This document shows, piece by piece, positions 1 through 64,000 of a stretch of 64,000 nucleotides of DNA. Origin of the DNA: Myxococcales bacterium (GTDB lineage Bacteria > Myxococcota_A > UBA9160 > UBA4427); NCBI GenBank assembly GCA_022563535.1, contig JADFNE010000009.1, positions 1 through 64,000 of the forward strand. The letters run 5' to 3'. The position numbers and the translations under genes are program-made. Numbering within the stretch: position 1 is the first letter of the stretch; each line of letters opens with the position of its first letter. The notes below the pieces were generated by a model. It ran no database searches. It had not been told where the DNA came from and worked only from the letters and a program-made list of their open reading frames with translations.

Positions 1-217
1 AAGCCGCGCAGCCTGAAAGCCCCCCTCCCCCCGCAAATTCCAGTCAGACAGGAACACTCACCCGCTCTCACCCCTGGCGGCCCCGCGGGCTACACTCTGC
101 CTTCGCATAGGCCGATGAAATTGTGACAGAGAATTGCGGTTTCGCGGCGATTTCGGTGGGTTCATCGCGATGTAAATGCAGCAAATGCATGAGTCAGATG
201 GGAGTACGGAAGCACTG

Positions 218-1591
218 ATGGACGTCACCACGAAAGAACTCGCTGTCGTGATTCTAGCCGCCGGTCAGGGTATGCGAATGAAGTCGCGTCGGGCCAAGGT
301 GCTGCACGAGCTGTGTGGGCGGTCGATGTTGGGCCACGTGGTCACGAGTGCCGAGGCACTTTCCCCCGCACATCTGATCGTTGTCGTGGGTTACGACGGC
401 GCGCAGGTAGAAGCGGAGTTCGAGGGCCGTGTCAAAATCGTCTACCAGACCGAGCAGAAGGGTACGGGGCACGCGGTCATGCAGGCACTGCCTCTGATCG
501 AGGGATTCGCGGGTGATGTACTGATTCTGTACGGCGACACGCCACTGTTGACTCCCGAAACTTTCCAGCGGATGGGTCGGCTCAAGCGCGACACCGGGGC
601 TGATCTTCTCATGCTCACGGCAGTGGGTCCGATTCCGGGTCGCGTCGTGAGGGATGCTTCGGGAAAGGTAGAGCGCATCGTCGAACAACAGGATGCCAGC
701 CCGACTGAACTGGAGATCGAAGAGCGGAACACCGGTGTTTACATGATGAGCGCAGAGCTGGTGCGCGAGGGAATCGCAAATCTCAAAGACGACAATCAAC
801 AAAGAGAGCTGTACCTGACCGATATTGTCGGCCACGCTGTACAGAACGGACTTCGCGTCGAGGCGCTATTGCTGGAAGACGGCGATGAATGTCTCGGGAT
901 CAATACGCGAGCAGATCTGGCGACAGCTTCGGAGGTCATGCGTCGTCGGATCAATTTGCGACACATGGAAAGAGGGGTGAGCCTCAGCGACCCCAGCCAG
1001 GTCTACATCGACGTCGACGTCGAAATTGGGCGCGACTGCGTGATCGAGCCGGGTTGCGTCATTCAGGGCAACTCTGTGTTGGGCGAAGGAGTCCATCTCA
1101 AGAGCAATTGTGTGATTGAATCGAGTCGACTCGACGACGATGTCGTGTTGGGTCCAATGGCGCACCTGAGACCCGACTGCCACTTGATGGAAGGCGTCAA
1201 GATTGGGAACTTCGTAGAGATCAAGAACGCGACCCTGGGCGAAGGTACAAAGTCGGCACACCTCACCTATATCGGCGACGCCACGGTCGGTGCCGGAGTG
1301 AACTTTGGCTGCGGCACCATCGTGGTGAACTACGACGGCGTCAGCAAACACCGCTCGACGGTAGAAGACGGCGCGTTCATCGGTTGCAACTCCAATTTGC
1401 TCTCGCCGGTCTCGGTGGGGAAGAACGCCTTTGTCGCGGCCGGTACGACGGTGAGCAAAGACGTGCCCGCAGACGCCCTGGCGGTCGCGCGAGTGAAGCA
1501 AACGAACATCGAAGGTTGGGTCGCGAAGCGCGAAGGGCGTGAAACAAAGAGCGCAAAGAAGGACAAGCGCAGTTCAAAGAAAGACAAGTAG
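218..1591 (+). CDS. glmU: Bifunctional GlmU: GlcNAc-1-P uridyltransferase / GlcN-1-P acetyltransferase
   Basis: Cytosolic enzyme making UDP-GlcNAc for peptidoglycan and LPS: it acetylates glucosamine-1-P, then transfers UMP to it. The N-terminal nucleotidyltransferase domain shows the LAAGQGMRM loop near residues 13-21 and YGDTPLL near the metal site. The C-terminal half has hexapeptide repeats of a left-handed beta helix, with LRPDCHL, KIGNFVEIKN and GCGTIVVNYDG typical of the acetyltransferase. It has 457 residues, normal for the family, and ends in a Lys/Arg-rich tail. I chose the ATG at 218 because GGAAG lies five bases upstream and the protein then starts just before the nucleotide loop; an in-frame ATG at 176 is the alternative. 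glmS follows 57 bases downstream, so the two probably form a pathway operon. Confidence 0.96.
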   Translation: MDVTTKELAVVILAAGQGMRMKSRRAKVLHELCGRSMLGHVVTSAEALSPAHLIVVVGYDGAQVEAEFEGRVKIVYQTEQKGTGHAVMQALPLIEGFAGDVLILYGDTPLLTPETFQRMGRLKRDTGADLLMLTAVGPIPGRVVRDASGKVERIVEQQDASPTELEIEERNTGVYMMSAELVREGIANLKDDNQQRELYLTDIVGHAVQNGLRVEALLLEDGDECLGINTRADLATASEVMRRRINLRHMERGVSLSDPSQVYIDVDVEIGRDCVIEPGCVIQGNSVLGEGVHLKSNCVIESSRLDDDVVLGPMAHLRPDCHLMEGVKIGNFVEIKNATLGEGTKSAHLTYIGDATVGAGVNFGCGTIVVNYDGVSKHRSTVEDGAFIGCNSNLLSPVSVGKNAFVAAGTTVSKDVPADALAVARVKQTNIEGWVAKREGRETKSAKKDKRSSKKDK

Positions 1592-1648
1592 AGCGGCTGG
1601 GACAGGAAGCTTGCGGAGCCGTGGCTCTGCTCGGCGGGAGCGATAAAC

Positions 1649-3484
1649 ATGTCAGGAATCGTCGGATACATCGGTCGTGAGGGAAGTGCTTCGGACGTCT
1701 TGATCGACGGTCTGCGGCGCCTCGAATACCGAGGCTACGACTCGGCGGGGGTTGCGATCTTCGACGGCGACATCATCGACGTGCGACGCGCCGAAGGGAA
1801 GTTGACGAACCTCGAGGGCGAAATCCGCAGCGCGCCGATCGACGGTCGCGTGGGGATCGGCCACACACGCTGGGCGACCCACGGCAAACCATCCACGCGC
1901 AACGCCCATCCGCATCGGGCTGGATCGGTCGTGATCGTACACAATGGCATCATCGAAAATTATCGCGAGCTGCGCAGCGAACTCGAAGCCGCGGGTCGTG
2001 TCATTGATTCCGATACCGATACCGAGTTGATCGCGCACTGCATCGAGCAGTCCGTCGACGCGGGAAACGACCTGCTTACCGCGGTGCGCGAAGCCTGTGG
2101 CCGGTTGATCGGGGCCTACGCCCTGGCGGCGTTGTGTGAGAAGGATCCGACCACGATTGTTGCCGCGAAAAACGGCGGAAGTCCAATGATCCTCGGATTG
2201 GGAGAGAAGCAGTCTTTCCTGGCGAGTGACATCCCGGCGATTCTTCCGTACACGCGCCGGATGGCGTTCATCGAAGACGGCGAGTTTGCCGTACTGCGAG
2301 AGGATGGAATCGAAATCGTCTCGAGTACCGGCGAGCCGAGTCCGTGCGAGTTCAAGACTGTGCAGTGGGATCCGATCTCCGCTGAAAAGGGCGGTTACGA
2401 CCGCTTCATGCAGAAGGAAATCTTTGAACAACCCCGCTCGATCACCGACACGATCGGCACTCGCATCGACGAAGCCAGTCTCGAGATTGATCTCGACGGG
2501 ATCCAGCTCGACTCCGACTGGGTAAAAAATCTCAGCCGCATCACCCTCGTCGCCTGCGGTACGGCTTCCTACGCGTGCATGATCGGCAAGTACATGATCG
2601 AGCACATCGCAAAGATTCCGTGCGAAGTCGATCTCGCGAGCGAGTTTCGCTATCGCAATCCGATTCTCGATGACAAATGCATCGTAATGCTGGTCTCGCA
2701 GTCCGGTGAAACCGCTGACACCCTGGCGGCCCTGCGCGAAGGCAAGCGACAGGGTGCGCGCACCATTTGTATTACGAACACCCGCGATTCGACCATCGCC
2801 CGGGAGAGCGACGACGTTTTATATACCCATGCCGGACCGGAGATCGGGGTGGCGTCGACCAAGTGCTTTACCGCCCAGATCGTCGCCCTTTATCTGTTTG
2901 CCGTGAAGTTCGCGATGATTCGCGAGCTGCTGAGCCGCGAAGAGAAAGAAAAATTCCTCCACGATCTCATCAGCCTGCCGCGCGTGGTTCAAGAAACCCT
3001 GGCAATGGATGAGCGGATCGAGCGACTCGCCCATAAATATTTCAAGCACTCAGATTTTCTGTTTCTCGGCCGTGGGATCATGTTCCCCATTGCACTCGAG
3101 GGCGCGCTCAAGCTCAAGGAAATTTCCTACATCCACGCGGAAGCCTATGCCGCTGGAGAGATGAAGCACGGGCCGATCGCTTTGATTGACGAGAACATGC
3201 CGGTGATGGTGATCGCCAATCAGGGTCCGCTGTACGATAAGTTGATCTCGAATCTCGAACAAGTGCGCGCCCGGGACGGTCAGGTGATCGCGGTTGCGAC
3301 CGAAGGGGACGAACACATCGCCTCCAAGGTCAACGACGTCATCTACGTTCCCGATCTCGGCGAGTTTCTCACTTCGGTGATCGTGTCGATTCCGATGCAG
3401 CTTTTCGCGTACCACGTGGCTACTCGCAAGGGAACCGATGTCGACCAGCCGCGAAATCTCGCCAAGAGCGTAACCGTCGAGTAG
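1649..3484 (+). CDS. glmS: Glucosamine-6-phosphate synthase (glutamine:fructose-6-P amidotransferase) with Ser in place of the catalytic Cys
   Basis: Makes glucosamine-6-P from fructose-6-P and an amino group from glutamine, the first committed step of amino-sugar synthesis. At 611 residues it has the normal two-part layout: an N-terminal class II glutaminase domain (GIVGYIG, LEYRGYDSAG, HTRWATHGKP, HNGIIENY, SDTDTE) and two SIS isomerase domains (VACGTASYA, VSQSGETADT, LGRGIMFPIALEGALKLKEISY) with the usual C-terminal AKSVTVE. The oddity is the start: codons ATG TCA GGA give Met-Ser-Gly, where the family has Met-Cys-Gly and Cys1 is the glutamine-hydrolysing nucleophile. GGGAG about seven bases upstream supports this start. 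All other glutaminase residues I can recognise are kept. Whether Ser can work as nucleophile, or ammonia is used directly, cannot be read from the sequence. Confidence 0.95.
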   Translation: MSGIVGYIGREGSASDVLIDGLRRLEYRGYDSAGVAIFDGDIIDVRRAEGKLTNLEGEIRSAPIDGRVGIGHTRWATHGKPSTRNAHPHRAGSVVIVHNGIIENYRELRSELEAAGRVIDSDTDTELIAHCIEQSVDAGNDLLTAVREACGRLIGAYALAALCEKDPTTIVAAKNGGSPMILGLGEKQSFLASDIPAILPYTRRMAFIEDGEFAVLREDGIEIVSSTGEPSPCEFKTVQWDPISAEKGGYDRFMQKEIFEQPRSITDTIGTRIDEASLEIDLDGIQLDSDWVKNLSRITLVACGTASYACMIGKYMIEHIAKIPCEVDLASEFRYRNPILDDKCIVMLVSQSGETADTLAALREGKRQGARTICITNTRDSTIARESDDVLYTHAGPEIGVASTKCFTAQIVALYLFAVKFAMIRELLSREEKEKFLHDLISLPRVVQETLAMDERIERLAHKYFKHSDFLFLGRGIMFPIALEGALKLKEISYIHAEAYAAGEMKHGPIALIDENMPVMVIANQGPLYDKLISNLEQVRARDGQVIAVATEGDEHIASKVNDVIYVPDLGEFLTSVIVSIPMQLFAYHVATRKGTDVDQPRNLAKSVTVE

Positions 3485-3609
3485 GAACTCAGTGAAACCC
3501 CCTTCGTAGCACCCGGTTGGCTGGGTTAATTTGTTGAGAATGATCACAGGATCATCCAGCAGAGCCCGAGCGCCGTTTCGAGCACCCTGGCCTACGACCA
3601 ATCCCGTTG

Positions 3610-5307
3610 ATGACAGCCATCCTGGCCCTCGCCTTCGCGTTGCGTGCGATCATGGCCGTTCGCACCTCGGTCATGTTCGAGGATGGTCCGCACTTTCTCG
3701 CTGTTGCCAAGCTCTTTGCAAACGGTGATTGGGCAGAGGCGCTGTCGCATCCCTATCACCCGTTGTATTCGGGGTTGATCGCGGCCTTCGAGTTGCTGAT
3801 TCACGACTGGGAGGTCGCCGCGCTTTCGGTCTCGGTGATCGGCGGGACGGCGGCGGTCCTTGCGCTGTATCTCTTTTTGCGAGATGCCTTCGATTCGCGC
3901 AGCGCGATCTTCGGCGCATTTCTCCTGGCCATCTCTCCCTATGCAGTCCGTTTTACTTCGGATATCGAAAGCGAGGGGGTCTATCTCGCTTTCTTCATGG
4001 CCGCCGTTGCGCTTCTCTGGCGTGGATTGGGGCGTGGAATTGAACGTGGAAGCGCCAGCATCCTCGTTGCCGCTGGAGTGAGCGCTGGCTTTGCCTATCT
4101 CGCCCGGCCCGAGGGCGCGGGCCTGGTACTGATCGGCATCGGGTTGCTGATCCTCAAGGGGTACAGCGATGGCTGGCGCATCAGCCGCATCACGGGCATA
4201 TGTTTTGCACTCGCCGGCGGCGCGCTGATGATAGCCGCCCCTTATCTTCGCGTGCTGATGCAGCAACGGGGCGGTTTCGCTCTTTCGGGAAAGAAGAGTG
4301 TATTTAGAACCCTCGGTCTTTCGGGTGAATCCGCGAACCCACTGGTGACAGATCCCGCGAGTCTCCCCTTGCTCGTCTTTGTATTCGTCGCACTGATCAC
4401 CGTCATTATTTTCTCTATTTTGCGCCGACGCAATTCCGATCGACCGCAAACGCAGTCCCGCACCCGAGTGTGGGTCGCAGTCGGCTCGAGCTTGCTGGTG
4501 GGCTGGCTGCTGCTCTGGCCCGGTGGACTCAGGGAGTTTGCGAGCGTCCTGGTTTCGACCTTGCGGCCCGAGGTCTCAATCCTCGTGGCGCTGGGCATCT
4601 ACGCTTCAATTAGCGCTTCATCGCAACGCGAGAGCCAGCCGCGAGACGTGTTCATTGCGGCGATTCTGGCCTTCTATGCCGTCGTATTGCTGGGGCTCCT
4701 GGCAAACTACGGCTATCTGAGTCGTCGCCACGTCCTGCCATTGATTCCTCTGCTGTTGGGATACGCGGGTCTGGGAGCGGGCTGGCTGGTGGATCGCGTA
4801 GTCGATGTAGGCAACCGAGACGATAAACGCGAAGAATCGCGCTCCGGGCGGGTCGCCTGGATGACGCCCGTGGGCGTGTTGACGGGCCTGGCCCTCGCGA
4901 TGTTTGCCATCACCGCACCCAAGGTGCTGCGCGACCACCGCGAGGATGCCCTCGCCCAGCGCCTCGCCGCTGAATGGTTGCGCGATCAGGCATACGAACC
5001 GGGGGGCCGGGTGGCCTCAGACAAACGCCGAACAGCCTATTACGCCGAGCGCCAATGGTTTCCCCTGACCAAGGGAAGCGGGCTTCGCAGTCTGGAGTCC
5101 CTGGTGCGCGAACGGGTGCGGTACATCGTCGCAGACGATCGCGACCAGCTGCTTCCCAGTCCCGGGATCGAATTGCGTGAACTCTATCGCGCGGCTGCTG
5201 GGGGACGCAGCGGGGTGGTCTACGAATTGACCCGCAGCATCTCGGTCGAATCCCGGCCCGCGGGCCCGGCAATCGGCGCCGGCCCGCCAAATTACGAATT
5301 ACATTGA
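3610..5307 (+). CDS. Polytopic GT-C glycosyltransferase (GT39/ArnT-like)
   Basis: Predicted inner-membrane protein of 565 residues with about ten hydrophobic segments. The first periplasmic loop carries FEDGPHFLAVAKLFANGDW, the acidic loop motif typical of GT-C enzymes that use polyprenyl-phosphate sugars. YHPLYSG and the SRRHVLPL stretch before the last helices also fit the GT39 family. The C-terminal third (after about residue 440) is a soluble periplasmic-type domain. Start: TTG at 3607 is directly followed by ATG at 3610, and I took the ATG; no strong ribosome site is visible. It lies 122 bases after glmS and could be read through from it. The acceptor and sugar cannot be deduced. Confidence 0.75.
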   Translation: MTAILALAFALRAIMAVRTSVMFEDGPHFLAVAKLFANGDWAEALSHPYHPLYSGLIAAFELLIHDWEVAALSVSVIGGTAAVLALYLFLRDAFDSRSAIFGAFLLAISPYAVRFTSDIESEGVYLAFFMAAVALLWRGLGRGIERGSASILVAAGVSAGFAYLARPEGAGLVLIGIGLLILKGYSDGWRISRITGICFALAGGALMIAAPYLRVLMQQRGGFALSGKKSVFRTLGLSGESANPLVTDPASLPLLVFVFVALITVIIFSILRRRNSDRPQTQSRTRVWVAVGSSLLVGWLLLWPGGLREFASVLVSTLRPEVSILVALGIYASISASSQRESQPRDVFIAAILAFYAVVLLGLLANYGYLSRRHVLPLIPLLLGYAGLGAGWLVDRVVDVGNRDDKREESRSGRVAWMTPVGVLTGLALAMFAITAPKVLRDHREDALAQRLAAEWLRDQAYEPGGRVASDKRRTAYYAERQWFPLTKGSGLRSLESLVRERVRYIVADDRDQLLPSPGIELRELYRAAAGGRSGVVYELTRSISVESRPAGPAIGAGPPNYELH

Positions 5308-5418
5308 GTCGCTCGCGCCTCTCCATTACCCTGCGGCTCGCGTTCCAGCTCCCGAAATCCTGCAACCGCACGATCTAGCCAAGGGTCGTCTGTGTAATCC
5401 CCCCGGAGGTTCGCTTCC

Positions 5419-7623
5419 TTGCTCCTCGAATCCATTCTCGACGGCCTCAATCCCGAACAACGCGAGGCGGTCGAGTGTGTCGAAGGCCCTCTGCTCGTGC
5501 TCGCGGGTGCGGGTTCCGGCAAGACCCGGGTGCTGACCCATCGCATCGCCTACCTGATCGGGCACTGCGGAATCCCCACCGAGTCGATCCTCGCCGTCAC
5601 CTTTACCAACAAGGCAGCCAAGGAGATGCGCGAACGGGTCGAAAAGGCACTCGGCACCGACGCGGCCGGCTTGTGGCTCGGGACTTTTCACTCCACCTGC
5701 GTGCGGATTCTTCGCAGAGAGATTGGCCATCTCGGTCGCTCTCGGGGGTTCGTGATCTACGACGACAGCGATTCCTTGGGCGTCGTAAAGCTTGCCCTCA
5801 AGCGATTGAATCTCGATCCCAAGGAGTACGACCCCAAGCGCTATCGCTGGCGCATCGACCAGTGGAAGAACGAGGGCAAGCTGCCCTCGCGCGCCGCCAA
5901 GGACGCGGTCGACCTCGACGACGAGCTGTGCGTGGATATCTACACCGAATACCAGAAGATCCTGGCGGACGCCGAAGCACTCGACTTCGGAGATCTGCTC
6001 CTGCTCACGGTCGAACTGTTCCGCCGCCATCCCGCGGTCCTCCGTCACTATCAGCAACGCTGGCAGTACACGTTGGTGGACGAATACCAGGATACGAACC
6101 GGGTTCAGTACGACCTGGTGCGGATGCTCTCGGCCGCCCACAACAACTTGTGCGTGGTCGGGGACCCGGATCAGTCGATCTACGCCTGGCGGGGTGCTGA
6201 CATTCGAAACATTCTCGATTTTGAAAATGACTACGAGGGCACTCGGGTCATCAAATTGGAGCGCAACTACCGATCGACTCAGCCCATTCTTTCGGGGGCG
6301 TCCGCGGTCGTGGCCAACAACGCGGATCGCCATGAAAAGAACATGTTCACCGAACGCGAGGGGGGTGATCTCATTCGCTGTTTCGAAGCGGTGGACGACC
6401 GCGAAGAGTCCCAATATGTGATTCGCGAGATCCTGGGGAAGAACCGGCGTGAGCATCGGCCCTACGGCGATTTCGCCATCTTGTATCGGACCAACGCGCA
6501 GTCGCGCTCCTTCGAAGAAGAACTTCTGAAGTACGACATCCCCTACACAATCGTGGGGGGAATGCGTTTCTACGACAGGGCCGAGGTCAAAGATGTTCTC
6601 GCGTACCTGCGTCTGATGGTGAACCCGGCGGACGATCAAGCGCTGCGGCGAATCATCAACAAGCCTGTGCGCGGCATCGGCAAGACTACCGTCGACAAGG
6701 CGTCGGACCTGGCCTTCCAGCAGGGGATCAGCTTGCTCGAGGGGCTAGCGGTCTTTGCCCAGACCACAGCCAAGCGCTGGGCGGGAAAGATCACCGAGTT
6801 TCTCGCGATGCTGGATCGCTTTTCCATCGAACTCGTAGATCGGTCGGTGGACGAGATCATTGGCCATGTATTGAAGGCCACCGGGTACATCACGTCGCTC
6901 GAAAAAGAAGGCAGTACGGAGTCGGAGACCCGGGTCGAGAACCTGAAGGAACTCGTGCTGAGTGCCGAAGACTTCCACCTTGCAAACGTGGACAACCCCG
7001 ACACGGAGAGAACCGAACTCGAACTCTTTCTGGATCAGGTCGCCCTGGTCTCCGATCTCGACAACTATGAACAACGCAGCGAGGTCGTGTCGCTGATGAC
7101 GGTCCATTCCTCCAAAGGACTCGAGTTTCCCCTGGTGTTCCTGGTGGGCATGGAGGAGGGCATCTTCCCCCATGCGTCATCGAGTCGCGATGCAGCGGGA
7201 CTCGAAGAAGAGCGCAGGCTCTGTTACGTGGGCATGACCCGGGCAATGGAACACCTGACCCTCGCCTATGCGCGAGAGCGCAGGCGCTACGGAGGAATCA
7301 ACTACCAGACGCCGTCGCGTTTTCTGAACGAAGTGCCCGAAGAAGTGATGGAAGAGGTGGCTTCACGAGGTGCCAAGACGAGATCGCAAGCCCAGGACGA
7401 GTACTCGCAAATCGGCGACGACGATTTTTCGTACAGCCAGGAGATGGGGGACGGGGGTGAGGGGGGAGTTCGCCCGGGGATGCGGGTGCGGCATTCGGTG
7501 TTTGGAATTGGAGTGATTCTTTCGTCTTCGGGGTCGGATTTGAATCAAAAATTGAAGATTCGATTCGAGCGGGCGGGGGTCAAGACCGTGATGGTTCGGT
7601 ATGCGAATCTCGAGCCGGTTTAG
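5419..7623 (+). CDS. pcrA: UvrD/PcrA-type ATP-dependent DNA helicase
   Basis: Superfamily 1A 3'-5' DNA helicase used in nucleotide excision and mismatch repair and in clearing protein roadblocks. It has 734 residues. Visible motifs: LNPEQREAV (Q motif), AGAGSGKT (Walker A, about residue 31), TFTNKAAKEM (Ia), LVDEYQDTN (II), VGDPDQSIYAWRGA (III), LERNYRS (IV), VSLMTVHSSKGLEF (V) and YVGMTRA (VI). The C-terminal GMRVRHSVFGIGVI...VRYANLEPV is the Tudor-like tail of PcrA that contacts RNA polymerase, so pcrA is the better name. Start is TTG, preceded by GGAGG at 5405-5409. Its stop overlaps the stop of the convergent leftward gene by four bases. Confidence 0.94.
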   Translation: MLLESILDGLNPEQREAVECVEGPLLVLAGAGSGKTRVLTHRIAYLIGHCGIPTESILAVTFTNKAAKEMRERVEKALGTDAAGLWLGTFHSTCVRILRREIGHLGRSRGFVIYDDSDSLGVVKLALKRLNLDPKEYDPKRYRWRIDQWKNEGKLPSRAAKDAVDLDDELCVDIYTEYQKILADAEALDFGDLLLLTVELFRRHPAVLRHYQQRWQYTLVDEYQDTNRVQYDLVRMLSAAHNNLCVVGDPDQSIYAWRGADIRNILDFENDYEGTRVIKLERNYRSTQPILSGASAVVANNADRHEKNMFTEREGGDLIRCFEAVDDREESQYVIREILGKNRREHRPYGDFAILYRTNAQSRSFEEELLKYDIPYTIVGGMRFYDRAEVKDVLAYLRLMVNPADDQALRRIINKPVRGIGKTTVDKASDLAFQQGISLLEGLAVFAQTTAKRWAGKITEFLAMLDRFSIELVDRSVDEIIGHVLKATGYITSLEKEGSTESETRVENLKELVLSAEDFHLANVDNPDTERTELELFLDQVALVSDLDNYEQRSEVVSLMTVHSSKGLEFPLVFLVGMEEGIFPHASSSRDAAGLEEERRLCYVGMTRAMEHLTLAYARERRRYGGINYQTPSRFLNEVPEEVMEEVASRGAKTRSQAQDEYSQIGDDDFSYSQEMGDGGEGGVRPGMRVRHSVFGIGVILSSSGSDLNQKLKIRFERAGVKTVMVRYANLEPV

Positions 7624-9026
7624 GGCTCGAGGTTCTTTTGGTGGGGGGATGGACGGAGGGCTGTGAAGAATAGTAAGAGGGTGCAGGGATAGAGTTGGAT
7701 TAGTAGGCGTAAGTTGGAAGTGGCCAGGTGCCAGGCGAGGTCTCGTTCGGTGATCAGGTAGATGAAGTAGTAACCGGCGAGTTGGAGCGCCAGGGCGAGA
7801 GTTGCGGCGGCGAGGTAGCGCGATTCGATTGTGCGTCGGGGGAACCCAGACCAGACGCCCAGGCCGAGCAGTAGTCCCAGCAGGGGTAGGCCGGTGAGCA
7901 TCAACGTCATGTTGAAAAACGATGTGATGATCATTTGATGTCTCGTCCATTCGAAGATCCGACCGAGAGATATCCATGTGAAATCGGCCGCGAGGTCATT
8001 TTCTCCTCCCACGGTTAGCTTTACCGCGAGCAGCAGGCCAAGGGGAAGCGCGAGTCCCTTCGCGAACTGAAGTACCTCGGTCAGTCTCTCTCGCCACTCG
8101 GCTCGCGGGCCCACGACTGCCAATGCGACGGGGATTACCAGGGCAAAGAGCAGTCCTTCGTTTTTGGTCCAGGCGGCGGCGCCGGCCGAAATGCCGGCCG
8201 CGAACAACAAGGCCAAGCGATCATGGGGGCGCCTTGCCCCTGCGAGGATCAGCGCAAAAGAGGTCGCGAGAAAAGTTCCCGTTGGGATGTCCGATATCTG
8301 CCAGGTTGTCTGGGCCATGAACTGCGGCGAGGCGAGCAGCGCGAGCGCCCCGAGGAACGCCAGCGGACGTCCTCTAGCCTGGGCAATCGCGGCGAAGAGA
8401 ATTGCGAGAGCAAGCGTGCTGAACGCAACAGACAGCAGCGCAGAGATTGTTTGATTGGCGTCCCCAGCGTAAGTCCAGAGCCGCGCGACGTTGAGCGGAA
8501 GTAGCAGGGGGTAGTCGGTGTGGGACCACTCGATGACGTCGGAAAAAGCGCGCTGCCAATGTTCTCCCGCGTCGAAAAAGAAAAATCGCGCCTTCAAGTT
8601 CCAGATCGCGAATGCATCCCAGAAACCGAGGGATTCGTCTCGAAACCGCTGCAGCCAGATGTAGCCATTGACGACGAGTGCGGTCGCGAGACCCGCGCCG
8701 AGCATCCAATCGATCGCCGATAGCGGCTCCGCGGGTTCGTCGCGCCGGGTGTCGAGTGGAGGTCGACTGCGCTGGGCCGAGACCCCGTAGCCCGCGAGCG
8801 CGACTAAAACGGCGATGTCGATCCCAATGACCCAGGGACGTGTCGCCAGACCGAGGATCAAGCAGGCAAAGTAGATCAATGAACTCGCGAACAGGCCGAG
8901 GGCTCCCGAGACTGCAGCGCGCAGCACGAGACTGCCGGATACCTGGCGAGGGCGCGGCCAGGCGATCTCGAGTGCAAACCAGCCCGTCGCTCCGCTGATC
9001 GTCAATGCAAACAAGGCCAGTTCCAT
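7620..9026 (-). CDS. Polytopic GT-C-type glycosyltransferase, last gene of the leftward run
   Basis: Predicted inner-membrane protein of 468 residues with about eleven hydrophobic segments. The DAFAIWNLKARFFFF stretch after the fourth segment resembles the first periplasmic loop of GT39/ArnT-like enzymes, and a second loop holds DYPLLLP. No soluble domain is visible. The ATG at 9026 overlaps the stop of the preceding small gene in the form TAATG, which suggests translational coupling. This is the last member of the leftward operon that begins at 15834. Its 3' end abuts the helicase gene with a four-base overlap. The family is inferred from topology and loop motif; the substrate is unknown. 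Confidence 0.62.
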   Translation of the reverse strand: MELALFALTISGATGWFALEIAWPRPRQVSGSLVLRAAVSGALGLFASSLIYFACLILGLATRPWVIGIDIAVLVALAGYGVSAQRSRPPLDTRRDEPAEPLSAIDWMLGAGLATALVVNGYIWLQRFRDESLGFWDAFAIWNLKARFFFFDAGEHWQRAFSDVIEWSHTDYPLLLPLNVARLWTYAGDANQTISALLSVAFSTLALAILFAAIAQARGRPLAFLGALALLASPQFMAQTTWQISDIPTGTFLATSFALILAGARRPHDRLALLFAAGISAGAAAWTKNEGLLFALVIPVALAVVGPRAEWRERLTEVLQFAKGLALPLGLLLAVKLTVGGENDLAADFTWISLGRIFEWTRHQMIITSFFNMTLMLTGLPLLGLLLGLGVWSGFPRRTIESRYLAAATLALALQLAGYYFIYLITERDLAWHLATSNLRLLIQLYPCTLLLFFTALRPSPHQKNLEP

Positions 9027-9505
9027 TAGCGATCCCGTGCGCGGGTGAGCGCGATGCTGGCATTCAACGAGACGATGGCAACCCGCGCATTTTTGCGCAG
9101 GTACTCGCTCAACTGCTGGGAACTCTGAAAGGCTGCGAGGACAAGGTCGTGGGCCGGTGTGGGGTGCTCCTGATCGGCGTCGAGTTCCACCAGTACCGGC
9201 GCCAGGGCAAACTGCGTGAGGTAGTAACGCGCCTGGCCAGAACCGTCAGTGCGAACGTCTATATCACTCTCCGAGACATAGCCGATCACTTTGTGACCGC
9301 GAAGCGCGGCCCGGAGCGGTGCCGACTCCGAGAGCATTGCGACGTAACGCGCGGCCGGGTCGAGTTGGCCTTGTTCTCCCGTATTCATCGATGATGCAGA
9401 TGCTGCGTTTCGCGCTTGCAACCACACGAGCGGGTGGGTGATCGCGAGCAGCAACAGCAGTGCCGCCGCGATCATCAAGGCAATGGGTTGCCCGAGGATC
9501 TTCAT
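9026..9505 (-). CDS. Small single-pass membrane protein of unknown function
   Basis: A protein of 159 residues: a short cytosolic start (MKILGQP), one hydrophobic segment (about residues 8-27), then a periplasmic-type domain of about 125 residues with no cysteines and no motif I recognise. The longer in-frame reading from 9724 would cover coding sequence of the upstream gene and is Arg/Pro-rich at its start, so I chose the ATG at 9505. That ATG overlaps the upstream stop as ATGA, and the gene's own stop overlaps the next start as TAATG. Being locked between two glycosyltransferases suggests an accessory role in the same pathway, which is inference. Confidence 0.6.
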   Translation of the reverse strand: MKILGQPIALMIAAALLLLLAITHPLVWLQARNAASASSMNTGEQGQLDPAARYVAMLSESAPLRAALRGHKVIGYVSESDIDVRTDGSGQARYYLTQFALAPVLVELDADQEHPTPAHDLVLAAFQSSQQLSEYLRKNARVAIVSLNASIALTRARDR

Positions 9506-10821
9506 GACATCTCCCGCCCGAAATCCAACGAGAGCAAGCGCAAGCCCAGCCCATATAAAATCAAAGTGCCTCCCCCCTGCACGACCGGAAAATAGATTTC
9601 GTGGGGAAGCGGTGCGAGGGACACGGTGAGGGTCGCCATCAGGCCGAGCAGGGCCAGGCCCGGCAGGATGCGCTCGACCACCCATTGGCCCGCGCCCTCG
9701 GGCACACGTGCTATGCCGGTGCAAAGCGTTGAGAGCAGCAGGGGAACGGTCAATATGAAGTAGTGTTCCCAGACCAGGTTTGCGCTCAACAGGAATATGC
9801 TGCAGCCGATCCCCAGCCGCGTCACCTCGCGAATGGCCTGTTCTCTACTTTGCAGCGAAACATTCGCCACAGGATCGTCCCGTCGTATCCAGCTGGCGAA
9901 CACGACCGGCAGGCAGAGTGCGATGGCGAGGACCAGTGAGTAACCCGAAGCACCAGCTCCCGCGACAAACGGCAATGGTGCGTAGTTTCCCATTCCCACG
10001 GCGATGATTTCTGGTGGAATCCATTGAATGGCCTGGGCCCATCCGAGCCAGCATTCGACCGTACCGAAGAATGCGCTCGAACTCGCAAACGCAAGCGCGA
10101 CCCCAGTGGAGACTCCCGCTCCTTGATACAGCAGTGTTCGGAATTGTCGGGTGAGCAAAAGGTCTGCGAACAACAGCACGCTGACGAGCGCGATATTTGG
10201 TTTGAACATCGTCGCGCATCCGAGTAGAGCGCCGGCAAAAAACAACGACTTCGCACTTCCGACGTGGCGCTGGAGTGTCAGAACCAGGGCGAGCAAGCCC
10301 AATTGAACGTTGTTGACGTTCATGACTTGAGTTTCTGACTGAAAGGGAGCGAAGCGCAGGAGCAACGCGTTCAATATGATCAGGGTTGCGATCCAGGAGA
10401 TGCCCAGGAGTCGCGAGATCCCGACAACCCCCGCAACAAAACTCGACAGCGAAATGACGTGCCAGCGTCCGTAGTCGGTTTCGTAGTCGCCGCTTGCGAA
10501 CAAGTGAATCGCGGCGTAGAGAAATGGTGTCGAGTAGGTTTCGAGGACCGGTCGACCGGTGGCCACTACGAGCTGCCGCTTTGCATCTTCGTCGTGTGAT
10601 GCGCGCCCGAGAAACAATGCGCCAATGCGGGTGCGTTCTTCGTCCGTGTAGGGGTTGTGGACACCGTCGTGCTCAACCGCTTCACCCACCACCCAGAACT
10701 GGTAGTAGTCCATTCCCGCGAACGTCTGGCCGCGGGACCACGATTCGGCAATCGCGTAGCCGGACAACAGGACCAGCAAGACCACCGCGATGCGTCGAAT
10801 CTGATCTGTGGCGACTCGCAT
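9502..10821 (-). CDS. GT87-like (DUF2029) polyprenyl-phosphate mannosyltransferase-type membrane protein
   Basis: Inner-membrane protein of 439 residues with about ten hydrophobic segments. The first periplasmic loop has GMDYYQFWVVGEAV followed by NPYTDEE, the pattern of the DUF2029/GT87 family that includes mycobacterial PimE. In the middle there is GCATMFKPNIALV, another common family stretch. GT87 members add sugars from lipid-phosphate donors on the periplasmic side. GGGAG sits just ahead of the ATG at 10821. Seventy bases separate it from the upstream sulfatase-like gene, and its stop overlaps the next start as ATGA. Donor and acceptor are unknown. Confidence 0.68.
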   Translation of the reverse strand: MRVATDQIRRIAVVLLVLLSGYAIAESWSRGQTFAGMDYYQFWVVGEAVEHDGVHNPYTDEERTRIGALFLGRASHDEDAKRQLVVATGRPVLETYSTPFLYAAIHLFASGDYETDYGRWHVISLSSFVAGVVGISRLLGISWIATLIILNALLLRFAPFQSETQVMNVNNVQLGLLALVLTLQRHVGSAKSLFFAGALLGCATMFKPNIALVSVLLFADLLLTRQFRTLLYQGAGVSTGVALAFASSSAFFGTVECWLGWAQAIQWIPPEIIAVGMGNYAPLPFVAGAGASGYSLVLAIALCLPVVFASWIRRDDPVANVSLQSREQAIREVTRLGIGCSIFLLSANLVWEHYFILTVPLLLSTLCTGIARVPEGAGQWVVERILPGLALLGLMATLTVSLAPLPHEIYFPVVQGGGTLILYGLGLRLLSLDFGREMS

Positions 10822-10891
10822 GGGCTCCCGGGACTTGCTTTACAACTTCTCGAGGCTAGCTCGGATGCTAACTCGGTTCAGACGTTGCCGT

Positions 10892-12400
10892 TCATGGATC
10901 TCGTTTCGACTCTTTGTCTTTGTCTTTGTCATTGTTGTTGTCGTCGTCGTTGTCTGTGTCGCTGTCGAGGTAGCCGAGCGCTTTCATCTGGCGACGGGTT
11001 TCGGGGTCGAGTTTTCCTACCGGCGAGGGCGGAAGTGCCGACCGACCTGCAGTCCAGCGCTCGAGTGCTTCTGACATGGTTTTCAAAACCTCGGGTTGCC
11101 CGTTACTCAGGTCGTGAGTCTCTCCCGGGTCGGATTTCAGATCGAAGAGCCCCGCGTCGAAATCGCCCGGCTTTGAAGACAGAATGAGCTTGTAATCACC
11201 CGAATAGATCGCCCGCAGTTCCCGCTGAAAACGTTCTCCCTTCCACTGCACGTTTCCAGCGCTGCGATAGAGCTCGGTGATCGCGGGATGTGTCAATGCG
11301 TTCAAGGCTTGACCCTCGATCGCGTGCGGCAGCGATATCCCGATCGCCTCGAGGAGCGTCGGCATGATGTCCACGGATTGCGCTCGAATCTCGCGGTCGA
11401 CTTCCAGCGCAACACCCGCCGGGGGCTTGATGATCAGGACACCGCGCACCACTCCCTCGTAGAGCGAAAAGCCGTGACCCTCGAGATCGTGTTCGCCAAA
11501 GTGTTCGCCGTGATCCGAGGTGACTACGATCCAGCTCGAGTCATAGTGATTGCGAGCCTTCAACTCATCGATCACCCGGCCAATCTGCCGATCCATGAAG
11601 AGGATCTCGGCGTCGTAGAGGGCAAGTTCTTTCGAACGAGCAAAATCTTTGGATGGCTTCAGGAACTGCTCCCAGCTGGATTCGTGGGGTTCGTAGGGAT
11701 CGTGAGGATCGAAGTAGTTCAAGAAGAGGAAGAACGGGTCGAGACCCGCATGATCGATGAAGCCGATGGCCAGGTCGCTCACCAGATTGCCGGGACGTCC
11801 GCTCAGCGAATCGAAAGCCGCGTCGTAGTGGTCGAACCCCTGATCGAGGCCAAAGACCGGCTTGAACCACGGTCCCGCGGCGACGGCATAGGTTAGGTAA
11901 CCCTCTGCTCGGAGAATCTCGGCGAGGGTGATGGCTTCGTCGGGCAATCGATTTACGCGAAAAGCGTCGAAGCTTTGGGGTGCGCCGTCGGCGTCACCGA
12001 GCCCAACATCACCCTGGTTGCTGTAGTGTGCCCCGTGGGTCGACGGATATAGGCCGGTAAAGAGTGAGGCGTGGGTCGGCAACGTCCAGGAGGACGTGGT
12101 CAAGAAGTTTTGCATCACCAGACCGTCTGCGGCCAAAGCCTCGAGGTTGGGAGATGTGGGCCTGTCGTAGCCGTAGAGCGAAAGGTGGTCCGGACGCGTG
12201 GTGTCGAGGCTGATCATCACGATGGAATTCATCGCCGTTTTTGGCGGAGTTGTTGGTGGCTTCGCAGATAGCTCGTGCGCCTCGTCCTTCGCACAATCCT
12301 CTGCACACGAAACACTCACCGCGATGCAAAGGGCGAGCAGAGGCGCAAGCAAGAGCCCGGGCCCAGCGCCTGCCCGCCAACGTCTTTCGCATCGCTTCAT
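10892..12400 (-). CDS. Secreted sulfatase-superfamily hydrolase with Thr at the nucleophile position
   Basis: Alkaline-phosphatase-fold sulfatase-like enzyme of 502 residues. The start has a basic stretch, a hydrophobic segment and then ...SVSC, so it is exported and may be a lipoprotein, though the lipobox is poor. Metal and substrate motifs seen: MISLDTTRPDHLSLYGY (about residue 65), TSSWTLPTHASLFTGLYPS, VTSDHGEHFGEHDLEGHG. In classic sulfatases the nucleophile is Cys/Ser in CxPxR, matured to formylglycine; here the aligned bases give T-L-P-T-H, so Thr stands at that place. A formylglycine sulfatase activity is therefore doubtful, and a phosphotransferase or phosphodiesterase-like role is possible. 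The C-terminus is a low-complexity Asp/Asn/Lys run. The ATG at 12400 overlaps the upstream stop as ATGA. Confidence 0.8.
   Translation of the reverse strand: MKRCERRWRAGAGPGLLLAPLLALCIAVSVSCAEDCAKDEAHELSAKPPTTPPKTAMNSIVMISLDTTRPDHLSLYGYDRPTSPNLEALAADGLVMQNFLTTSSWTLPTHASLFTGLYPSTHGAHYSNQGDVGLGDADGAPQSFDAFRVNRLPDEAITLAEILRAEGYLTYAVAAGPWFKPVFGLDQGFDHYDAAFDSLSGRPGNLVSDLAIGFIDHAGLDPFFLFLNYFDPHDPYEPHESSWEQFLKPSKDFARSKELALYDAEILFMDRQIGRVIDELKARNHYDSSWIVVTSDHGEHFGEHDLEGHGFSLYEGVVRGVLIIKPPAGVALEVDREIRAQSVDIMPTLLEAIGISLPHAIEGQALNALTHPAITELYRSAGNVQWKGERFQRELRAIYSGDYKLILSSKPGDFDAGLFDLKSDPGETHDLSNGQPEVLKTMSEALERWTAGRSALPPSPVGKLDPETRRQMKALGYLDSDTDNDDDNNNDKDKDKESKRDP
10911..10968. repeat. Short tandem repeat coding for the acidic Asp/Asn/Lys tail
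   Basis: Runs of tctttg and gtcgtc/gttgtt triplets and hexamers encode, on the minus strand, the tail DSDTDNDDDNNNDKDKDKE of the sulfatase-like protein. The composition differs sharply from the flanking coding sequence and looks like a product of replication slippage. Length variation between strains would be expected. Confidence 0.7.
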
Positions 12401-13704
12401 TCGACGTCGCCCGAGCTTGCTTCGAGTTCTTCACCGGATTCTTCGCCAGGTTTCAGCGCAGCGAGCAGACACATCAGCGGTTCGATTGGGACACGGTACC
12501 GCCCGTGGCCATGTACAGTGAGGTAGTAGGGTCCACCAAAAAGAAGGATCGCCGCGAGCAGGGCGCCGGTTCCAAATTTGCGCGCGCGGACGGCGCCTCG
12601 CAGCGCGAGTGCCGTGAGCGCGATCAACCCCAGCGAATAGAACCATGGGATGTGTCGATAGCCCGCCCACCACTCACCCACCCAAAAACCGCTGAAGCGC
12701 GTAAGCGAGTTGGCAATGAAACGCCCCGGTCGCGCGAAGATCTCGGCCAGTGCCCACTCGCGTGCCATGCGGTCGTAGTTCCGCTCACCGACGGCTGCGA
12801 ACTTTTCGCCCTGGGCTGCGTCGTGCCAGGGACTCGGGGCCAGACCGTGAAACGATTCAGCGTTGGCCCCGGGATAGTTTCCCACCCAAAGATTGACGCC
12901 GACGTTTCCCCGCAGCGGATTGATCGAACCAAACTGCTGAGCGTTGCGAATCGTCCAAGGGGTGACGACGATCGCAAAGCAGATCAGCGCCGCTGCGAAA
13001 GCCGTGCGCCGCTCCCCTTTCGGGTTCGTGAGAAACAGATGTGCAATTGTCACCGGCGCGATCGCGATTGCAGCGCCGTCGGCCATCAAAGCGAGAGCGA
13101 AGGTTGCACCTGCCAAGCCCCCCGCCCCGCGCGCCCGATACATCGGGACCAGCAGCGTATAAAAGTGCAGCAGCAACAAGAAAGCGAAGAGTTGCGAGGG
13201 CCAGGCCCAGGCGAGGAATTGCCAACCGTTGGGATTGACGAGAAAAATTCCAGCCGCCACAAACCCCACTGAGCGGCCGCCAAAGCGCACACCCAAGAGA
13301 TAAAGCAGCCCCGCACTCGCGGCTTGAAATAAACAGTTGACGACCAACATCGCCTTGGCCGCCGCGAGTGTGTAGGCGCCGAAGAGCTTGAAGATGGCTG
13401 CCAGCAGCAGGGGATAGAGGGGCGAGACCCAGGCGGTGGGTAAGAAGACCTCGCCATCGGGCGAAACCGAGAAGCCGTGTCCGGCCGCGATGTTCCCGGC
13501 GATGTGACCTACTTCGAAGCCGAAGGCGAACCCGTTGCCCGCCATGGCCTCGAGGTCGAACCAGGCCCCACCGAGTCCCAGCTTGACCGCGAAGACCAAC
13601 GCGACCACACCGAGGGCGCGCTGTACTTCACTCGCGGGCAGCGTCGCGGACAGTCGCGCAGCGGCCGGTGCCCAGCGCCACTCTACGCGCGCTAGCGGTT
13701 GCAC
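12397..13704 (-). CDS. GT39-family membrane glycosyltransferase
   Basis: Polytopic protein of 435 residues. After the first hydrophobic segment the loop reads FGFEVGHIAGNIAAGHGFS, followed by FLPTAWVSPLYPLLLA, a pattern seen in many bacterial GT39 (PMT_2) proteins; the late RYRVPIEPLMCLLAA stretch is also typical. Start is GTG at 13704, with a strong GGGGGGAAGG about five bases upstream. The 123 bases up to the preceding gene include an AT-rich stretch (13775-13815) that could hold a promoter, but no clear -35/-10 pair was found. Its stop overlaps the ATG of the sulfatase-like gene. Confidence 0.75.
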   Translation of the reverse strand: MQPLARVEWRWAPAAARLSATLPASEVQRALGVVALVFAVKLGLGGAWFDLEAMAGNGFAFGFEVGHIAGNIAAGHGFSVSPDGEVFLPTAWVSPLYPLLLAAIFKLFGAYTLAAAKAMLVVNCLFQAASAGLLYLLGVRFGGRSVGFVAAGIFLVNPNGWQFLAWAWPSQLFAFLLLLHFYTLLVPMYRARGAGGLAGATFALALMADGAAIAIAPVTIAHLFLTNPKGERRTAFAAALICFAIVVTPWTIRNAQQFGSINPLRGNVGVNLWVGNYPGANAESFHGLAPSPWHDAAQGEKFAAVGERNYDRMAREWALAEIFARPGRFIANSLTRFSGFWVGEWWAGYRHIPWFYSLGLIALTALALRGAVRARKFGTGALLAAILLFGGPYYLTVHGHGRYRVPIEPLMCLLAALKPGEESGEELEASSGDVE

Positions 13705-13827
13705 CGAGCCTTCCCCCCAGCGCCAAACTCTCGACTCATCGCAACTGGCATTTCCCGAGTCTAACTCGATTCGAGACCGTAAATACCTGTATCTAAACGT
13801 ATTTGAAGAAAATTTTCGAGCAAAGGA

Positions 13828-15834
13828 TCAGCCCAGGTAGGTCCACACGATGACCGCGACTGCGGTCCCGAGCCAGCCGTGAAAAATTACGCGCAGCGGC
13901 GCCATGCGAGGGGATTGCAGCGCGCGGTCCACCACCGAGATACCGCTGGCCGCTGCGATCGAGAGTGGCAGGATTGCAGCCAGTACGTAGAAGGCCTTGG
14001 CCTGTGCGTAGTAGGGAACGCGAAACGTCACGATGAAAAGTGAAAACAACAAGACGAACATGACGACGAACATGAACGAAGCGGCGATCCTCGCATGCAA
14101 TGAGTCCGCGCGAAAAGCGCGCTCCAATAGCCGACCCGAACCGATTGCCAGCAAGAAGCTGAGGGGCAGTGCGGTCCAGTAGCCCAGGGTCATGAAGTCG
14201 TAGTTCCAGTACGGGTGACGTGTGTCGACGTGCACCATTCCCGCCAGCAGACCGTCGCCCCAGAAAGTCGAATAGATCCCGTCCCAAAATGAATAGAAGC
14301 CCGCAAAGAAGGGATGCCGGAGCGACTCGCCGAAGCTCGAGTAATAAGACGCGGTGTGAAAGCCCGGGTACTCCCACCAACTCGATGTGCCGGGAAGGTT
14401 GACGTTCCAGATCACCCACTCGCCGTACGCCAAATAGTTGCGGAGATAGAACCATCCGCCTACGAGCGCAGTCGCGGCCAGGATGCCCGCGAAGGCCGCG
14501 CCGCCCCGCCGCGCCGCGGTCGTTCGATCATCACCGTCGAGCAGGCCGATCTTGCTGCCGATGACTGCGGCAAATACCGGCACCAGGATGAGCCCTGAAA
14601 ACTTCGTCGCGATCGCGAACCCCAGCGCTCCTCCAACTGCCAGCCATTGGCGTGTCGAAGTCTTCTCCGCAAGCAGTGCGTTCAAGGCGAGTAGCGTCGC
14701 GAAACTGCTCCACGCCACGAGCAGTGATTCGTTCGAGACATAGGCCGACACGTAGAGGTTCATCGGCAGCAGACCCGCGAAGCCAACCGCGAGAGCCGTC
14801 TTCACCGGGTCGTTGTCAAAGAAACGCCGGGCGCAGAAGTAGGCAACCCAGACCGTCGTCAAGCCACTGCCAAAGCAGACGATGCGGTACACCACCTGCC
14901 CCGTGGCAGACTCTCGTGTTACGTCGCCGGCCAGTACGAGTGCTGCGGTCAAGAGATAGAAAAGAGGGGGGTGATAGGTAGACCAACCCTGGGTCGCATC
15001 GGGGAGACTTCGGTTTTCGATCAGGTAGTCGAGATACTGGAGATGGGCGGGGATATCGAAACCCATCATGACCGGAAGCTGTGAGATCTTGAGGACGAAG
15101 ACCGCGATCCAATAACAAGTGACGCCGCCGAGCACGGCCTTGGGTAGCCAGGCGAAATTCGCGTCGACGCTTCGATTGCGTGCTGCAGTCGAGACCCCGG
15201 CGAACAGCAGGAACAGGATTCCCAAAACCAGGGCGTGTCGGCCGAAGACCTCGCCAGGGCGGGGCATGATGAGAGAATCTGCGAAGAGTTGATTGTCCCG
15301 AGCGGGCGCCGCCTGGGCGACTGCGATCCCCTGAGCGCTGACTTCCCAACGGGTGTCGGTTTCGACTTCGATTCCTTTCCCCCGAATGGCGAGTTGCAAC
15401 AGTGCGGGACCGCTCGGGTTGCGTACCTGGACTCGAATTTCGTTCGCCCCCGAACGCAGCTGTTCCGTGACATCGACCGCTAGCGTGTCCTGCCACGAAT
15501 CGAGGGGTTCGTCCCAGAACAGGCGAGTGCCGTTCAGCTTGAGCTCGAGGGAGCGCAGGCCTCGGGCAGTCAGCATCGCCGGGCCGAAACCCTGATCGAC
15601 CTCGAATCGCCGGGTGAACGTCGTTGCGGGGGCATTTTCTCGAAGAACCGGAATGGCATCGCTCGAAGGCACGATGGGATAACCGATCCAATTCGCCCCG
15701 TTGCCTCGGGTCAGAAACGATGCATCATCCGACCAATAGACTTCATGCAAGAGTGCTGCACTGCAGATCAAAAGCAGGGCTACGAGGGATGCGATCTGGA
15801 GTCGGGTGAGGGTGGATCCCCGAATGGCCGCCAT
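13828..15834 (-). CDS. Large GT-C glycosyltransferase with a periplasmic beta-rich N-terminal domain
   Basis: Protein of 668 residues. One membrane segment near the start is followed by about 150 residues of soluble sequence resembling a galactose-binding-like jelly roll (RSLELKLNGTRLFWDEPLD, ANEIRVQVRNPSGPALLQLAI). About ten further hydrophobic segments follow. Between them is GFDIPAHLQYLDYLIENR...TYHPPLFYLL, the GT39-type loop with Asp and the conserved HPPL. The added domain might bind the acceptor glycan, which is inference. ATG at 15834 has AGAGGG upstream. It is the first gene of the leftward run of six. Confidence 0.7.
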   Translation of the reverse strand: MAAIRGSTLTRLQIASLVALLLICSAALLHEVYWSDDASFLTRGNGANWIGYPIVPSSDAIPVLRENAPATTFTRRFEVDQGFGPAMLTARGLRSLELKLNGTRLFWDEPLDSWQDTLAVDVTEQLRSGANEIRVQVRNPSGPALLQLAIRGKGIEVETDTRWEVSAQGIAVAQAAPARDNQLFADSLIMPRPGEVFGRHALVLGILFLLFAGVSTAARNRSVDANFAWLPKAVLGGVTCYWIAVFVLKISQLPVMMGFDIPAHLQYLDYLIENRSLPDATQGWSTYHPPLFYLLTAALVLAGDVTRESATGQVVYRIVCFGSGLTTVWVAYFCARRFFDNDPVKTALAVGFAGLLPMNLYVSAYVSNESLLVAWSSFATLLALNALLAEKTSTRQWLAVGGALGFAIATKFSGLILVPVFAAVIGSKIGLLDGDDRTTAARRGGAAFAGILAATALVGGWFYLRNYLAYGEWVIWNVNLPGTSSWWEYPGFHTASYYSSFGESLRHPFFAGFYSFWDGIYSTFWGDGLLAGMVHVDTRHPYWNYDFMTLGYWTALPLSFLLAIGSGRLLERAFRADSLHARIAASFMFVVMFVLLFSLFIVTFRVPYYAQAKAFYVLAAILPLSIAAASGISVVDRALQSPRMAPLRVIFHGWLGTAVAVIVWTYLG

Positions 15835-15848
15835 CCCTGACCCTCTTC

Positions 15849-15872
15849 CTTCGATTGGTACTTCGATTGGTA
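15849..15872. repeat. Two perfect 12-bp tandem copies in a divergent promoter region
   Basis: CTTCGATTGGTA occurs twice in direct succession, followed by GATTGACGATCG-like sequence. It sits in the 157 bases between the leftward GT-C gene (start 15834) and the rightward gene (start 15992), so it could belong to a shared control region. No -35/-10 pair was convincing. Confidence 0.6.
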
Positions 15873-15991
15873 GTTGACGAACGACGATTGACGATCGAAT
15901 CCGCCACTTGATTTGGGCGTCGAGTCGACTTGCGCGCCACCGCCCGACCCGATTCAGTATAGTGGGAAGTGATCAGGAGGCGAGTTCCTCG

Positions 15992-17623
15992 GTGCCCACA
16001 ACCGGTGAAGAGTCCGAAACGGCGCGGGAGCATTCAAAGCCGTGGGTTTGGCCCATGGGACCGCCATTGTTCCTGGCCCTGGTCTCATTGGGCGTATTTG
16101 TTTGGATCACCGTCCAACGCGCGCAGCATCCCTTTGAACTCGAGTGGATGGAGGGCGGCTCCCTTCAGCACTTGACGCGGATCCTCACAGGCCAGGCACT
16201 CTACGCCGCGCCCTCGATCGATTTCGTTCCCTTTCCCTACCCACCGCTCTATTACTACGCGGCGATTCCCGTGACGAGCCTGGTCGGAGTCAACTTGCTG
16301 TCGCTTCGCATCGTGTCGTTGCTGGCCACGTTCACAACGGCGGCACTCCTTTGCGGACTGGTGCGGCACGAAACCCGGCGCTGGGAAATCGGCGTGATCT
16401 GCGCAGGCTTGTTCCTCGCGACTTATCGCGCAAGCGGTGCGTACATGGACGTGGGTCGAATCGACTCCCTGTTCGTCGCCCTGGTCGTGGGAGGCGTATA
16501 CCTCCTTCGGGTTCGGGACGATCTGGTGGGTGTGGCGCTCGCCGGGGTGCTGGCCTTCCTCGCCAGCATGACCAAGCAGACGGGCCTCGCGTTGTTCGCG
16601 CCCTTGGTGTTTTGGTGTTTGTATCGCGACTGGATCGCCGTTGATGTCGCCGCCGGACGCTATCGACGCTCGATCGCGTTTGTCGCAACGATATTGGGAC
16701 TGGTGACAGTCGCCTCGATCCTGCTCAGCCGAGGAGAGAATTCCCATTTCTTTTTCTATCTGCTTGGCGCGCAGAGTGGACACGAAATCCGCTGGTCGCT
16801 GCTGCCGTACTTTTTCTGGAAGGATCTCTTCATGGCACTTCCCCTTGCCGTGCTCGCGGTGTTTGCCGTGCTCGCGGGGTCGAGGTTTGGGTCGGGGTCA
16901 TGGACGATCAAGCGATCCGAAGACAAGCTCGGCATGTTGTTCTATCTCGCATACTTCGCCGGGACGGTCATCGCCTGGATCGTTCCGCGCATCAAGGTCG
17001 GTGGCGCGATGAACAACCTGATCCCGCTGCACGCATGTCTGGTGCTGATGCTGGGGGTTGCCCTTGGCATGCTGCTGGATCGGGAACGACAAAGTCGTGG
17101 AGTCGCGACACTCCTGTCGGCCCTTCTAGTGTGCCAGTTCGCATGGCTCGGATTCGATCCGCACATTGCGCTGCCCAAGCCTGGCGATGTCGTTGCCGGA
17201 AAACGTCTGGTCGAGCAGTTGTCGACGGCTGAAGGCGAAGTATTGATCCCCGCCCATGGCTACCTCGCTGGGCTTGCGGGCAAGCGTCTCTTCGCGCATC
17301 AAATGCCGGTAGATGATCTCGCGAACAGCGGCCTGCCAGACGCCGAAGCGCTTCGCGAAGAGTTCAGCAATGCCATTGCCAATCGGCGATTCGGAATCAT
17401 CATCGATTCGACGAGTCGTTTCTTGGAACAGTATCCCGACGATCATGTTCTCGAAGAGAATTACCGGATCGCGGGGCCCGTCTTCGGGAACATCGGCAAG
17501 CTCGTGCCTAGATCGGGTTGGCAAGTGGGGCCGGGTGTCGTTTGGGTGCCGCGGGAAAAGAGCCCTCAGCGGGAAGAGAGCCTTCAGCGGGAAGAGAGCC
17601 CTCAGCCGATTTTAGACCAGTAG
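15992..17623 (+). CDS. Polytopic GT-C-like glycosyltransferase with a repeat tail
   Basis: Membrane protein of 543 residues. A cytosolic start of about 25 residues is followed by a first helix and the loop HPFELEWMEGGSLQHLTRIL, then FPYPPLYYYAA, a hallmark of a GT39-like subgroup found in many environmental bacteria. About ten hydrophobic segments and a C-terminal soluble domain of about 130 residues follow. I chose GTG at 15992 because AGGAGG lies at 15975-15980; the open frame extends to an ATG at 15908 without a ribosome site. The protein ends in imperfect repeats of PQREES/LQREES. It runs convergent with the next gene and overlaps it by 22 bases. Confidence 0.66.
   Translation: MPTTGEESETAREHSKPWVWPMGPPLFLALVSLGVFVWITVQRAQHPFELEWMEGGSLQHLTRILTGQALYAAPSIDFVPFPYPPLYYYAAIPVTSLVGVNLLSLRIVSLLATFTTAALLCGLVRHETRRWEIGVICAGLFLATYRASGAYMDVGRIDSLFVALVVGGVYLLRVRDDLVGVALAGVLAFLASMTKQTGLALFAPLVFWCLYRDWIAVDVAAGRYRRSIAFVATILGLVTVASILLSRGENSHFFFYLLGAQSGHEIRWSLLPYFFWKDLFMALPLAVLAVFAVLAGSRFGSGSWTIKRSEDKLGMLFYLAYFAGTVIAWIVPRIKVGGAMNNLIPLHACLVLMLGVALGMLLDRERQSRGVATLLSALLVCQFAWLGFDPHIALPKPGDVVAGKRLVEQLSTAEGEVLIPAHGYLAGLAGKRLFAHQMPVDDLANSGLPDAEALREEFSNAIANRRFGIIIDSTSRFLEQYPDDHVLEENYRIAGPVFGNIGKLVPRSGWQVGPGVVWVPREKSPQREESLQREESPQPILDQ
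17551..17610. repeat. 18-bp tandem repeat at a gene 3' end
   Basis: The unit AGCCCTCAGCGGGAAGAG is present in about two and a half near-identical copies (17561-17578, 17579-17596 and a partial copy). It encodes the QREES repeats at the C-terminus of the GT-C protein and reaches into the overlap with the convergent glycosyltransferase gene. Slippage is the likely origin. Confidence 0.7.
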
Positions 17624-18498
17624 CGCAGGGCTTCGATCGCGGTGCTCGGTCGCAGCTGCAATATTGCGCGCAGGGTTCGATATAAAAGATGAAGCTTGAT
17701 GATGCGCTTGCGGCTCGAAACCTTTTCGGCGCGCACCCATCCCAGTTCACGCGCCCGGTCGGCGATGCGATTGAATACCAGCACCTCTTCGTCGAACCGC
17801 AGCATGCTCTCGGACTGTCGGGTCGTTGCACTGCCCGGGTGACGCCGATACGCATACCCTCGCTCGGGCGAACCCACCAGGGTATGTCCGTCCATCAATA
17901 GACCGACGACAAAGACGAGGTCCTGCACTTGTTTGAATGCCGGGTCGAAGCGCCGGTCTGCGATCCGCGACTTCCGGTAGCACAGGGTCGGGGTCATGAT
18001 GAAGTAACCCGCCATCAGGCTCGCAACTGCATCCTCGCCGTGCAGCACCAGTTCGTCGCCCGACGATCCTGGAATCAGGAAACCCTTCACCGCGTCGGCC
18101 ATGGAAAAAACCTTCGATCCGTCGTAGTTCACGATCTCGGTCTGACAGAAGAAGGCGCTGGCATCCTGGTGTTTGTTCGCGAGGGAGAGCATCAGGTCGA
18201 CGTAGCCCGGGGTCAGCGCGTCGTCTGCGTGGAGCAAGGTCACGAGATCACTCTGGCTGTGATCGAGACATCGATTCCAAGTCTCGACCATGCCGAGGTT
18301 TCCGGAGTTCTCGAGGTAGCCAATCCGAGGGTCGCCGTACGCCTTCAGCAGTTTCTCTAGCGAGAGATCGAGTCCCGAGTCGTCGCATACAAACAACTGC
18401 CAAGAAGAATTTCGCTGGGCCAGGACACTGTCGACCGCAATGCGCAGCAGGTTCGTGTCACGGTAGAACGGGATGGCGAAGGTAATTTCGGCCGTCAT
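17602..18498 (-). CDS. Family 2 glycosyltransferase
   Basis: Soluble GT-A-fold enzyme of 298 residues that would transfer a sugar from a nucleotide-sugar donor. Visible: TFAIPFYRDTNLLRIAVDSVLAQ at the start, VCDDSG (nucleotide-binding Asp), NLGMVETWNRCL and LLHADDALTPGY (the DXD-type metal site, about residue 90). No membrane segments. It is the last gene of a leftward set with the flippase-like protein and the lipid-linked-sugar GT2. Its C-terminal codons overlap the convergent gene by 22 bases. Donor and acceptor unknown. Confidence 0.82.
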   Translation of the reverse strand: MTAEITFAIPFYRDTNLLRIAVDSVLAQRNSSWQLFVCDDSGLDLSLEKLLKAYGDPRIGYLENSGNLGMVETWNRCLDHSQSDLVTLLHADDALTPGYVDLMLSLANKHQDASAFFCQTEIVNYDGSKVFSMADAVKGFLIPGSSGDELVLHGEDAVASLMAGYFIMTPTLCYRKSRIADRRFDPAFKQVQDLVFVVGLLMDGHTLVGSPERGYAYRRHPGSATTRQSESMLRFDEEVLVFNRIADRARELGWVRAEKVSSRKRIIKLHLLYRTLRAILQLRPSTAIEALRYWSKIG

Positions 18499-18519
18499 CC
18501 GGAGAAGCCTTGGATGGTC

Positions 18520-19563
18520 TCAGGACGCGGGATTCGGGGCATGGAAATCTCCGCGTTGACGATCGATGCTGAAGATCGCAAAGCCCACCATGGCCCATGC
18601 GATCGCTGTGGCCAGGAGTGAGAGCGAAAGTGCCAGTGCAGCTTCGCTCGGCATTCCAACGGCCCCAAACAACGCAACGTAGAGATACTCACGAACCCCC
18701 GTTCCTCCGAGGCTGATCGGGATGACGCTCGCCAGCGTCACGAATGGCACGATGATCGCAAACCAGTACCAGTCGATATCCATTCCGGCGAGTGGAATCG
18801 CGAGACAGTACACCGCAACCACGGGAAGTCCCTGGTTGAGGAGACTCAGGGCAAAGGCGCGCCACAGCACCCTCGGAGATTCGGCCAGGTCGGCGACGGC
18901 CCCCAGGGCGTTGTCGATTACACTTGCCCCCCGCTTCGAGATACGAGCGATGGGTCGGATCAAGTTTCGAAGAAGTCGATTGGTCGTGGGATGCAGTGCA
19001 AACACCGTAACCAAAGCGATCAGCGCGCATGCCGCCATCGCGATGGCCGCGAGATAGCGGTCTTCACCGGGCAGCGGAATGAACGGCACCGCCACCAGTC
19101 CAAAACAGCCGAGCGCCGAAAATCCGAGCAGTCGTTCCACTGCGACGATCCCCAGCGCTCGCGAACCCTCGCCCGCTGCTCGCCTCACGTCCCAAACGCG
19201 ATACGCGTCGCCCAGGATGGCGCCGGGGAGTACCAGATTGAAGAAGCCAGCCACGAGATAGGCGCGCAACAAAACCCACCAAGCGACTTCGAATCCGGCA
19301 CCCGCGAGCAAGGTCGAAAACCGCGTCGTACCGATCGCAAAACTCACGCCGAGCAACGAAAACGCCAGGGCGAGCCAACACGCAGCCTCGCCGGGACCCG
19401 TTTGCCAGGCTGCCAGGATCGCCGCCAGAAAGCCGGCTTCGCGATCCGGCAGGGCCATGCGAAAGACCAGGACCAATAGTGTCCCGGCCACGGCCAGGCG
19501 CAGGACCAGGCGAAACAGGGCGCCGGGAGTAAAGAACCCGATCGCTTCGCCCGCGTCTTTCAC
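18520..19563 (-). CDS. UPF0104 / lysylphosphatidylglycerol-synthase-TM family flippase-like protein
   Basis: Integral membrane protein of 347 residues with eight or so hydrophobic segments. Features of the UPF0104 (AglD/MprF-TM) family: LRAYLVAGFFNLVLPGAILGDAYRVWDV near residue 95-125, GIVAVERLLGF, and late in the chain VIPISLGGTGVREYLYV. Family members are linked to moving or handling polyprenyl-lipid intermediates and often sit beside lipid-linked glycosyltransferases. Its ATG overlaps the stop of the upstream GT2 gene as ATGA, so the two products are probably made together. The transported lipid is not known. Confidence 0.78.
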   Translation of the reverse strand: MKDAGEAIGFFTPGALFRLVLRLAVAGTLLVLVFRMALPDREAGFLAAILAAWQTGPGEAACWLALAFSLLGVSFAIGTTRFSTLLAGAGFEVAWWVLLRAYLVAGFFNLVLPGAILGDAYRVWDVRRAAGEGSRALGIVAVERLLGFSALGCFGLVAVPFIPLPGEDRYLAAIAMAACALIALVTVFALHPTTNRLLRNLIRPIARISKRGASVIDNALGAVADLAESPRVLWRAFALSLLNQGLPVVAVYCLAIPLAGMDIDWYWFAIIVPFVTLASVIPISLGGTGVREYLYVALFGAVGMPSEAALALSLSLLATAIAWAMVGFAIFSIDRQRGDFHAPNPAS

Positions 19564-20552
19564 TTGTTGGGATGGGGCGGCAGCAGGCGTTTGTGGAGGA
19601 CATCCCGGGGAACGTTTTGAATGTCAAAATTCAAGAACGCCAGAATCAACTGTACACCGAGCAGGACCGGCAGGGCGGCGACCATCACGGTTCCGCTGGT
19701 CGCGGGCACGTTCTGCGAAATGCCGGTGAGCCAGCGTGTCATTCCGAACCACGTGCCCCAGGTGAGTGACGCAATGCCGATGATGATCTCGATCGAAGCG
19801 ATGCTGAAGTCGCGCAAGTAGTAGCTGTAGAAGATGCGCTTGAAGGTATTGGCGACGTGCTTTGCGGCAAACTCGAAGATGACCGAGCGAACCCTCAGGT
19901 TGCTGCGCTCGCCGGCATAACGCACCGGCATGGGCACGTCGGTCACGACCGCGCGCAACGTGCCCAACCTGAACAGCATGTCCGATTCAAAAAAGTATCG
20001 TCGGCTGAGTTTGTGAAACGGGAGCTGCCGGGCAACGCCTGCGTGCAGCGCGGTGAAACCATTATTTGGATCGAAGACGTTCCAGTAACCGGTCGATATC
20101 TTGTTCACGAATGAGAGCAGGGAATTGCCGATCAAGCGCACGGTAGGCATCGCTTGCAGTCCGTCGAACTCGAAGAAGCGATTCCCCTTTACGTAGTCGG
20201 CTTGTCCCTGCAGGATCATGGCAACCAGTCGGGGAATCAGGGCCGGATCCATCTGGCCGTCCCCGTCGAGCTTGACCAGGATTTCCGCGCCGCCTTCGAT
20301 GGCTTCGCGATATCCCGCAAGGGTCGCACCGCCGACCCCTTGATTCTCCTTCAGGCGGATGACCTTCACCCGAGAATCGCGGCACTCCGCTTCCACCAGA
20401 TCTGCCGTGTGATCGGGGCACGCGTCGTCGACCACATAGATTGCCTGGCACTCGGGACCCACGCCCGCCACGACGTCGAGGATGGTTTGGGTCACGCGAA
20501 AACAGGGGATCACGACGGCGATCGCAGGAGTGAGTGGAGTCGCGGAAGTCAT
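19560..20552 (-). CDS. GT2 polyprenyl-phosphate hexose synthase-like glycosyltransferase (GtrB/DPM1-like)
   Basis: Protein of 330 residues with an N-terminal GT-A domain: VVIPCFRVTQTIL, YVVDDACPDHTADL, LKENQGVGGATLAGYREA and LVKLDGDGQMDP (metal-binding DGDGQ). Two hydrophobic segments at the C-terminus match GtrB-like enzymes that make polyprenyl-phosphate-glucose or -mannose on the cytosolic face. Start: TTG at 20558 or ATG at 20552; the ATG has AGGG seven bases ahead. Overlap with the flippase-like gene supports a donor-making and membrane-handling pair. Confidence 0.82.
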   Translation of the reverse strand: MTSATPLTPAIAVVIPCFRVTQTILDVVAGVGPECQAIYVVDDACPDHTADLVEAECRDSRVKVIRLKENQGVGGATLAGYREAIEGGAEILVKLDGDGQMDPALIPRLVAMILQGQADYVKGNRFFEFDGLQAMPTVRLIGNSLLSFVNKISTGYWNVFDPNNGFTALHAGVARQLPFHKLSRRYFFESDMLFRLGTLRAVVTDVPMPVRYAGERSNLRVRSVIFEFAAKHVANTFKRIFYSYYLRDFSIASIEIIIGIASLTWGTWFGMTRWLTGISQNVPATSGTVMVAALPVLLGVQLILAFLNFDIQNVPRDVLHKRLLPPHPNK

Positions 20553-20639
20553 GATCAACCCTATCGGCCAATGGGTACCCGAGCCAAAGCCAAAGCGATC
20601 AACTCAATTACCGACACAACGGCCGTGACAATAGCAGCC

Positions 20640-21716
20640 CTAGCTGGATCTCTCTTCTGGCGTGATCGCCGTGAGCAGCAATTCTTCACCACATAGCGCG
20701 CCGAATCTCGTGAGTATGTACTCCCACATCCAAAACAGCCCGCTTTCAAACAGCCCCCAGGCAGTGAGATCTTCGACGCGAATGCCCGGCAGGAATCCGC
20801 GTTCTGCGATCTTCGAGCTCGCTTGCCACACGAAGTGCGCCGACGAACTCGGAGACGCAACGCTAACGACGCGAAACCCTGCGCGCCGGGTTACCTCTGT
20901 GAGGGTGCCCGCATTGAAGAGGTTGATGTGGCGCGGTGGATCGAGGTGGAGCCAGTTGCGGCCAAAGTGGCGGTGACCGCGACTTGCGGTGTTGGGTGTC
21001 GCAATGACCAGCTTTCCACCGGGGCGCAGACAGGCAGCGCATTCGACGAGCGTTGCAATCGGATCGAGCAGATGTTCAATCACATGGGAAAGCGTGATGG
21101 CATCAAATCCGTCTGGTGCGGCGGCTTTCGCATTTTCGAGTTCTGTGTAGACGCAATCATCCCCCAGTGTTTCGCGCGCGACTTGTGCGGCGCGTGGGTC
21201 GTGTTCGAAGCCTGTGACCCGCCAGCCGAGACTTCGCATGTGACGCAAGAACTCGCCATCGCCACATCCAAAATCGAGCAATGTTCCGCGCGAAGCTCCA
21301 GAAAGCCCCATGGTTCCGCGCCGACCCAATTCCGCCAACGGACCCACTAGGGAAAACAATCGACCCAAATTGCGTTCTCGCGGATCTGAAACGATGTCGC
21401 CGTAGTTCTGAATCGCGGCCGGGATTCCCCGAGTCACTGCGCGAACCAGGAGTGGTTCGTCTTCGGGACTCGAGTGGGTGTAGTAGTCGGAATAAAGGCA
21501 AGCCAATCCGGCGGGACTCGGCTGTGGGCTCAGCCAGATCAAATGGCAGCGCGGACAAAGCAAATGCGTCCAGGTGCCGGGGGCGTTGAAATGGCGATCT
21601 TGCAGGTCGGGATAGCAGAGCTCTCCCGCGCAACCGCATAACCCACACATGGGCTGGGGCACCGCATCGAGAGTTTTAGGGTCCTCTCGATCCTGTACTT
21701 TCGATTGCTCTGACAT
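20640..21716 (-). CDS. Class I SAM methyltransferase with N-terminal zinc-ribbon-like motif
   Basis: Protein of 358 residues. The start has CGLCG...HLLCPRCHLIW, four or more Cys that resemble a zinc-binding lead-in seen in sugar-modifying methyltransferases. The Rossmann core has LLDFGCGDGEFLRHMRSLGW (SAM motif I, about residue 150), GFEHDP (motif II), ITLSHVIEHLLDP and LRPGGKLVIATPNTAS. The target is unknown; context suggests a glycan or glycan precursor. It lies upstream of the GT2/flippase genes in the same direction, with an 87-base gap, and divergent from the next rightward gene. Confidence 0.8.
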   Translation of the reverse strand: MSEQSKVQDREDPKTLDAVPQPMCGLCGCAGELCYPDLQDRHFNAPGTWTHLLCPRCHLIWLSPQPSPAGLACLYSDYYTHSSPEDEPLLVRAVTRGIPAAIQNYGDIVSDPRERNLGRLFSLVGPLAELGRRGTMGLSGASRGTLLDFGCGDGEFLRHMRSLGWRVTGFEHDPRAAQVARETLGDDCVYTELENAKAAAPDGFDAITLSHVIEHLLDPIATLVECAACLRPGGKLVIATPNTASRGHRHFGRNWLHLDPPRHINLFNAGTLTEVTRRAGFRVVSVASPSSSAHFVWQASSKIAERGFLPGIRVEDLTAWGLFESGLFWMWEYILTRFGALCGEELLLTAITPEERSS

Positions 21717-21857
21717 CGAACCCCCGGATGCAGCTCACTCCCGAGTCTTACGCATCATACGCGGATCCGGGAGTGTCGATCGGCGATTGACATGTGGGTG
21801 AAAACCCTGCCCAGTCCCTGGCAGAGGGGTATGCTCTTCGGCCCGAGGAATCAACCT

Positions 21858-22580
21858 GTGTATCGTGGATTGCGCGTCATCGCGATGGCGCCCGTGCTCA
21901 ACGAAGAATCAAAGATCGGCGAGGTCGTGCGTCGCACGCCGCGTCCCCTCGTCGACGAGATGCTCGTCATCGATGATGGTTCGACGGACCGTTCGGCCGA
22001 AGTCGCGCGGGATCTCGGAGCAAGGGTGATCTCCATGGGCCGGGTTGTCGGTGTAGGAGCGGCGTTGCGTGCGGGTTACGCCGAAGCGGTGAAGGGTGGT
22101 TTTGACGTGGCCGTCGTGATGGCTGGCAACAACAAAGACTCACCCGAAGAGATCCCCAGCTTGCTTGATCCGATCGTCGACGCCGCTGCCGACTTTGTGC
22201 AGGGTTCGCGCTTCTTGAAAGCCGAGGCCAACTTTGGCCCCATGCCCTTTTATCGCAAGGTTGCAACTCGCGTGCACCCCCTGCTCTTCTCATTGGTCGC
22301 GCGACGCTGGGTCACGGAATCGACCAACGGATTTCGAGCCGTGCACCGGCGTGTTCTCGAAGACCCGGCGATCGACCTGGACCAGGCCTGGCTCGACGAA
22401 TATGAACTCGAACCTTACCTCTACCTTCGAGCGATCCGATGCGGTTACAAGATCGCCGAAGTTCCTGTCACGAAGGTGTATCCTCCTAAGGCGCTCGGGC
22501 AGACCAAGATGAAGCCCATAACCGGCTGGTGGTCCATTTTGCGCCCACTAGTTTTATTGGGTCTCGGAATCAGGAAGTAA
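21858..22580 (+). CDS. GT2 glycosyltransferase, DPM1/polyprenyl-phosphate-sugar synthase-like
   Basis: Soluble protein of 240 residues: VIAMAPVLNEESKIGEVV, LVIDDGSTDRSAEVA, GVGAALRAGYAEAV, then VVMAGNNKDSPEEIP in place of the usual DaDgQh metal motif, so the acidic site is Asn-Asn-Lys-Asp, which is unusual. The rest (FVQGSRFL, TNGFRAVHR) fits the family. I chose GTG at 21858 because GAGGA lies eight bases upstream; in-frame ATGs at 21792 and 21831 lack well-placed ribosome sites. It begins a rightward set with the amino-sugar genes. Confidence 0.78.
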   Translation: MYRGLRVIAMAPVLNEESKIGEVVRRTPRPLVDEMLVIDDGSTDRSAEVARDLGARVISMGRVVGVGAALRAGYAEAVKGGFDVAVVMAGNNKDSPEEIPSLLDPIVDAAADFVQGSRFLKAEANFGPMPFYRKVATRVHPLLFSLVARRWVTESTNGFRAVHRRVLEDPAIDLDQAWLDEYELEPYLYLRAIRCGYKIAEVPVTKVYPPKALGQTKMKPITGWWSILRPLVLLGLGIRK

Positions 22581-22634
22581 AGAGGTCGCAGATGAGATTG
22601 AGGGTGAAAGGGTGAAAAGGGCGGACCCAAGAGC

Positions 22635-23654
22635 ATGATCAATGTCGCGGTGGTGGGTTCGGGGCATTGGGGTCCCAATCTCATCGGAAATTTCCACAAT
22701 CACGCGCGCAGCGAAGTTGGCTGGGTGATCGATCAGGACGAAGATCGACTCGCGGAGGTTCGCCTGCGCTTTCCCGAGATCCGGGCCGAACTGAACTTGT
22801 CGAAAGTACTCGACGATGCCTCGGTTGACGCCGTCGTCGTCGCAACTCCGACCTCGACTCATCACGAAATCGCGCTTGCTGCGCTACGTGCGGGCAAGCA
22901 TGTGCTGGTCGAGAAGCCGCTAGCGAATACGGTCGAAAAATCGATCGAGTTGGACGAAGTCGCCCGGGAGGTCGGCAAGATCCTGATGGTCGGACACGTC
23001 TTCGTGTACAACGCTGCCGCCCAACTCGCCAAACAGTACATTACCAACCACGAACTCGGTCGCGTCTATTACATCTCGATGGTGCGCACCAACATGGGTC
23101 CGATACGAGTGGATGTCAACGCAGCTTTCGATTTGGCTGCCCACGATATTTCGCTGGCAAATTTTTGGTTGGACACCGACCCCCTGAGCGTCTCGGCCAC
23201 TGGAGGTGCATGGATCAACAGCGGCATCGAAGACGCGGTGTTTGCGACCCTTCGCTACCCAGACGACATTCTCGTCAACCTCCACGCATCGTGGTTGAAT
23301 CCGATCAAGACGCGAGACATTCGTGTTGTCGGAGACAAGCGGATGCTGACTTTCGACGATGTTCATCAAACCGAACCTCTGCGTATTTACGACAACCAAG
23401 TCGACGCCGAAGTTGCCCAGGTGCCATTCGCAGATTCGTTCTCGTCCTTTCGCATGACCGTGCGCGAAGGTGATGTCACGGTGCCGCGAGTGCCAATGGT
23501 CCAGCCGCTCAAGCGCGAGTGCGAGCACTTCCTCGACTGCATCGAAAAGTCTTCCGAGCCGATATCCGGCGGGCGAGAAGGAATATCTGTGGTGAAGACC
23601 CTCGTCGCGATTTCAAAATCCATGGCTGAAAGAGGCCGTGAAATCGCGATTTAG
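22635..23654 (+). CDS. Gfo/Idh/MocA-family NAD(P)-dependent sugar oxidoreductase
   Basis: Protein of 339 residues. Rossmann start NVAVVGSGHWGPNLIGNF (GxGxxG), VVVATPTSTHHEIALAAL, then LVEKPLANTVEKS (the EKP motif with catalytic Lys) and VGHVFVYN. The C-terminal alpha/beta domain has ISLANFWLD where the family's DxxHxxD-like helix lies. Likely oxidises a nucleotide sugar at C3, as WlbA/WbpB-type enzymes do, ahead of transamination. The aminotransferase follows 29 bases downstream, which supports this. Confidence 0.85.
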   Translation: MINVAVVGSGHWGPNLIGNFHNHARSEVGWVIDQDEDRLAEVRLRFPEIRAELNLSKVLDDASVDAVVVATPTSTHHEIALAALRAGKHVLVEKPLANTVEKSIELDEVAREVGKILMVGHVFVYNAAAQLAKQYITNHELGRVYYISMVRTNMGPIRVDVNAAFDLAAHDISLANFWLDTDPLSVSATGGAWINSGIEDAVFATLRYPDDILVNLHASWLNPIKTRDIRVVGDKRMLTFDDVHQTEPLRIYDNQVDAEVAQVPFADSFSSFRMTVREGDVTVPRVPMVQPLKRECEHFLDCIEKSSEPISGGREGISVVKTLVAISKSMAERGREIAI

Positions 23655-23683
23655 CTGCGAGTAGGCCCATGAGTGGAGGCGTG

Positions 23684-24802
23684 ATGGACATCCCTCTGGT
23701 CGATCTGGCGATTCAACATCGCGAGATCGAAGAGGATATCAAGCGCGGTTTCGAAGAAGTGTTCAAGCAGGCTGCCTTCGTCCTGGGCCCCGCGTTGGAC
23801 GACTTTGAACGAGCGTACGCGAAGTTCTCAGGTGTCAGACACTGCATCGGAGTCGGCAGTGGCACCGACGCGATCGAAATGATCCTGCGCGCCCAGCAGA
23901 TCGGGGTTGGCGACGAGGTGATCGTGCCCGCGAACACCTTCATCGCAACCGCGCTCGCGGTGACTCGAGTGGGCGCGGTTCCTGTGTTTGTCGACTGCGA
24001 CCCGGACCACTACTTGATCGACGCCGCAAAGACCCGGACGTGCATTGGAAAGCGAACTCGCGGAATCATGGCGGTCGATCTCTACGGTCAGGTTGCCCCG
24101 TTCGAGCAGCTGGAAGATTTTGCCCGGGGTCGCGATATCGCGGTGATAGAGGATGCCGCCCAATCCCACGGCGCGCGGCGCAATGGTTGTCTCGCGGGGG
24201 GGTTCGGGGTGGCGGCCGCGACGAGTTTCTATCCGGGAAAGAACCTCGGTGCCTACGGAGATGGGGGTGCGGTTCTGACCAACGATGACGACTTCGCCCA
24301 AAGGGTGCGGGAGCTGCGGAACTGGGGTGAAACGGAAAAGCACCAACATCCCCGAATCGGTTTCAACTCCCGACTGGACACGCTTCAAGCGGTGGTGCTG
24401 CGCGCCAAGCTCGACAGGTTGCCGCGCTGGAACGAGGAACGGTGCGCTGCCGCCGCACGCTACGACGAACTACTGGCGGAGTCTGATGAGCTGGTTCTAC
24501 CCAAGATCAAAGAAGGCAACGAATCCGTCTGGCATCTTTACGTGGTGCGAGTAACCGAACGCGATCGAGTTCTTGCACAACTCAACGATGCGGGAATTGG
24601 TGCGGCAATCCACTACCCCACGCCCTGCCATCTCCAGGGAACCTATGCGTCGTTGGGGCACTCGCCGGGGAGTTTTCCGGTTGCGGAGAAGGCCGCCGGT
24701 GAGATTCTCTCTTTGCCCATCTTTCCGGGCATCACCGAAGAACAGCAGCAGCGGGTTACGGAAGTTCTGCTTCGCGCAATTGGAAACGGAACTTCCCGTT
24801 GA
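23684..24802 (+). CDS. DegT/DnrJ/EryC1/StrS-family sugar aminotransferase
   Basis: PLP enzyme of 372 residues that would aminate a keto-sugar nucleotide. Features: IPLVDLAIQHREIEEDI at the start, GVGSGTDAIEMILRA (phosphate-binding), PANTFIATALAVTRVGAVPVFVD, VEDAAQSHGA-type motif as IEDAAQSHGARR, and SFYPGKNLGAYGDGGA with the PLP lysine. Closest in pattern to WbpE/FdtB-type 3-aminotransferases. ATG at 23684 has GGAGG five bases upstream; an ATG at 23669 is in frame but less well placed. It pairs with the preceding oxidoreductase. No N-acetyltransferase for the product is seen nearby. Its 3' end overlaps the convergent gene by 47 bases. Confidence 0.88.
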   Translation: MDIPLVDLAIQHREIEEDIKRGFEEVFKQAAFVLGPALDDFERAYAKFSGVRHCIGVGSGTDAIEMILRAQQIGVGDEVIVPANTFIATALAVTRVGAVPVFVDCDPDHYLIDAAKTRTCIGKRTRGIMAVDLYGQVAPFEQLEDFARGRDIAVIEDAAQSHGARRNGCLAGGFGVAAATSFYPGKNLGAYGDGGAVLTNDDDFAQRVRELRNWGETEKHQHPRIGFNSRLDTLQAVVLRAKLDRLPRWNEERCAAAARYDELLAESDELVLPKIKEGNESVWHLYVVRVTERDRVLAQLNDAGIGAAIHYPTPCHLQGTYASLGHSPGSFPVAEKAAGEILSLPIFPGITEEQQQRVTEVLLRAIGNGTSR

Positions 24803-26435
24803 AGTGCAGCTGGTGAGGTCGTTCGAAGCGAACACTCTTGAACGCCAAATTGCCCGATCCGTCTAGATGATCTCGGATCGTATAGTGCTCGGGATCGCTC
24901 GCGTGAAGAGCCTCGAGAAACGGAGCCCCCAGTCCAAACAAGTCATAGGGCGCTTCGTGAATCAAGTAGATGGTGTGGCGATCGCCGTTCGCGATGTACG
25001 GAGAGCGAACGATCGCGGGTTTCGTCAGGGCCCAGATCGGTTCGCTCAACTTCACGTGCTGCGTTGTGAAGAGCAGTGGTTCATGAAAGCCCCAATCCAG
25101 GCTCACGAACCTGCTGTTCTCTGCATCCGATGAATTGTCAACTTCCCTGGCGAAGTCCTGCAAGGCGATACTGAAGCGTCCCGTACCCCCGGTATCGCGT
25201 ATGAGTTGTCGTGTCTTTGAAATCGTGTCGGCGTTGCTGTAAAGGCAAGCCACCAGCGAGATCGCAATGCAGCTGCGCGCGAACAGGCGAGTTCTCTGTG
25301 TTGCCCAGCTTCGCTGCCACAACCCGACCCCTGCGGATGCGACAATGAGGTGAGGGAACGGCAAGGTATTGAGCATGTGATGAGCGCGAACGGCGCCGGG
25401 GATCAGCAGCATGAATGCGGCGAGGAGAATGGTGGTCAGGACCAGGAACCCCGCAGAACCCGATCGCAGGCTCGGTCCGCGCAATTTCGGAAACGCGATG
25501 ACGACTGCGCTGATGCACAAAACGAAAATGAACCCAGTGGCGGGCGCATCCACGACGAAGAGATCGTCGAACAACCCCCCCGCACTGATCAATCGAAAGA
25601 AGTGCGAGCCGTCGAGCACGCTGGCGAGTACGTCGATCCGATAGCCGATGTCGCCGCGGTCCGCGATCGCCGAGCCGGCGAGCAAGATCTCGCTCACGAC
25701 CGCGATGGCGGGGCTCGCGGTCAATAGAAATACGGCACTTCCGGCGGCAATCTTTGCGCGATGATCGCGCCAGGCCGCGATGGCTACGTCTCGGCGAAAC
25801 GCAAGCATCCCGATGGACAGAGCCGCCAGAATTACCACGAAGTCGACTCGGCTGTAGATCCCCAGTCCCATGCAAGCGGCACCCAGTACCAAAGCGAACC
25901 AACCCGAATGCCGCTTGTCCGGCGCGAAAGCCAGGCTGAGAAAGTAGAGCCCTGCACCACGACACAGGAGCATGCTGGTAAACGGGCCCCACTCGAATTG
26001 AGAAAACAAGTAAAAGGATGGATCGCTCGCGATCAACAATCCCGAGATCACTGCCGCATGGTCCCCAAGAAATCGTCTGGCCCATAGCATGCAAAACAAC
26101 AGTCCGAGCAATCCGGTCACGAGGGTCGATACTCGCAACACGAAGGGACTCGCGCCAAAGACGGCCAGGCTCGGGATCAGTAGCTGACTCTTGAGGGATC
26201 CGAGATACGCAGCATTCCGGATGGGAAACGGCCTGCCGGCGATCCACTCGGTCCGCACGCTGGCCGGATGTACCCCTGCGCGATCCGGCTCGACGAAACC
26301 CCGTGCTTGTTGGGCGAGGAATGCTTCGTCGTAGTACAGGCCGAGGTCATCGATTCGCGGCAGCGCGAGCGACAGCGTTGCCAGTGCCATGACCATCCAG
26401 GCGAGCGGGACGATGAGCGCTTTCTGGGAAATCAT
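24756..26435 (-). CDS. Polytopic GT-C (GT39-like) glycosyltransferase
   Basis: Membrane protein of 559 residues with around ten hydrophobic segments. The first periplasmic loop has LGLYYDEAFLAQQARGF (the YDEA acidic motif), and a second loop has SLKSQLLIPSLAVFG. A soluble C-terminal region of about 130 residues is periplasmic by topology. ATG at 26435 overlaps the stop of the upstream methyltransferase as ATGA. The last 47 bases overlap the end of the aminotransferase gene on the other strand, the longest such overlap in the window. Confidence 0.68.
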   Translation of the reverse strand: MISQKALIVPLAWMVMALATLSLALPRIDDLGLYYDEAFLAQQARGFVEPDRAGVHPASVRTEWIAGRPFPIRNAAYLGSLKSQLLIPSLAVFGASPFVLRVSTLVTGLLGLLFCMLWARRFLGDHAAVISGLLIASDPSFYLFSQFEWGPFTSMLLCRGAGLYFLSLAFAPDKRHSGWFALVLGAACMGLGIYSRVDFVVILAALSIGMLAFRRDVAIAAWRDHRAKIAAGSAVFLLTASPAIAVVSEILLAGSAIADRGDIGYRIDVLASVLDGSHFFRLISAGGLFDDLFVVDAPATGFIFVLCISAVVIAFPKLRGPSLRSGSAGFLVLTTILLAAFMLLIPGAVRAHHMLNTLPFPHLIVASAGVGLWQRSWATQRTRLFARSCIAISLVACLYSNADTISKTRQLIRDTGGTGRFSIALQDFAREVDNSSDAENSRFVSLDWGFHEPLLFTTQHVKLSEPIWALTKPAIVRSPYIANGDRHTIYLIHEAPYDLFGLGAPFLEALHASDPEHYTIRDHLDGSGNLAFKSVRFERPHQLHFNGKFRFQLREAELP

Positions 26436-27046
26436 TGGCTCGTGGGCTTTGCGCCAAGTTGCGCCACGAAGTGCAAACCTCGATCAAACAACAGGCTGGC
26501 GGGCCACGGGTAGATGCCCAGGGACTGGTTCCACTGCCTGATCTCCAGCCCGAGTTCGTGAAATGCATCATGCCACTCTCGATGGCTCCAGTAATGATAC
26601 GGCAGATCGACCCCGAACCTTTTGTTGCCGACGTCGTCCATGAAGCGAAGGGTTTCTCGGGCGAACAATCCGTTCCTTCTATGGTCTTTGATGATGATGA
26701 AGCGCCGTGCCACGCGCTTGGCTTCCTTCAACAACTGCGTGGCGTCCTGGCTGTGGTGCAAGACGTCTACGAAGACGACGCAGTCAAAGGAGTCGTCGGC
26801 GTGGGGGATGGTGAAGCCGTCGAATTCGCGCACGGGGATCAACGCGTCTGGCCGAACCATTACGTCGATGCCCTGGATCGCGATGTCTCTGCGCTGTGAT
26901 GCAAGCAACGAATCGAGTGTGCCGTCGCCGCACCCGACATCCAATACGGATGCGTCCTTTGGCAACAGGCTCTCGATGTGGCGAGACAACACGCGGACTC
27001 GGCGCTCAAAGCCGTACGATTGGTGCAGCCGTTCGGCCAAACTCAC
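26432..27046 (-). CDS. Class I SAM-dependent methyltransferase
   Basis: Soluble protein of 204 residues. SAM motifs: ASVLDVGCGDGTLDSLLA (motif I, about residue 36), IQGIDVMVRPDALIPV (II), DSFDCVVFVDVLHHSQDATQLLKEAKRV (post I/II). No zinc motif, unlike the other methyltransferase in the region. Start is GTG at 27046, coupled to the upstream GT2 stop as GTGA; the stop is coupled to the next gene as ATGA. So three genes (GT2, methyltransferase, GT-C) form one leftward unit. The substrate is probably a glycan or its lipid-linked precursor, which is inference from context. Confidence 0.8.
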   Translation of the reverse strand: MSLAERLHQSYGFERRVRVLSRHIESLLPKDASVLDVGCGDGTLDSLLASQRRDIAIQGIDVMVRPDALIPVREFDGFTIPHADDSFDCVVFVDVLHHSQDATQLLKEAKRVARRFIIIKDHRRNGLFARETLRFMDDVGNKRFGVDLPYHYWSHREWHDAFHELGLEIRQWNQSLGIYPWPASLLFDRGLHFVAQLGAKPTSQ

Positions 27047-28212
27047 CTGCGGCCCATCCCGAGAAGACTGACGAAGAAACCCGAGAGCACGGTCTGAAGG
27101 CCGAGGGCGGCAAGGGTCACGCCCGGGATCACCCAGCGCATGGTGACCTCGTAGTCGAGGGGGCCAAAATCCGCCTCACGCCAGGCGTTGGCGGTATGGC
27201 CGATCAATCCGAGGCCGACGACGAAAGCTGTCCCGCCGACCACGAGCCCTTTTTCGAGATTCACGACTTCAAAAAAGCGGTCCATGCGCGGGTCCCTGGG
27301 CATGAATCCTTCGCTGATCGCGAATGTCTTGGCGAAGATCGCGAAAAGAATCGACTGATAACCCAGCAGAAATGCGAGGCTCGAGACCAACAAGGTGTGG
27401 GGGCCAAAGCTTATGCCGAAGACCGTAGTCGAGGGGAGCGCAACCCCGTAGCCCCCGATCCCGAACAGCAGAAGTGCCATACCTGGAATCAAGAACAACC
27501 ACCGAGGGCTGTACATCAGGAAGAAACGAACCGTGCGCCAACCGTCGCGGAAGGTGCGCAGATGCGGTCCGTGCGCCTTGCGTCCATCCGGATGGAGTGT
27601 GATTGGAACTTCGGTGATTCTGGCGTTGTACAGGGCGGACTTGATGATCATCTCCGTTGCAAATTCCATCCCGGTGCAGCGTTGATCCAGTCGCAGGTAA
27701 TGGTCCTTGCGAAAGCCGCGCATGCCGCAATAGATGTCGGTGACCGGCGTACGAAACATTCCGCGCACCATGAAAGAAAGCATTGGATTGCCCAACCACC
27801 GATGAAGAAAGGGCATGGCGCCGGGGAGCACAGTGCCGCCACCCCGTGGCAGGCGACAGCCCTGTACGACATCGTAACCCTCGCGCAGCTTTTCGATGAA
27901 CTTGGGGATCTCGAGAAAGTCGTAGCTATCGTCCGCGTCACCCATCAGCACGAAGCGACCCCGGGCCGCGGAAATTCCGCCCATCAGCGCGGCACCGTAT
28001 CCCTGCTCGCTCACGTTTTCGATTCGCGCGCCGAGCCGTTCTGCGATTTTCTGGGAGCCGTCGCGGCTGCCGTTGTCGGCGATGATGATTTCACCGGCAA
28101 TGTCATGGTCTTTGAAGACTCGCAACACCTTGGTGATGCAGATTTCCAGGGTGTCGGCCTCGTTGAGGCACGGCATGACTACCGACAGTTCGATGTTGGT
28201 TTCAGCTGGCAC
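27043..28212 (-). CDS. GT2 glycosyltransferase with a C-terminal four-helix membrane domain
   Basis: About 389 residues. The GT-A domain has LSVVMPCLNEADTLEICI, IIIADNGSRDGSQKIAE, GYGAALMGGISAARGRFVLMGDADDSYDF (DADDS metal site) and YCGMRGFRKDHYL. After about residue 220 come four hydrophobic segments. This layout matches enzymes that charge polyprenyl phosphate or act at the membrane face. The open frame reaches back to 28488 over the neighbouring rightward gene. I put the start at GTG 28212, which clears that gene, but ATG at 28299 is also possible and neither has a good ribosome site, so the N-terminus is uncertain. Confidence 0.78.
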   Translation of the reverse strand: MPAETNIELSVVMPCLNEADTLEICITKVLRVFKDHDIAGEIIIADNGSRDGSQKIAERLGARIENVSEQGYGAALMGGISAARGRFVLMGDADDSYDFLEIPKFIEKLREGYDVVQGCRLPRGGGTVLPGAMPFLHRWLGNPMLSFMVRGMFRTPVTDIYCGMRGFRKDHYLRLDQRCTGMEFATEMIIKSALYNARITEVPITLHPDGRKAHGPHLRTFRDGWRTVRFFLMYSPRWLFLIPGMALLLFGIGGYGVALPSTTVFGISFGPHTLLVSSLAFLLGYQSILFAIFAKTFAISEGFMPRDPRMDRFFEVVNLEKGLVVGGTAFVVGLGLIGHTANAWREADFGPLDYEVTMRWVIPGVTLAALGLQTVLSGFFVSLLGMGRR

Positions 28213-28274
28213 GCGTCCGACGAGGTTAGCCCAGCCGCCACCGTTTCCGCGCACTCTTCGGGCCTGCTTTCTGT

Positions 28275-30068
28275 ATGCTCGACCGGGAAATCGAGACATG
28301 GTCGGTGGAGAGCGAATTTTTGAGTTCCAAGCGTTCAAAAAAGGCCTCCTCAAAACGGCAACGGGCCGGCAGTTCCCAAGAGCGACTGCAATCCGCGAAG
28401 CCTCCCCACGCATCAGATGGCATCGTCTTCCATGCCCTTCTTTACGCGGCGTTTGTTGCGGCGTGCTTGATTGCCTACGGCCCCGCACTGGACGGCTCGT
28501 TCATCTCCGACGATGAACACTACGTCCTCAACAACGCCTTCGTACACGACATCAGCTCAGACAACTTGATTGCGATTCTCGACCCGACGGGAACACCTGC
28601 GAAGTTGGTCGAAAACTACGCGCCGGTTCACCTGTTTATCTACGCCCTCGAATGGCAATGGTTCGAGCGAGACACCATGGGCTACCATGTGGTCAACATC
28701 GCGCTGCACGCATTTGCGTCGCTATTGTTGATGATCGTATTGCGAGGGGGAGGGATCTCTCGGACTCCCGCGCTCCTGGGCAGCGCGTTCTTCCTGTTGC
28801 ACCCGGCCAATGTCGAAGCGGTAGCGTGGATATCACAGCTCAAAACCCCGACCGCATTGACCCTCTGCCTGCTCGCCCTGATCGCACACCGCTCGCGGCC
28901 CGCCCTGGCGGCGGGATTCTTCGCCCTCGCATTGTTGGCCAAGCCGACGGCGGCAGTTGCGTTGTTCGTACTCGCAGCCGCGACCTGGCAAACCCAGCGG
29001 AACGACAAAGGCACCTCCTCCGCTCCTTCGCAGTGGGCCTGGATTGGCGTCTGGGTCCTCATGCTCGTCAGTTTTGCCTTTGCCGAGTTCTGGGCTTTCA
29101 ATCAGACCGCCGGCCAGGCCCCCGTACTCTACGCCGATCCGATCGTGCGACTGCGCACCGTTTGTGCGGTCTCGTTGCGTTACCTCGTGATGGCAGTCTC
29201 CTCTTCGGGGCTCTCCGTTTTTCAAGAGCCGCCCCCCGCAGATTCATGGTTTGACCCGTGGTGGCTTGGATCACTGTTGATGTTGGGGTTGGTCGCCTCT
29301 CGCACCTGGTTTGTGCTGGTGCGCAATCGCACTGAAGCGCTTTACTGGATCTGGGCCATCGTCTCGTTCGCACCCATTTGCGGGATCATTCCCCTGCCAT
29401 TCCCGATGGCCGATCGCTATCTCTACTTCATCTTGCCCGGTTTGATTGGAGCAGTGTTGTTTGCGGGTCGCGATCACTTCGAAGGTCTATTGGACAGGTT
29501 CGGCACGACATTCGAGCCGCAGAAAATCCGGGGAGTTCTCGTCGCTCTCGCGATCGTGTGGGTGTTGGGCAATTCCTTTCGCGTGCATGAGCGCGCAATG
29601 GTCTGGAAGTCTGGCTTTTCAATGATGGCGGACGCTGAGAAGCACTATCCCCAGGGAATGGCGGCACAGACGCGCATCGCTCGTCGGCTCGCGTTGGCTG
29701 GAGATGCAGAAGGGGCAGTGGTTGCACTCCGTGCGGCGCGAGCGCGGGGATACAATCGACTCGACCATCTGTTGTCCGAACGAGGTTACGACCGCATCCG
29801 GCAGAGTTCGTCGTTCGTCGCGCTCTTAAACGAACTGGCGACCGAATGGATCGAGCGATTCGAGCAGATCGAAGAACCCGACCAATACGAGTTCCGCGTC
29901 ATGGCACAGGCCTACATCGTGTTGGACGATTTCGAGACTGCGATCCGCAGGATCGAAGCCGGGATTCAGGTCGAGGGGCCGATCACGGAAGGATTGAAAG
30001 AAGATCTCGAGCGCTTGTTGAGGATCCAGCGAATCCGCGCAAGCAGATTGCCCAACCGGCCGGATTGA
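28275..30068 (+). CDS. TMTC-like polytopic membrane glycosyltransferase with a soluble C-terminal region
   Basis: Protein of 597 residues. A basic cytosolic start of about 50 residues (Lys/Arg/Ser-rich) precedes about nine hydrophobic segments. The first loop, DGSFISDDEHYVLNNAFV, and the later HPANVEAVAWIS and PLPFPMADRYLYF resemble the TMTC/DUF1736 group of O-mannosyltransferase-like GT-C proteins. Those often carry TPRs at the C-terminus; here the last 170 residues are helical and weakly TPR-like (AAQTRIARRLALAGDAEGAVVAL). It is divergent from the GT2 gene and convergent with the TPR lipoprotein genes, five bases away. The true start may be later than the ATG at 28275. Confidence 0.68.
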   Translation: MLDREIETWSVESEFLSSKRSKKASSKRQRAGSSQERLQSAKPPHASDGIVFHALLYAAFVAACLIAYGPALDGSFISDDEHYVLNNAFVHDISSDNLIAILDPTGTPAKLVENYAPVHLFIYALEWQWFERDTMGYHVVNIALHAFASLLLMIVLRGGGISRTPALLGSAFFLLHPANVEAVAWISQLKTPTALTLCLLALIAHRSRPALAAGFFALALLAKPTAAVALFVLAAATWQTQRNDKGTSSAPSQWAWIGVWVLMLVSFAFAEFWAFNQTAGQAPVLYADPIVRLRTVCAVSLRYLVMAVSSSGLSVFQEPPPADSWFDPWWLGSLLMLGLVASRTWFVLVRNRTEALYWIWAIVSFAPICGIIPLPFPMADRYLYFILPGLIGAVLFAGRDHFEGLLDRFGTTFEPQKIRGVLVALAIVWVLGNSFRVHERAMVWKSGFSMMADAEKHYPQGMAAQTRIARRLALAGDAEGAVVALRAARARGYNRLDHLLSERGYDRIRQSSSFVALLNELATEWIERFEQIEEPDQYEFRVMAQAYIVLDDFETAIRRIEAGIQVEGPITEGLKEDLERLLRIQRIRASRLPNRPD

Positions 30069-30073
30069 TCCGT

Positions 30074-32587
30074 CTACTCGCTGTCGATCGCAGAGATCAG
30101 CGACTGACGCGTTTGCGCGGCTTGCGGAAAACTCGGATCGAGTGCCAGCACCTCGTCGATCAACTCGAGGGCTTCGCTCTCCCGGTTCAGCAACCGCAGG
30201 GCAACCGATTCCTGAAAGAGAAACCGCGAGTTTGGATTCGCGACATTTCGATTCGCGAGGCGGAGAAATTCGAGGGCCTGGAAGGGCTTATCCGCGCGAA
30301 GATAGGCGAATCCGAGGGTATGGAGGGCATGGGGATTTGAACCATGTCGCTCCACGAGTTCCCCCGCGATCTCGATCGCGCGACGAGGGTCGTCCTCAGT
30401 CAAGGCAATCAAGTAAGCGCGGTCGGTTCGAGTGTCGATCGTGTACTCGTGGTTCGCGATCGCGAAGTCGAGCACTTCGAGGGCTTCGGCGTTTCGTTCC
30501 TCGAAGCGCAGCATGCGAGAACGCATGAGGTGGAACTGCGCGATTTTGCGAGAGTTCACCAGCCACTCGCCCCCCCGGTCTGCGCGCATTCTCTGGATCC
30601 AGTTCTCGAGGCGTTCCAGATGACGGTCCATCGGTCCGGCCTTTGAGTAGAGATGCAGGGCAAAGTCGGCCAGGTTCGGCAGCAGGGGATCGGTGCGCAA
30701 TGCCAGGTTGGCGTCTCTCTGGGCTCCCGCGAGATCTCCGCGAGCCGCGCGCATGTGGGCTCGCAGATCTTGAATTTCTGCGGGGTATCTCTCGATCGCG
30801 AGTTCCTCGAGTTTGCTGGATGCAGCATCGATTCGTCCCGACTTTACGTTCGCGTAGATCAGCGCTGCAATGAGTTCACGATTTTTGGGATCTTCGGCAA
30901 TCGCGCCGCTTAGCAGATTGCGGATCAGAAGTTGCTGTTTCGGATTGCCGGCCTCTCGCCTGGCAAACTCGAGTGTTGCCTGGGTTGTGGACAAGGCGTA
31001 TCCGATCTGCCTCAGGAGGATCTTGCGCCCCTGGCCGGCCTTGCCTGTTTCGTACAGCGATTGCGCCTTCATCAGATGCTGTGCGGAGCTGAGTTTTCCA
31101 TGCCGCTCGATTTCTTCGAGCGCTTCGAGGTAGTCGGAATATTCACCACCTTCGAAAAGAATATCGGAGTAGAGCTTGTGCAATCCGCCTTCGAAGTAGC
31201 CCTTGGCTGCAACGGCTTTGCGCGCAGCGCTGACCGCCTTTTTCCTGTGCTGATGAAAACGTTCGAGCTTGGCCAGCATCTCGTAGGCTCCAAAAATTTC
31301 CATCTCTTGCAGCAGTGATTCGAGAGTTTTGACCGCCTCGAAAGTCTTGGCCTGCAACCCGAGCTTTCTTGCAAGTTCGAGTTTGGTCCAGGGACTGTCG
31401 GGAAAGTCTCGCTGAAGCCGCAAAAGCGTACGCTCGGCGTAGGAAGTCCTGTAACCCGTGGTTTCATAGTTGCAAAGGCCCGCCAGCATTCGCGGCGGAT
31501 CGATGCCGAGATCAATTTGTTTGTTGAAGTACGCGGCGGCGGCCGTGTAACCCTGGGTCCTTCCGATGTGGTAGGCATACAGGATGTGTACTTCAGCGTC
31601 ATCCGGGTAGAGCGCGATGAGATCTGCGTAGACCGCATCTGCGGAGCCGCCGGAGGACTGCCGCGCCCCGGCCAGTTTTTGCCACTCCCGCATGTCGCGG
31701 GGAGTGATCTCCAACAGAGCGGTGATCGCGTCCGCGTAGGCGCCGGTGTTTTGCTGCATACGGGCGACCTTGGCCAGATGTCTTGCCGCAGCCATTTTCG
31801 GCGCATCATCTTCCGCTTCGCGCGCGCTCTCGAGGGAGATTCGTGCCGAGGCGAGGGCCTTTGCTCGGTTGTGCGAACCAGTCGACTGAATGCGTGCCTG
31901 TTCGGAGCGCGCTTTCCATTCGGGTTGGCCACCTGCGGCGATGTACGCTTCGAATGCATCGACCGCCCTGCTCCGCAGGGATTCGTCGATGGGTTTCCCT
32001 CCCTGGGTGCTCTGTTGCAGCATCGCATAGTAAACGAATCCGAGATGCCAGTGTGCGTTGGGGTCACTGGGGTCGAGGTCGATTGCAAGTAAAGCGATAC
32101 GCAATGCTTCGTTGATACGTTTGAACGAAAATTCGCTCTTGGACAGGGCAAGCTGTGCATTGGCGTGCTTCGGATCGCGCGCGACCACCGATAATATCAA
32201 TCTGCGAGCTTGCGAAGGATCGACTTCTCGCAGCACGTTGGCGAGACGAAGGGCGACCGAATTCATCTCTGGCTTGAGGGTGAGCACTTCCTGCAGGTAG
32301 AACCGGAGGTCGTGTGGATTTTCTCGATTCTCGGCTGCGTCCGCGAGTTCGATCAGTGCTGCCAGATTATTGGGGTTACTGCTGAACGCAGCACGGAACT
32401 CGATATTTGCTGCCGCATCATTGCCCTCAGCAGCATATTCACGTCCGCGCTCGAGGTGGTAGTCGGCTCTTTCCTCGGGCGAAGAACAACCGGTGTTGAG
32501 CGAGACGAGCGAAAGAAGAACGAATCCCGCAAGCGGGCGAAAAAGCTCGCGGATAACCGGAATTGCCCGGCGAAGAATCGACGACAC
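30074..32587 (-). CDS. Large TPR-repeat lipoprotein (PrsT-like)
   Basis: An 837-residue exported protein. A signal sequence ends in the lipobox LNTGC (about residue 34), then tetratricopeptide-like repeats run almost to the end (for example ANIEFRAAFSSNPNNLAALIELADAAE, ALRIALLAIDLDPSDPNAHWHLGFVYY, ALEFLRLANRNVANPNSRFLFQESVAL). Size, lipobox and repeats match the TPR lipoproteins of PEP-CTERM/exosortase gene clusters (PrsT-type), and a PEP-CTERM gene lies close by. I moved the start from TTG at 32602 to GTG at 32587 because GGGAG lies eight bases ahead of it. It follows the second TPR gene closely, so they share an operon. It probably acts as a scaffold at the outer membrane. Confidence 0.8.
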   Translation of the reverse strand: MSSILRRAIPVIRELFRPLAGFVLLSLVSLNTGCSSPEERADYHLERGREYAAEGNDAAANIEFRAAFSSNPNNLAALIELADAAENRENPHDLRFYLQEVLTLKPEMNSVALRLANVLREVDPSQARRLILSVVARDPKHANAQLALSKSEFSFKRINEALRIALLAIDLDPSDPNAHWHLGFVYYAMLQQSTQGGKPIDESLRSRAVDAFEAYIAAGGQPEWKARSEQARIQSTGSHNRAKALASARISLESAREAEDDAPKMAAARHLAKVARMQQNTGAYADAITALLEITPRDMREWQKLAGARQSSGGSADAVYADLIALYPDDAEVHILYAYHIGRTQGYTAAAAYFNKQIDLGIDPPRMLAGLCNYETTGYRTSYAERTLLRLQRDFPDSPWTKLELARKLGLQAKTFEAVKTLESLLQEMEIFGAYEMLAKLERFHQHRKKAVSAARKAVAAKGYFEGGLHKLYSDILFEGGEYSDYLEALEEIERHGKLSSAQHLMKAQSLYETGKAGQGRKILLRQIGYALSTTQATLEFARREAGNPKQQLLIRNLLSGAIAEDPKNRELIAALIYANVKSGRIDAASSKLEELAIERYPAEIQDLRAHMRAARGDLAGAQRDANLALRTDPLLPNLADFALHLYSKAGPMDRHLERLENWIQRMRADRGGEWLVNSRKIAQFHLMRSRMLRFEERNAEALEVLDFAIANHEYTIDTRTDRAYLIALTEDDPRRAIEIAGELVERHGSNPHALHTLGFAYLRADKPFQALEFLRLANRNVANPNSRFLFQESVALRLLNRESEALELIDEVLALDPSFPQAAQTRQSLISAIDSE

Positions 32588-32604
32588 CCAAGTCGCTCCC
32601 AATG

Positions 32605-35046
32605 CTAAGAAGAGTCACCGAGCCGCGCCAGCTCGGCTTTGGCGTCAATGAGTTCGGGAAATGTGCTGCCCTCGATCGCCTGTTCGAGCGCTGCTCGCGC
32701 TTGTTGGTTCGAGCCGGCCTTTGCCAATGCCACACCGAGCCGGAAGCGAATCGACGGGGAGTCGGGTCGCAGCTCTAGCGCCTTGTTGAAGGATTCGATC
32801 GCCTTTGCATGGGACCCCCGCTTGAGCTGAACCCATCCGAGAGTGTCGAGAGTGTCCGCGTCGGGCTGCATGGAAGATGCCCGGGTGGCGAGGGTGAGTG
32901 CCAGATCGAGTTCGGAGTCGGTCTCGGCCAGATGCCATGCGAGATCGTTGGTTGCGGGAACGTGTCCCGGCTGTCTTTTGGCGATCTTGCGCAAGCGTGC
33001 GACGTAGTCCTCGGTTTTGCCCTGGCTTCGCACGAGCATCGCCGCCGAGTAGGCGTAGTCGGGGTCGCCGCGACCGATTGCGGCCGCCCGGTCGAAGTAG
33101 GTGAGTGCAGTATCCAGATCTCCTGTGCGTGCGGTGAGATTGCCCTTCGCTTCGAGGGCCGAGGCAAGTTCCGGATCCTGCGCGATCGCAGCGTCGATCA
33201 ATGCGCTCGCTTCGTGGATTCGACCCTCGAGGGCCAGCGTTCGTCCCTTCGTTTCCATGGCAATTGCGCTCTCGGGATTGCGCTCGTAGAGGGCGCTCGC
33301 AGCGGCTACCGCATCGCCCTTGCGGTCCGCGGCAAACAGCAACTTGATGTAGGTCTGCAGGGCCACCAGATTTGCGCTGTCTGCGAGGTCGAGATCGCTC
33401 TTTTCGATCACGTCGATCGCCTGGGCAAGACCTTCGTGCTCGCTCACCAGGGTGGCACGCTCGGCGATCGCGTCTCCGGCGAATATGGTCTGTTGGAGTG
33501 CGTCCAGAACTCGATAGGCCGACTCGAGATCGCCAAGTTTGTCGGCCGAGCGCGCGTCGATGATGTGCGCATCGGGCTTGTCGAGTGGACGATTCTGAAC
33601 GTGCCGCGCCGCGAACTGTCGGGCGATTTTGAATTTCCCCATCGTGAAGTAGATTCGCGCGAGTTGGAGTGAAGCATCAGTTTCTGTTTCTGATGCACGC
33701 ACCGATTCGCGAAATTCGACAGTCGCGCGATCGTGGTTCCCCGAGCGCTGGGCCGCGACCCCTGCGAGGTAGCGCGCTCGCGCGTTGTTGGGCCACAGAC
33801 GGAGCGCTTCGTCGAGTTTCTGGAGGGCTTCGGCGGGCTTGTCTCGCGCCAACAGGATGGCGCCAGTCAGAAGATGCCGGTAGCTGGGCTCCTTGAGGCT
33901 CTTTGCGACTTCTTCGGCGCTGTCGAGATCCCCTTCTTCAATGAACAGATCGCCCACCGTGAAGCGAAGCACGTCGGGCTCGCGCTTGGTCCTCGAGAGT
34001 GCCGTTTGGAGTGCCTTGCGGGCTTCTTCGGGTTTGTTGTTCTGTCGGTACAGGTTCGAGAGCTTTTGGTAGGCCCGCGCGGTATCGAACAGCTTCGCGC
34101 TGTTTTCCATCAGTGCTTCGGCCTCTTCGACGGCTCCGTTGTCGGCGAGCATGTCTGCCAAGGTCGAGCGCAGGTCGAAGTTTTCCGGGTTGTTGTCCAC
34201 CGCACCGCGCCAGATCTCGATCGCTTTGTCGGCCTGGTCGGTAATGATATAGAAGCTCGACGCCCACGATCGAACCATGGGATGCGCGGGATACTTTTCG
34301 AGACAAACTTCGTGGGTCTGCTGCGATTTGTCGTTATCGCCCTGATCTGCATAAAAGCGCGCGAGGATGCCGCAGGCGCGTGCGGCCTTGTCGACACTGG
34401 TTCCCTCTTCGGTGATCTTGATCAACTCGAGTTGGCTCGCTTCCGCTTCGTCAAAGCGCTTGAGATCGACCAGGGATGACATCTTGATCGCATACCCGTG
34501 GGCGTCCCCGGGCTTGAGCGTCAAAATGTGCTCTGCGTCTTCCAGGGCTGCGTCTGGCCGGGCGGCGCCGAGCAGTGCCTGGGCGCGACCGTAGAGGGCG
34601 ACGCGATTGTCGGGGTCCCTTTCGAGCACCCGGTTGATTGCGCGGATCGCCTCTTCGTGGGAATCCTGCGAAATCAGCGTGGCGGTGAGGAGCAGGCCCG
34701 CCTGGACTCCGTACTCTTCACTGTTGGTCGCTTTCATTAATGGCCACAGCGCAAGGCTGGCACGACCGGTTTGTACCAGGGCCACGCCCAGTCGGTAGTT
34801 GGCCTCGGGATGGTCGGGATCGGCGGTCAAGAGCACGCGCAATGGCTTGATCGACTCGTCGAAGCGCCCCCCGGCCTGAATCGCGCGAATCTCGGCAAGC
34901 CGGGTCTCGGGATCGTTGTAGCAGCCTCCCAGGAGCAGGCCGACGAGCGCGAAAAATGCGACGATTCCGAAGCTGAGCCGCGACCTGGGGGTGGCGCTCC
35001 TGATCGGGGATTGATCGCGGGTCTCGAAATTGGTCGTTTGTTGCAT
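32605..35046 (-). CDS. Large TPR-repeat lipoprotein (PrsT-like), first of two
   Basis: An 813-residue protein: short N-terminus, hydrophobic segment, lipobox LLLGGC (about residue 41), then repeats typical of TPRs (DESIKPLRVLLTADPDHPEANYRLGVALVQTG, EEAIRAINRVLERDPDNRVALYGRAQALLGAAR, HAKAIESFNKALELRPDSPSIRFRLGVALAKAG). The open frame extends to 35373 but the added residues look non-coding, so I chose ATG at 35046, just ahead of the signal sequence. Known PrsT-type lipoproteins sit in exosortase loci and are thought to help assemble surface polysaccharide or protein. It is transcribed away from the PEP-CTERM gene across a 568-base gap. Confidence 0.82.
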   Translation of the reverse strand: MQQTTNFETRDQSPIRSATPRSRLSFGIVAFFALVGLLLGGCYNDPETRLAEIRAIQAGGRFDESIKPLRVLLTADPDHPEANYRLGVALVQTGRASLALWPLMKATNSEEYGVQAGLLLTATLISQDSHEEAIRAINRVLERDPDNRVALYGRAQALLGAARPDAALEDAEHILTLKPGDAHGYAIKMSSLVDLKRFDEAEASQLELIKITEEGTSVDKAARACGILARFYADQGDNDKSQQTHEVCLEKYPAHPMVRSWASSFYIITDQADKAIEIWRGAVDNNPENFDLRSTLADMLADNGAVEEAEALMENSAKLFDTARAYQKLSNLYRQNNKPEEARKALQTALSRTKREPDVLRFTVGDLFIEEGDLDSAEEVAKSLKEPSYRHLLTGAILLARDKPAEALQKLDEALRLWPNNARARYLAGVAAQRSGNHDRATVEFRESVRASETETDASLQLARIYFTMGKFKIARQFAARHVQNRPLDKPDAHIIDARSADKLGDLESAYRVLDALQQTIFAGDAIAERATLVSEHEGLAQAIDVIEKSDLDLADSANLVALQTYIKLLFAADRKGDAVAAASALYERNPESAIAMETKGRTLALEGRIHEASALIDAAIAQDPELASALEAKGNLTARTGDLDTALTYFDRAAAIGRGDPDYAYSAAMLVRSQGKTEDYVARLRKIAKRQPGHVPATNDLAWHLAETDSELDLALTLATRASSMQPDADTLDTLGWVQLKRGSHAKAIESFNKALELRPDSPSIRFRLGVALAKAGSNQQARAALEQAIEGSTFPELIDAKAELARLGDSS

Positions 35047-35295
35047 GGCTGGCCGAAGCCTCCGTGAATCAAAATGGCGACCGAGAGTACGCCAATTTTG
35101 AGAGTTTCCAATCGCTTGGTCGAACACCCGCTGGGCGTAGCCCAAGACTGGCTCTCGTTGCGGTGAGTGGTCGCAAAGTCGAGAAGGTGAAGTGTTTTCT
35201 CGGCCAAATTCTCCGATTCGCCCAGGGGATGGACAGCTGTCGGAAAGTTGCGAATTTCTTGTGTATCGTGATGTCTCTCCCGGTGGGCAAGGGCA

Positions 35296-35309
35296 GGAAA
35301 AGATTTTCC
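35296..35309. promoter_or_regulatory. Palindrome, candidate upstream activator site for the sigma-54 promoter
   Basis: GGAAAAGATTTTCC is a perfect inverted repeat (six-base arms, two-base spacer) roughly 155 bases upstream of the expected transcription start. Sigma-54 promoters need an enhancer-binding activator at about this range. The assignment is by position only. Confidence 0.35.
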
Positions 35310-35430
35310 CAAGAAGTCCTAAAGTTTCTTCTCCCAGAGGGGGGTCTAGTTCTGTACCAGCCGTTCCTGGCATCGGTTAATATTAAACAAAAACCGCATG
35401 TTACGTAGAAACCCGGGCAGGAGTGAATGG

Positions 35431-35446
35431 TGGCATCCGAATTGCA
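35431..35446 (+). promoter_or_regulatory. Sigma-54 (RpoN) -24/-12 promoter of the PEP-CTERM gene
   Basis: TGGCATCCGAATTGCA matches the consensus TGGCACG-N4-TTGCA with the required GG-to-GC spacing exactly kept (GG at 35432-35433, GC at 35444-35445). Transcription would begin near 35457. In known PEP-CTERM systems a sigma-54-dependent response regulator (PrsR) is a frequent partner, which makes the match biologically sensible. Confidence 0.75.
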
Positions 35447-35614
35447 TCTTGGAGAGGTGGAAACCGAGTGAATCGCAGCCCCCGGAGAGCTTTGACTCCG
35501 GAATTTGCTTTCTTTCCGCATAGAAAATTGCGCCAAGTGGTAAGGACAGTGGAGCCTGCAGCACCGGTTGAAACGATTTTTAGAGACTCAGAGAACGAAA
35601 GAGAGGACGAACTC

Positions 35615-36514
35615 ATGCGCAATATGTTAGTAGCCGCATTGGCTTTCGGGATGGCGCTCGCCTTCTCGACCCCGGCGAGTGCGGGGCTTGCCACGCTGGA
35701 TCCGGCCCAAAGTTTCTTGGATATCAAGCTTGGTTCCATTCCTCGGATTCGCCTCAACGCGCAATCCGCGAGCGTTACAATCAGCGGCGGACCCGGGGCA
35801 CACTCCATCGCCGAGTCTGCAAGTGTCTTCCAGACGGACACCTTCACAGTTCAATCGGCGGCCTTCACTGGTTTTCCAGATCTCACCGGACTCAAGATCA
35901 GCTTGCACGCGGGTATCGGTAATTTCGGTGAGAACGCCTCTTACGTCAACCCATTCGGGCCCGGTCCGATTCAAGGTTTCGGTGGTTCTGAAGCCAACAC
36001 GGGTTTCGCGACCCTCACCGCCGGTGGCTTCCAGTTCCTGATCTCTCTGGGCAACCTCGGCTCCGGCGGCATGACGACTCTGGCCGCAGTACTCCAGAAC
36101 GTTCTCGTCGTCACCGGCGCACCGTTCAATACCGGCCCCGCAGTAATCACCGGTCTTTCCTCGAACATCTTGCGAGTGCCGAGCCTGGGCAGCATCACGG
36201 GTGTGGCGTTCACCCTCAACCTGACCACGGTTCAGCTGCTCACCGCAATCGAACTCACGACCGGCGCGGGAGCGAAACTGGAAAACAGCATGGTAACCCT
36301 CAGCAGTGGGTTCAATGGTCTGGTCTCCGAGGATTCGAGCGGTCAGATCAAGATGGTTTCGCCCTTCCGCCTGAAGACTGGCGGCCTTGCGGGTAACATT
36401 GCGGGTTCCGTCACCAAGACGTTCACCTTCGTTCCGGAGCCGGGCACTATGCTGCTGCTCATCAGCGGCGCTGCTGGCCTGGCGATCGTTGGCCGAAAGC
36501 GAATGCGCAAGTAA
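35615..36514 (+). CDS. Secreted PEP-CTERM protein, predicted exosortase substrate
   Basis: A 299-residue protein with an N-terminal signal peptide (MRNMLVAALAFGMALAFSTP, cleavage after ASA). The mature part is rich in Gly, Ser, Thr, Leu and Val with no Cys and no known catalytic motif. The C-terminus is a textbook PEP-CTERM signal: VPEPGTM, a hydrophobic stretch (LLLISGAAGLAIVG), then RKRMRK. Exosortase would cut near the PEP motif and release or anchor the protein. The open frame begins at 35423, but ATG 35615 has GAGAGGA seven bases ahead and starts the signal peptide exactly. A sigma-54 promoter lies upstream and a strong terminator follows. The body does not resemble a family I can name. 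Confidence 0.9.
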   Translation: MRNMLVAALAFGMALAFSTPASAGLATLDPAQSFLDIKLGSIPRIRLNAQSASVTISGGPGAHSIAESASVFQTDTFTVQSAAFTGFPDLTGLKISLHAGIGNFGENASYVNPFGPGPIQGFGGSEANTGFATLTAGGFQFLISLGNLGSGGMTTLAAVLQNVLVVTGAPFNTGPAVITGLSSNILRVPSLGSITGVAFTLNLTTVQLLTAIELTTGAGAKLENSMVTLSSGFNGLVSEDSSGQIKMVSPFRLKTGGLAGNIAGSVTKTFTFVPEPGTMLLLISGAAGLAIVGRKRMRK

Positions 36515-36551
36515 GCATGCGCCTCGGCGAGAGCCAATGAAGCTCTAGAAG

Positions 36552-36583
36552 AGGCGGCCATCCTTCGGGGTGGCCGCCTTTTT
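36552..36583 (+). terminator. Rho-independent terminator after the PEP-CTERM gene
   Basis: AGGCGGCCA and TGGCCGCCT form a perfect nine-base stem that continues inward to a CC-UUCG-GG tetraloop, followed by a run of T. It lies 38 bases after the stop codon, so the PEP-CTERM gene is a single-gene transcript. Confidence 0.92.
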
Positions 36584-36612
36584 CTTTTTGATTTCGCGAA
36601 GTCATCTGCCGA

Positions 36613-36653
36613 TGGGTCTGAAAATCCGGGTTAGACTCCCGGACCCACGACCA
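36613..36653 (+). other. tRNA-3'-half-like hairpin, possibly a remnant
   Basis: The sequence holds CTGAAAA (an anticodon-loop-like heptamer), a T-arm-like hairpin (CCGGG, loop TTAGACT, CCCGG), outer TGGGT/ACCCA pairing and a trailing ACCA. A full tRNA cannot be built: there is no D-arm or matching 5' acceptor strand, and the T-loop lacks the conserved C. It may be a decayed tRNA fragment or chance. Confidence 0.25.
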
Positions 36654-36691
36654 CTCGGGCTCGCGAGAACCTGCCTCGCTGGCCAGACGAG

Positions 36692-36718
36692 CAAGCGCAA
36701 CAAGCGCAACAAGCGCAA
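36692..36718. repeat. Three tandem copies of a 9-bp unit upstream of the sulfatase-like gene
   Basis: CAAGCGCAA is repeated three times in a row, followed by related AGACGCAAAG. It lies 34 bases before the start codon at 36752. No role is evident. Confidence 0.6.
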
Positions 36719-36751
36719 AGACGCAAAGAGTAGAAGCGAGCCTCAAAAGCG

Positions 36752-38206
36752 ATGGCAAACCGCACGTTCTCCGATTCAGCCTGGATCTACTTCGCCGGGG
36801 CAGGCCTTCTCATCGTCGCCGCCATCGCGAGCCAGATCGAGGTGAATCTTCCCCGCGATCGTCCCGAAAGGCCGGTGGAAGCTCTGCTCGAACTCGGAGC
36901 GCGCGACGATCTCAACGTCCTCTTCATCGTGATCGACACGCTGCGGGCCGACCGCATGAACGCCTACGGCTACCACCGGCAGACAAGTCCGATCATGGCC
37001 GATCTGGCCGCAGGCGGGATCCGCTTCGCATCCGTTGAGAGTCAGTCGAGCTGGACCAAGGCTTCGATGGCTTCCATGTGGCAGGCAATGTACCCGCAAT
37101 ACACCGGCATTCAGCGCTACTTCCAGTCGATGACCGACGATGCCGAGATGCCCACCGAAATCCTTCACGACGGCGGAATCATCACCGGTGGCATCTGGCG
37201 CAACGGATGGGTGGCAGCAAATTTTGGCTTCAATCAGGGGTTCGATCTCTACGTTCGTCCTCATCCGGTCCGTCGCGGAGACATGCAAAAGGGGAATCCT
37301 TCTGCCCGCAATTTGAACGGAAGCGACTATGACGCCACCGAGGCGGCCTTCGGATTTTTTGATGCGTACAAGCAGGACCGATGGTTCCTCTACGTCCACT
37401 ATATGGACGTACACCAGTTTGCCTACGCCGATACCTCACCGATCTATGGAACCAGCGTCAGTGACTTCTACGACTCGTCCATCCACTGGGTGGATCGCAA
37501 CGTCGGCATGCTTGTCGACGCATTGCAGGATCACAACCTGGTCGACAAGACCTTGATCGTGATCATGTCCGACCACGGTGAGGCGTTCTGGGAGCACGGC
37601 CAGGAAGGACACGCGCGCACACTCTTCCGCGAGGTGCAGGGTGTTCCCCTGTTGATCATCCCGCCCTTCAAAATTCCGGGAGGGATCGTCGTCGAGCCGC
37701 AGGTTGCGAACGTCGATATCTGGCCCACGATCCTCGATCTGCTGGACCTTCCGCCCCTGGGGCGCGCGGACGGAAAATCGCTGCTGCCGTTGATGTTGGC
37801 GGCGGGGAGCAGCGATCCTCCTGGCCCAGACGCCCAGGCTCTCGCGAATCGCACCCTCTACGCTCAACTCGATCTCTCCTGGGGCAAGGTGGGAGTCGAT
37901 TCAGACCCGCTCGTTTCCATGATCAAGGGCGACTACCGCGCCATCTTGCGCAACAAGATCGACGGCCAGGAATGGCTCTACGATCACTCCGTCGACCCGT
38001 TGGAAAGAAACAATCTCGCCCAGGAGAAGCCGGATCTCTTCTCCGAACTCAAGGCCGAGATTCAGGCATTTCTCGCTCGGACTCCCGACGACCCGGTTGA
38101 AACCGAGGACGTCGAGTTGTCGGAAATGCGCCTGCATCAGTTGCGGGCGCTCGGCTACATGATCGAGCCGCGAACCAAAAAAAATGCGCCGGGTGGGGAT
38201 GATTGA
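36752..38206 (+). CDS. Membrane-anchored sulfatase-superfamily hydrolase with Thr at the nucleophile position
   Basis: Protein of 484 residues. One N-terminal hydrophobic segment (about residues 9-25) acts as anchor or signal. The sulfatase-like domain shows NVLFIVIDTLRADRMNAYGY, SQSSWTKASMASMWQAMYPQ, MSDHGEAFWEHGQEGHA and WPTILDLLDLPPLGRADGKSLLP. Where CxPxR carries the formylglycine precursor the sequence reads T-K-A-S-M, so neither Cys nor Ser is present and the following Pro and Arg are also lost. This argues against a classic sulfatase. The first 30 residues and the absence of a clear ribosome site leave the start slightly uncertain. It is downstream of the PEP-CTERM terminator and so is probably transcribed on its own. 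Confidence 0.78.
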   Translation: MANRTFSDSAWIYFAGAGLLIVAAIASQIEVNLPRDRPERPVEALLELGARDDLNVLFIVIDTLRADRMNAYGYHRQTSPIMADLAAGGIRFASVESQSSWTKASMASMWQAMYPQYTGIQRYFQSMTDDAEMPTEILHDGGIITGGIWRNGWVAANFGFNQGFDLYVRPHPVRRGDMQKGNPSARNLNGSDYDATEAAFGFFDAYKQDRWFLYVHYMDVHQFAYADTSPIYGTSVSDFYDSSIHWVDRNVGMLVDALQDHNLVDKTLIVIMSDHGEAFWEHGQEGHARTLFREVQGVPLLIIPPFKIPGGIVVEPQVANVDIWPTILDLLDLPPLGRADGKSLLPLMLAAGSSDPPGPDAQALANRTLYAQLDLSWGKVGVDSDPLVSMIKGDYRAILRNKIDGQEWLYDHSVDPLERNNLAQEKPDLFSELKAEIQAFLARTPDDPVETEDVELSEMRLHQLRALGYMIEPRTKKNAPGGDD

Positions 38207-38213
38207 GGAGGCC

Positions 38214-38268
38214 AGCAGCCCGTTGAAGGGCCGTGCCTGGCGACCGCAGGGTTTTTCAACGGGCTGCT
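38214..38268. terminator. Long inverted repeat between convergent genes, likely bidirectional terminator
   Basis: AGCAGCCCGTTGAA and TTCAACGGGCTGCT are perfect 14-base complementary arms around a 27-base GC-rich loop. A T run lies just inside the right arm. It sits between the rightward sulfatase-like gene (end 38206) and the leftward ddl, whose last codons it touches. Arms of this type also occur as dispersed intergenic repeats in many genomes; no second copy was found here. Confidence 0.65.
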
Positions 38269-39388
38269 AGCCCTCGTAGTGGGTTATCAGCGCAGCGTCC
38301 TGCTCGTGGCGTTCGAGGGCGAGTTCGATCAGGCGATCGAGCAGATCCGTGTAGCTGAGCCCGGTGGCTTCCCAAAGCCGGGGGTACATTGAGATCTGGG
38401 TGAAGCCCGGCAGGCTGTTGAGTTCGTTGATGAAGATTGTGCCGTCGTCGCGGCGCATCAGGAAATCGACCCTCGCCAGGCCCGCCGCGTCGAGTGTCTT
38501 GTAGGCGCGCACCGCAAGTTCGCGGATTGCGTCGCTCTCGGTCTGGGTCAAATCCGCTGGAATGATCAGCTCGGTAGCGTCGTCGACGTATTTGGCTTCA
38601 TAGTCGTAGAACCCACCCTTGGGTCGGATTTCGCCGGCCAGAGAAGCCTGGGGTGTGTCGTTGCCCATCACCGCGACCTCGAGCTCGCGCGCGTCCACCG
38701 CCTGTTCGAGCAATACTTTGGTGTCGTAGCGGCGAGCATCTTCGATGGCCGCAACCAGGGTGTTGATGTCCTCCGCTCGTCGGATGCCGACAGACGAACC
38801 CGAATTGGCTGGCTTGACGAAGAGTGGCGCACCCAGCTGCTCGAGGCCGATCCGCGCGGTTTCGGAGATCTGTTCGGGCAGCAGATCGTTACCCTTGAAG
38901 GTGATCCATGGCACGACGGGCAGGCCGTCGGCTTGCAACAGGCGCTTGGCGACGTCTTTGTCCATCTGTATGGCGGAACTCAATACCCCGGAACCCACAT
39001 AGGCTACGCCGGCCAGCTGCAACAAGCCCTGGAGCGTACCGTCCTCGCCACCTCGCCCGTGGATGATCGGAATGACCACGTCGAGGTCGGCGCCGAGTAG
39101 TGATTCGCTGCCGTCCGCGGAAATTAGCGTTGCGCCCTCGGGCGTGGCGGGGAGCATCACTTCCCGGGTATCGCTGTCAGGCAGTGCCCGTGCTCCTTCT
39201 GCGAGCAGCGCTCCGGGCAGGGTTCCGGCGGGCGCCGCGTGCCAGCGTCCTGCCGGGTCGACGCCAATCAGGGTGATGTCGTATCGCTTGGTGTCGAGGG
39301 CTGCGAGAATCGATGTCGCCGAACGGATGGAGACCTGGTGTTCGACGGACCTCCCCCCAAAAAGCAATCCCACCCGCAACTTGCTCAT
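38267..39388 (-). CDS. ddl: D-alanine--D-alanine ligase
   Basis: ATP-grasp enzyme of 373 residues that makes the D-Ala-D-Ala end of peptidoglycan precursors. Seen: VGLLFGGRSVEHQVSIRSA at the start, IIHGRGGEDGTLQGLLQLAGVAYVGSGVLSSA, LFVKPANSGSSVGI (ATP grip), GGFYDYEAKY (omega loop with the Tyr of D-Ala-specific ligases rather than the VanA type) and FINELNSLPGFTQISMYPRLW. The open frame extends to 39544, but ATG 39388 has AGGGGG at the right distance and begins the conserved sequence. Divergent from larE, with 100 bases between. Confidence 0.93.
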   Translation of the reverse strand: MSKLRVGLLFGGRSVEHQVSIRSATSILAALDTKRYDITLIGVDPAGRWHAAPAGTLPGALLAEGARALPDSDTREVMLPATPEGATLISADGSESLLGADLDVVIPIIHGRGGEDGTLQGLLQLAGVAYVGSGVLSSAIQMDKDVAKRLLQADGLPVVPWITFKGNDLLPEQISETARIGLEQLGAPLFVKPANSGSSVGIRRAEDINTLVAAIEDARRYDTKVLLEQAVDARELEVAVMGNDTPQASLAGEIRPKGGFYDYEAKYVDDATELIIPADLTQTESDAIRELAVRAYKTLDAAGLARVDFLMRRDDGTIFINELNSLPGFTQISMYPRLWEATGLSYTDLLDRLIELALERHEQDAALITHYEG

Positions 39389-39488
39389 CTCGACCCCCTG
39401 GTTGGCCGTCATGATATCTCCAATTTTCGCGAGTTGCCTGATTTCGGGCTTGCTTGACCCCATACGGAAAGCCTCGTACCTTGGCCCG

Positions 39489-40400
39489 ATGGCCCTCCCC
39501 TCCGCCGAATCGCCGCAAACGCTCCCGCCCGAACTGAGGCGCAAAGAGGCGGTTCTCTTGGAGCTGCTGAGGAAAACCGGCGGGCTCGCGGTGGCATTTT
39601 CGGGTGGAGTCGATTCGAGCTACCTCGCCTACGCGGCCAAGCAGAGCCTGGGCGATAAATGTCTCGCGGTGACGGCGCTGTCTCCGTCCTATCCCAAGGT
39701 GCAGCGCGAGATGGCGGAGAAAATCGTCGCTGATTTCGACATTCCCCATCGCTTCATCGAAGCCCATGAAATGGAGAACGAAGCATATCGCGTCAACCGC
39801 CCCGATCGCTGTTACCACTGCAAGACGGAACTATTCGACCGGATTGACGAACTGATGGGCGAGCTCGATTTCAATACCGTCGCCTATGGGATCAATTGCG
39901 ACGACACCGGAGACTTTCGCCCGGGTCACGAAGCTGCGCGCGAACACCAGGTACTGGCACCGCTCCTCGACGCAGGCCTCGGCAAGGAAGAGATTCGTGC
40001 GCTGTCGCGCAACGCCGGCTTGCCGACGGCCGAACTGCCCGCATCCGCTTGTCTGGCGTCGCGCTTACCCTACGGCACCCGGGTCACGACCGAGCGACTC
40101 AGCCAGGTAGAACAGGGCGAAGATCGCCTTCGCGCGCTCGGCTTTCGCCAAATACGATTGCGCCATCACGGCAACCTGGCACGCATTGAAGTGTCGCCAG
40201 AGGAACTTCCCAAGGCGCTCGATCCAGCGATGGCCGCCGCCATGGCAAAGGCCATCAAGAGCTTGGGTTTTCGTTTCATCGCGCTCGATCTCGAGGGCTA
40301 TCGCACGGGCTCGCTAAACGAAGTCCTCAACAATCGCGACCGACTTGATCGCGACCGACTTGATCGCGATCGCCTGGGCCCAACGGGCAGTTCGCGCTGA
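39489..40400 (+). CDS. larE: LarE-type ATP-dependent sacrificial sulfur transferase / PP-loop protein
   Basis: Protein of 303 residues. The PP-loop VAFSGGVDSSYLAYAA (about residues 35-50) binds ATP. CYHCKTELF puts Cys at 108 and 111, and ACLASRLPYG puts Cys at 188. The family makes the nickel-pincer cofactor of lactate racemase by supplying sulfur. Members with a single Cys sacrifice it, while members with three Cys can hold an iron-sulfur cluster; this one has the three. No larA, larB or larC is in the window, so the real substrate is open. ATG 39489 starts just before the conserved part. The C-terminus is a short RDRLD repeat. Confidence 0.84.
   Translation: MALPSAESPQTLPPELRRKEAVLLELLRKTGGLAVAFSGGVDSSYLAYAAKQSLGDKCLAVTALSPSYPKVQREMAEKIVADFDIPHRFIEAHEMENEAYRVNRPDRCYHCKTELFDRIDELMGELDFNTVAYGINCDDTGDFRPGHEAAREHQVLAPLLDAGLGKEEIRALSRNAGLPTAELPASACLASRLPYGTRVTTERLSQVEQGEDRLRALGFRQIRLRHHGNLARIEVSPEELPKALDPAMAAAMAKAIKSLGFRFIALDLEGYRTGSLNEVLNNRDRLDRDRLDRDRLGPTGSSR
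40334..40372. repeat. 15-bp tandem repeat at the 3' end of larE
   Basis: TCGCGACCGACTTGA is present twice in perfect succession with a decayed third copy (TCGCGATCGCC). It encodes the RDRLD repeats at the C-terminus of the LarE-like protein, outside the conserved fold. Confidence 0.7.
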
Positions 40401-40418
40401 CGCGCCGAGTAGTCAACC

Positions 40419-41405
40419 ATGGATCCATTCATCGAATGCGTGGGTGATCCCCGCGCGATGGGCCACTGCCAGGGGCTCGCACATCGAGCACTGATTCAGC
40501 AGCGCGTCGTGGCGGCGGGCGGCAAGATCGGGCGCAGTCGCTGGCCAACCCTGCGCGCGTTGACCTCGGGTTCCGATCTGGGCCGCGGTGCCGGTCGCGA
40601 AGTGATTCGACACTACACGCATCTGGCCGAGCGCATGGCCGGAATCGCGCGCAATGCGGACGTTTCGTTTTCCTCACTGATGGAGCTCTTCAACACGAGC
40701 ACCGGCGGGGCTGCACCCGACGACGAACTCGTCGCGGAGGCGGTCGCACTGGGGGTGCGGCGAATGGAAAACGCAAAAAACGGCCCCGTGATCGTGCGGA
40801 CGCTGTCCGGAGCTTCTTTTGACACCAGTCCGTGGATACTTCGCAGAAGTCGGCCAGAAGTGGGCTTTGCTTCGGCTGAGATTACCTTGCCGTGGCTCGC
40901 GACGGCAGTCGCGGGCATCAACGAGTCCGGCGTCGCAGTCGCGATCGCACCGCGCAGCGAATCCTATGGTGGAGGGGTCACCGCCGGAGCGGTGAACGCT
41001 CGCAATGCTCCTCATGCAGTTCTCCTGGTGCAAGAGTGCCTCCAGCGTTTCGAAGATATAGAAGGTTGCCTGGACTGGTGTCGCAAGCGACCCCGGTCGG
41101 GAAACGTCAGCTTGATGATCGCGGATGCTGCGGGGCATCTGGCGCGGATTGAAGTAGAGGGGGTCGATTGCACGATCGCCGAAATAGATGCCGACTTCGC
41201 ACTAGACGGAGCACCGCCGGAAGTGGACGAAGAACTCCGCTCCCATCTTCGCGATCACCAGCAAATTGATCTCGCCGCGTTGTCCGCCATTGGAGAATCG
41301 GTGGATCAACTGGCGGTGTGGCTCGAGCCGATTCGCCGCAAGCTTACGATTCGATCGATCGGTGATGTCGAAAGCGCCGGAAAGGCGATCGAGATCGCGG
41401 TCTAG
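40419..41405 (+). CDS. C45-peptidase / acyl-CoA:6-APA acyltransferase-like protein, apparently without the nucleophile Cys
   Basis: Protein of 328 residues beginning right after larE (18-base gap). The pattern G-P-R-A-M-G...G, SFSSLMELFNT, then WLATAVAGINESGVAVAI and a late GNVSLMIADAAGHLARIEV resembles Ntn-type C45 acyltransferases/hydrolases. The Cys that becomes the N-terminal nucleophile would lie between about residues 90 and 125, but none is there (the Cys residues are at 17, near 205-220 and later). So it is either a degenerate member or another fold with a similar look. No signal peptide. The function cannot be given. Confidence 0.5.
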   Translation: MDPFIECVGDPRAMGHCQGLAHRALIQQRVVAAGGKIGRSRWPTLRALTSGSDLGRGAGREVIRHYTHLAERMAGIARNADVSFSSLMELFNTSTGGAAPDDELVAEAVALGVRRMENAKNGPVIVRTLSGASFDTSPWILRRSRPEVGFASAEITLPWLATAVAGINESGVAVAIAPRSESYGGGVTAGAVNARNAPHAVLLVQECLQRFEDIEGCLDWCRKRPRSGNVSLMIADAAGHLARIEVEGVDCTIAEIDADFALDGAPPEVDEELRSHLRDHQQIDLAALSAIGESVDQLAVWLEPIRRKLTIRSIGDVESAGKAIEIAV

Positions 41406-41413
41406 CAGCCCTG

Positions 41414-42718
41414 TTAGCCCGGAGAGCTTTGCCCAGCGTCCCGCCGGTAGCGCTGTCGCTCTGCGTTGAGCGCCTGAAGCGTGAAAACCAACCCCGTGGC
41501 GAGAAAAAACAAGTTTGCGGTGTTGCGCGCCGCGATCAGCCAGCCCGGCCAGTCGGGTTTGCCAACGAAGTCCCATGTCCCCAACAGAAATGCGTCACCG
41601 CAAAGCCACGCATAGGCACCGTAGATATAGACGGTCGCGAACAGCGATGCAGAAACCGCCAACCATCTGCTGGAAAGCAGCCAGAACGGAATCGACCAGG
41701 CGAGATACTGAAACGCCCAAAAATTCGTGAGTCCGTAGAAGAGTGCGAAGCTAGCCGCCACGCTCGTTGCCAGGGCAACGGGTTTGCGCTCGTTTCGCCG
41801 CAACCAGCCCAACAAAACGATCGGCGCGATGCAGATTGCGCTGTTGTAGTCGAGCGAGGCCTGGGTGAAGTCGACGAACGGGAGACGCAGGGCTGCTGGA
41901 AGTGACCCGACGTCGGGATAGAGATTGAGGAGTCCCCAGGTCGTGATGCCGCTGCCCGTGTGGATGCGAAGTCCGGGATAGAGGAGCACCGCATCGATTA
42001 CCGCCTGGGCGTTCATCAACAGGGCGGGTCCGTATCCGATCAATGCAACGGCGCCACCCGCGAGACAGAATCGCAAACGTTCCCGCAGGTCCGGCAAGGC
42101 AAAGAAAAAGACGGGGGCGGCGAGAATGCCGGGGATCTTGAACCAGAGGCAGAGTCCAAGAGCTGCCCCTGCCCACAGGCCCTGGTTCCTCGATACCAGC
42201 AGAGTCGTCGCGAGAAGAAAAAACGCGATGGAGCTGTCGGTGTTGCCATGATACGAGGAGTAGATGATGGCCAGCGGGTGCAGCCAGTAGGCCGCGGCGA
42301 CCCATCGCGCATGAGGAGTTCCGGCGAGCAGGCGAAGGATCAACCACACACTCGCGAGATCGAACAATGAAAAGGGAAGTCTCAGGAGGGCCGCGAAGGA
42401 AATGCCCGTCGCGTCTGCAATATTGGCAAGCGTCGCGACCAGCCACGCCGCGGGTGGCGGGTGATTGAAAATCAACGCCCCACCCTGGTAGTAAGAAATC
42501 AGGCCCTGCTTTGCGAGTGCGATGGTGTGGAGGTGCCAGATGTCGACATCGAGAGTCCCGGATGTCGAGAAGGTGAAGAAGAGTCGCAAGGCCATACCGA
42601 CCGCGATGGCCGCGAAGAACCAGTATGAACCGTAACCCCGGCGAATGACGTGATCGGAACGCTTCGCCTTTGAATCCCGGGACATTCCGTTTGGGTCGTC
42701 GCGGGTCGGCGAACTCAA
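41414..42718 (-). CDS. Polytopic GT-C/GT87-like mannosyltransferase-type membrane protein
   Basis: Membrane protein of 434 residues (423 from the alternative ATG at 42685) with about ten hydrophobic segments. The first periplasmic loop has GTLDVDIWHLHTIALAKQGL followed by NHPPPAAWL, a pattern found in PIG-M/DUF2029-like transferases that use lipid-phosphate sugars. The TTG at 42718 overlaps the stop of the upstream helicase gene as TTGA; the start remains uncertain because neither candidate has a strong ribosome site. It lies apart from the main glycan cluster. Confidence 0.62.
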   Translation of the reverse strand: MSSPTRDDPNGMSRDSKAKRSDHVIRRGYGSYWFFAAIAVGMALRLFFTFSTSGTLDVDIWHLHTIALAKQGLISYYQGGALIFNHPPPAAWLVATLANIADATGISFAALLRLPFSLFDLASVWLILRLLAGTPHARWVAAAYWLHPLAIIYSSYHGNTDSSIAFFLLATTLLVSRNQGLWAGAALGLCLWFKIPGILAAPVFFFALPDLRERLRFCLAGGAVALIGYGPALLMNAQAVIDAVLLYPGLRIHTGSGITTWGLLNLYPDVGSLPAALRLPFVDFTQASLDYNSAICIAPIVLLGWLRRNERKPVALATSVAASFALFYGLTNFWAFQYLAWSIPFWLLSSRWLAVSASLFATVYIYGAYAWLCGDAFLLGTWDFVGKPDWPGWLIAARNTANLFFLATGLVFTLQALNAERQRYRRDAGQSSPG

Positions 42719-44223
42719 CGTGGGCGTCTACCGCGGCCACCTCCGGGTTTTCGTCCGCGACCGCCGCCACCACCGGAACGCCCGCGCCCGCCGCCTGAAC
42801 CCGAGCGCCCGCGCCCGCCGCCCCGGGAGCCATTGCGCTGTTCGCGTGAGTCTGCGTTCGCTCCGGCTTCGTCGCCCTGCTCGCTTGCTTTGGGTTCAGT
42901 CACCGTCGTTTCGGGTCGGTGATCCGCCAGATATGCAGCGAGGATGCCCGCAAGATCTCGCCGACCCTCGTGGCTGTCCGCCAGAGTTTCGACGACGGGA
43001 ATGAGACGATCGATTTGATCGGTGACCACTTCGGCCGGGAGCGCGCGCATCTCGTGCTCGACCTTGACCTTCAAGCGCTCGGCAATTCGATCGCGCATGT
43101 CTTTTTCGCTCGGAACCTTGCGCTCGGTAATCTTGATCTTGTTCACGTTCTGCATGTGCTTGAAGTTGCCGATGTCGAGCCCCGAGACCAGAGAGATCGC
43201 CACGCCACTCTTGCCTGCGCGTCCAGTGCGGCCGGTTCGGTGAACGTAGACTTCGGGAGAATCGGATGCTGAATAACTGATCACATGAGAGAGATTGCTG
43301 ATGTCGATGCCCCGGGCAGCGACGTCAGTGGCGATGAGAAAACGCAGTTCGCCCCTCTTGATGCTGTTGATCGCCGCTTCTCTGGCCACCTGAGTCAGGT
43401 CGCCGGAAATCTGATCGGCGTCGATGTTGCGCCTTTGCAGGTAGCTGGTGACGTAGCGGACGTCCGCCTTGGTGTTGCAGAAGATGATTGCACTCTCGGG
43501 GTCCTCGTATTCGATAATGCGCAGCAACGTGGCTTCTTTGTTGGAAGCGGTGCAGACATAGTAAATGTGCTCGATCTGCTGGGGGGAGAGATCTTCTCCC
43601 TCGAGGGCCAGGAACTCGGCATCGTTTTGGAAGAAGCGGGAAAGCGACCTCACCTTCTCTGGAATGGTCGCGGAGAAGAGATGGGTTTTTCTGTTTTCCG
43701 GCAGATGCGAGGCAATTTCCCTCATGTCCGGCCAAAAGCCTAGGGACAGCATTTCGTCGGCTTCGTCGAGGATCAGCACCTGAAGCTCGGAAAAGTCGAT
43801 CCGCCCATTGCCGAGATGATCGAGGATACGCCCGGGCGTTCCCACGATGATGTGTGCTCCCGCCTGCAACCCCTCGTTTTGCGGTCCGTATCCGACACCG
43901 CCGTAGATGGCGAGGCAACGCACTCCGCGGTACTTGCCGATCGCCGCCGTATCTTGAGCGACCTGGATGGCGAGCTCGCGGGTGGGGAGCATGATCAGCG
44001 CCTGGGTGGCCTTTGATTCAGTGTCGATGGCCTCGCAGATCGGAACTGCGAAAGCGCCCGTCTTGCCGCTGCCGGTGAACGCCTTCACGATCAGGTCGCC
44101 GCCCGATTGCATGAGCGGGATGGCCTTTTCCTGAACAGGCATCGGTTCGGTCCAACCCAGCTCGGCGATCGCGCGCTGAATGTCTTTGGAGAGACCCTTG
44201 AAAACGTCGGATTTGCTTGTCAT
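42715..44223 (-). CDS. deaD: DEAD-box RNA helicase with an RGG-rich tail
   Basis: ATP-dependent RNA helicase of 502 residues acting in ribosome assembly or RNA decay. Motifs in order: AFTGSGKTGAF (I), PTRELAIQV (Ia), GTPGRILDHL (Ib), LDEADEML (II), FSATIP (III), IIFCNTKADV (IV), ATDVAARGIDI (V), HRTGRTGRAG (VI). After the helicase core there is a domain of about 80 residues resembling the RNA-binding part of DeaD, then a Gly/Arg-rich tail (RGGGRGRSGSGGGRGR) for non-specific RNA binding. deaD is the best symbol by layout but is not certain. Confidence 0.88.
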   Translation of the reverse strand: MTSKSDVFKGLSKDIQRAIAELGWTEPMPVQEKAIPLMQSGGDLIVKAFTGSGKTGAFAVPICEAIDTESKATQALIMLPTRELAIQVAQDTAAIGKYRGVRCLAIYGGVGYGPQNEGLQAGAHIIVGTPGRILDHLGNGRIDFSELQVLILDEADEMLSLGFWPDMREIASHLPENRKTHLFSATIPEKVRSLSRFFQNDAEFLALEGEDLSPQQIEHIYYVCTASNKEATLLRIIEYEDPESAIIFCNTKADVRYVTSYLQRRNIDADQISGDLTQVAREAAINSIKRGELRFLIATDVAARGIDISNLSHVISYSASDSPEVYVHRTGRTGRAGKSGVAISLVSGLDIGNFKHMQNVNKIKITERKVPSEKDMRDRIAERLKVKVEHEMRALPAEVVTDQIDRLIPVVETLADSHEGRRDLAGILAAYLADHRPETTVTEPKASEQGDEAGANADSREQRNGSRGGGRGRSGSGGGRGRSGGGGGRGRKPGGGRGRRPR

Positions 44224-44348
44224 TTCGGGCCGAGCCTATCCTTCGCCGGTATTCACCGCAATGGCGCCATACGCGAGCGCTCTCCAATCTGTCGCCCCGC
44301 GCTGCTCCGCCTGAGACTTGTCGCTGAATGCGGGCTAGCCTGCTCGCC

Positions 44349-44651
44349 ATGTCCCGAATTGACGCCGATACGATCCAGTACATCGCCAAACTGGCCCGGC
44401 TTTCTCTCGACACCGACGAAGTTGCACAGATGACTGCGGATCTGGACCGCGTTCTCGAATACGTCGCAACCCTCGAAGAACTCGATACCGACGGGATCAC
44501 GCCCACCGCCCATGCGATCGCCCTCGAAACGCCCCTGCGAAACGACGAAGCCGTCGGCGGTATGGATCCCGAGTTGGCCGTATCGAACGCCCCGGTTGCC
44601 GCTGGAACTGCCTTCTCAGTGCCCAAGGTCCTCGACGGAGAAGCGGTCTGA
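44349..44651 (+). CDS. gatC: Asp/Glu-tRNA amidotransferase subunit C
   Basis: Small subunit (100 residues) of the GatCAB complex, which converts Glu-tRNA(Gln) and/or Asp-tRNA(Asn) to the amide forms. It shows IDADTIQYIAKLARLSL at the start, then DLDRVLEYVATLEELDTDGITPTAHA and LRNDEAV, all typical. The ATG at 44349 begins the conserved sequence; an in-frame ATG at 44328 gives seven extra residues. Its stop overlaps the gatA start as TGATG. Confidence 0.92.
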   Translation: MSRIDADTIQYIAKLARLSLDTDEVAQMTADLDRVLEYVATLEELDTDGITPTAHAIALETPLRNDEAVGGMDPELAVSNAPVAAGTAFSVPKVLDGEAV

Positions 44652-46117
44652 TGGACCCCGCAAGCGCCGGCCTCGCCGAACAGCGCGACTTGCTCGCCCA
44701 GGGAAGTTGCTCCTCCCTCGAACTCGTCGATTCAGCCATCGAACGAAGCGAAAGGTTCGATGCCCGGTTGTCTGCCGTAGTCGCACTGCGGGCCGATGCG
44801 GCGCGACGGGAAGCTGGCGAATCCGACGCGCGCCGAATTGCCGGCGAGTTGCGTTCGCCCCTCGATGGCCTGCCAATTTTGCTGAAGGACAACATGGTTC
44901 AGCGGGGCGAACTCACGACCTGCGCCTCGCGCATTCTCGAGGGATATGTCTCCCCGTTCGACTCGACGGTCGTCGAACGTCTTCAAGCTGCGGGCGCCAT
45001 CTTGCTCGGCCGCACGAACATGGACGAGTTCGCCATGGGATCGTCGACGGAAAATTCGATCTACGGTCCCGCGCGAAACCCGTGGGACCTCGAGCGAACC
45101 TGCGGAGGTTCTTCGGGAGGTTCGGCAGCAGCCGTGGCCAGTGGCATTGTGGCGGGGGCGCTCGGCAGCGATACCGGCGGATCGATTCGCCAGCCCGCCG
45201 GTTTTTGTGGTGTCACCGGCATCAAGCCGACGTATGGACGCGTATCGCGTTGGGGGCTCGTGGCATTTGCCTCCAGCCTGGATCAAATTGGCTGCTTTAC
45301 ACGATCTGCGGCGGACGCTGCGCTGTTGCTGCAGATCATCGCCGGACACGACGCCAGAGACTCGACATCGATTCCCGAACCCGTGCCCGATTACAGCGCC
45401 GGGCTCACCGGTGAACTCGCGGGGCTCACGGTCGGACTGCCGAAGGAGTACTTCGAAACCTCGGGCGGCGATCCCGGGGTTCTCGACTGCGTTCGCAGCG
45501 GAGTCGCCGAACTCGAGGCCGCCGGGGCGAAGGTCGTCGAAGTCACGCTTCCCCACACGCGCTACGGGGTGTCGGCCTACTACCTGATCGCAACCGCGGA
45601 AGCGTCGAGCAACCTCGCGCGCTTCGACGGTGCACGCTACGGCCGCAGGGCCGAGGGCGTGACCGAACTCAATGAAATGTACGAACGCTCGCGCTCTGAA
45701 GGCTTCGGAGCTGAAGTCAAGCGCCGCATCATGCTTGGCACATATGTGCTCTCTGCTGGCTACTTCGACGCCTACTACAAAAAGGCGCAGCAAGTGAGAA
45801 CACTGTTGCGCGATGACTTCGACGCCGCGTTTTCGCAATGCGACGTGATCGCCACTCCGACCAGTCCAGAGATCGCGTTTCCCCTTGGCGCGAAGAGCCA
45901 TGATCCGGTTGGCATGTTTCTATCCGACATCTATACGGTTTCGGCCAATCTCGCCGGGATTCCGGGGATCTCGGTTCCCTGCGGCGCCAAAGCCGGGATG
46001 CCTGTCGGTCTACAACTGCTCGGACGTGTGCTCGACGAACAGACCCTGCTGAGGGTTGCAGACGGTTTCCAGCGTCGAACCGATTATCACCTGGCGCGAC
46101 CGAAGGATTTCGCATGA
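44651..46117 (+). CDS. gatA: Asp/Glu-tRNA amidotransferase subunit A
   Basis: Amidase subunit of 488 residues that releases ammonia from glutamine. The Ser-cisSer-Lys triad is visible: LPILLKDNM (Lys), GGSSGGSAAAV (cis-Ser) and GSDTGGSIRQPA (nucleophile Ser). Further typical stretches are GRTNMDEFAMGSSTENS, GFCGVTGIKPTYGRVSRWGL and PTSPEIAFPLG. Normal length. The gene is coupled on both sides by start/stop overlap, so the three subunits are made together. Confidence 0.96.
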   Translation: MDPASAGLAEQRDLLAQGSCSSLELVDSAIERSERFDARLSAVVALRADAARREAGESDARRIAGELRSPLDGLPILLKDNMVQRGELTTCASRILEGYVSPFDSTVVERLQAAGAILLGRTNMDEFAMGSSTENSIYGPARNPWDLERTCGGSSGGSAAAVASGIVAGALGSDTGGSIRQPAGFCGVTGIKPTYGRVSRWGLVAFASSLDQIGCFTRSAADAALLLQIIAGHDARDSTSIPEPVPDYSAGLTGELAGLTVGLPKEYFETSGGDPGVLDCVRSGVAELEAAGAKVVEVTLPHTRYGVSAYYLIATAEASSNLARFDGARYGRRAEGVTELNEMYERSRSEGFGAEVKRRIMLGTYVLSAGYFDAYYKKAQQVRTLLRDDFDAAFSQCDVIATPTSPEIAFPLGAKSHDPVGMFLSDIYTVSANLAGIPGISVPCGAKAGMPVGLQLLGRVLDEQTLLRVADGFQRRTDYHLARPKDFA

Positions 46118-47589
46118 GCGACAACCTCTACCGGGGATACGAAGTCGTGATCGGTCTCGAGGTGCACACGCATCTGCGAACCCAGTCCAAACTCTTCAGC
46201 CCGGCGCCGGTTCGCTACGGAGACGAACCCAACGTCAACACCCACCCGATCGATCTCGCGCTACCCGGGGTGCTCCCGGTGCTCAATCGCGCTGTCATCA
46301 ACCTCGCGATTCGCCTGGGGTTGGCCACCAACAGCACGATCAACCACCGTTCGGTGTTCTCGCGCAAGAACTACTTCTATCCCGATCTTCCAAAGGGCTA
46401 TCAAATTTCTCAATACGACGAGCCCACGGTGAGTGGCGGTTGGCTCGAAATCGAAGTTCCGGAACCCGGCGGCAAGCGGGGTGCGGTGCAAAAGAAGCGC
46501 ATCGGCATTACCCGTGCTCACCTCGAAGAAGACGCGGGCAAATCGATCCACGACTCGGCGCTGGCCGGCACCGAGACTCTGGTGGATCTCAATCGCGCGG
46601 GGGTCCCGCTGCTCGAAATCGTCTCCGAGCCCGACCTGCGGTCGGCTGCAGACGCCAGCGCGTACCTGAAGAAACTCCGCGCGATCCTGCGCTACATCGG
46701 TGTTTCGGACGCTGACATGGAAAAGGGGCAATTTCGCTGCGACGCAAACGTTTCGCTGCGCAGACCGGGCAAAGAGTTCGGCACGCGAACCGAGACCAAG
46801 AATCTCAACTCGTTTGCGTACGTCGAAGCCGCAATCGAAGCCGAGATTGAACGACAGGCAGAGTTGCTCGACGACGGTGAACAAGTGGTTCAGGCCACCA
46901 TGTCGTTCGATCCAGGGACCGGTCGAACCGCCGTGATGCGCTTGAAAGAAAACGCGGACGATTACCGTTACTTCGACGATCCAGATTTGATCCCGCTCTT
47001 GATCTCCGAGGAAGAAATTGAAGCCGTGCGCAAAACCATGCCCGAGCTTCCAGACGCGAAACGGGACCGCTTCGAACGCGATCACGGACTCTCGCGAGCG
47101 GACGCCACCACCCTGATTGCTTCGATTGCCCTCGCGCAGTTCTTTGAGGACACGATCGCGATTTTCAATCAACCCAAAACCGTGGCGAACTGGATCATGC
47201 GCGATGTGCTGCAGTTCCTTCGGGAGAAGACTCTCGACATCGAAGATCTCACTTTGACGCCCCAACACCTCGCGGCGCTGGTGAGTCTGGTCGATTCGGG
47301 TCGGCTCACAGTCACAAGCGGCCGAGAAATCTTTGTCGAGCTTGCAGAGTCGGGGGGAGACCCCGAGGCGATCATGCGGGAGCGCGGTCTCGAAGCGGTG
47401 CAGGACACCGGATTGATCGAAGGACTGGTAACGGAAGTGATCTCCAACAATCCCGATTCAGTGGCTTCGTATCGCGAAGGCGACGCCAAGGTGTTGAACT
47501 TCTTGATGGGCCAGGTCATGAAGGCCACCAAGGGCAAGGCGAGCCCTGCAGAGGTCAAGAGCATTCTCGAACGAGAACTACAAAATTAG
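46114..47589 (+). CDS. gatB: Asp/Glu-tRNA amidotransferase subunit B
   Basis: tRNA-binding kinase/transamidase subunit of 491 residues. Typical features: [24 protein letters not shown] at the start, [62 protein letters not shown] and a C-terminal YqeY-like domain ending in [20 protein letters not shown] overlaps the gatA stop as ATGA. The presence of GatCAB suggests the organism makes Gln-tRNA and/or Asn-tRNA by the indirect route. Confidence 0.96.
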
Positions 47590-47669
47590 GCACAACTTTT
47601 TTAATTTCGAGCCCAAGAGTAAACTTCCCGAATCGCGTGCCATCCAGTCGCAGTTCCCTCGGAGATCCG

Positions 47670-48746
47670 ATGACGGTTGAGACACAGAGTTGGTTTACAT
47701 TGCGTTGGAGTGACGACGCGGTGTTGATGCTCGATCAGCGCCAACTCCCAGAAGAAGAGGTCTATCTGACCCTTCGCAGTCTCGAAGAAATCGCGCAGGC
47801 GATCGAAAACCTGGTGATTCGCGGGGCGCCGGCGATCGGTTGTGCGGCGGCGATGGGGATTGCCCGGGCCGCGGTCACGAGTGAAGCCACCCGCGTCGAT
47901 GCCCTGGTAGATGATCTAGAGCGCGCCAGCGAGCGCCTCGCCCGCACCCGCCCAACTGCCGTGAACTTGTTCTGGGCGCTGGGAAGAATGAGCGAAGTCT
48001 GGAAGTCGAGCGCCGCCGAAAGTACCGCCGATCGCGGCGAGCAGGATGTCGAACGCATCCGGGCGGCGTTGATTCAGGAAGCCCAATTCATCCATGACGA
48101 CGACATCAGGACGTGTCGCGCGATCGGAAGCGCGGGACTCGAGTTGGTTCCCCCCGGCAGCAGAATCCTCACCCATTGCAATGCCGGAGCCCTCGCCACT
48201 GCGGGTTACGGAACTGCGCTCGGACTCGTGCGTGCGGCGGTCGAGGCCGGTCGCAACGTGAGTGTGATCGCCGACGAAACCCGCCCGTACTTGCAGGGCG
48301 CGCGCCTCACCGCCTGGGAACTGCAGCGCGATCATGTTCCCGTCACGGTCATCACCGACAGCATGTCGGGGTATCTCATGCAACAGGGCAAGATCGACCT
48401 GGTTGTCGTGGGCGCCGACCGCATCGCCGCCAATGGAGATGTGGCGAACAAGATTGGAACCTACGCGGTGGCGGTCCTGGCGAAGGCTCACCAGATTCCC
48501 TTTTACGTTGCCGCGCCGGTCAACACCGTGGACCTGGCGACGCCGGACGGAGCTGCGATTCCAATTGAAGAGCGCGGACGAGCTGAAGTCGCCGAACTTG
48601 CGGGTCGCACGCTCGTGCCGAAGGGCGTACCGGTGCGCCACCCGGCGTTCGACATCACCCCGGCGGAGTTGGTGACCGCCATCGTCACCGAACGGGGCAT
48701 CCATCGCCCCCCGTATTCGGCTTCCCTGGCTGCCCTGGCCATCTGA
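47670..48746 (+). CDS. mtnA: S-methyl-5-thioribose-1-phosphate isomerase
   Basis: Methionine-salvage enzyme of 358 residues that isomerises 5-methylthioribose-1-P to the ribulose form. Signature parts: [63 protein letters not shown] (catalytic Cys), [42 protein letters not shown] (catalytic Asp) and [12 protein letters not shown] chose ATG 47670, which has CGGAGA just ahead, over the ATG at 47637. No other salvage gene and no SAM riboswitch are visible in the 80 bases upstream. Confidence 0.95.
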
Positions 48747-48781
48747 CCCGCCCCCCGGCGAGTGTGTGGCGCGATCAAGAA

Positions 48782-48797
48782 TGTGACCGCCGTCACA
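48782..48797. promoter_or_regulatory. CRP/FNR-type palindromic site upstream of the receiver/PATAN/J/TPR gene
   Basis: TGTGACCGCCGTCACA is a perfect palindrome that matches the CRP-family half-site layout TGTGA-N6-TCACA. It lies 126 bases ahead of the start codon at 48923 and 35 bases after mtnA. As a hairpin with the following AAAGTTTT it could alternatively end mtnA transcription. Confidence 0.5.
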
Positions 48798-48922
48798 AAG
48801 TTTTACTTCTTCGGAACCGAATAGGGGTGACAATCCCACATATCAAGCGCGTGCAACTGCCTAATTTGTAGGCAATTTATTGCGTATTGCGACGATAGGC
48901 TCGTCCGAAGAAGAGGAAGCAG

Positions 48923-50878
48923 ATGGTGTCCCGCAGGACGGTGCTGTGCGCCCTGGATAATCGAGATCTGGCCCGGATCTTCGAGAAGGCGTTGGAGGGA
49001 GCCGACTACCGGGTTCTGATCGTCCACGACGGTGTTCGGGCGCTTTCGACATGGCGCAAAGATCAGCCCGACCTGGTGATCTCCGACGTTTCCCTGTCCA
49101 AGCGCGACGGCTTCGAAGTAGCTGAAGACATCCGTCGGCAGGCGGAAGCTGGATTGACCCCCTCCCCTATCATCTTGCTCAGCGACTCCACGATTACGCC
49201 CCACTACCAGGAACGGGCAGATTCACTCGGGGTTGAACTCCTGCTCGCCAAGCCGGTCCCCCTCGATGAGTTGTTGGACCAGGTGAGTCGTCTGCTCAAA
49301 CCATCGTGTCCGCCGTCCGCAAGCCCGGTCGCCGCGAAACGATCCAAGGGCCGGGCCAAGACGGGTGCTCGCGCGACCAAGCCCATGACCGGCAGTTTTT
49401 CCGAGCTTCCCTTTCCGCGGTTACTACACCAACTGCACGGCCTGCGTGCGACCGGGGTGTTGATGTTGGCCAGCGGTCGCAAGCGCAAGGCGATCGAATT
49501 GCGCGAAGGTGTCCCGATCGCAATCAAGTCCAACCTGATCCACGAATGCCTCGGCAACACCCTGGTTCGCAGCGGCATCTTGAACGAGGAGCAACATCAA
49601 CAATCACTCGATCGCATGAAGCGGGGAGAAGGTCTGCAGGGCGAAATCTTGATCGCCATGGAATTGGTGGACGAGGAAACGCTTGCGAGTGCGTTGTGCG
49701 AACAAGCGCGCCAAAAACTCTTCGAGATTTTCGAATGGAAGAATGGAACCTTCGAGCTGGAGGTTCGAGGCAAGATCAAGCGTGCCAATGCCCTCGCGCT
49801 GGACAGCAGCACGGCCAACGTGATTCTCGAGGGTGTGCGCTACCACTATCCAATCGCCGCGATTGACAAGTTTCTGTCGACCCATCGCGGTCGCTATCTG
49901 TCCCCGGCCGCGAGCCCGTTTTACCGCTTTCAGGAAATCGACCTCGAAGAAGATGAAGCTGCCCTGGTTTCGCAGCTCGATGGACTGAACCCTGTGGAAA
50001 AATACGCTGCTGCGAGCGAGGGCATGCGGCGGGCTCTCTTCGGTTTGCTCGTCACCGGCATGTTCGAGCTTCAGCAGAACGAATCGCCCAGGGATGCCGA
50101 CGATGAGGACAGAGCGAAAGCCCCGTTCGAGCGGAAGGCAAGGCCCCGGAACGAGACCGCGATTCGAGCGGAGCTGGCCGAACTCGCCCAGAACCTTCGC
50201 AACAAGAACTACTTCGAAATGTTGGGCGTTGCACAGTCGTGCACCGAGCCCGCGCTCAATCAGGCCTACGCGGATCTCGCTCGACGCGCCCATCCCGATC
50301 GATTCCAGACCAAAAGTCTGGCGATCCGCGAACTCGCATCCGAAGTATACGAGCGGGTCAACGAGGCTTTCGAGACTCTGCGGGACCGAACGCGCCGCCA
50401 GCGCTACATCCTCGAGTTGCAGATTGGCCAGGGGCAAAACCGGGACGATGAATCCGGCCAGCGCGCACTCGCCGCCGAGACCGCCTTTCAGAGCGGAATT
50501 GGGATGATTCAGCGGCGCGCCCACGAAGAGGCGCTGATGCAGTTCGGAAAATCCCTCGAGCTGAACCCGGAAGACGGCGAGTATCACGCCTACTACGGTT
50601 GGTGTCTCTATTTGTGCAACCCGGACTCGTCGATCATGGTCGAAGAGGCGATCGAACATGTGAAACGGGGCGCGCGGCTCGCGGGCGATCGAGAGAAGCC
50701 GTTTCTGTTCCTGGGACGTCTCTACAAGGTCATGGGGAAGGTCGCGCCGGCGGAGAGAATGTTTTCTCGCGCCGTCCAGATCCAGCCCAACTGTATGGAA
50801 GCGATGCGGGAGCTGCGGCTGATCAATTTGCGTCGAGAAAAGAGCCGGGGGCTGTTCAAGCGCATCCTGCGCCGCTGA
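48923..50878 (+). CDS. Receiver - PATAN (DUF4388) - J-domain - TPR signalling protein
   Basis: Protein of 651 residues with four parts. Residues 1-125 are a response-regulator receiver (VLCALDNRDLARIFEKAL, LVISDVSLSKRDGFEVAEDI with the phosphoacceptor Asp near 51-52, LLAKPVPLDELL). After a basic linker, residues about 155-305 are a PATAN/DUF4388-like domain (SFSELPFPRLLHQLHGLRATGVLML, LREGVPIAIKSNL, CLGNTLVRSGILNEEQ). Residues about 420-490 form a J domain with NYFEMLGVAQ and HPDRFQ. The rest is TPR-like (ALMQFGKSLELNPEDGEYHAYYGW). No DNA-binding or enzymatic output domain. Such proteins are common in Myxococcota-like genomes; the role is unknown, perhaps assembly of motility or signalling complexes. 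The partner kinase is not in the window. Confidence 0.85.
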   Translation: MVSRRTVLCALDNRDLARIFEKALEGADYRVLIVHDGVRALSTWRKDQPDLVISDVSLSKRDGFEVAEDIRRQAEAGLTPSPIILLSDSTITPHYQERADSLGVELLLAKPVPLDELLDQVSRLLKPSCPPSASPVAAKRSKGRAKTGARATKPMTGSFSELPFPRLLHQLHGLRATGVLMLASGRKRKAIELREGVPIAIKSNLIHECLGNTLVRSGILNEEQHQQSLDRMKRGEGLQGEILIAMELVDEETLASALCEQARQKLFEIFEWKNGTFELEVRGKIKRANALALDSSTANVILEGVRYHYPIAAIDKFLSTHRGRYLSPAASPFYRFQEIDLEEDEAALVSQLDGLNPVEKYAAASEGMRRALFGLLVTGMFELQQNESPRDADDEDRAKAPFERKARPRNETAIRAELAELAQNLRNKNYFEMLGVAQSCTEPALNQAYADLARRAHPDRFQTKSLAIRELASEVYERVNEAFETLRDRTRRQRYILELQIGQGQNRDDESGQRALAAETAFQSGIGMIQRRAHEEALMQFGKSLELNPEDGEYHAYYGWCLYLCNPDSSIMVEEAIEHVKRGARLAGDREKPFLFLGRLYKVMGKVAPAERMFSRAVQIQPNCMEAMRELRLINLRREKSRGLFKRILRR

Positions 50879-50962
50879 ACCCGCCAATCTGTTAGTTTCT
50901 GCGGTCTTTCGAGCGCTCCGGCGGCTGCCGGTTGCGTGGACCGGAACGGACAGGGAGCGGAA

Positions 50963-51898
50963 ATGGCCAGCAAGCCCCAAGGTGGCGTCAGCGGCGAGAC
51001 GATCTGGATGGACGGCGAGTTCATCAATTGGTCCGACGCCAACATTCACATTCTCACGCACACGCTCCACTACGGGCTCGGCGTATTCGAGGGCATTCGC
51101 TGCTACAGGACCGATGATGGGCGCTCGGCGGTGTTTCGCTTACCCGAGCATCTGCGCCGCCTCTACGACTCGGCCAAGATCAACTTGCTCGAAGTGCCAT
51201 TTGATCAGGGCGTTTTGCATGAGGCCGTGCTCGAATCTCTGCGCCGCAATCACCTGACAGCGGGATACATTCGGCCGCTGGTCTTCATCGGGGACGGCGC
51301 GATGGGCCTGCACCCGGGGGACAACCCGATTCGGGTCGCGATCATCTCCTGGGCATGGGGGAAATATCTCGGCGAAGAGGGGATGGCACGCGGCATCTCC
51401 GCAAAGATCTCGACGTTCAGTCGGCACTATGTCAACTCGAAGATGACCAACGGCAAGACATGCGGTGACTATGTCAACTCAATCCTCGCCAAACGCGAAG
51501 CCCTGCAGGACGGCTACGACGAAGCCATCATGCTCGATCCTCAGGGTCTGGTCAGCGAAGCCACGGGAGAGAACGTCTTCATTGTGCGCGACGGCGTGAT
51601 TGCAACGCCTCCCCTGCACAGCGTGCTCGACGGAATCACCCGAGAAACGCTGATCGAACTGGCCCGTGCCGAGGGAATCGAAGTGGTGGAGCGGAGCATC
51701 ACCCGAGACGATCTCTACATCGCAGACGAAATTTTCCTGACCGGAACCGCGGCCGAAGTCACGCCGATTCGCGAACTCGATCATCGGGTCATAGGTGAGG
51801 GAAAGCGCGGTCCCGTCACCGAGAAGCTCCAGGCGAGGTTCTTCGATCTGGTCTCCGGCAAGCTGCCCCAGTACGAGCGCTGGCTCACGTACCTCTAG
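50963..51898 (+). CDS. ilvE: Branched-chain amino-acid aminotransferase
   Basis: PLP-dependent class IV aminotransferase of 311 residues for Leu/Ile/Val (last step of synthesis, first of breakdown). Features: THTLHYGLGVFEGIRCY, RLPEHLRRLYDSAKI, YIRPLVFIGDGAMGL, YVNSILAKREALQDGYDEAIMLDPQGLVSEATGENVF (the GEN/EATGEN motif) and FLTGTAAEVTPI. I took ATG 50963, with GGGAGCGG upstream, rather than GTG 50936. It follows the signalling gene by 84 bases; functional linkage is not obvious. Confidence 0.94.
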   Translation: MASKPQGGVSGETIWMDGEFINWSDANIHILTHTLHYGLGVFEGIRCYRTDDGRSAVFRLPEHLRRLYDSAKINLLEVPFDQGVLHEAVLESLRRNHLTAGYIRPLVFIGDGAMGLHPGDNPIRVAIISWAWGKYLGEEGMARGISAKISTFSRHYVNSKMTNGKTCGDYVNSILAKREALQDGYDEAIMLDPQGLVSEATGENVFIVRDGVIATPPLHSVLDGITRETLIELARAEGIEVVERSITRDDLYIADEIFLTGTAAEVTPIRELDHRVIGEGKRGPVTEKLQARFFDLVSGKLPQYERWLTYL

Positions 51899-51955
51899 AT
51901 TCGCTCTAAAATTTGCTTTTCTGATCCTCAGCCCAGGCAATCATGCCGGCGTGAC

Positions 51956-51982
51956 TTGACATGTGTCACATCGTGATACATT
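51956..51982 (+). promoter_or_regulatory. Candidate sigma-70 promoter with overlapping operator palindrome
   Basis: TTGACA (51956-51961) is a perfect -35 box; TACATT (51977-51982) is a possible -10 at a slightly short 15-base spacing. Between and across them lies an inverted repeat: ATGTGTCAC (51961-51969), ATC, GTGATACAT (51973-51981), with eight of nine bases paired. An operator in this place would block RNA polymerase. The gene 39 bases downstream encodes a ribbon-helix-helix-type protein, so autoregulation is plausible. Confidence 0.55.
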
Positions 51983-52020
51983 AGGTTGCGAACAAACCGG
52001 AACGCGCCTGGGCTTGCGAG

Positions 52021-52659
52021 GTGCACGACATGCGAAACTGCGAACCCAATTCATCGGGCAATGCTTCAGGCAATACATCAGAGAGACGCTCGAGTTCATG
52101 TGGCTCCCGCCACCGAAGTCGGCGCAAGGAGCGTGTGCTCCACACCAGAATCTCTGAACAACTCTCGCAGGACATCAGGCGACTGGCGGAGGATCTGCGA
52201 GTCCCCGTGTCGAACCTGGTGCGCAATGTCCTCGAAGAGGTCTTTACCGCGGTCGAGAACGTCTCGGACGACGTAGGCGACTTCTTCGAAGACGTGATTG
52301 ACGAAGCGGAAGGTGTACGCGAACGCATTCGCAATCAGCAGCGGGCGGCCAGGAGGCAGTGGCGAGATGCGCGCAGGAGCCGCCACGGCCACCGGAGCAC
52401 ACGAGCGGATGTCGAAGAGGAGCTTCGACGCGACGAGGCCGTGGAAGCCGGCCACGCGCCGTCGGACGCGAATCGAGGCAAAGCGGCAGCCGCTGACAAG
52501 GCCGGCGATGTCCTGGGCTGGCAGCCCATTGTGCTCAATCAAGCCGTGAGCTGCGCGGTCTGTAACACAGCAATTGCCCCCCGGGAAAATGCCTTCATGA
52601 CGATCTCACAAGGCGGCGGGTTGGGGAAGGTGGTGTGCCCCAGCTGCACTGGGAGTTAA
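52021..52659 (+). CDS. Ribbon-helix-helix-like protein with C-terminal zinc ribbon
   Basis: Protein of up to 212 residues (GTG 52021) or 209 (ATG 52030); the ATG is equally likely. The first 35 residues are polar and basic. Residues about 37-70 resemble a ribbon-helix-helix fold: RVLHTRISEQLSQDIRRLAEDLRVPVSNLVRNVLEEV, a beta strand then two helices. A charged helical stretch follows. The C-terminus has CAVCN...CPSC, two Cys pairs spaced to bind zinc. DNA binding by the first part is inferred. A palindrome overlapping the upstream promoter fits self-repression. The hairpin after the stop suggests a single-gene transcript. Confidence 0.68.
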   Translation: MHDMRNCEPNSSGNASGNTSERRSSSCGSRHRSRRKERVLHTRISEQLSQDIRRLAEDLRVPVSNLVRNVLEEVFTAVENVSDDVGDFFEDVIDEAEGVRERIRNQQRAARRQWRDARRSRHGHRSTRADVEEELRRDEAVEAGHAPSDANRGKAAAADKAGDVLGWQPIVLNQAVSCAVCNTAIAPRENAFMTISQGGGLGKVVCPSCTGS

Positions 52660-52667
52660 ATACGGAA

Positions 52668-52685
52668 GAAAACTCGGGAGTTTTC
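52668..52685 (+). terminator. Hairpin terminator candidate after the RHH/zinc-ribbon gene
   Basis: GAAAACT and AGTTTTC pair perfectly around a CGGG loop, eight bases after the stop codon, followed by TGTCTT. The stem is AT-rich and the T run is weak, so termination strength is uncertain. Confidence 0.5.
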
Positions 52686-52791
52686 TGTCTTACCTGCAGA
52701 TTCGGGTGTAATTACCGTCAATTCCAACTCAGTGTATTCCGATGAATTCGTGACGGGGGTTTCTTGACGGAAGCCCTACGCGGAGAAATCT

Positions 52792-53295
52792 ATGCTCCCG
52801 AATCTTCCCGCGACTTTTCGCGAGTACATGCTGCTCGAGCGGCGCAGAGCCAGCGAAGAAGGAATCACGGTTTCCGACTGGCAGCGCTGGGTACAGCTCA
52901 AGCGCATCCTTGACCGTCAGTTCAAGCAGGAGGGTCACGAAAGTTCAGATGATCGCCGGGAAGACTCGGTCCGGGTTCCGACCCGGTTGCGGGTTGGATT
53001 TGAATCCTATGGCGAGATTCGAGAATCCCTGATGACCAATGTCTCGCGCGGCGGGCTGTTCATCTCGACCCAGAGCCCGCTGCCGTTGGGCACCAAGATA
53101 CGGGTTCAGATGCGAATCGAGGAGACGGGTGACGTGGTGGATGTCCCGGGAGAGGTGGCCTGGCACAACATGGGTCCCGACCTGGAGACCGAAGCACTCG
53201 GGATGGGAGTTCAGTTTGTACGCCTTACCCCAGAGGAAGAAAAGGCGATAGAAGACCTTTACGAACGCGCTCTGCGGAAAGCGATGTCGCGGTAA
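52792..53295 (+). CDS. PilZ-domain protein (c-di-GMP receptor)
   Basis: Protein of 167 residues. The first 55 residues are helical (FREYMLLERRRASEEG...WVQLKRILDRQFK). The PilZ domain then shows the two c-di-GMP-binding motifs: RVPTR (RxxxR) and NVSRGG (D/NxSxxG), with LPLGTKIRVQMRI and GEVAWHN as expected. It looks like the PilZ subgroup enriched in Myxococcus and relatives. Nearby PilT-type ATPases make a role in motility or surface behaviour plausible. Confidence 0.88.
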   Translation: MLPNLPATFREYMLLERRRASEEGITVSDWQRWVQLKRILDRQFKQEGHESSDDRREDSVRVPTRLRVGFESYGEIRESLMTNVSRGGLFISTQSPLPLGTKIRVQMRIEETGDVVDVPGEVAWHNMGPDLETEALGMGVQFVRLTPEEEKAIEDLYERALRKAMSR

Positions 53296-53334
53296 ACCGG
53301 TTTGTCCGGTTTGCGCTGGACGCGACGATCGCGA

Positions 53335-53652
53335 TCAGGCCGAGCTGCGAGTGGGCAACTCGATGCGAGGCTCTTCCGGATCGGGGCGAAACAGAATCGC
53401 CATATGGCCCACGAGCCCGCACAGGTGGGCGCCGCTGCGCTTGGCCAATTCCGCCCCCAGCTCTTTCTTGCCCTCAGCACCCGGCAACTTGATCTTGACC
53501 AGTTCGTGATCGGTCAGCGCCTGATCGAGGGCCGAGATCACCTGATCGCTAATCCCCGCTTCGCCGACTACAACGATGGCTTTCTTGCCGTGGGCAAGCT
53601 TGCGCAGGTGTCGCCGCTGGAATCCGGCCAGGGCTGGTAGGGGGGAAGTCAT
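53335..53652 (-). CDS. yhbY: YhbY/CRM-domain RNA-binding protein
   Basis: Small protein of 105 residues with a single CRM domain, associated with ribosome assembly. Typical stretches: FQRRHLRKLAHGKKAIVVVGEAGISDQVISALDQAL, HELVKIKL, ELAKRSGAHLCGLVGHMAILFRP, including the GxxG loop (GLVG). Convergent with the PilZ gene and divergent from the first PilT-type gene, so transcribed alone. Confidence 0.88.
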   Translation of the reverse strand: MTSPLPALAGFQRRHLRKLAHGKKAIVVVGEAGISDQVISALDQALTDHELVKIKLPGAEGKKELGAELAKRSGAHLCGLVGHMAILFRPDPEEPRIELPTRSSA

Positions 53653-53799
53653 GGGCGGCCGACCTTAGCATGTGAGGCGGGTGGCAATGACGGATTCTTC
53701 GGTTTTCGCTGGAACCACGAACCTCGCGCCCCAAGCGAATTCGTAATTTCCGAGCGAGCTGCTCAACGCCACATCCCGGATTGCCGATACCCCCTCACG

Positions 53800-55452
53800 A
53801 TGACCACAAAGCAGCCCGTACACCTGATCGGTCGTCTTGCGATCCAGTGCAAGATGATCACCATGGAGCAGCTTCAGGAAGCGACCCGCGAGCAGGGCCG
53901 CGATCCCGAGCGGCGGCTCGGAGACATCTTTGTCAAACTCGGCTTCGTCGACGAAGCACAGATCGAGAAGCTCAAGAAACTGCAGCGCGATCTGGTGATC
54001 AAACATCGCGCGAAACAGGCCGCGAGCGGGAGAACCGTAGCCGAATCTCCCTTGCGGCCACCTCGACAGGTCGAGCAACCCGTAGCGCCCGGCGCCGCGC
54101 CGGTTCAGGAACCGATACCGCAAGCAAAACCAGCACCACGACCAGTACCCCAACCAGCATCACAAGAACAGCCGACCCCGACCCTCGAAGATGCGAAAGC
54201 GGAGCCGGCGGCAGCCGCTGCCGCGGCAGAACCTCCGCGGCAAGCCTTCGCCAAGATCGAGACCATCCAAGCGCAGGTCGTTGTGCCCAGCGATGCCCCC
54301 GCGCCGCCGCGAACCGAACCCAAGGTGCAGGCAGCACCCGTCGAGTTTGACGACGACGATAGAGCTTCTCTCAATCTCACGATCGCAGACCCCAGCCAGG
54401 CGGACCTGGACCAACTTCACAACGTTCTCCGCGACGCGTTCAGCAAAGGCGCGAGCGATATTCATCTCCACTCCGGAGCTCCTACCCAAGTGCGAATCAA
54501 CGGGGCGCTGCAAGAAGTGAATGGTTCAAAGCTCGATGCCGCGGCGACCGAGCGCATGGTCAGCGCGGGGCTCACCTCAGCCCAGCGCGAGGAACTGTGC
54601 CGGTTTGGTGAACTCGACATGTGCTACGACGTCGAAGGCGTCGGCCGATTCCGCACCAACATCTATCGACAGCAACGCGGCTTCGATGCCGTTTATCGTG
54701 CCATTCCCGCTGATCCTCCGACGCTGGATCAACTCGGTCTGCCCAGCGCGCTGGCCAAGCACACCAATTATCACCAGGGCATGGTCTTGATCACGGGGCC
54801 CGCCGGTTGCGGCAAGTCGTCGACCATGGCGGCGCTTGTCAACTTGATCAACGAAGAGCGGGACGAACACATCCTCACGATCGAAGATCCGATCGAGTAC
54901 GTTCATCCATCGAAGCGCTGCCTGGTCAATCAGCGTCACGCGGGGCGCCACACGTCGAGTTTTGCACGCGCCTTGCGTGCTGCTCTGCGCGAGGATCCCG
55001 ACGTAATCGTGATTGGAGAGCTGCGCGATCTCGAGACTATTTCACTGGCGATGACTGCCGCGGAGACCGGTCACTTTGTGCTCGCTACGCTGCATACATC
55101 GAGCGCAGTGCGCACCATCAGTCGAATGATCGGCGCGTTCCCCTCCAATCAGCAAGGCCAGGTTCGCACCATGCTCTCGGAGTCATTGCGCTGCGTAATC
55201 TCGCAGCGGCTCGTGGTGGCCGCCGATGGAAGTGGACGGGTTCCGGCCCTCGAGATGCTGGTCATCAACAAGGCGATCGGAAACCTGATCCGAGACGAAA
55301 AGACGATCCAGATTCGATCGGCGATTCAGACCGGTGGAGCCCACGGTATGTACCTGCTCGAGCAATCGCTCAGCGAGTTGGTGCGCAGCGGCCAGATCGC
55401 CCGGGAAGAGGCGCTGCGAATCGCCGAAGACAAGAAGCTCATTACGGCTTGA
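53800..55452 (+). CDS. PilT/PilU-like ATPase with MshEN-like N-terminal domain and Pro/Ala linker
   Basis: Protein of 550 residues. Residues 8-70 resemble an MshEN-type domain (LIGRLAIQCKMITMEQLQEATREQ, RRLGDIFVKLGFVDEAQIEKL), a fold that can bind c-di-GMP. A low-complexity Pro/Ala/Gln/Glu linker runs to about residue 195. The motor domain follows: SDIHLHSGAPTQVRING, GPAGCGKSSTMAALV (Walker A), LTIEDPIEYVH, GELRDLETISLAMTAAETGHFVLATLHTSSA (Walker B and His box). Retraction ATPase of type IV pili by family. A separate, standard-length PilT-like gene follows 40 bases downstream. The fused N-terminal domain is more usual in assembly ATPases of the PilB/MshE kind, so the combination is notable. 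Confidence 0.86.
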   Translation: MTTKQPVHLIGRLAIQCKMITMEQLQEATREQGRDPERRLGDIFVKLGFVDEAQIEKLKKLQRDLVIKHRAKQAASGRTVAESPLRPPRQVEQPVAPGAAPVQEPIPQAKPAPRPVPQPASQEQPTPTLEDAKAEPAAAAAAAEPPRQAFAKIETIQAQVVVPSDAPAPPRTEPKVQAAPVEFDDDDRASLNLTIADPSQADLDQLHNVLRDAFSKGASDIHLHSGAPTQVRINGALQEVNGSKLDAAATERMVSAGLTSAQREELCRFGELDMCYDVEGVGRFRTNIYRQQRGFDAVYRAIPADPPTLDQLGLPSALAKHTNYHQGMVLITGPAGCGKSSTMAALVNLINEERDEHILTIEDPIEYVHPSKRCLVNQRHAGRHTSSFARALRAALREDPDVIVIGELRDLETISLAMTAAETGHFVLATLHTSSAVRTISRMIGAFPSNQQGQVRTMLSESLRCVISQRLVVAADGSGRVPALEMLVINKAIGNLIRDEKTIQIRSAIQTGGAHGMYLLEQSLSELVRSGQIAREEALRIAEDKKLITA

Positions 55453-55492
55453 TGCCAGATCGACTGGCCAGGGCCAGATGCAGGAGACCACC

Positions 55493-56554
55493 ATGGCGCA
55501 GCTCGACGAGCTTCTGATCTATTTGAAGGAACACGACTGCTCAGATCTCCACATGGCCACAGGCCTCCAGCCCCGGGTTCGCATCAAGGGGCAGATCCGG
55601 GTGATCGAGGGCAAGGATGTCCTTACGGATGAGGGGCTGCGAGAGCTGCTCAAGGAGATCGCAAGTCCAAGGCACTGGCAAGAATACATCGAGACCCAGG
55701 ATGTCGACTTTGCATACGGCCTCGAGGGTGTGGCGCGCTACCGCGCCAACTACTTCGTTCAGCAAAACGGCGCGGGCGCAGTTTTTCGGATCATTCCAGA
55801 AGAAATCATCTCGATCGAGAAGCTCAAGCTCAAACAATCGATCGAAGATCTTGCAGAGCTCGAGAGTGGACTCGTGCTGGTCACGGGACCCACGGGTTCT
55901 GGTAAGTCGACCACCCTGGCGGCGATCATCGACAAGATCAACAAAACGACCTCGAAGCACATTGTGACGATCGAGGATCCCGTCGAGTTCGTCCACCAGA
56001 ATCGCGGCTGCATATTCTCACACCGCGAAGTGGGGCTGCACACTCAGGGCTTTGGACCCGCGTTGCGCTCGGCGATTCGGCAGGACGCAGACGTGATCCT
56101 CGTCGGCGAAATGCGGGAGCGAGAGACCATCGCGTTGGCCATTACCGCGGCAGAAATGGGAATGTTGGTCTTCGCGACCCTCCACACCAACAATGCAGCC
56201 AAAACGATTGATCGCATCATCGACGCCTTTCCCGCAGAAGAGCAGAACATGGTGAGGATGAGTCTCTCTGAATCGCTCGCGGGGATCATCTCTCAGTTGC
56301 TGCTTCCGACCGCCGACGGCAAGGGGCGCATCGCGTGCAACGAGATCCTGCTGAAGACTCCGGGACTGCCCAACGTGATCCGCGAAGGCAACACTCAAAT
56401 GCTGTATTCCATCATGCAGGCGGGCAAGAAGGACGGCATGCAGGCGATGGATGACGTGTTGTTCGAGCACGCAAAGGCCGGAGTGATCACCGCCCAGGAC
56501 GCCTATATGAAGGCCACAGAGAAGTCGCGCTTCGAGCCCCTTCTCGAAAGCTGA
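55493..56554 (+). CDS. pilT: Type IV pilus retraction ATPase PilT
   Basis: Hexameric motor of 353 residues that retracts type IV pili for twitching motility. Features: DELLIYLKEHDCSDLHMATGLQPRVRIKG, TGPTGSGKSTTLAAIID (Walker A), TIEDPVEFVH, GEMRERETIALAITAAEMGMLVFATLHTNNAAKTIDRIIDAFP. Lacks the N-terminal extension of the preceding gene. The open frame reaches back into the upstream gene; ATG 55493 has AGGAGA six bases ahead and starts the conserved sequence. Normal length for PilT; PilU-type variation cannot be excluded. Confidence 0.93.
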   Translation: MAQLDELLIYLKEHDCSDLHMATGLQPRVRIKGQIRVIEGKDVLTDEGLRELLKEIASPRHWQEYIETQDVDFAYGLEGVARYRANYFVQQNGAGAVFRIIPEEIISIEKLKLKQSIEDLAELESGLVLVTGPTGSGKSTTLAAIIDKINKTTSKHIVTIEDPVEFVHQNRGCIFSHREVGLHTQGFGPALRSAIRQDADVILVGEMRERETIALAITAAEMGMLVFATLHTNNAAKTIDRIIDAFPAEEQNMVRMSLSESLAGIISQLLLPTADGKGRIACNEILLKTPGLPNVIREGNTQMLYSIMQAGKKDGMQAMDDVLFEHAKAGVITAQDAYMKATEKSRFEPLLES

Positions 56555-56660
56555 GACCTGCTCCATTCTTCAGAATCGCTGTTTTCGACTCAAGCTGACA
56601 GCACACGCTCGCCGATGAATTCCAACACCTACGGCAAATTCGCAAGGAGTTGGAATCGAC

Positions 56661-57176
56661 ATGTCGACTGAGAACATCGCACCCCACATCGAGATCAACA
56701 CCACGGTCCTGGAAGCGCTGATCAAGGCAACCAAGATGGGCCTTCAAATGACAGGCGTCGACCCGACAGCTGTCGGATGTTCAAGGTTTCCGGCCTCAAA
56801 GCACGGCCTCAGTGTATTGGTGGGGCTGATGGGTGAATGGGTTGGGACGTTGACCCTCAACATGCCGAAGGAAGTCGCCTACCTGCTGACGGAAGGACTG
56901 CTGGGCGAGAAGCCCACCGAGTTCAGCGAAGAGATACTCGACGCCGTCGGTGAAGTCGGGAACATGATCTCGGGCTCATTCAAGGACGCCCTCGAGCCCA
57001 GCGAGATCTCGATTGACGGGATCTCTTGCCCCGCCCTCGTGATGGGGCCGAGCTACGAGTTCTACTATGCCTCGGGCTTCGTGACCGTAAGTGTCGATTT
57101 TGAGGTCGAAGAAATCTCGGTTACCAAGATGGAGTCTCGCTTCTTCTCCGTCTCGGTCTCCCTGATGAAGCGCTGA
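56661..57176 (+). CDS. CheX-like CheY-P phosphatase
   Basis: Protein of 171 residues in the CheC/CheX family, which removes phosphate from receiver domains. The ExxN signature is seen in DAVGEVGNMISGSFKDAL (about residue 95), with one such motif as in CheX. The sequence around SVLVGLMGEWVGTLTLNMPKEVA and SVDFEVEEI is also typical. In motility-linked neighbourhoods it may tune a pilus or taxis response regulator; the receiver protein at 48.9 kb is a possible but untested target. AAGGAG lies 10-15 bases before the ATG. Confidence 0.82.
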   Translation: MSTENIAPHIEINTTVLEALIKATKMGLQMTGVDPTAVGCSRFPASKHGLSVLVGLMGEWVGTLTLNMPKEVAYLLTEGLLGEKPTEFSEEILDAVGEVGNMISGSFKDALEPSEISIDGISCPALVMGPSYEFYYASGFVTVSVDFEVEEISVTKMESRFFSVSVSLMKR

Positions 57177-57202
57177 GTTCGTCACCGAGCAAAGAGTTCG
57201 AC

Positions 57203-57505
57203 TCAGTGAAGTGTCGCGCCCTCAGGTCGCTGCATCGCCAGCCTCTTCAGCGCCTCCACGAGCTTTTTCTGGTTGGTCTGGAGCGTCTTGAGCGATTCCA
57301 AAGTCCGTTCGGCGGTCTCGAGTGTCTGGATTTGCTGAAGGAATGTGTGGCGAGCTTCGCTCAGCAGCATGTCCCTGGTTTCGCCGGTAAATTGGGTGTC
57401 GATCTTCCTGACGGCTTTGAGCAGGACATCCGCTGAGTTCTGGTGTCCGGGGTTCCGGACCGCGAAGGCCTCTATTTCCTCGATGAGTATCTTTGCAACA
57501 GACAT
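57203..57505 (-). CDS. Small helical protein of unknown function
   Basis: A 100-residue, Lys/Leu/Gln/Thr-rich protein predicted as mostly helical with coiled-coil character (FLQQIQTLETAERTLESLKTLQTNQKKLVEALKRLA). No signal or membrane segment and no motif I recognise. It is convergent with the CheX-like gene. Codon pattern looks like real coding sequence, but no strong ribosome site is seen ahead of the ATG at 57505. Could be a structural or regulatory partner of the neighbouring signalling genes, which is a guess. Confidence 0.5.
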   Translation of the reverse strand: MSVAKILIEEIEAFAVRNPGHQNSADVLLKAVRKIDTQFTGETRDMLLSEARHTFLQQIQTLETAERTLESLKTLQTNQKKLVEALKRLAMQRPEGATLH

Positions 57506-57701
57506 GTGGATCTACAGTGCAATCACCATGCCGGTGATCTGCGAGAGAGGCGAAACCCCAGTGCGAGCGACGTGATCCGGTGGTCTCTGCACATTGGATG
57601 CAGATTGTGATCACCTCCGGTGAACGCCCCGTTTCGCCGTCATCATCCCGTGCACTACCCAGCCTGGGCGCGGGTGCGAACTTTTCGTCGTAGCACCGAA
57701 T

Positions 57702-57947
57702 TCAGGCGCGAATGTTGATGCGGCTACCGCGGTCTGGTTCGCCTGCGGGATCCTGATTCTCGGGCTCATGCTCATGGGAAGTCGCAGTGGGGTCGCGCCG
57801 CGTTCTGCGCTTCTTCCGGTGCCCCTCGCCACTGCCATCCCTTTCGGGGTCGAAGATGGGGGGCTCCGAGCGTTTGACCGCGGCGGGGATGAGGTTCTTC
57901 TGGGGCTCGGGCTGTACAGGAATCGGGATGCTGTCGGGAACGTCCAT
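57702..57947 (-). CDS. Small basic/acidic protein of unknown function
   Basis: An 81-residue protein that is probably largely disordered: MDVPDSIPIPVQPEPQKNL, a Lys/Arg run (HRKKRRTRRD), an acidic stretch and the C-terminal GSRINIRA. A strong GGAG lies six bases ahead of ATG 57947, better than for the longer frame from 57998, which supports translation. No family recognised. The short hydrophilic C-terminus ending in IxIRx is reminiscent of small proteins found beside flagellar or chemotaxis genes, but I cannot name one. Confidence 0.45.
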   Translation of the reverse strand: MDVPDSIPIPVQPEPQKNLIPAAVKRSEPPIFDPERDGSGEGHRKKRRTRRDPTATSHEHEPENQDPAGEPDRGSRINIRA

Positions 57948-58178
57948 CCAGGCTCCTTGCTTTTCAGGCTCACATCGCCAGTGTCGACGATCTGTCAACG
58001 GGCCGGCGAAGCAGCGGGCGGCATACGATCGAAGCGCTTGTAGGTGTATCGACCCGAGAGCATTTCAAATTGAGATGCCGCGTCGGGACTGCGTCTTTGC
58101 GAATCTTTGCTGCAGTCGCGCTGCCAACCACGCTCATGCTCGTTGCATCGCAGGCTCCGGGTCTTCATACTCGCATCG

Positions 58179-58991
58179 ATGTCGGATTCGAAATCGTCTC
58201 CAATTCGGGAGCTGCTCGAAATCATGGCGCGGCTGCGCGACCCCGCGGACGGCTGCCCCTGGGATGTCGAGCAGACCTTTGACTCGATCGCCCCCTATAC
58301 CCTCGAGGAGGCGTACGAGGTCGATCACGCCATTCGCATGAATGACATGGAGTCGCTGTGTGATGAGCTTGGGGATCTGCTGTTGCAAGTCGTCTTTCAT
58401 GCACAAATGGCGGACGAAGCGGGCCACTTTGCCTTCGACGATGTCGCGGCCGCGATCTGCGGCAAGCTGATTCGCCGTCATCCGCACGTGTTTGGCGACC
58501 CCGAGCGCGGCGGCGAGCGCGAGCCATTCCGCACAACAGCAGATCAGACCCGTTTTTGGGAGGAGAGCAAAGCGCACGAACGCGCGAAGCGGGCGGCTGC
58601 GAAGGACGAACCCGCGAGCCCCTTCGAAGGAATCCCGCGAGCGCTGCCCGCCCTCGCCCGTGCGGCCAAGTTACACAAACGCGCGTCGCGGCTTTCCTGC
58701 TCGACGTCGTCAGATCTGGAGCCACAGCCCGAATCAAAGTCGAACGGAGAGTTCGATCTGTCGGCCTTCGACAGCGCACTCGAGGTCCTGGTCCGGGAAG
58801 CCAGGCGCGGCGACGATGCCCAGCACCCGCAAGCCAATCGAATGCTGGGGCAGATCTTGTCCAGGTGCGTAGACGCGGCCCGCAACCTGGGGCTAGACCC
58901 GGAAGCCGCGCTGTCCGCAGAAAATTTCGAGTTCGAGTCGCGCGTCGAGCAGCGTCACCTTCAAGTTCACCGCGCGGACGAGGGCGACTGA
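58179..58991 (+). CDS. mazG: Nucleoside triphosphate pyrophosphohydrolase MazG
   Basis: House-cleaning enzyme of 270 residues that hydrolyses NTPs to NMP and PPi. The first MazG domain is intact: MARLRDPADGCPWDVEQTFDSIAPYTLEEAYEV, CDELGDLLLQVVFHAQMA (EExxE...ExxD-type metal site), LIRRHPHVFGD. The second domain is present but shortened and interrupted by a Ser/Pro/Glu-rich insert (about residues 185-205). ATG 58179 directly precedes the conserved start; an earlier in-frame ATG at 58107 adds 24 unconserved residues. Confidence 0.9.
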   Translation: MSDSKSSPIRELLEIMARLRDPADGCPWDVEQTFDSIAPYTLEEAYEVDHAIRMNDMESLCDELGDLLLQVVFHAQMADEAGHFAFDDVAAAICGKLIRRHPHVFGDPERGGEREPFRTTADQTRFWEESKAHERAKRAAAKDEPASPFEGIPRALPALARAAKLHKRASRLSCSTSSDLEPQPESKSNGEFDLSAFDSALEVLVREARRGDDAQHPQANRMLGQILSRCVDAARNLGLDPEAALSAENFEFESRVEQRHLQVHRADEGD

Positions 58992-59033
58992 ACCCTCCAC
59001 GATTGAAGTAGGGCACACGCTTTTCCACGCATA

Positions 59034-59699
59034 GTGGAACCGCCGACCGTTAATCAAGATGATCCCGGAAAGATCCGATACGGACCTAGGCCCAGCCGAA
59101 ACTCGGCTGCGCCTTTGTCCCTATTGGTACCGTCTCGGAGATCGAGCGTGGAAAGCAGTCCCAGTGATTCCGTGACGCTTGCTTCAAAGGAAGCGGCGGC
59201 GTTGTCGTCGCTCGCCGCCGAATCCTTTCCCCAGCCGGTGCGCCGCCGGATGCGACGCCGTCGGCGGAGTCTGCGGCGAAGGATCGTCGATGCCCTGACG
59301 CCCTTCTGCATTGTGGCAGGGCTGACCATCTTCGCGGGGGGGATGGTACAACTGGTCGAAGTTGGGGCCGCCGGTCAATCCAAGTCCCGGAGAAGCCATG
59401 CGACCTTGCGCGTTGAAGTCGGGCCTCCGCCGTCCCTCAGGGCGCAACTCGCCAAGAACAAATATCAAAATACGCGGCGAGATCGACCCATAGCCGTGCG
59501 GAATGATTCGATGCACCAGATTCAAGTCTCGAATCAGATCGCATTTCCAATGGAAGCGCAGCGCAGTTTGGTCGAAATGTTCGCCACACCGAAGCGAACG
59601 TCCGGCAGCGTGAACGACATTGTGGACTGGGGACTATTGTTCGAACCGGGGAGCGAAGACCCTCGATCCACCCTTCAGCGAGGCACTGCTCAGCGCTGA
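59034..59699 (+). CDS. Arg-rich single-pass membrane protein, unknown function
   Basis: A 221-residue protein from GTG 59034. The first 75 residues are polar and Ser/Pro-rich and end in a strong Arg cluster (VRRRMRRRRRSLRRRI). One membrane segment (about 88-108) follows, then a periplasmic-type part with no Cys and no known motif. The Arg cluster would keep the N-terminus in the cytosol. It starts 42 bases after mazG and may be cotranscribed. The last 10 bases overlap the convergent FKBP gene. Start codon and function are uncertain. Confidence 0.45.
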   Translation: MEPPTVNQDDPGKIRYGPRPSRNSAAPLSLLVPSRRSSVESSPSDSVTLASKEAAALSSLAAESFPQPVRRRMRRRRRSLRRRIVDALTPFCIVAGLTIFAGGMVQLVEVGAAGQSKSRRSHATLRVEVGPPPSLRAQLAKNKYQNTRRDRPIAVRNDSMHQIQVSNQIAFPMEAQRSLVEMFATPKRTSGSVNDIVDWGLLFEPGSEDPRSTLQRGTAQR

Positions 59700-60391
59700 G
59701 CGGCTCCAACGATCTCCAGCAACTCAACCTCGAAGACCAACGTCGCACCACCCGGGATGGTGGGCGGGCTGCCTCGATCGCCGTAGGCGATCTCTGACGG
59801 GCAAACCAGTTTGCTCTTGCCCCCGACCTTCATCATGGTGACGGCTTCGGTCCAGCACGCGATCACGCCGTTCAAGGGGAGCGTCACCGGCTGGTCGCGC
59901 TCGACCGAGCTGTCGAAGACGTTGCCATTTCGCAGGGTGCCGTGATAGTGAACCTTCACCTTGTCCGTGGGAGTGGGCGACGGACCGCTTCCCTCGCTGA
60001 TGGTCGTCAGCACGAGACCCGAATCGTACTTCTTCGCACCCGGTTCCTTGGCGGCAGCAGCGAGAAACATGACCGACATCTTCTTCTCCGCTTCGACCAC
60101 TGCGGCTCCGCGCTGCTTACGAAGAGCCTGGATCTGGCTCATGTACTCCCGGGTATTGACGTGACTCGCCGCCCCCGTGACGCCGTCCTTGATTCCGTCG
60201 AGCACTACCTCGAGGTCGGCACCTACGAGGCCAAAGGAATGGAGACCCTGGGACATCGCAACCCCCAGGACATACAGGATGTTGTCTTCCTTCTTCGCAG
60301 CTTCGGCCGCTGCGGCTTGCATGGAGGCGAATGCCAGCGAGATCAGGCATATCGCGCCAATGAGAGTGTTCGTGCGACTGCGATGCATCAA
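59690..60391 (-). CDS. FKBP-type peptidyl-prolyl cis-trans isomerase, periplasmic
   Basis: Protein of 233 residues that speeds proline isomerisation during folding of exported proteins. A signal peptide (cleavage near AAAAEAA, about residue 30) precedes an N-terminal helical dimerisation region like that of Mip/FkpA, then the FKBP domain: VKVHYHGTLRNGNVFDSSVERDQPVTLPLNGVIACWTEAV, LVCPSEIAYGDRG, PPTIPGGATLVFEVELLEI. One substitution: Cys replaces the usual Gly before W (VIACW rather than VIxGW). It could help fold the secreted proteins encoded here, which is inference. Confidence 0.9.
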   Translation of the reverse strand: MMHRSRTNTLIGAICLISLAFASMQAAAAEAAKKEDNILYVLGVAMSQGLHSFGLVGADLEVVLDGIKDGVTGAASHVNTREYMSQIQALRKQRGAAVVEAEKKMSVMFLAAAAKEPGAKKYDSGLVLTTISEGSGPSPTPTDKVKVHYHGTLRNGNVFDSSVERDQPVTLPLNGVIACWTEAVTMMKVGGKSKLVCPSEIAYGDRGSPPTIPGGATLVFEVELLEIVGAAQR

Positions 60392-60483
60392 TCAATTCCT
60401 TAGTGGCTCGGTTCGACAGAGGGTCGTGACGGTTGGACAGGGCCAAAACCACAGCGGTTCCCCCCAGCAAGGGGTTAAAAAAA

Positions 60484-63378
60484 TCAGGCTTGCCGTTTCC
60501 CCGTTTTGGCCCGACTTGCTCTCTTCTTGGGCCGGCGCGCGGATTTCAGGAGCTTCTGAAGATATCGTCCAGTGTGTGAGGCGCGTATTCGGCTCACTTG
60601 CTCGGGTGTTCCCTGGGCGATCAACTCTCCGCCCTCCGGCCCCCCCTCGGGTCCGAGATCGAGGATCCAGTCGGCGCGCTTGATGACGTCGAGATTGTGC
60701 TCGATCACCACCACTGAATTGCCGGCGTCGACCAGTTCCTCGAGCACGACGAGAAGCTTGCGTACGTCTTCGAAGTGCAAGCCGGTCGTGGGTTCGTCCA
60801 GGATATAGAGCGTCCGCCCGGAGGCCCGCTTGGAGAGCTCGCGCGCGAGCTTGATCCGCTGGGCTTCACCCCCCGAAAGCGTCGGAGAGGGTTGACCCAG
60901 GGGTAAGTAGTCGAGCCCGACTCGCGACAGCAGCTCGAGTGGACCGTGGATCTTGCGGTGGACTGCAAAGATCTCCATTGCCTCGAACACCGTGAGATCG
61001 AGCACGTCGGCGATGTTCAACCCCTTGTACTTCACCGCGAGGGTTGCTTCGTTGAAGCGCTTTCCCTGGCACTCTTCACAGCGCACGAAGACGTCCGCCA
61101 GGAAGTGCATCTCGATCTTGCGAACCCCGTCGCCTTCACAGGCTTCACAGCGCCCGCCTTTGACGTTGAATGAGAAGCGTCCGGGTTTGTAGCCGTGGAT
61201 GCGCGCGTCGGGCAACTGGGCGAAGAAGCGGCGGATTTCATCGAATACCTTGATATAGGTCGCCGGGTTGCTGCGCGGGGTGCGTCCGATGGGCCGCTGG
61301 TCGATGCCGATCACCTTGTCGAGCTGTTCGGTTCCGGTGATCGTGCTGTGCTTGCCGATTCGCTTGGTCGAAGCATGGAATTTGCGCGACAGCGCGGGAT
61401 GCAGGATGTCGTTGACGAGGGTTGATTTCCCGGCCCCCGAAACCCCAGTGACCGCGGTCAGCACACCGAGTGGGAGTTCGACATCGATATTCCGCAAATT
61501 GTTTTCCCGGGCGCCGCTGATCTTGAGGCTGCCCTTGGCGCTGCGCCGCTTGCTGGGAATCTCGATGCGTTTTCGATTCGACAGGTAGGCGCCCGTGATC
61601 GATTTTTTGCACCGCTCGAGACTTTTCGGTGTGCCCGCGTGGACAATCTGGCCCCCGGCAACCCCGGCCCCCGGCCCAAAGTCGATCACCCAATCGGCGG
61701 CCCGGATCGTCTCTTCGTCGTGTTCGACCACCACCACCGTGTTGCCGATGTCACGCATGCGCAACAGCGTATTGAGCAAGCGGCGGTTGTCGCGCTGATG
61801 CAATCCGATCGAGGGCTCGTCGAGGATGTAGATCACACCTGTCAGGTCCGATCCCACCTGACTTGCAAGGCGAATGCGCTGGGACTCTCCGCCCGAGAGA
61901 GACGGACCCGAGCGATCGAGTGAGAGATACCCGAGCCCAACCGCCCCAAGGAAATCGAGCCTTGCGCGAATCTCTTTCAAGATTTCGATGGCGATCTCTT
62001 TGGCCGCGCCCTTGAGTTTGAGGTCGCTGAAGAATTGACGAGCGTCGTTGACCGTCAGGTTCGAAATCTCGACAATGCTCTTCCCGCTGACCCGTACCGC
62101 CGCCGCTTCGGCGCGAAGACGCGTGCCGCCGCAAGTCGAACAGTCTGTATTGGCAAGCCACTGGCCGTACCAGCGCTTGGCCCGGTCGCTCTTCGCCTCG
62201 GTGAAGCGGCGCATCAACCGGGGGATCGCGCCCTCCCAGGTCGAGTTGAAACTCCCATGACTACTCTTGCCCTGCCAGGAAAGCTTGTAGCGCCGATCGC
62301 CGGTCCCGTAGAGCAGCGCTTCGCGTTGGCGCTTCGGAAGCGAGCGCCAGCGTTTGTGCGGATCGACGCCGAGATAGGCGACGATCTGGGCGCGGAACCC
62401 CGTGCTCCAGCCGGTCTTCTCACTGACCTTGTTACCCCAGGGCTTGACCGCGCCCTGGTCGATGCTGAGTTCCGGGTCGGGCACCACCAACTCGGGGTCG
62501 ATCTCCACGCGCACGCCCAGACCATTGCAGTCCGAACACATGCCCTGGGGACTGTTGAATGAAAACAATTGGGGGGTGAGTTCGGGAAAGCTCACTCCGC
62601 AGTCGCCGCAAGCGGCGCTCTCGGAGAACGTCCGCTCGACTTCGCCCTGCTTCTTTCCGCTGCCGGTGATTGCCGTCAATATTCCGTTGCCCACTTCGAG
62701 GGCCTTCTCGACGGATTCGTTGATTCGCGAACGATTCTTGGGCTCGAGGATCAGACGATCGATCACGACATCGACGTTGTGCTTGCGGCGCTTGTCGAGG
62801 GATTCGATGTCCTCGCTCATCACCATTTCCCCATCGACGCGCAGGCGCAGGTAGCCGGCCCGACGCATGTCAGCGAGAAGTTCGCGGTGTTCACCCTTGC
62901 GATTCGCGAGCAGCGACGAAAGCAGGATCAAGCGCTCTCCCGGCGCCTGGGCGAGCAGCTCTTTGCCAATTTGCTCTGCCGTCTGGCCGGTCACCTTTTT
63001 CCCGCACAGGTGACAATGCTGAAGCCCGACGCGAGCGAAGAGGACCCGGAGGTAGTCGGAAATCTCGGTGATCGTGCCGACCGTCGAACGAGGATTCGAC
63101 CCCGTGGTCTTCTGTTCGATGGAAATCGTGGGCGACAACCCGCGAATTGTCTCGTACTTTGGTTTCTCCATCTGGCCGAGAAACTGGCGCGCATAGGCGG
63201 AGAGCGATTCAACGTAGCGTCGCTGACCTTCGGCGTAGAGGGTGTCGAAGGCCAGAGAGGACTTGCCGGAGCCGGAGACTCCGGTCATCACCGACAACTT
63301 TTTCTTGGGGATCTTGACGTTGATGTTCTTGAGGTTGTGCTCGCGGGCACCCTTGATGAATATGTGGTCTAACTCCAT
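60484..63378 (-). CDS. uvrA: Excinuclease ABC subunit UvrA
   Basis: Damage-recognition ATPase of nucleotide excision repair, 964 residues, full length. Two ABC modules: [23 protein letters not shown] and [15 protein letters not shown] (Walker A), [14 protein letters not shown] and [14 protein letters not shown] (signatures), [10 protein letters not shown] and [10 protein letters not shown] (Walker B). Zinc sites [14 protein letters not shown] and [11 protein letters not shown]...[10 protein letters not shown] chose ATG 63378 over TTG 63387 since it begins the conserved [15 protein letters not shown]. Lys/Arg-rich C-terminal tail. It is separated from the leftward FKBP gene by 92 bases. Confidence 0.97.
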
Positions 63379-63516
63379 GGGATCCAATTTTCGCTGCCGG
63401 CTGGTTCAGTATAGGGTCGGTGGCCGGTTCCCGACACGGGTTGGAGCGAGGACTGTGGGGACGTCTGGCGGGAGCCCGGTGATATCGGAGTCCCGCCCAT
63501 CGATAGGGAGATCGCA

Positions 63517-64000
63517 GTGGATCTGCAAGAACTGGCGGGAAACTTCAGCCGCGAGCAGCCAATCATCTCCCAGGTGCTAGGAGTGGGGGCGCTCGCCCTG
63601 CTTGGATGGATCGCCAACTTCGTAGCGGGACGCTGGATGCTGCGCTTGATGCGCGGCGTGGCGAGTCGGAGCAGCAACCACTGGGACGATGCGCTCGTGA
63701 ACGCTCGCTTCTTTTATCGCATTGCCAACCTCGCACCCGTCCTCGTGATCTACTTCGGGGTCCAGGTGCTGGAACTGCATTCGACCGTCGGACTCGTGCT
63801 GCAGCGGGCGTCCCTCGCATTCGCAACGGTCCTGTTGGCTGTCGTGGTGAGTGCTTTTCTCGATGCCGTGCACGAGATCTACGCGCAGTTGCCCGAAGTC
63901 GGACAGCGACCGATCGGGGGCTATCTCGGGTTCATCCGCCTCGCCAGCTATGTCATCGGTACCATCCTGGCGGTGTCGATCCTGATGGATCGCTCGCCCG
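63517..64000 (+). CDS. MscS-family mechanosensitive channel (YbdG-like), truncated by the window edge
   Basis: The first 161 codons of an open frame that runs off the window. Start is GTG 63517 with AGGGAG six bases upstream. Several hydrophobic segments are visible ([54 protein letters not shown]). [24 protein letters not shown] is the stretch typical of YbdG/MscM-like members. It would open under membrane tension to protect against osmotic shock. The pore-forming helix and beta domain lie outside, so family membership rests on the N-terminal part. Confidence 0.78.

Follow-up and report, generated by a model that had tools for sequence, protein, structure and literature searches.

A GlmS with serine in place of the catalytic N-terminal cysteine in a Myxococcales genome, and serine-bearing GlmS relatives in other bacteria

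The window (the whole 64,000-nucleotide stretch of DNA analyzed) carries a glmU gene (positions 218-1591, forward strand) directly 5' of glmS (1649-3484, forward strand), an open reading frame of 611 residues encoding a glutamine--fructose-6-phosphate transaminase (isomerizing), an essential enzyme that makes a sugar for the cell wall. A Shine-Dalgarno-like GGGAG (1636-1640, forward strand) lies 8 nt 5' of the glmS ATG. The gene begins ATG TCA GGA (1649-1657), Met-Ser-Gly, and the TCA codon (1652-1654) thus places serine at the Ntn nucleophile position, where relatives have the catalytic cysteine encoded by TGC or TGT. A preliminary description of this DNA had claimed the exchange, and it withstood examination of the gene start. 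Such a check is important because mis-called starts are known to hide the cysteine of some archaeal purF genes (PMC3261824). The glmU stop (1589-1591) is separated from the glmS ATG by 19 in-frame codons, none of them ATG, GTG, or TTG, and hence a mis-called start cannot account for the missing cysteine. An earlier start that would include a Cys codon located a few residues 5' was rejected, as that codon is unreachable from any recognized start. A rare-codon artefact was likewise discarded, because TCA is an ordinary codon in the window (87 of 16,185 codons).

The remainder of the enzyme is intact, as had been described and as alignment now bears out. The glutaminase motifs HTRWATHG (1862-1885, containing R73, W74, T76, and H77 in E. 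coli GlmS numbering), HNGIIEN (1940-1960, N98 and G99), and SDTDTE (2009-2026, D123) are all present on the forward strand, and with R26 every residue of the glutamine pocket is kept. The tandem SIS (isomerase) domains (2369-3481, forward strand; Pfam SIS, 189.5 bits) have the equivalents of E488, H504, and K603 together with the C-terminal DQPRNLAKSVTVE tail. Close to the glutaminase motifs, PSERN has become PSTRN (1889-1903, residues 81-85), Thr replacing a Glu that most relatives retain; the same site is variable in some other GlmS proteins. A compensating new cysteine was considered and rejected: the window-specific or near-specific cysteines are at residues 233 and 374, and neither is placed near the pocket.

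In profile searches the protein matched TIGR01135 over residues 3-611 with 799.9 bits (cut-off 418.05), and its Pfam domains are GATase_6/7 (GATase II) plus two SIS domains. It is ~46% identical to the E. coli GlmS of solved structure, and its AF2 model (pLDDT 86) gave Foldseek matches to full-length E. coli GlmS (2j6h/1jxa). The gene order glmU-glmS-membrane protein-UvrD/PcrA-type helicase (names given by sequence inspection) is common to the congeners, and this collinearity and the tree agree in making the gene orthologous to congener glmS. Judged by sequence, the protein is a GlmS family member by orthology, which passed every family test run except that for the Cys nucleophile. With Ser (TCA) at codon 2 where the Cys-type class II amidotransferases (MEROPS C44) have an N-terminal catalytic cysteine, it is not assignable to that group. 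It has the N-terminal Ser on an Ntn fold (codon 2 and the AF2/Foldseek matches) that characterizes the Ser-type Ntn hydrolases, the initial Met presumably being removed. The ammonia-only aminosugar synthases (NagB/GlmD-like) are marked by loss of the glutaminase domain or glutamine pocket; here the domain is complete and the pocket intact.

Alignment with close relatives, which the preliminary description had proposed, gave a clear contrast. All three congeners, with GlmS proteins 86-88% identical, have Cys at codon 2, and 26 of 27 family matches have TGC or TGT there, the window being the sole exception. Among 379 genomes from the phylum to which the window belongs, a scan for T[ACT]N at codon 2 matched only the window, whereas allowing codons beginning with A, C, or G gave one match in the same 379 genomes, an AGC (Ser) codon in a diverged GlmS paralog. 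This GlmS-like paralog (L189, genome G465) reads LEHRVYD in place of LEYRGYD. In the tree the window is a single Ser tip within a Cys group. By these comparisons the Cys to Ser change is confined to the window's species and followed its split from the congeners.

As the window evidence is one assembly of one species, it must be asked whether TCA reflects a mistake in the consensus or assembly, or else a variant of a minority strain in a population that has Cys. We consider this unlikely. The uniform Cys of the congeners favors an artefact, as does the nature of the source, one draft assembly in 147 contigs, with glmS 1.6 kb from where its contig begins. However, TGC and TGT cannot be converted to TCA by one base change, as the preliminary description had correctly stated, and an error would have to affect two bases of the same codon and by chance yield Ser, the only alternative seen elsewhere. 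Moreover, the ~25 kb around glmS is frame-clean against the congeners, no frame-split conserved genes being seen across that synteny, and Ser2-GlmS is conserved over many genomes in other phyla. Two-base codon differences are common at such distance (40 of 611 codons when the window is compared with its nearest congener). Because TCA is unreachable from TGC/TGT by one change, the Ser codon is probably old enough for a silent change to have occurred, and its distance of two steps from any Cys codon fits a Ser that did not arise very recently.

Selection on the gene was estimated by the simple Nei-Gojobori method. The glutaminase domain of the window compared with that of the nearest congener gave dN 0.077 and dS 1.64 (dN/dS about 0.05) and the isomerase domain gave dN 0.086 and dS 1.93, ratios that are rough owing to dS values near saturation. 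From these rates both domains appear to be under equally strong purifying selection, the glutaminase domain evolving no faster than the rest. At columns conserved at >=90% the window GlmS has six unique changes, spread over both domains, versus zero to one in the congeners, an excess that could be a hint of relaxed constraint.

A second intact glmS, the possibility of which had been raised at the outset, did not turn up when the whole assembly (4.63 Mb in 147 contigs, 97.9% complete) was searched in all six frames. The remaining genome matches to the GlmS query were PurF and two AsnB proteins, each with its normal Cys. No nagB match above the family cut-off was found in the genome, nor did the GlmS query retrieve any SIS protein resembling NagB-II. 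The only matches to the nagB profile were two, and both were discarded: that on contig C38 is 6-phosphogluconolactonase, and that on C35, considered as a bypass, is a frame-broken NagB-like stretch. The C35 sequence (L112, about 45435-45731 in G000) is split between two frames near the contig end and is a pseudogene or a local assembly error. Given no other GlmS, no intact nagB match, and no NagB-II, the window GlmS is probably needed.

These data bear on the notion that the window encodes a recently inactivated GlmS, with glucosamine-6-phosphate obtained by salvage, by a reversed NagB-type deaminase, or from neighbours. The excess of unique changes at conserved columns would fit, as would the NagB-like sequence near a contig end, frame-broken though it is in the assembly, and a sole GlmS in the course of erosion is exemplified by genome G046 (below). 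Nevertheless, the intact isomerase residues, reading frame, and synteny, the dN/dS of about 0.05 in both domains, and the lack of a nagB match above the family cut-off or of a NagB-II make inactivation quite improbable.

Other bacteria also have Ser2-GlmS proteins. GTDB r220 was scanned for the pattern M-S(TCN)-GIVGY[IVMTA]G, which gave 13 matches, an undercount since GIIGY forms and AGY codons fall outside the pattern. Twelve are true GlmS homologues; one Paenibacillus match (L042) was rejected because it is not a GlmS. The largest set came from a Terriglobia order, where a GlmS match is present in 39 of 40 genomes and a Ser family (L076, L077, L081, and L133-L158) in most. All 29 aligned members begin MSGI[IV]GY, with all four TCN codons used for Ser2, and the catalytic-pocket residues are kept (H86 is Gln in one member). 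The isomerase site is altered (E488K, S347T, and mostly C300A), and many of these genomes have a second GlmS, ~45% identical, whose start, where read, encodes Cys. As the Ser family is without E488, conservation there need not imply GlmS activity; the paralog perhaps catalyzes a different sugar reaction or acts as a glutamine sensor.

Five related Nitrospinota species have Ser2 GlmS proteins (L075, L078, L079, L080, and L113), with TCA in all, and three of the five have, in addition, a complete GlmS of a different type with Cys. In the one Nitrospinota genome examined for neighbours (L194, G052 contig) the Ser GlmS adjoins a gene encoding only a GlmU-type uridyltransferase. In Bacillota, Ser2-GlmS was found in three MAGs with TCT and in one with AGC, and when any codon was allowed at position 2 in one Bacillota order, 44 Cys, 4 Ser (TCT, AGC), and no other residues were seen. 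The AGC case (G630:C133:35908-35933), a GlmS-type start from the same order as the TCT cases, suggests a separate origin. In genome G050 the Ser-GlmS is the only GlmS found. Two Bryobacterales genomes differ in character. G049 is a lone Ser species among Cys relatives, as in the window. G046, a complete chromosome, has a Ser2 GlmS (L085) with eroded glutaminase motifs plus K603R and K503R in the isomerase site; no other GlmS was found there, a NagB-II-like SIS protein (L095) is present, and its GlmS is possibly in the course of replacement.

The glutamine pocket is kept in the Terriglobia and Nitrospinota Ser clades and in two of three Bacillota cases, and the glutaminase-domain dN/dS in Ser clades is 0.035-0.10, similar to that of the isomerase domain. 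In a tree built by a quick method, and with some long branches, well-supported branches force at least three gains of Ser and parsimony gives five; Ser2-GlmS has therefore arisen in at least three lineages and probably in five or more. Where other codons were allowed, Ser was the only substitute for Cys seen. Only the L189 and G630 cases came from searches not aimed at Ser, and with just two such cases the argument for Ser as the sole replacement of Cys is suggestive rather than statistical.

The preliminary description had left two options, Ser as the nucleophile or reliance on free ammonia. The first has gained support, in that the pocket is kept in Ser clades and Ser is the sole alternative seen; the second is now less favored. 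Our leading, still tentative, reading, which we put somewhat short of an even chance, is that the window GlmS is a real, working Ser-type glutaminase that is probably slow. Met aminopeptidase would expose Ser1, whose free alpha-amino group would in turn activate the hydroxyl of the same residue, the arrangement known from Ser-type Ntn hydrolases. Ser1 would then hydrolyze glutamine in the unchanged pocket, probably more slowly than would Cys, and the isomerase domain, itself intact, would receive the ammonia through the channel and form glucosamine-6-phosphate. Members of the Ntn hydrolase superfamily have Ser, Thr, or Cys nucleophiles and swaps can leave partial activity; the proteasome Thr-to-Ser change costs about an order of magnitude in activity (PMC9140057). 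In the GlmS glutaminase site Cys1 is the sole catalytic residue named (PMC9272926). Against a Ser nucleophile, PurF can no longer use glutamine once its Cys is replaced by Ser, and the equivalent change deprives AsnB of its function (PMC3261824). In the open-access papers searched, no description of a naturally occurring Ser-GlmS was seen. To our knowledge, no natural class II amidotransferase with a Ser nucleophile has a measured activity.

The same PurF substitution keeps ammonia-dependent activity, and the crenarchaeal PurF' proteins that lack Cys are proposed to be ammonia-dependent (PMC3261824). By analogy, the glutaminase of the window protein might be dead, with the isomerase domain using free ammonia and the glutaminase domain kept for its structural role in the channel. 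Some Ser-GlmS proteins (L084 and L085) do have eroded glutaminase pockets, and such decay is what free-ammonia use should produce. In the window, however, every glutamine-specific residue is preserved and selectively constrained, and the literature presents GlmS as the subfamily member that cannot accept ammonia (PMC9272926). We therefore regard this alternative as unlikely. The retained pockets of the old Ser clades fit glutamine binding, by slow Ser hydrolysis or by glutamine sensing, better than free-ammonia use, and we extend that argument by analogy to the window GlmS as one that would favor the Ser-type glutaminase. Since the same Ser swap arose several times elsewhere, its recurrence in bacteria suggests that it may be a working alternative and not an error. 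Somewhat more doubtful is the broader proposal that repeated natural exchange of the GlmS nucleophile has produced serine-type class II glutamine amidotransferases, to which the sole GlmS of the window, the Terriglobia paralog family, and the Nitrospinota and Bacillota clades would belong.

Cys1 of GlmS, regarded as indispensable, is the target of the glutamine-analogue inhibitors anticapsin and FMDP (PMC9272926). If the Ser enzyme works, the class II amidotransferase nucleophile is exchangeable and altered sensitivity to thiol-reactive inhibitors is predicted. If it does not hydrolyze glutamine, then either a GlmS uses free ammonia, contrary to the description of the family, or wall synthesis can do without this GlmS. 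Independent enzymes for the same question are available in the Terriglobia, Nitrospinota, and Bacillota clades.

Among known systems the closest is canonical GlmS/GFAT (TIGR01135; E. coli GlmS, PDB 1JXA and 2J6H), which has the same two domains, pocket, isomerase residues, tail, and glmU neighbour, but Cys1 as nucleophile where the window has Ser. The E. coli GlmS C1A protein (PDB 3OOJ) is also without the Cys nucleophile, although it is a laboratory mutant made for structures whereas the window sequence is natural, and Ala cannot act as a nucleophile whereas Ser can. Natural class II amidotransferase homologues without Cys are crenarchaeal PurF' and Mlab_0150, a PurF copy of Methanocorpusculum, the latter having Ser (PMC3261824). 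Each exists in addition to a Cys PurF, in contrast to the window protein, which is the only GlmS in its genome. The Ser-type Ntn hydrolases of the penicillin G acylase group share with the window an N-terminal Ser on the Ntn fold (PMC9140057), but they belong to another sequence family, expose the Ser by autoproteolysis, and act on other substrates. Finally, the Terriglobia Ser2-GlmS paralogs have the GlmS architecture, Ser2, and full glutamine pocket of the window protein, and differ from it in the Cys GlmS beside them, in their E488K, S347T, and mostly C300A changes, and in their separate origin.

Follow-up and report, generated by a model that had tools for sequence, protein, structure and literature searches.

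Genes and features at the locus

The window, that is, the whole stretch of 64,000 nucleotides analysed here (C9:1-64000), belongs to a genome of 4.63 Mb (G000). All the genomes compared in this work are MAGs and their gene calling is crude. A gene for a PEP-CTERM surface protein of 299 residues is located at 35615-36514 on the forward strand. The protein scores 19.6 bits with TIGR02595 (cut-off 16) and reaches the cut-off of PF07589. With a PEP-CTERM domain in the protein and exosortases over cut-off in the same genome (on C61, C16 and C79), it can be classed as a PEP-CTERM/exosortase substrate. The gene is monocistronic. Directly 3' of it, a hairpin with a 16-pair stem and a T tail (36548-36583, forward strand) resembles a terminator by its match to the consensus. 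Upstream, a divergent gene (32605-35046, reverse strand) encodes a PrsT-like TPR protein, with 206 bits to TIGR02917, below the cut-off of 312. This neighbour is syntenic in the genus and 65-69% identical in G001-G003. A sulfatase-like gene that follows the PEP-CTERM gene, at 36752-38206, is also syntenic in the genus (ca 68%), and a sulfatase-like gene is found near the PEP-CTERM homolog in other genera.

A sigma-54 promoter site in the intergenic gap

The start of the TPR gene (35046, reverse strand) and the ATG of the PEP-CTERM gene (35615) delimit a gap, 35047-35614. The first-pass annotation had proposed a sigma-54 promoter in this gap, ahead of a secreted PEP-CTERM protein, and its reading of both site and setting is confirmed: TGGCATCCGAATTGCA is found exactly at 35431-35446 on the forward strand. 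The GG and GC of the -24 and -12 elements are correctly spaced, in agreement with the consensus TGGCAY-N5-TTGCW. A GTG at 35423 opens a frame through the site. However, the start kept in the orthologs is ATG 35615, so the promoter site is non-coding. From the position of the -12 GC, transcription is predicted to start at 35457 (forward strand), which would give a leader of ca 158 bases. A search for sigma-70-type promoters in 35000-36700 gave no match.

The genome carries a single rpoN gene (531-codon frame, 213 bits), a point that the earlier annotation had proposed to check. Several genomic matches to TGGCAYN5TTGCW precede flagellin genes and flgB, as recognised from their translations, which argues that RpoN uses this consensus here. 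Exact matches number 26 in the genome, versus 8 for the reversed control. The pattern alone is therefore only moderately rare and a lone match could be due to chance.

Conservation in relatives argues that TGGCATCCGAATTGCA is more than that. Orthologs of the PEP-CTERM gene are 67-70% identical in three genomes of the same genus and weaker in other genera. Besides the window gene, six orthologs, three of the same genus and three of other genera (G005, G007 and G011), have a full-consensus sigma-54 site, located 116-211 bases before the start codon where the start could be measured. In a four-genome alignment within the genus, 12 of the 16 columns of the site are invariant (hypergeometric P 3e-7), versus 14% of the remaining gap. 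No other stretch of the gap is as conserved; a dyad, GGAAAAGATTTTCCC, comes second, with 9 invariant columns out of 15 at 35296-35310 (P 2e-4). In the stretches examined, no sigma-54 site was found for the more distant homologs L081 and L083-L092, nor for the second paralogs L096 and L097. Taken on its sequence and conservation, TGGCATCCGAATTGCA is almost certainly a genuine sigma-54 promoter of the secreted surface protein gene.

The leader contains a conserved island of its own (35482-35535), made of a CCGGAG...CTCCGG hairpin followed by GCTTT. In the leaders of relatives, an element resembling TTGCGCCAAGTG or CGTGCAAAGT comes after the hairpin and the GCTTT. A role of this island in leader regulation is possible.

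A dyad upstream of the promoter

The dyad GGAAAAGATTTTCCC (35296-35310, forward strand) lies 135 bases upstream of the promoter and is proposed to be the enhancer, a putative activator-binding site that the first-pass annotation had not noticed. It matches GGAAAANNTTTTCC at 12 of 12 positions, and none of 2000 shuffled sequences did as well. The dyad was first spotted by eye in G000, ahead of the PEP-CTERM genes of the window, of C67 (L050) and of C113 (L046), where it lies 132-135 bases before the promoter in all three cases. Afterwards, it was recovered in the orthologous promoters of other genomes. A MAFFT alignment of the three non-orthologous G000 promoters was not useful because their spacing differs.

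The exact sequence GGAAAANNTTTTCCC occurs in just two places in G000 (window and C67), both before PEP-CTERM genes with a sigma-54 site. In G002 and G003 it occurs once each, in the promoter of the ortholog. In four genomes, 14 of 25 near-exact dyads are followed by a sigma-54 site at a distance of 60-190 bases, for an expectation of 0.015-0.025 each; some of these 14 are mutually orthologous, leaving about nine independent cases. In 170 bases of background sequence, the GGAAN6TTCC pattern is found 0.0075 times on average. Of the 26 exact sigma-54 sites of G000, 3 are preceded by this pattern, whereas the flagellar sites all lack it. The dyads of L046, L080, L082 and L093 are degenerate (10 of 12 positions, shuffle p 0.02-0.03). 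Those devoid of a sigma-54 partner (L143-L145, L147-L149, L155 and L158) were set aside as probably chance occurrences or other sites.

Distribution of the dyad and promoter in the order

The two elements were searched for as a composite pattern, GGAAN6TTCC-N90..150-TGGCAN6TTGC. About 105 matches were found, in 54 of 79 genomes and in 11 families of the order, against one for the reversed control. From the product of the background rates, ca 8 composites would be expected by chance in the order, whereas the control gave a single match; a few of the ca 105 matches may thus be due to chance. Several genomes of the family lack the exact composite. Bases left free by the pattern are biased as in sigma-54 sites and dyads: 95% are C or T after TGGCA, and the interior of the dyad is A/T-rich and symmetric.

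Among 49 closed first ORFs downstream of composites, 20 are PEP-CTERM-like, as counted with a simple regular expression. Among the products of other first genes are two small conserved proteins and secreted proteins with thrombospondin-repeat-like or dockerin-like features. Regulators occur as well: an ECF sigma factor, which scores 83 bits with TIGR02937, and a kinase to which a degenerate sigma-54 domain is fused. On C79 of G000, a dyad and sigma-54 unit is flanked by an exosortase gene on one side and, on the other, by a pair of genes for a secreted protein and a PEP-CTERM protein. The first-pass annotation had suggested looking for the motif before other PEP-CTERM genes. Some do have it, but the dyad-plus-promoter site is carried by a minority of the ca 30 PEP-CTERM genes of this genome. 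Taken together, these sequence patterns suggest that the dyad and promoter units apparently define an order-wide regulon in uncultivated Myxococcota, made of surface-protein and regulator genes.

Several features of the downstream genes deserve mention. In the ECF sigma factor genes (L136, L152, L290, L341, L343, L346-L348 and L354), the leader measures a few hundred bases and comes after a sigma-54 site and dyads, the latter often in tandem, an arrangement that would correspond to a sigma-54 to ECF cascade. One small conserved protein, with the sequence MASMKRGVGYCENTDCEDYAKG, is encoded behind the composite sites of L286, L300, L357, L359 and L007. Another conserved protein, of ca 130 residues, contains the motif KLDExLxxLxxYxxRM and a C-terminal LH; it is encoded behind the composites of L289, L305, L306, L327, L345 and L370. 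Regulon proteins L137, L146, L151 and L156 (and L139, L150 and L157) end in PSMGPAGLATVATLMALSAGYAIRGRF or PSMSGPGIAALVGLMSLAGGYAMRQRRK, which resemble a C-terminal sorting signal. Composite targets in the genus include proteins with ends of the type PSMGPAGLA or PSMSGPGIA, a possible second sorting signal. No NCBIfam match was obtained for L137, L139 and L146 and no Pfam match for L156.

Candidate activators

The first-pass annotation had proposed control by a two-component system located elsewhere. The activator is indeed not encoded in the window, and that it is a response regulator is plausible, since each of the two main candidates contains a receiver domain. In this section, orthology of the enhancer-binding proteins (EBPs) is defined by best hits.

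The first candidate (C18 EBP, G000:C18:38835-40253) is encoded at the head of an XrtA-type exopolysaccharide operon whose best models, TIGR03027, TIGR03007, TIGR03015 and TIGR03018, are each somewhat under cut-off. The protein has receiver, sigma-54 AAA+ and Fis-type HTH domains and thus belongs to the NtrC family. Orthologs 71-89% identical are found in 28 of 30 genomes of the family, and 19 of the 28 corresponding promoters contain an exact GGAAN6TTCC. Within the genus, two dyads are conserved in this promoter, together with only a weak sigma-54 site. The candidacy of this protein arose from the perfect dyad before its G001 ortholog. A second EBP (C11 EBP, G000:C11:75611-77048) had been the sole candidate and lost that status when the dyad-bearing C18 EBP emerged. 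From its own dyads and its place in the exopolysaccharide operon, we infer that the C18 EBP has about an even chance of being the activator.

The C11 EBP is 60-77% identical in 27 of 30 family genomes; that of G000 has GSFSGA instead of GAFTGA. In nearly all family genomes its gene adjoins, on the same strand, a dyad-controlled gene for a kinase of 729 residues (L179:5783-7969; G000:C11:69782). The kinase, present in 28 of 30 family genomes, matches the HisKA and, in degenerate form, the Sigma54_activat domains. By its sequence, it joins a histidine kinase to a receiver-like stretch at the N-terminus and to a degenerate AAA+ domain of the sigma-54 type devoid of GAFTGA.

The dyad could be bound by the C11 EBP, the C18 EBP being just one of the targets, or the two EBPs could form a cascade. 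In most family genomes, and also in other families, a dyad-like site and a sigma-54 promoter precede the kinase gene that neighbours the C11 EBP. G009 has composites although it contains a 53% paralog of the C18 EBP and no ortholog. On the other hand, G026 lacks a C18 ortholog and also lacks any composite and the dyad at the kinase gene. Moreover, dyads are present at the promoter of the C18 EBP itself, which is encoded in an exopolysaccharide locus, as is PrsR in other systems. Because G009 and G026 point in opposite directions, the choice is left between the C18 EBP, at even chances, and the C11 EBP, a serious though less probable candidate.

Control by PrsK and PrsR, which the first-pass annotation had in mind, fares much worse. 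In this alternative, the promoter would be activated through the PEP-CTERM box of Haft et al. The layout of the locus is similar, with a long gap, a sigma-54 site and a PEP-CTERM gene, PrsT-like TPR genes are present in the genome (206 and 268 bits to TIGR02917, cut-off 312.2) and PrsR was tested by DAP-chip in Desulfovibrio (PMC3333781). However, the best scores are 419 bits for PrsR (TIGR02915, cut-off 502.6) and 105 bits for PrsK (TIGR02916, cut-off 300). The half-site TTTACA of the PrsR box, searched for as this hexamer, was not found within 130 bases upstream of any of the nine promoters checked. The conserved element here is a different dyad, located ca 105-165 bases from the promoter, versus a spacer of ca 63 bases for the Haft box. 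Canonical PrsK/PrsR control is largely refuted by the model scores and we consider it improbable. Finally, the idea that the 16-base match is fortuitous and that transcription of the gene relies on a sigma-70 promoter, to which the 8 reversed-control matches in the genome lend some colour, is hardly credible given the conservation across genera, the fixed partner dyad and the lack of a sigma-70-type match.

Comparison with known systems

RpoN control of PEP-CTERM genes is already known (PMC1569441, PMC9850573, PMC3333781). Haft et al. (2006) described their motif, a 17-mer ending with TTTACA and located 32-92 bases before the sigma-54 site, from no group other than the Proteobacteria in the definition of the time (PMC1569441). 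The present system resembles this PrsK/PrsR regulon by its single PEP-CTERM genes, long gaps, -24/-12 promoter and upstream activator site, as well as by a regulator in or near an exopolysaccharide/exosortase locus (PMC1569441). It differs by the site, GGAAN6TTCC instead of the 17-mer ending with TTTACA, and by its distance (PMC1569441). Moreover, family models identify neither PrsR nor PrsK here, and the set of targets is wider, since it takes in other secreted proteins as well as a kinase and an ECF sigma factor.

The pepA gene of Aquincola tertiaricarbonis is likewise an RpoN-dependent PEP-CTERM gene, whose -24/-12 start was mapped (TGGCAC/CTGCTT) (PMC9850573). In contrast to the present case, its host is a betaproteobacterium with PrsK/PrsR and the gap is short, 85 bases (PMC9850573). 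DVUA0057 of Desulfovibrio vulgaris, whose gene belongs to an EPS operon, is an NtrC-family response regulator able to bind PEP-CTERM promoters, but it is a separate regulator from a separate lineage (PMC3333781, PMC4641369). EpsI/Nla24 of Myxococcus xanthus, known for its action on EPS genes and for c-di-GMP binding, is an NtrC-like EBP with receiver, AAA+ and HTH domains encoded inside an EPS locus; it resembles the C18 EBP by domains and locus (PMC4877007). In the open-licence literature, we found no description of the dyad, of its regulon or of PEP-CTERM regulation in Myxococcota. The putative GGAAN6TTCC activator site has apparently not been described previously.

Proposed mechanism and significance

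The sequence data make it very probable that TGGCATCCGAATTGCA is the RpoN promoter of a monocistronic PEP-CTERM unit activated by a dyad-bound NtrC-family EBP, most likely the C18 EBP or else the C11 EBP, as part of an order-wide regulon. At promoters of the sigma-54 class, an EBP bound upstream loops the DNA and remodels the holoenzyme by ATP hydrolysis. Here, the sigma-54 polymerase would wait, silent, at 35431-35446. An NtrC-family EBP would bind the dyad GGAAAANNTTTTCC at 35296-35310 and loop the DNA; as expected from the promoter class, it would then remodel the holoenzyme at the expense of ATP. The single PEP-CTERM gene would be transcribed from about 35457 up to the hairpin at 36548-36583. 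The same dyad and promoter would drive the genes of PEP-CTERM and related secreted proteins, of the ECF sigma factor, of the kinase and of the small conserved proteins. Autoregulation of the EBP and of the kinase would result in a positive-feedback switch. The input signal may come from the kinase; c-di-GMP is another possibility, given the analogy with M. xanthus EpsI/Nla24 (PMC4877007).

A more specific model, for and against which we see equal chances, is that of a PrsR-independent, order-wide regulon of Myxococcota. An EBP of the EPS locus reading GGAAN6TTCC would activate its own kinase and an ECF sigma factor along with exosortase-sorted surface proteins, in a positively autoregulated cascade of surface remodelling.

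Many environmental bacteria have exosortase-sorted surface proteins. To our knowledge, a switch for these proteins is known only for the PrsK/PrsR type. The present analysis offers a well-supported second type of switch, with a defined DNA site, an order-wide list of targets and two candidate activators. Both the exopolysaccharide locus and an ECF sigma factor would thereby be tied to the output of surface proteins.
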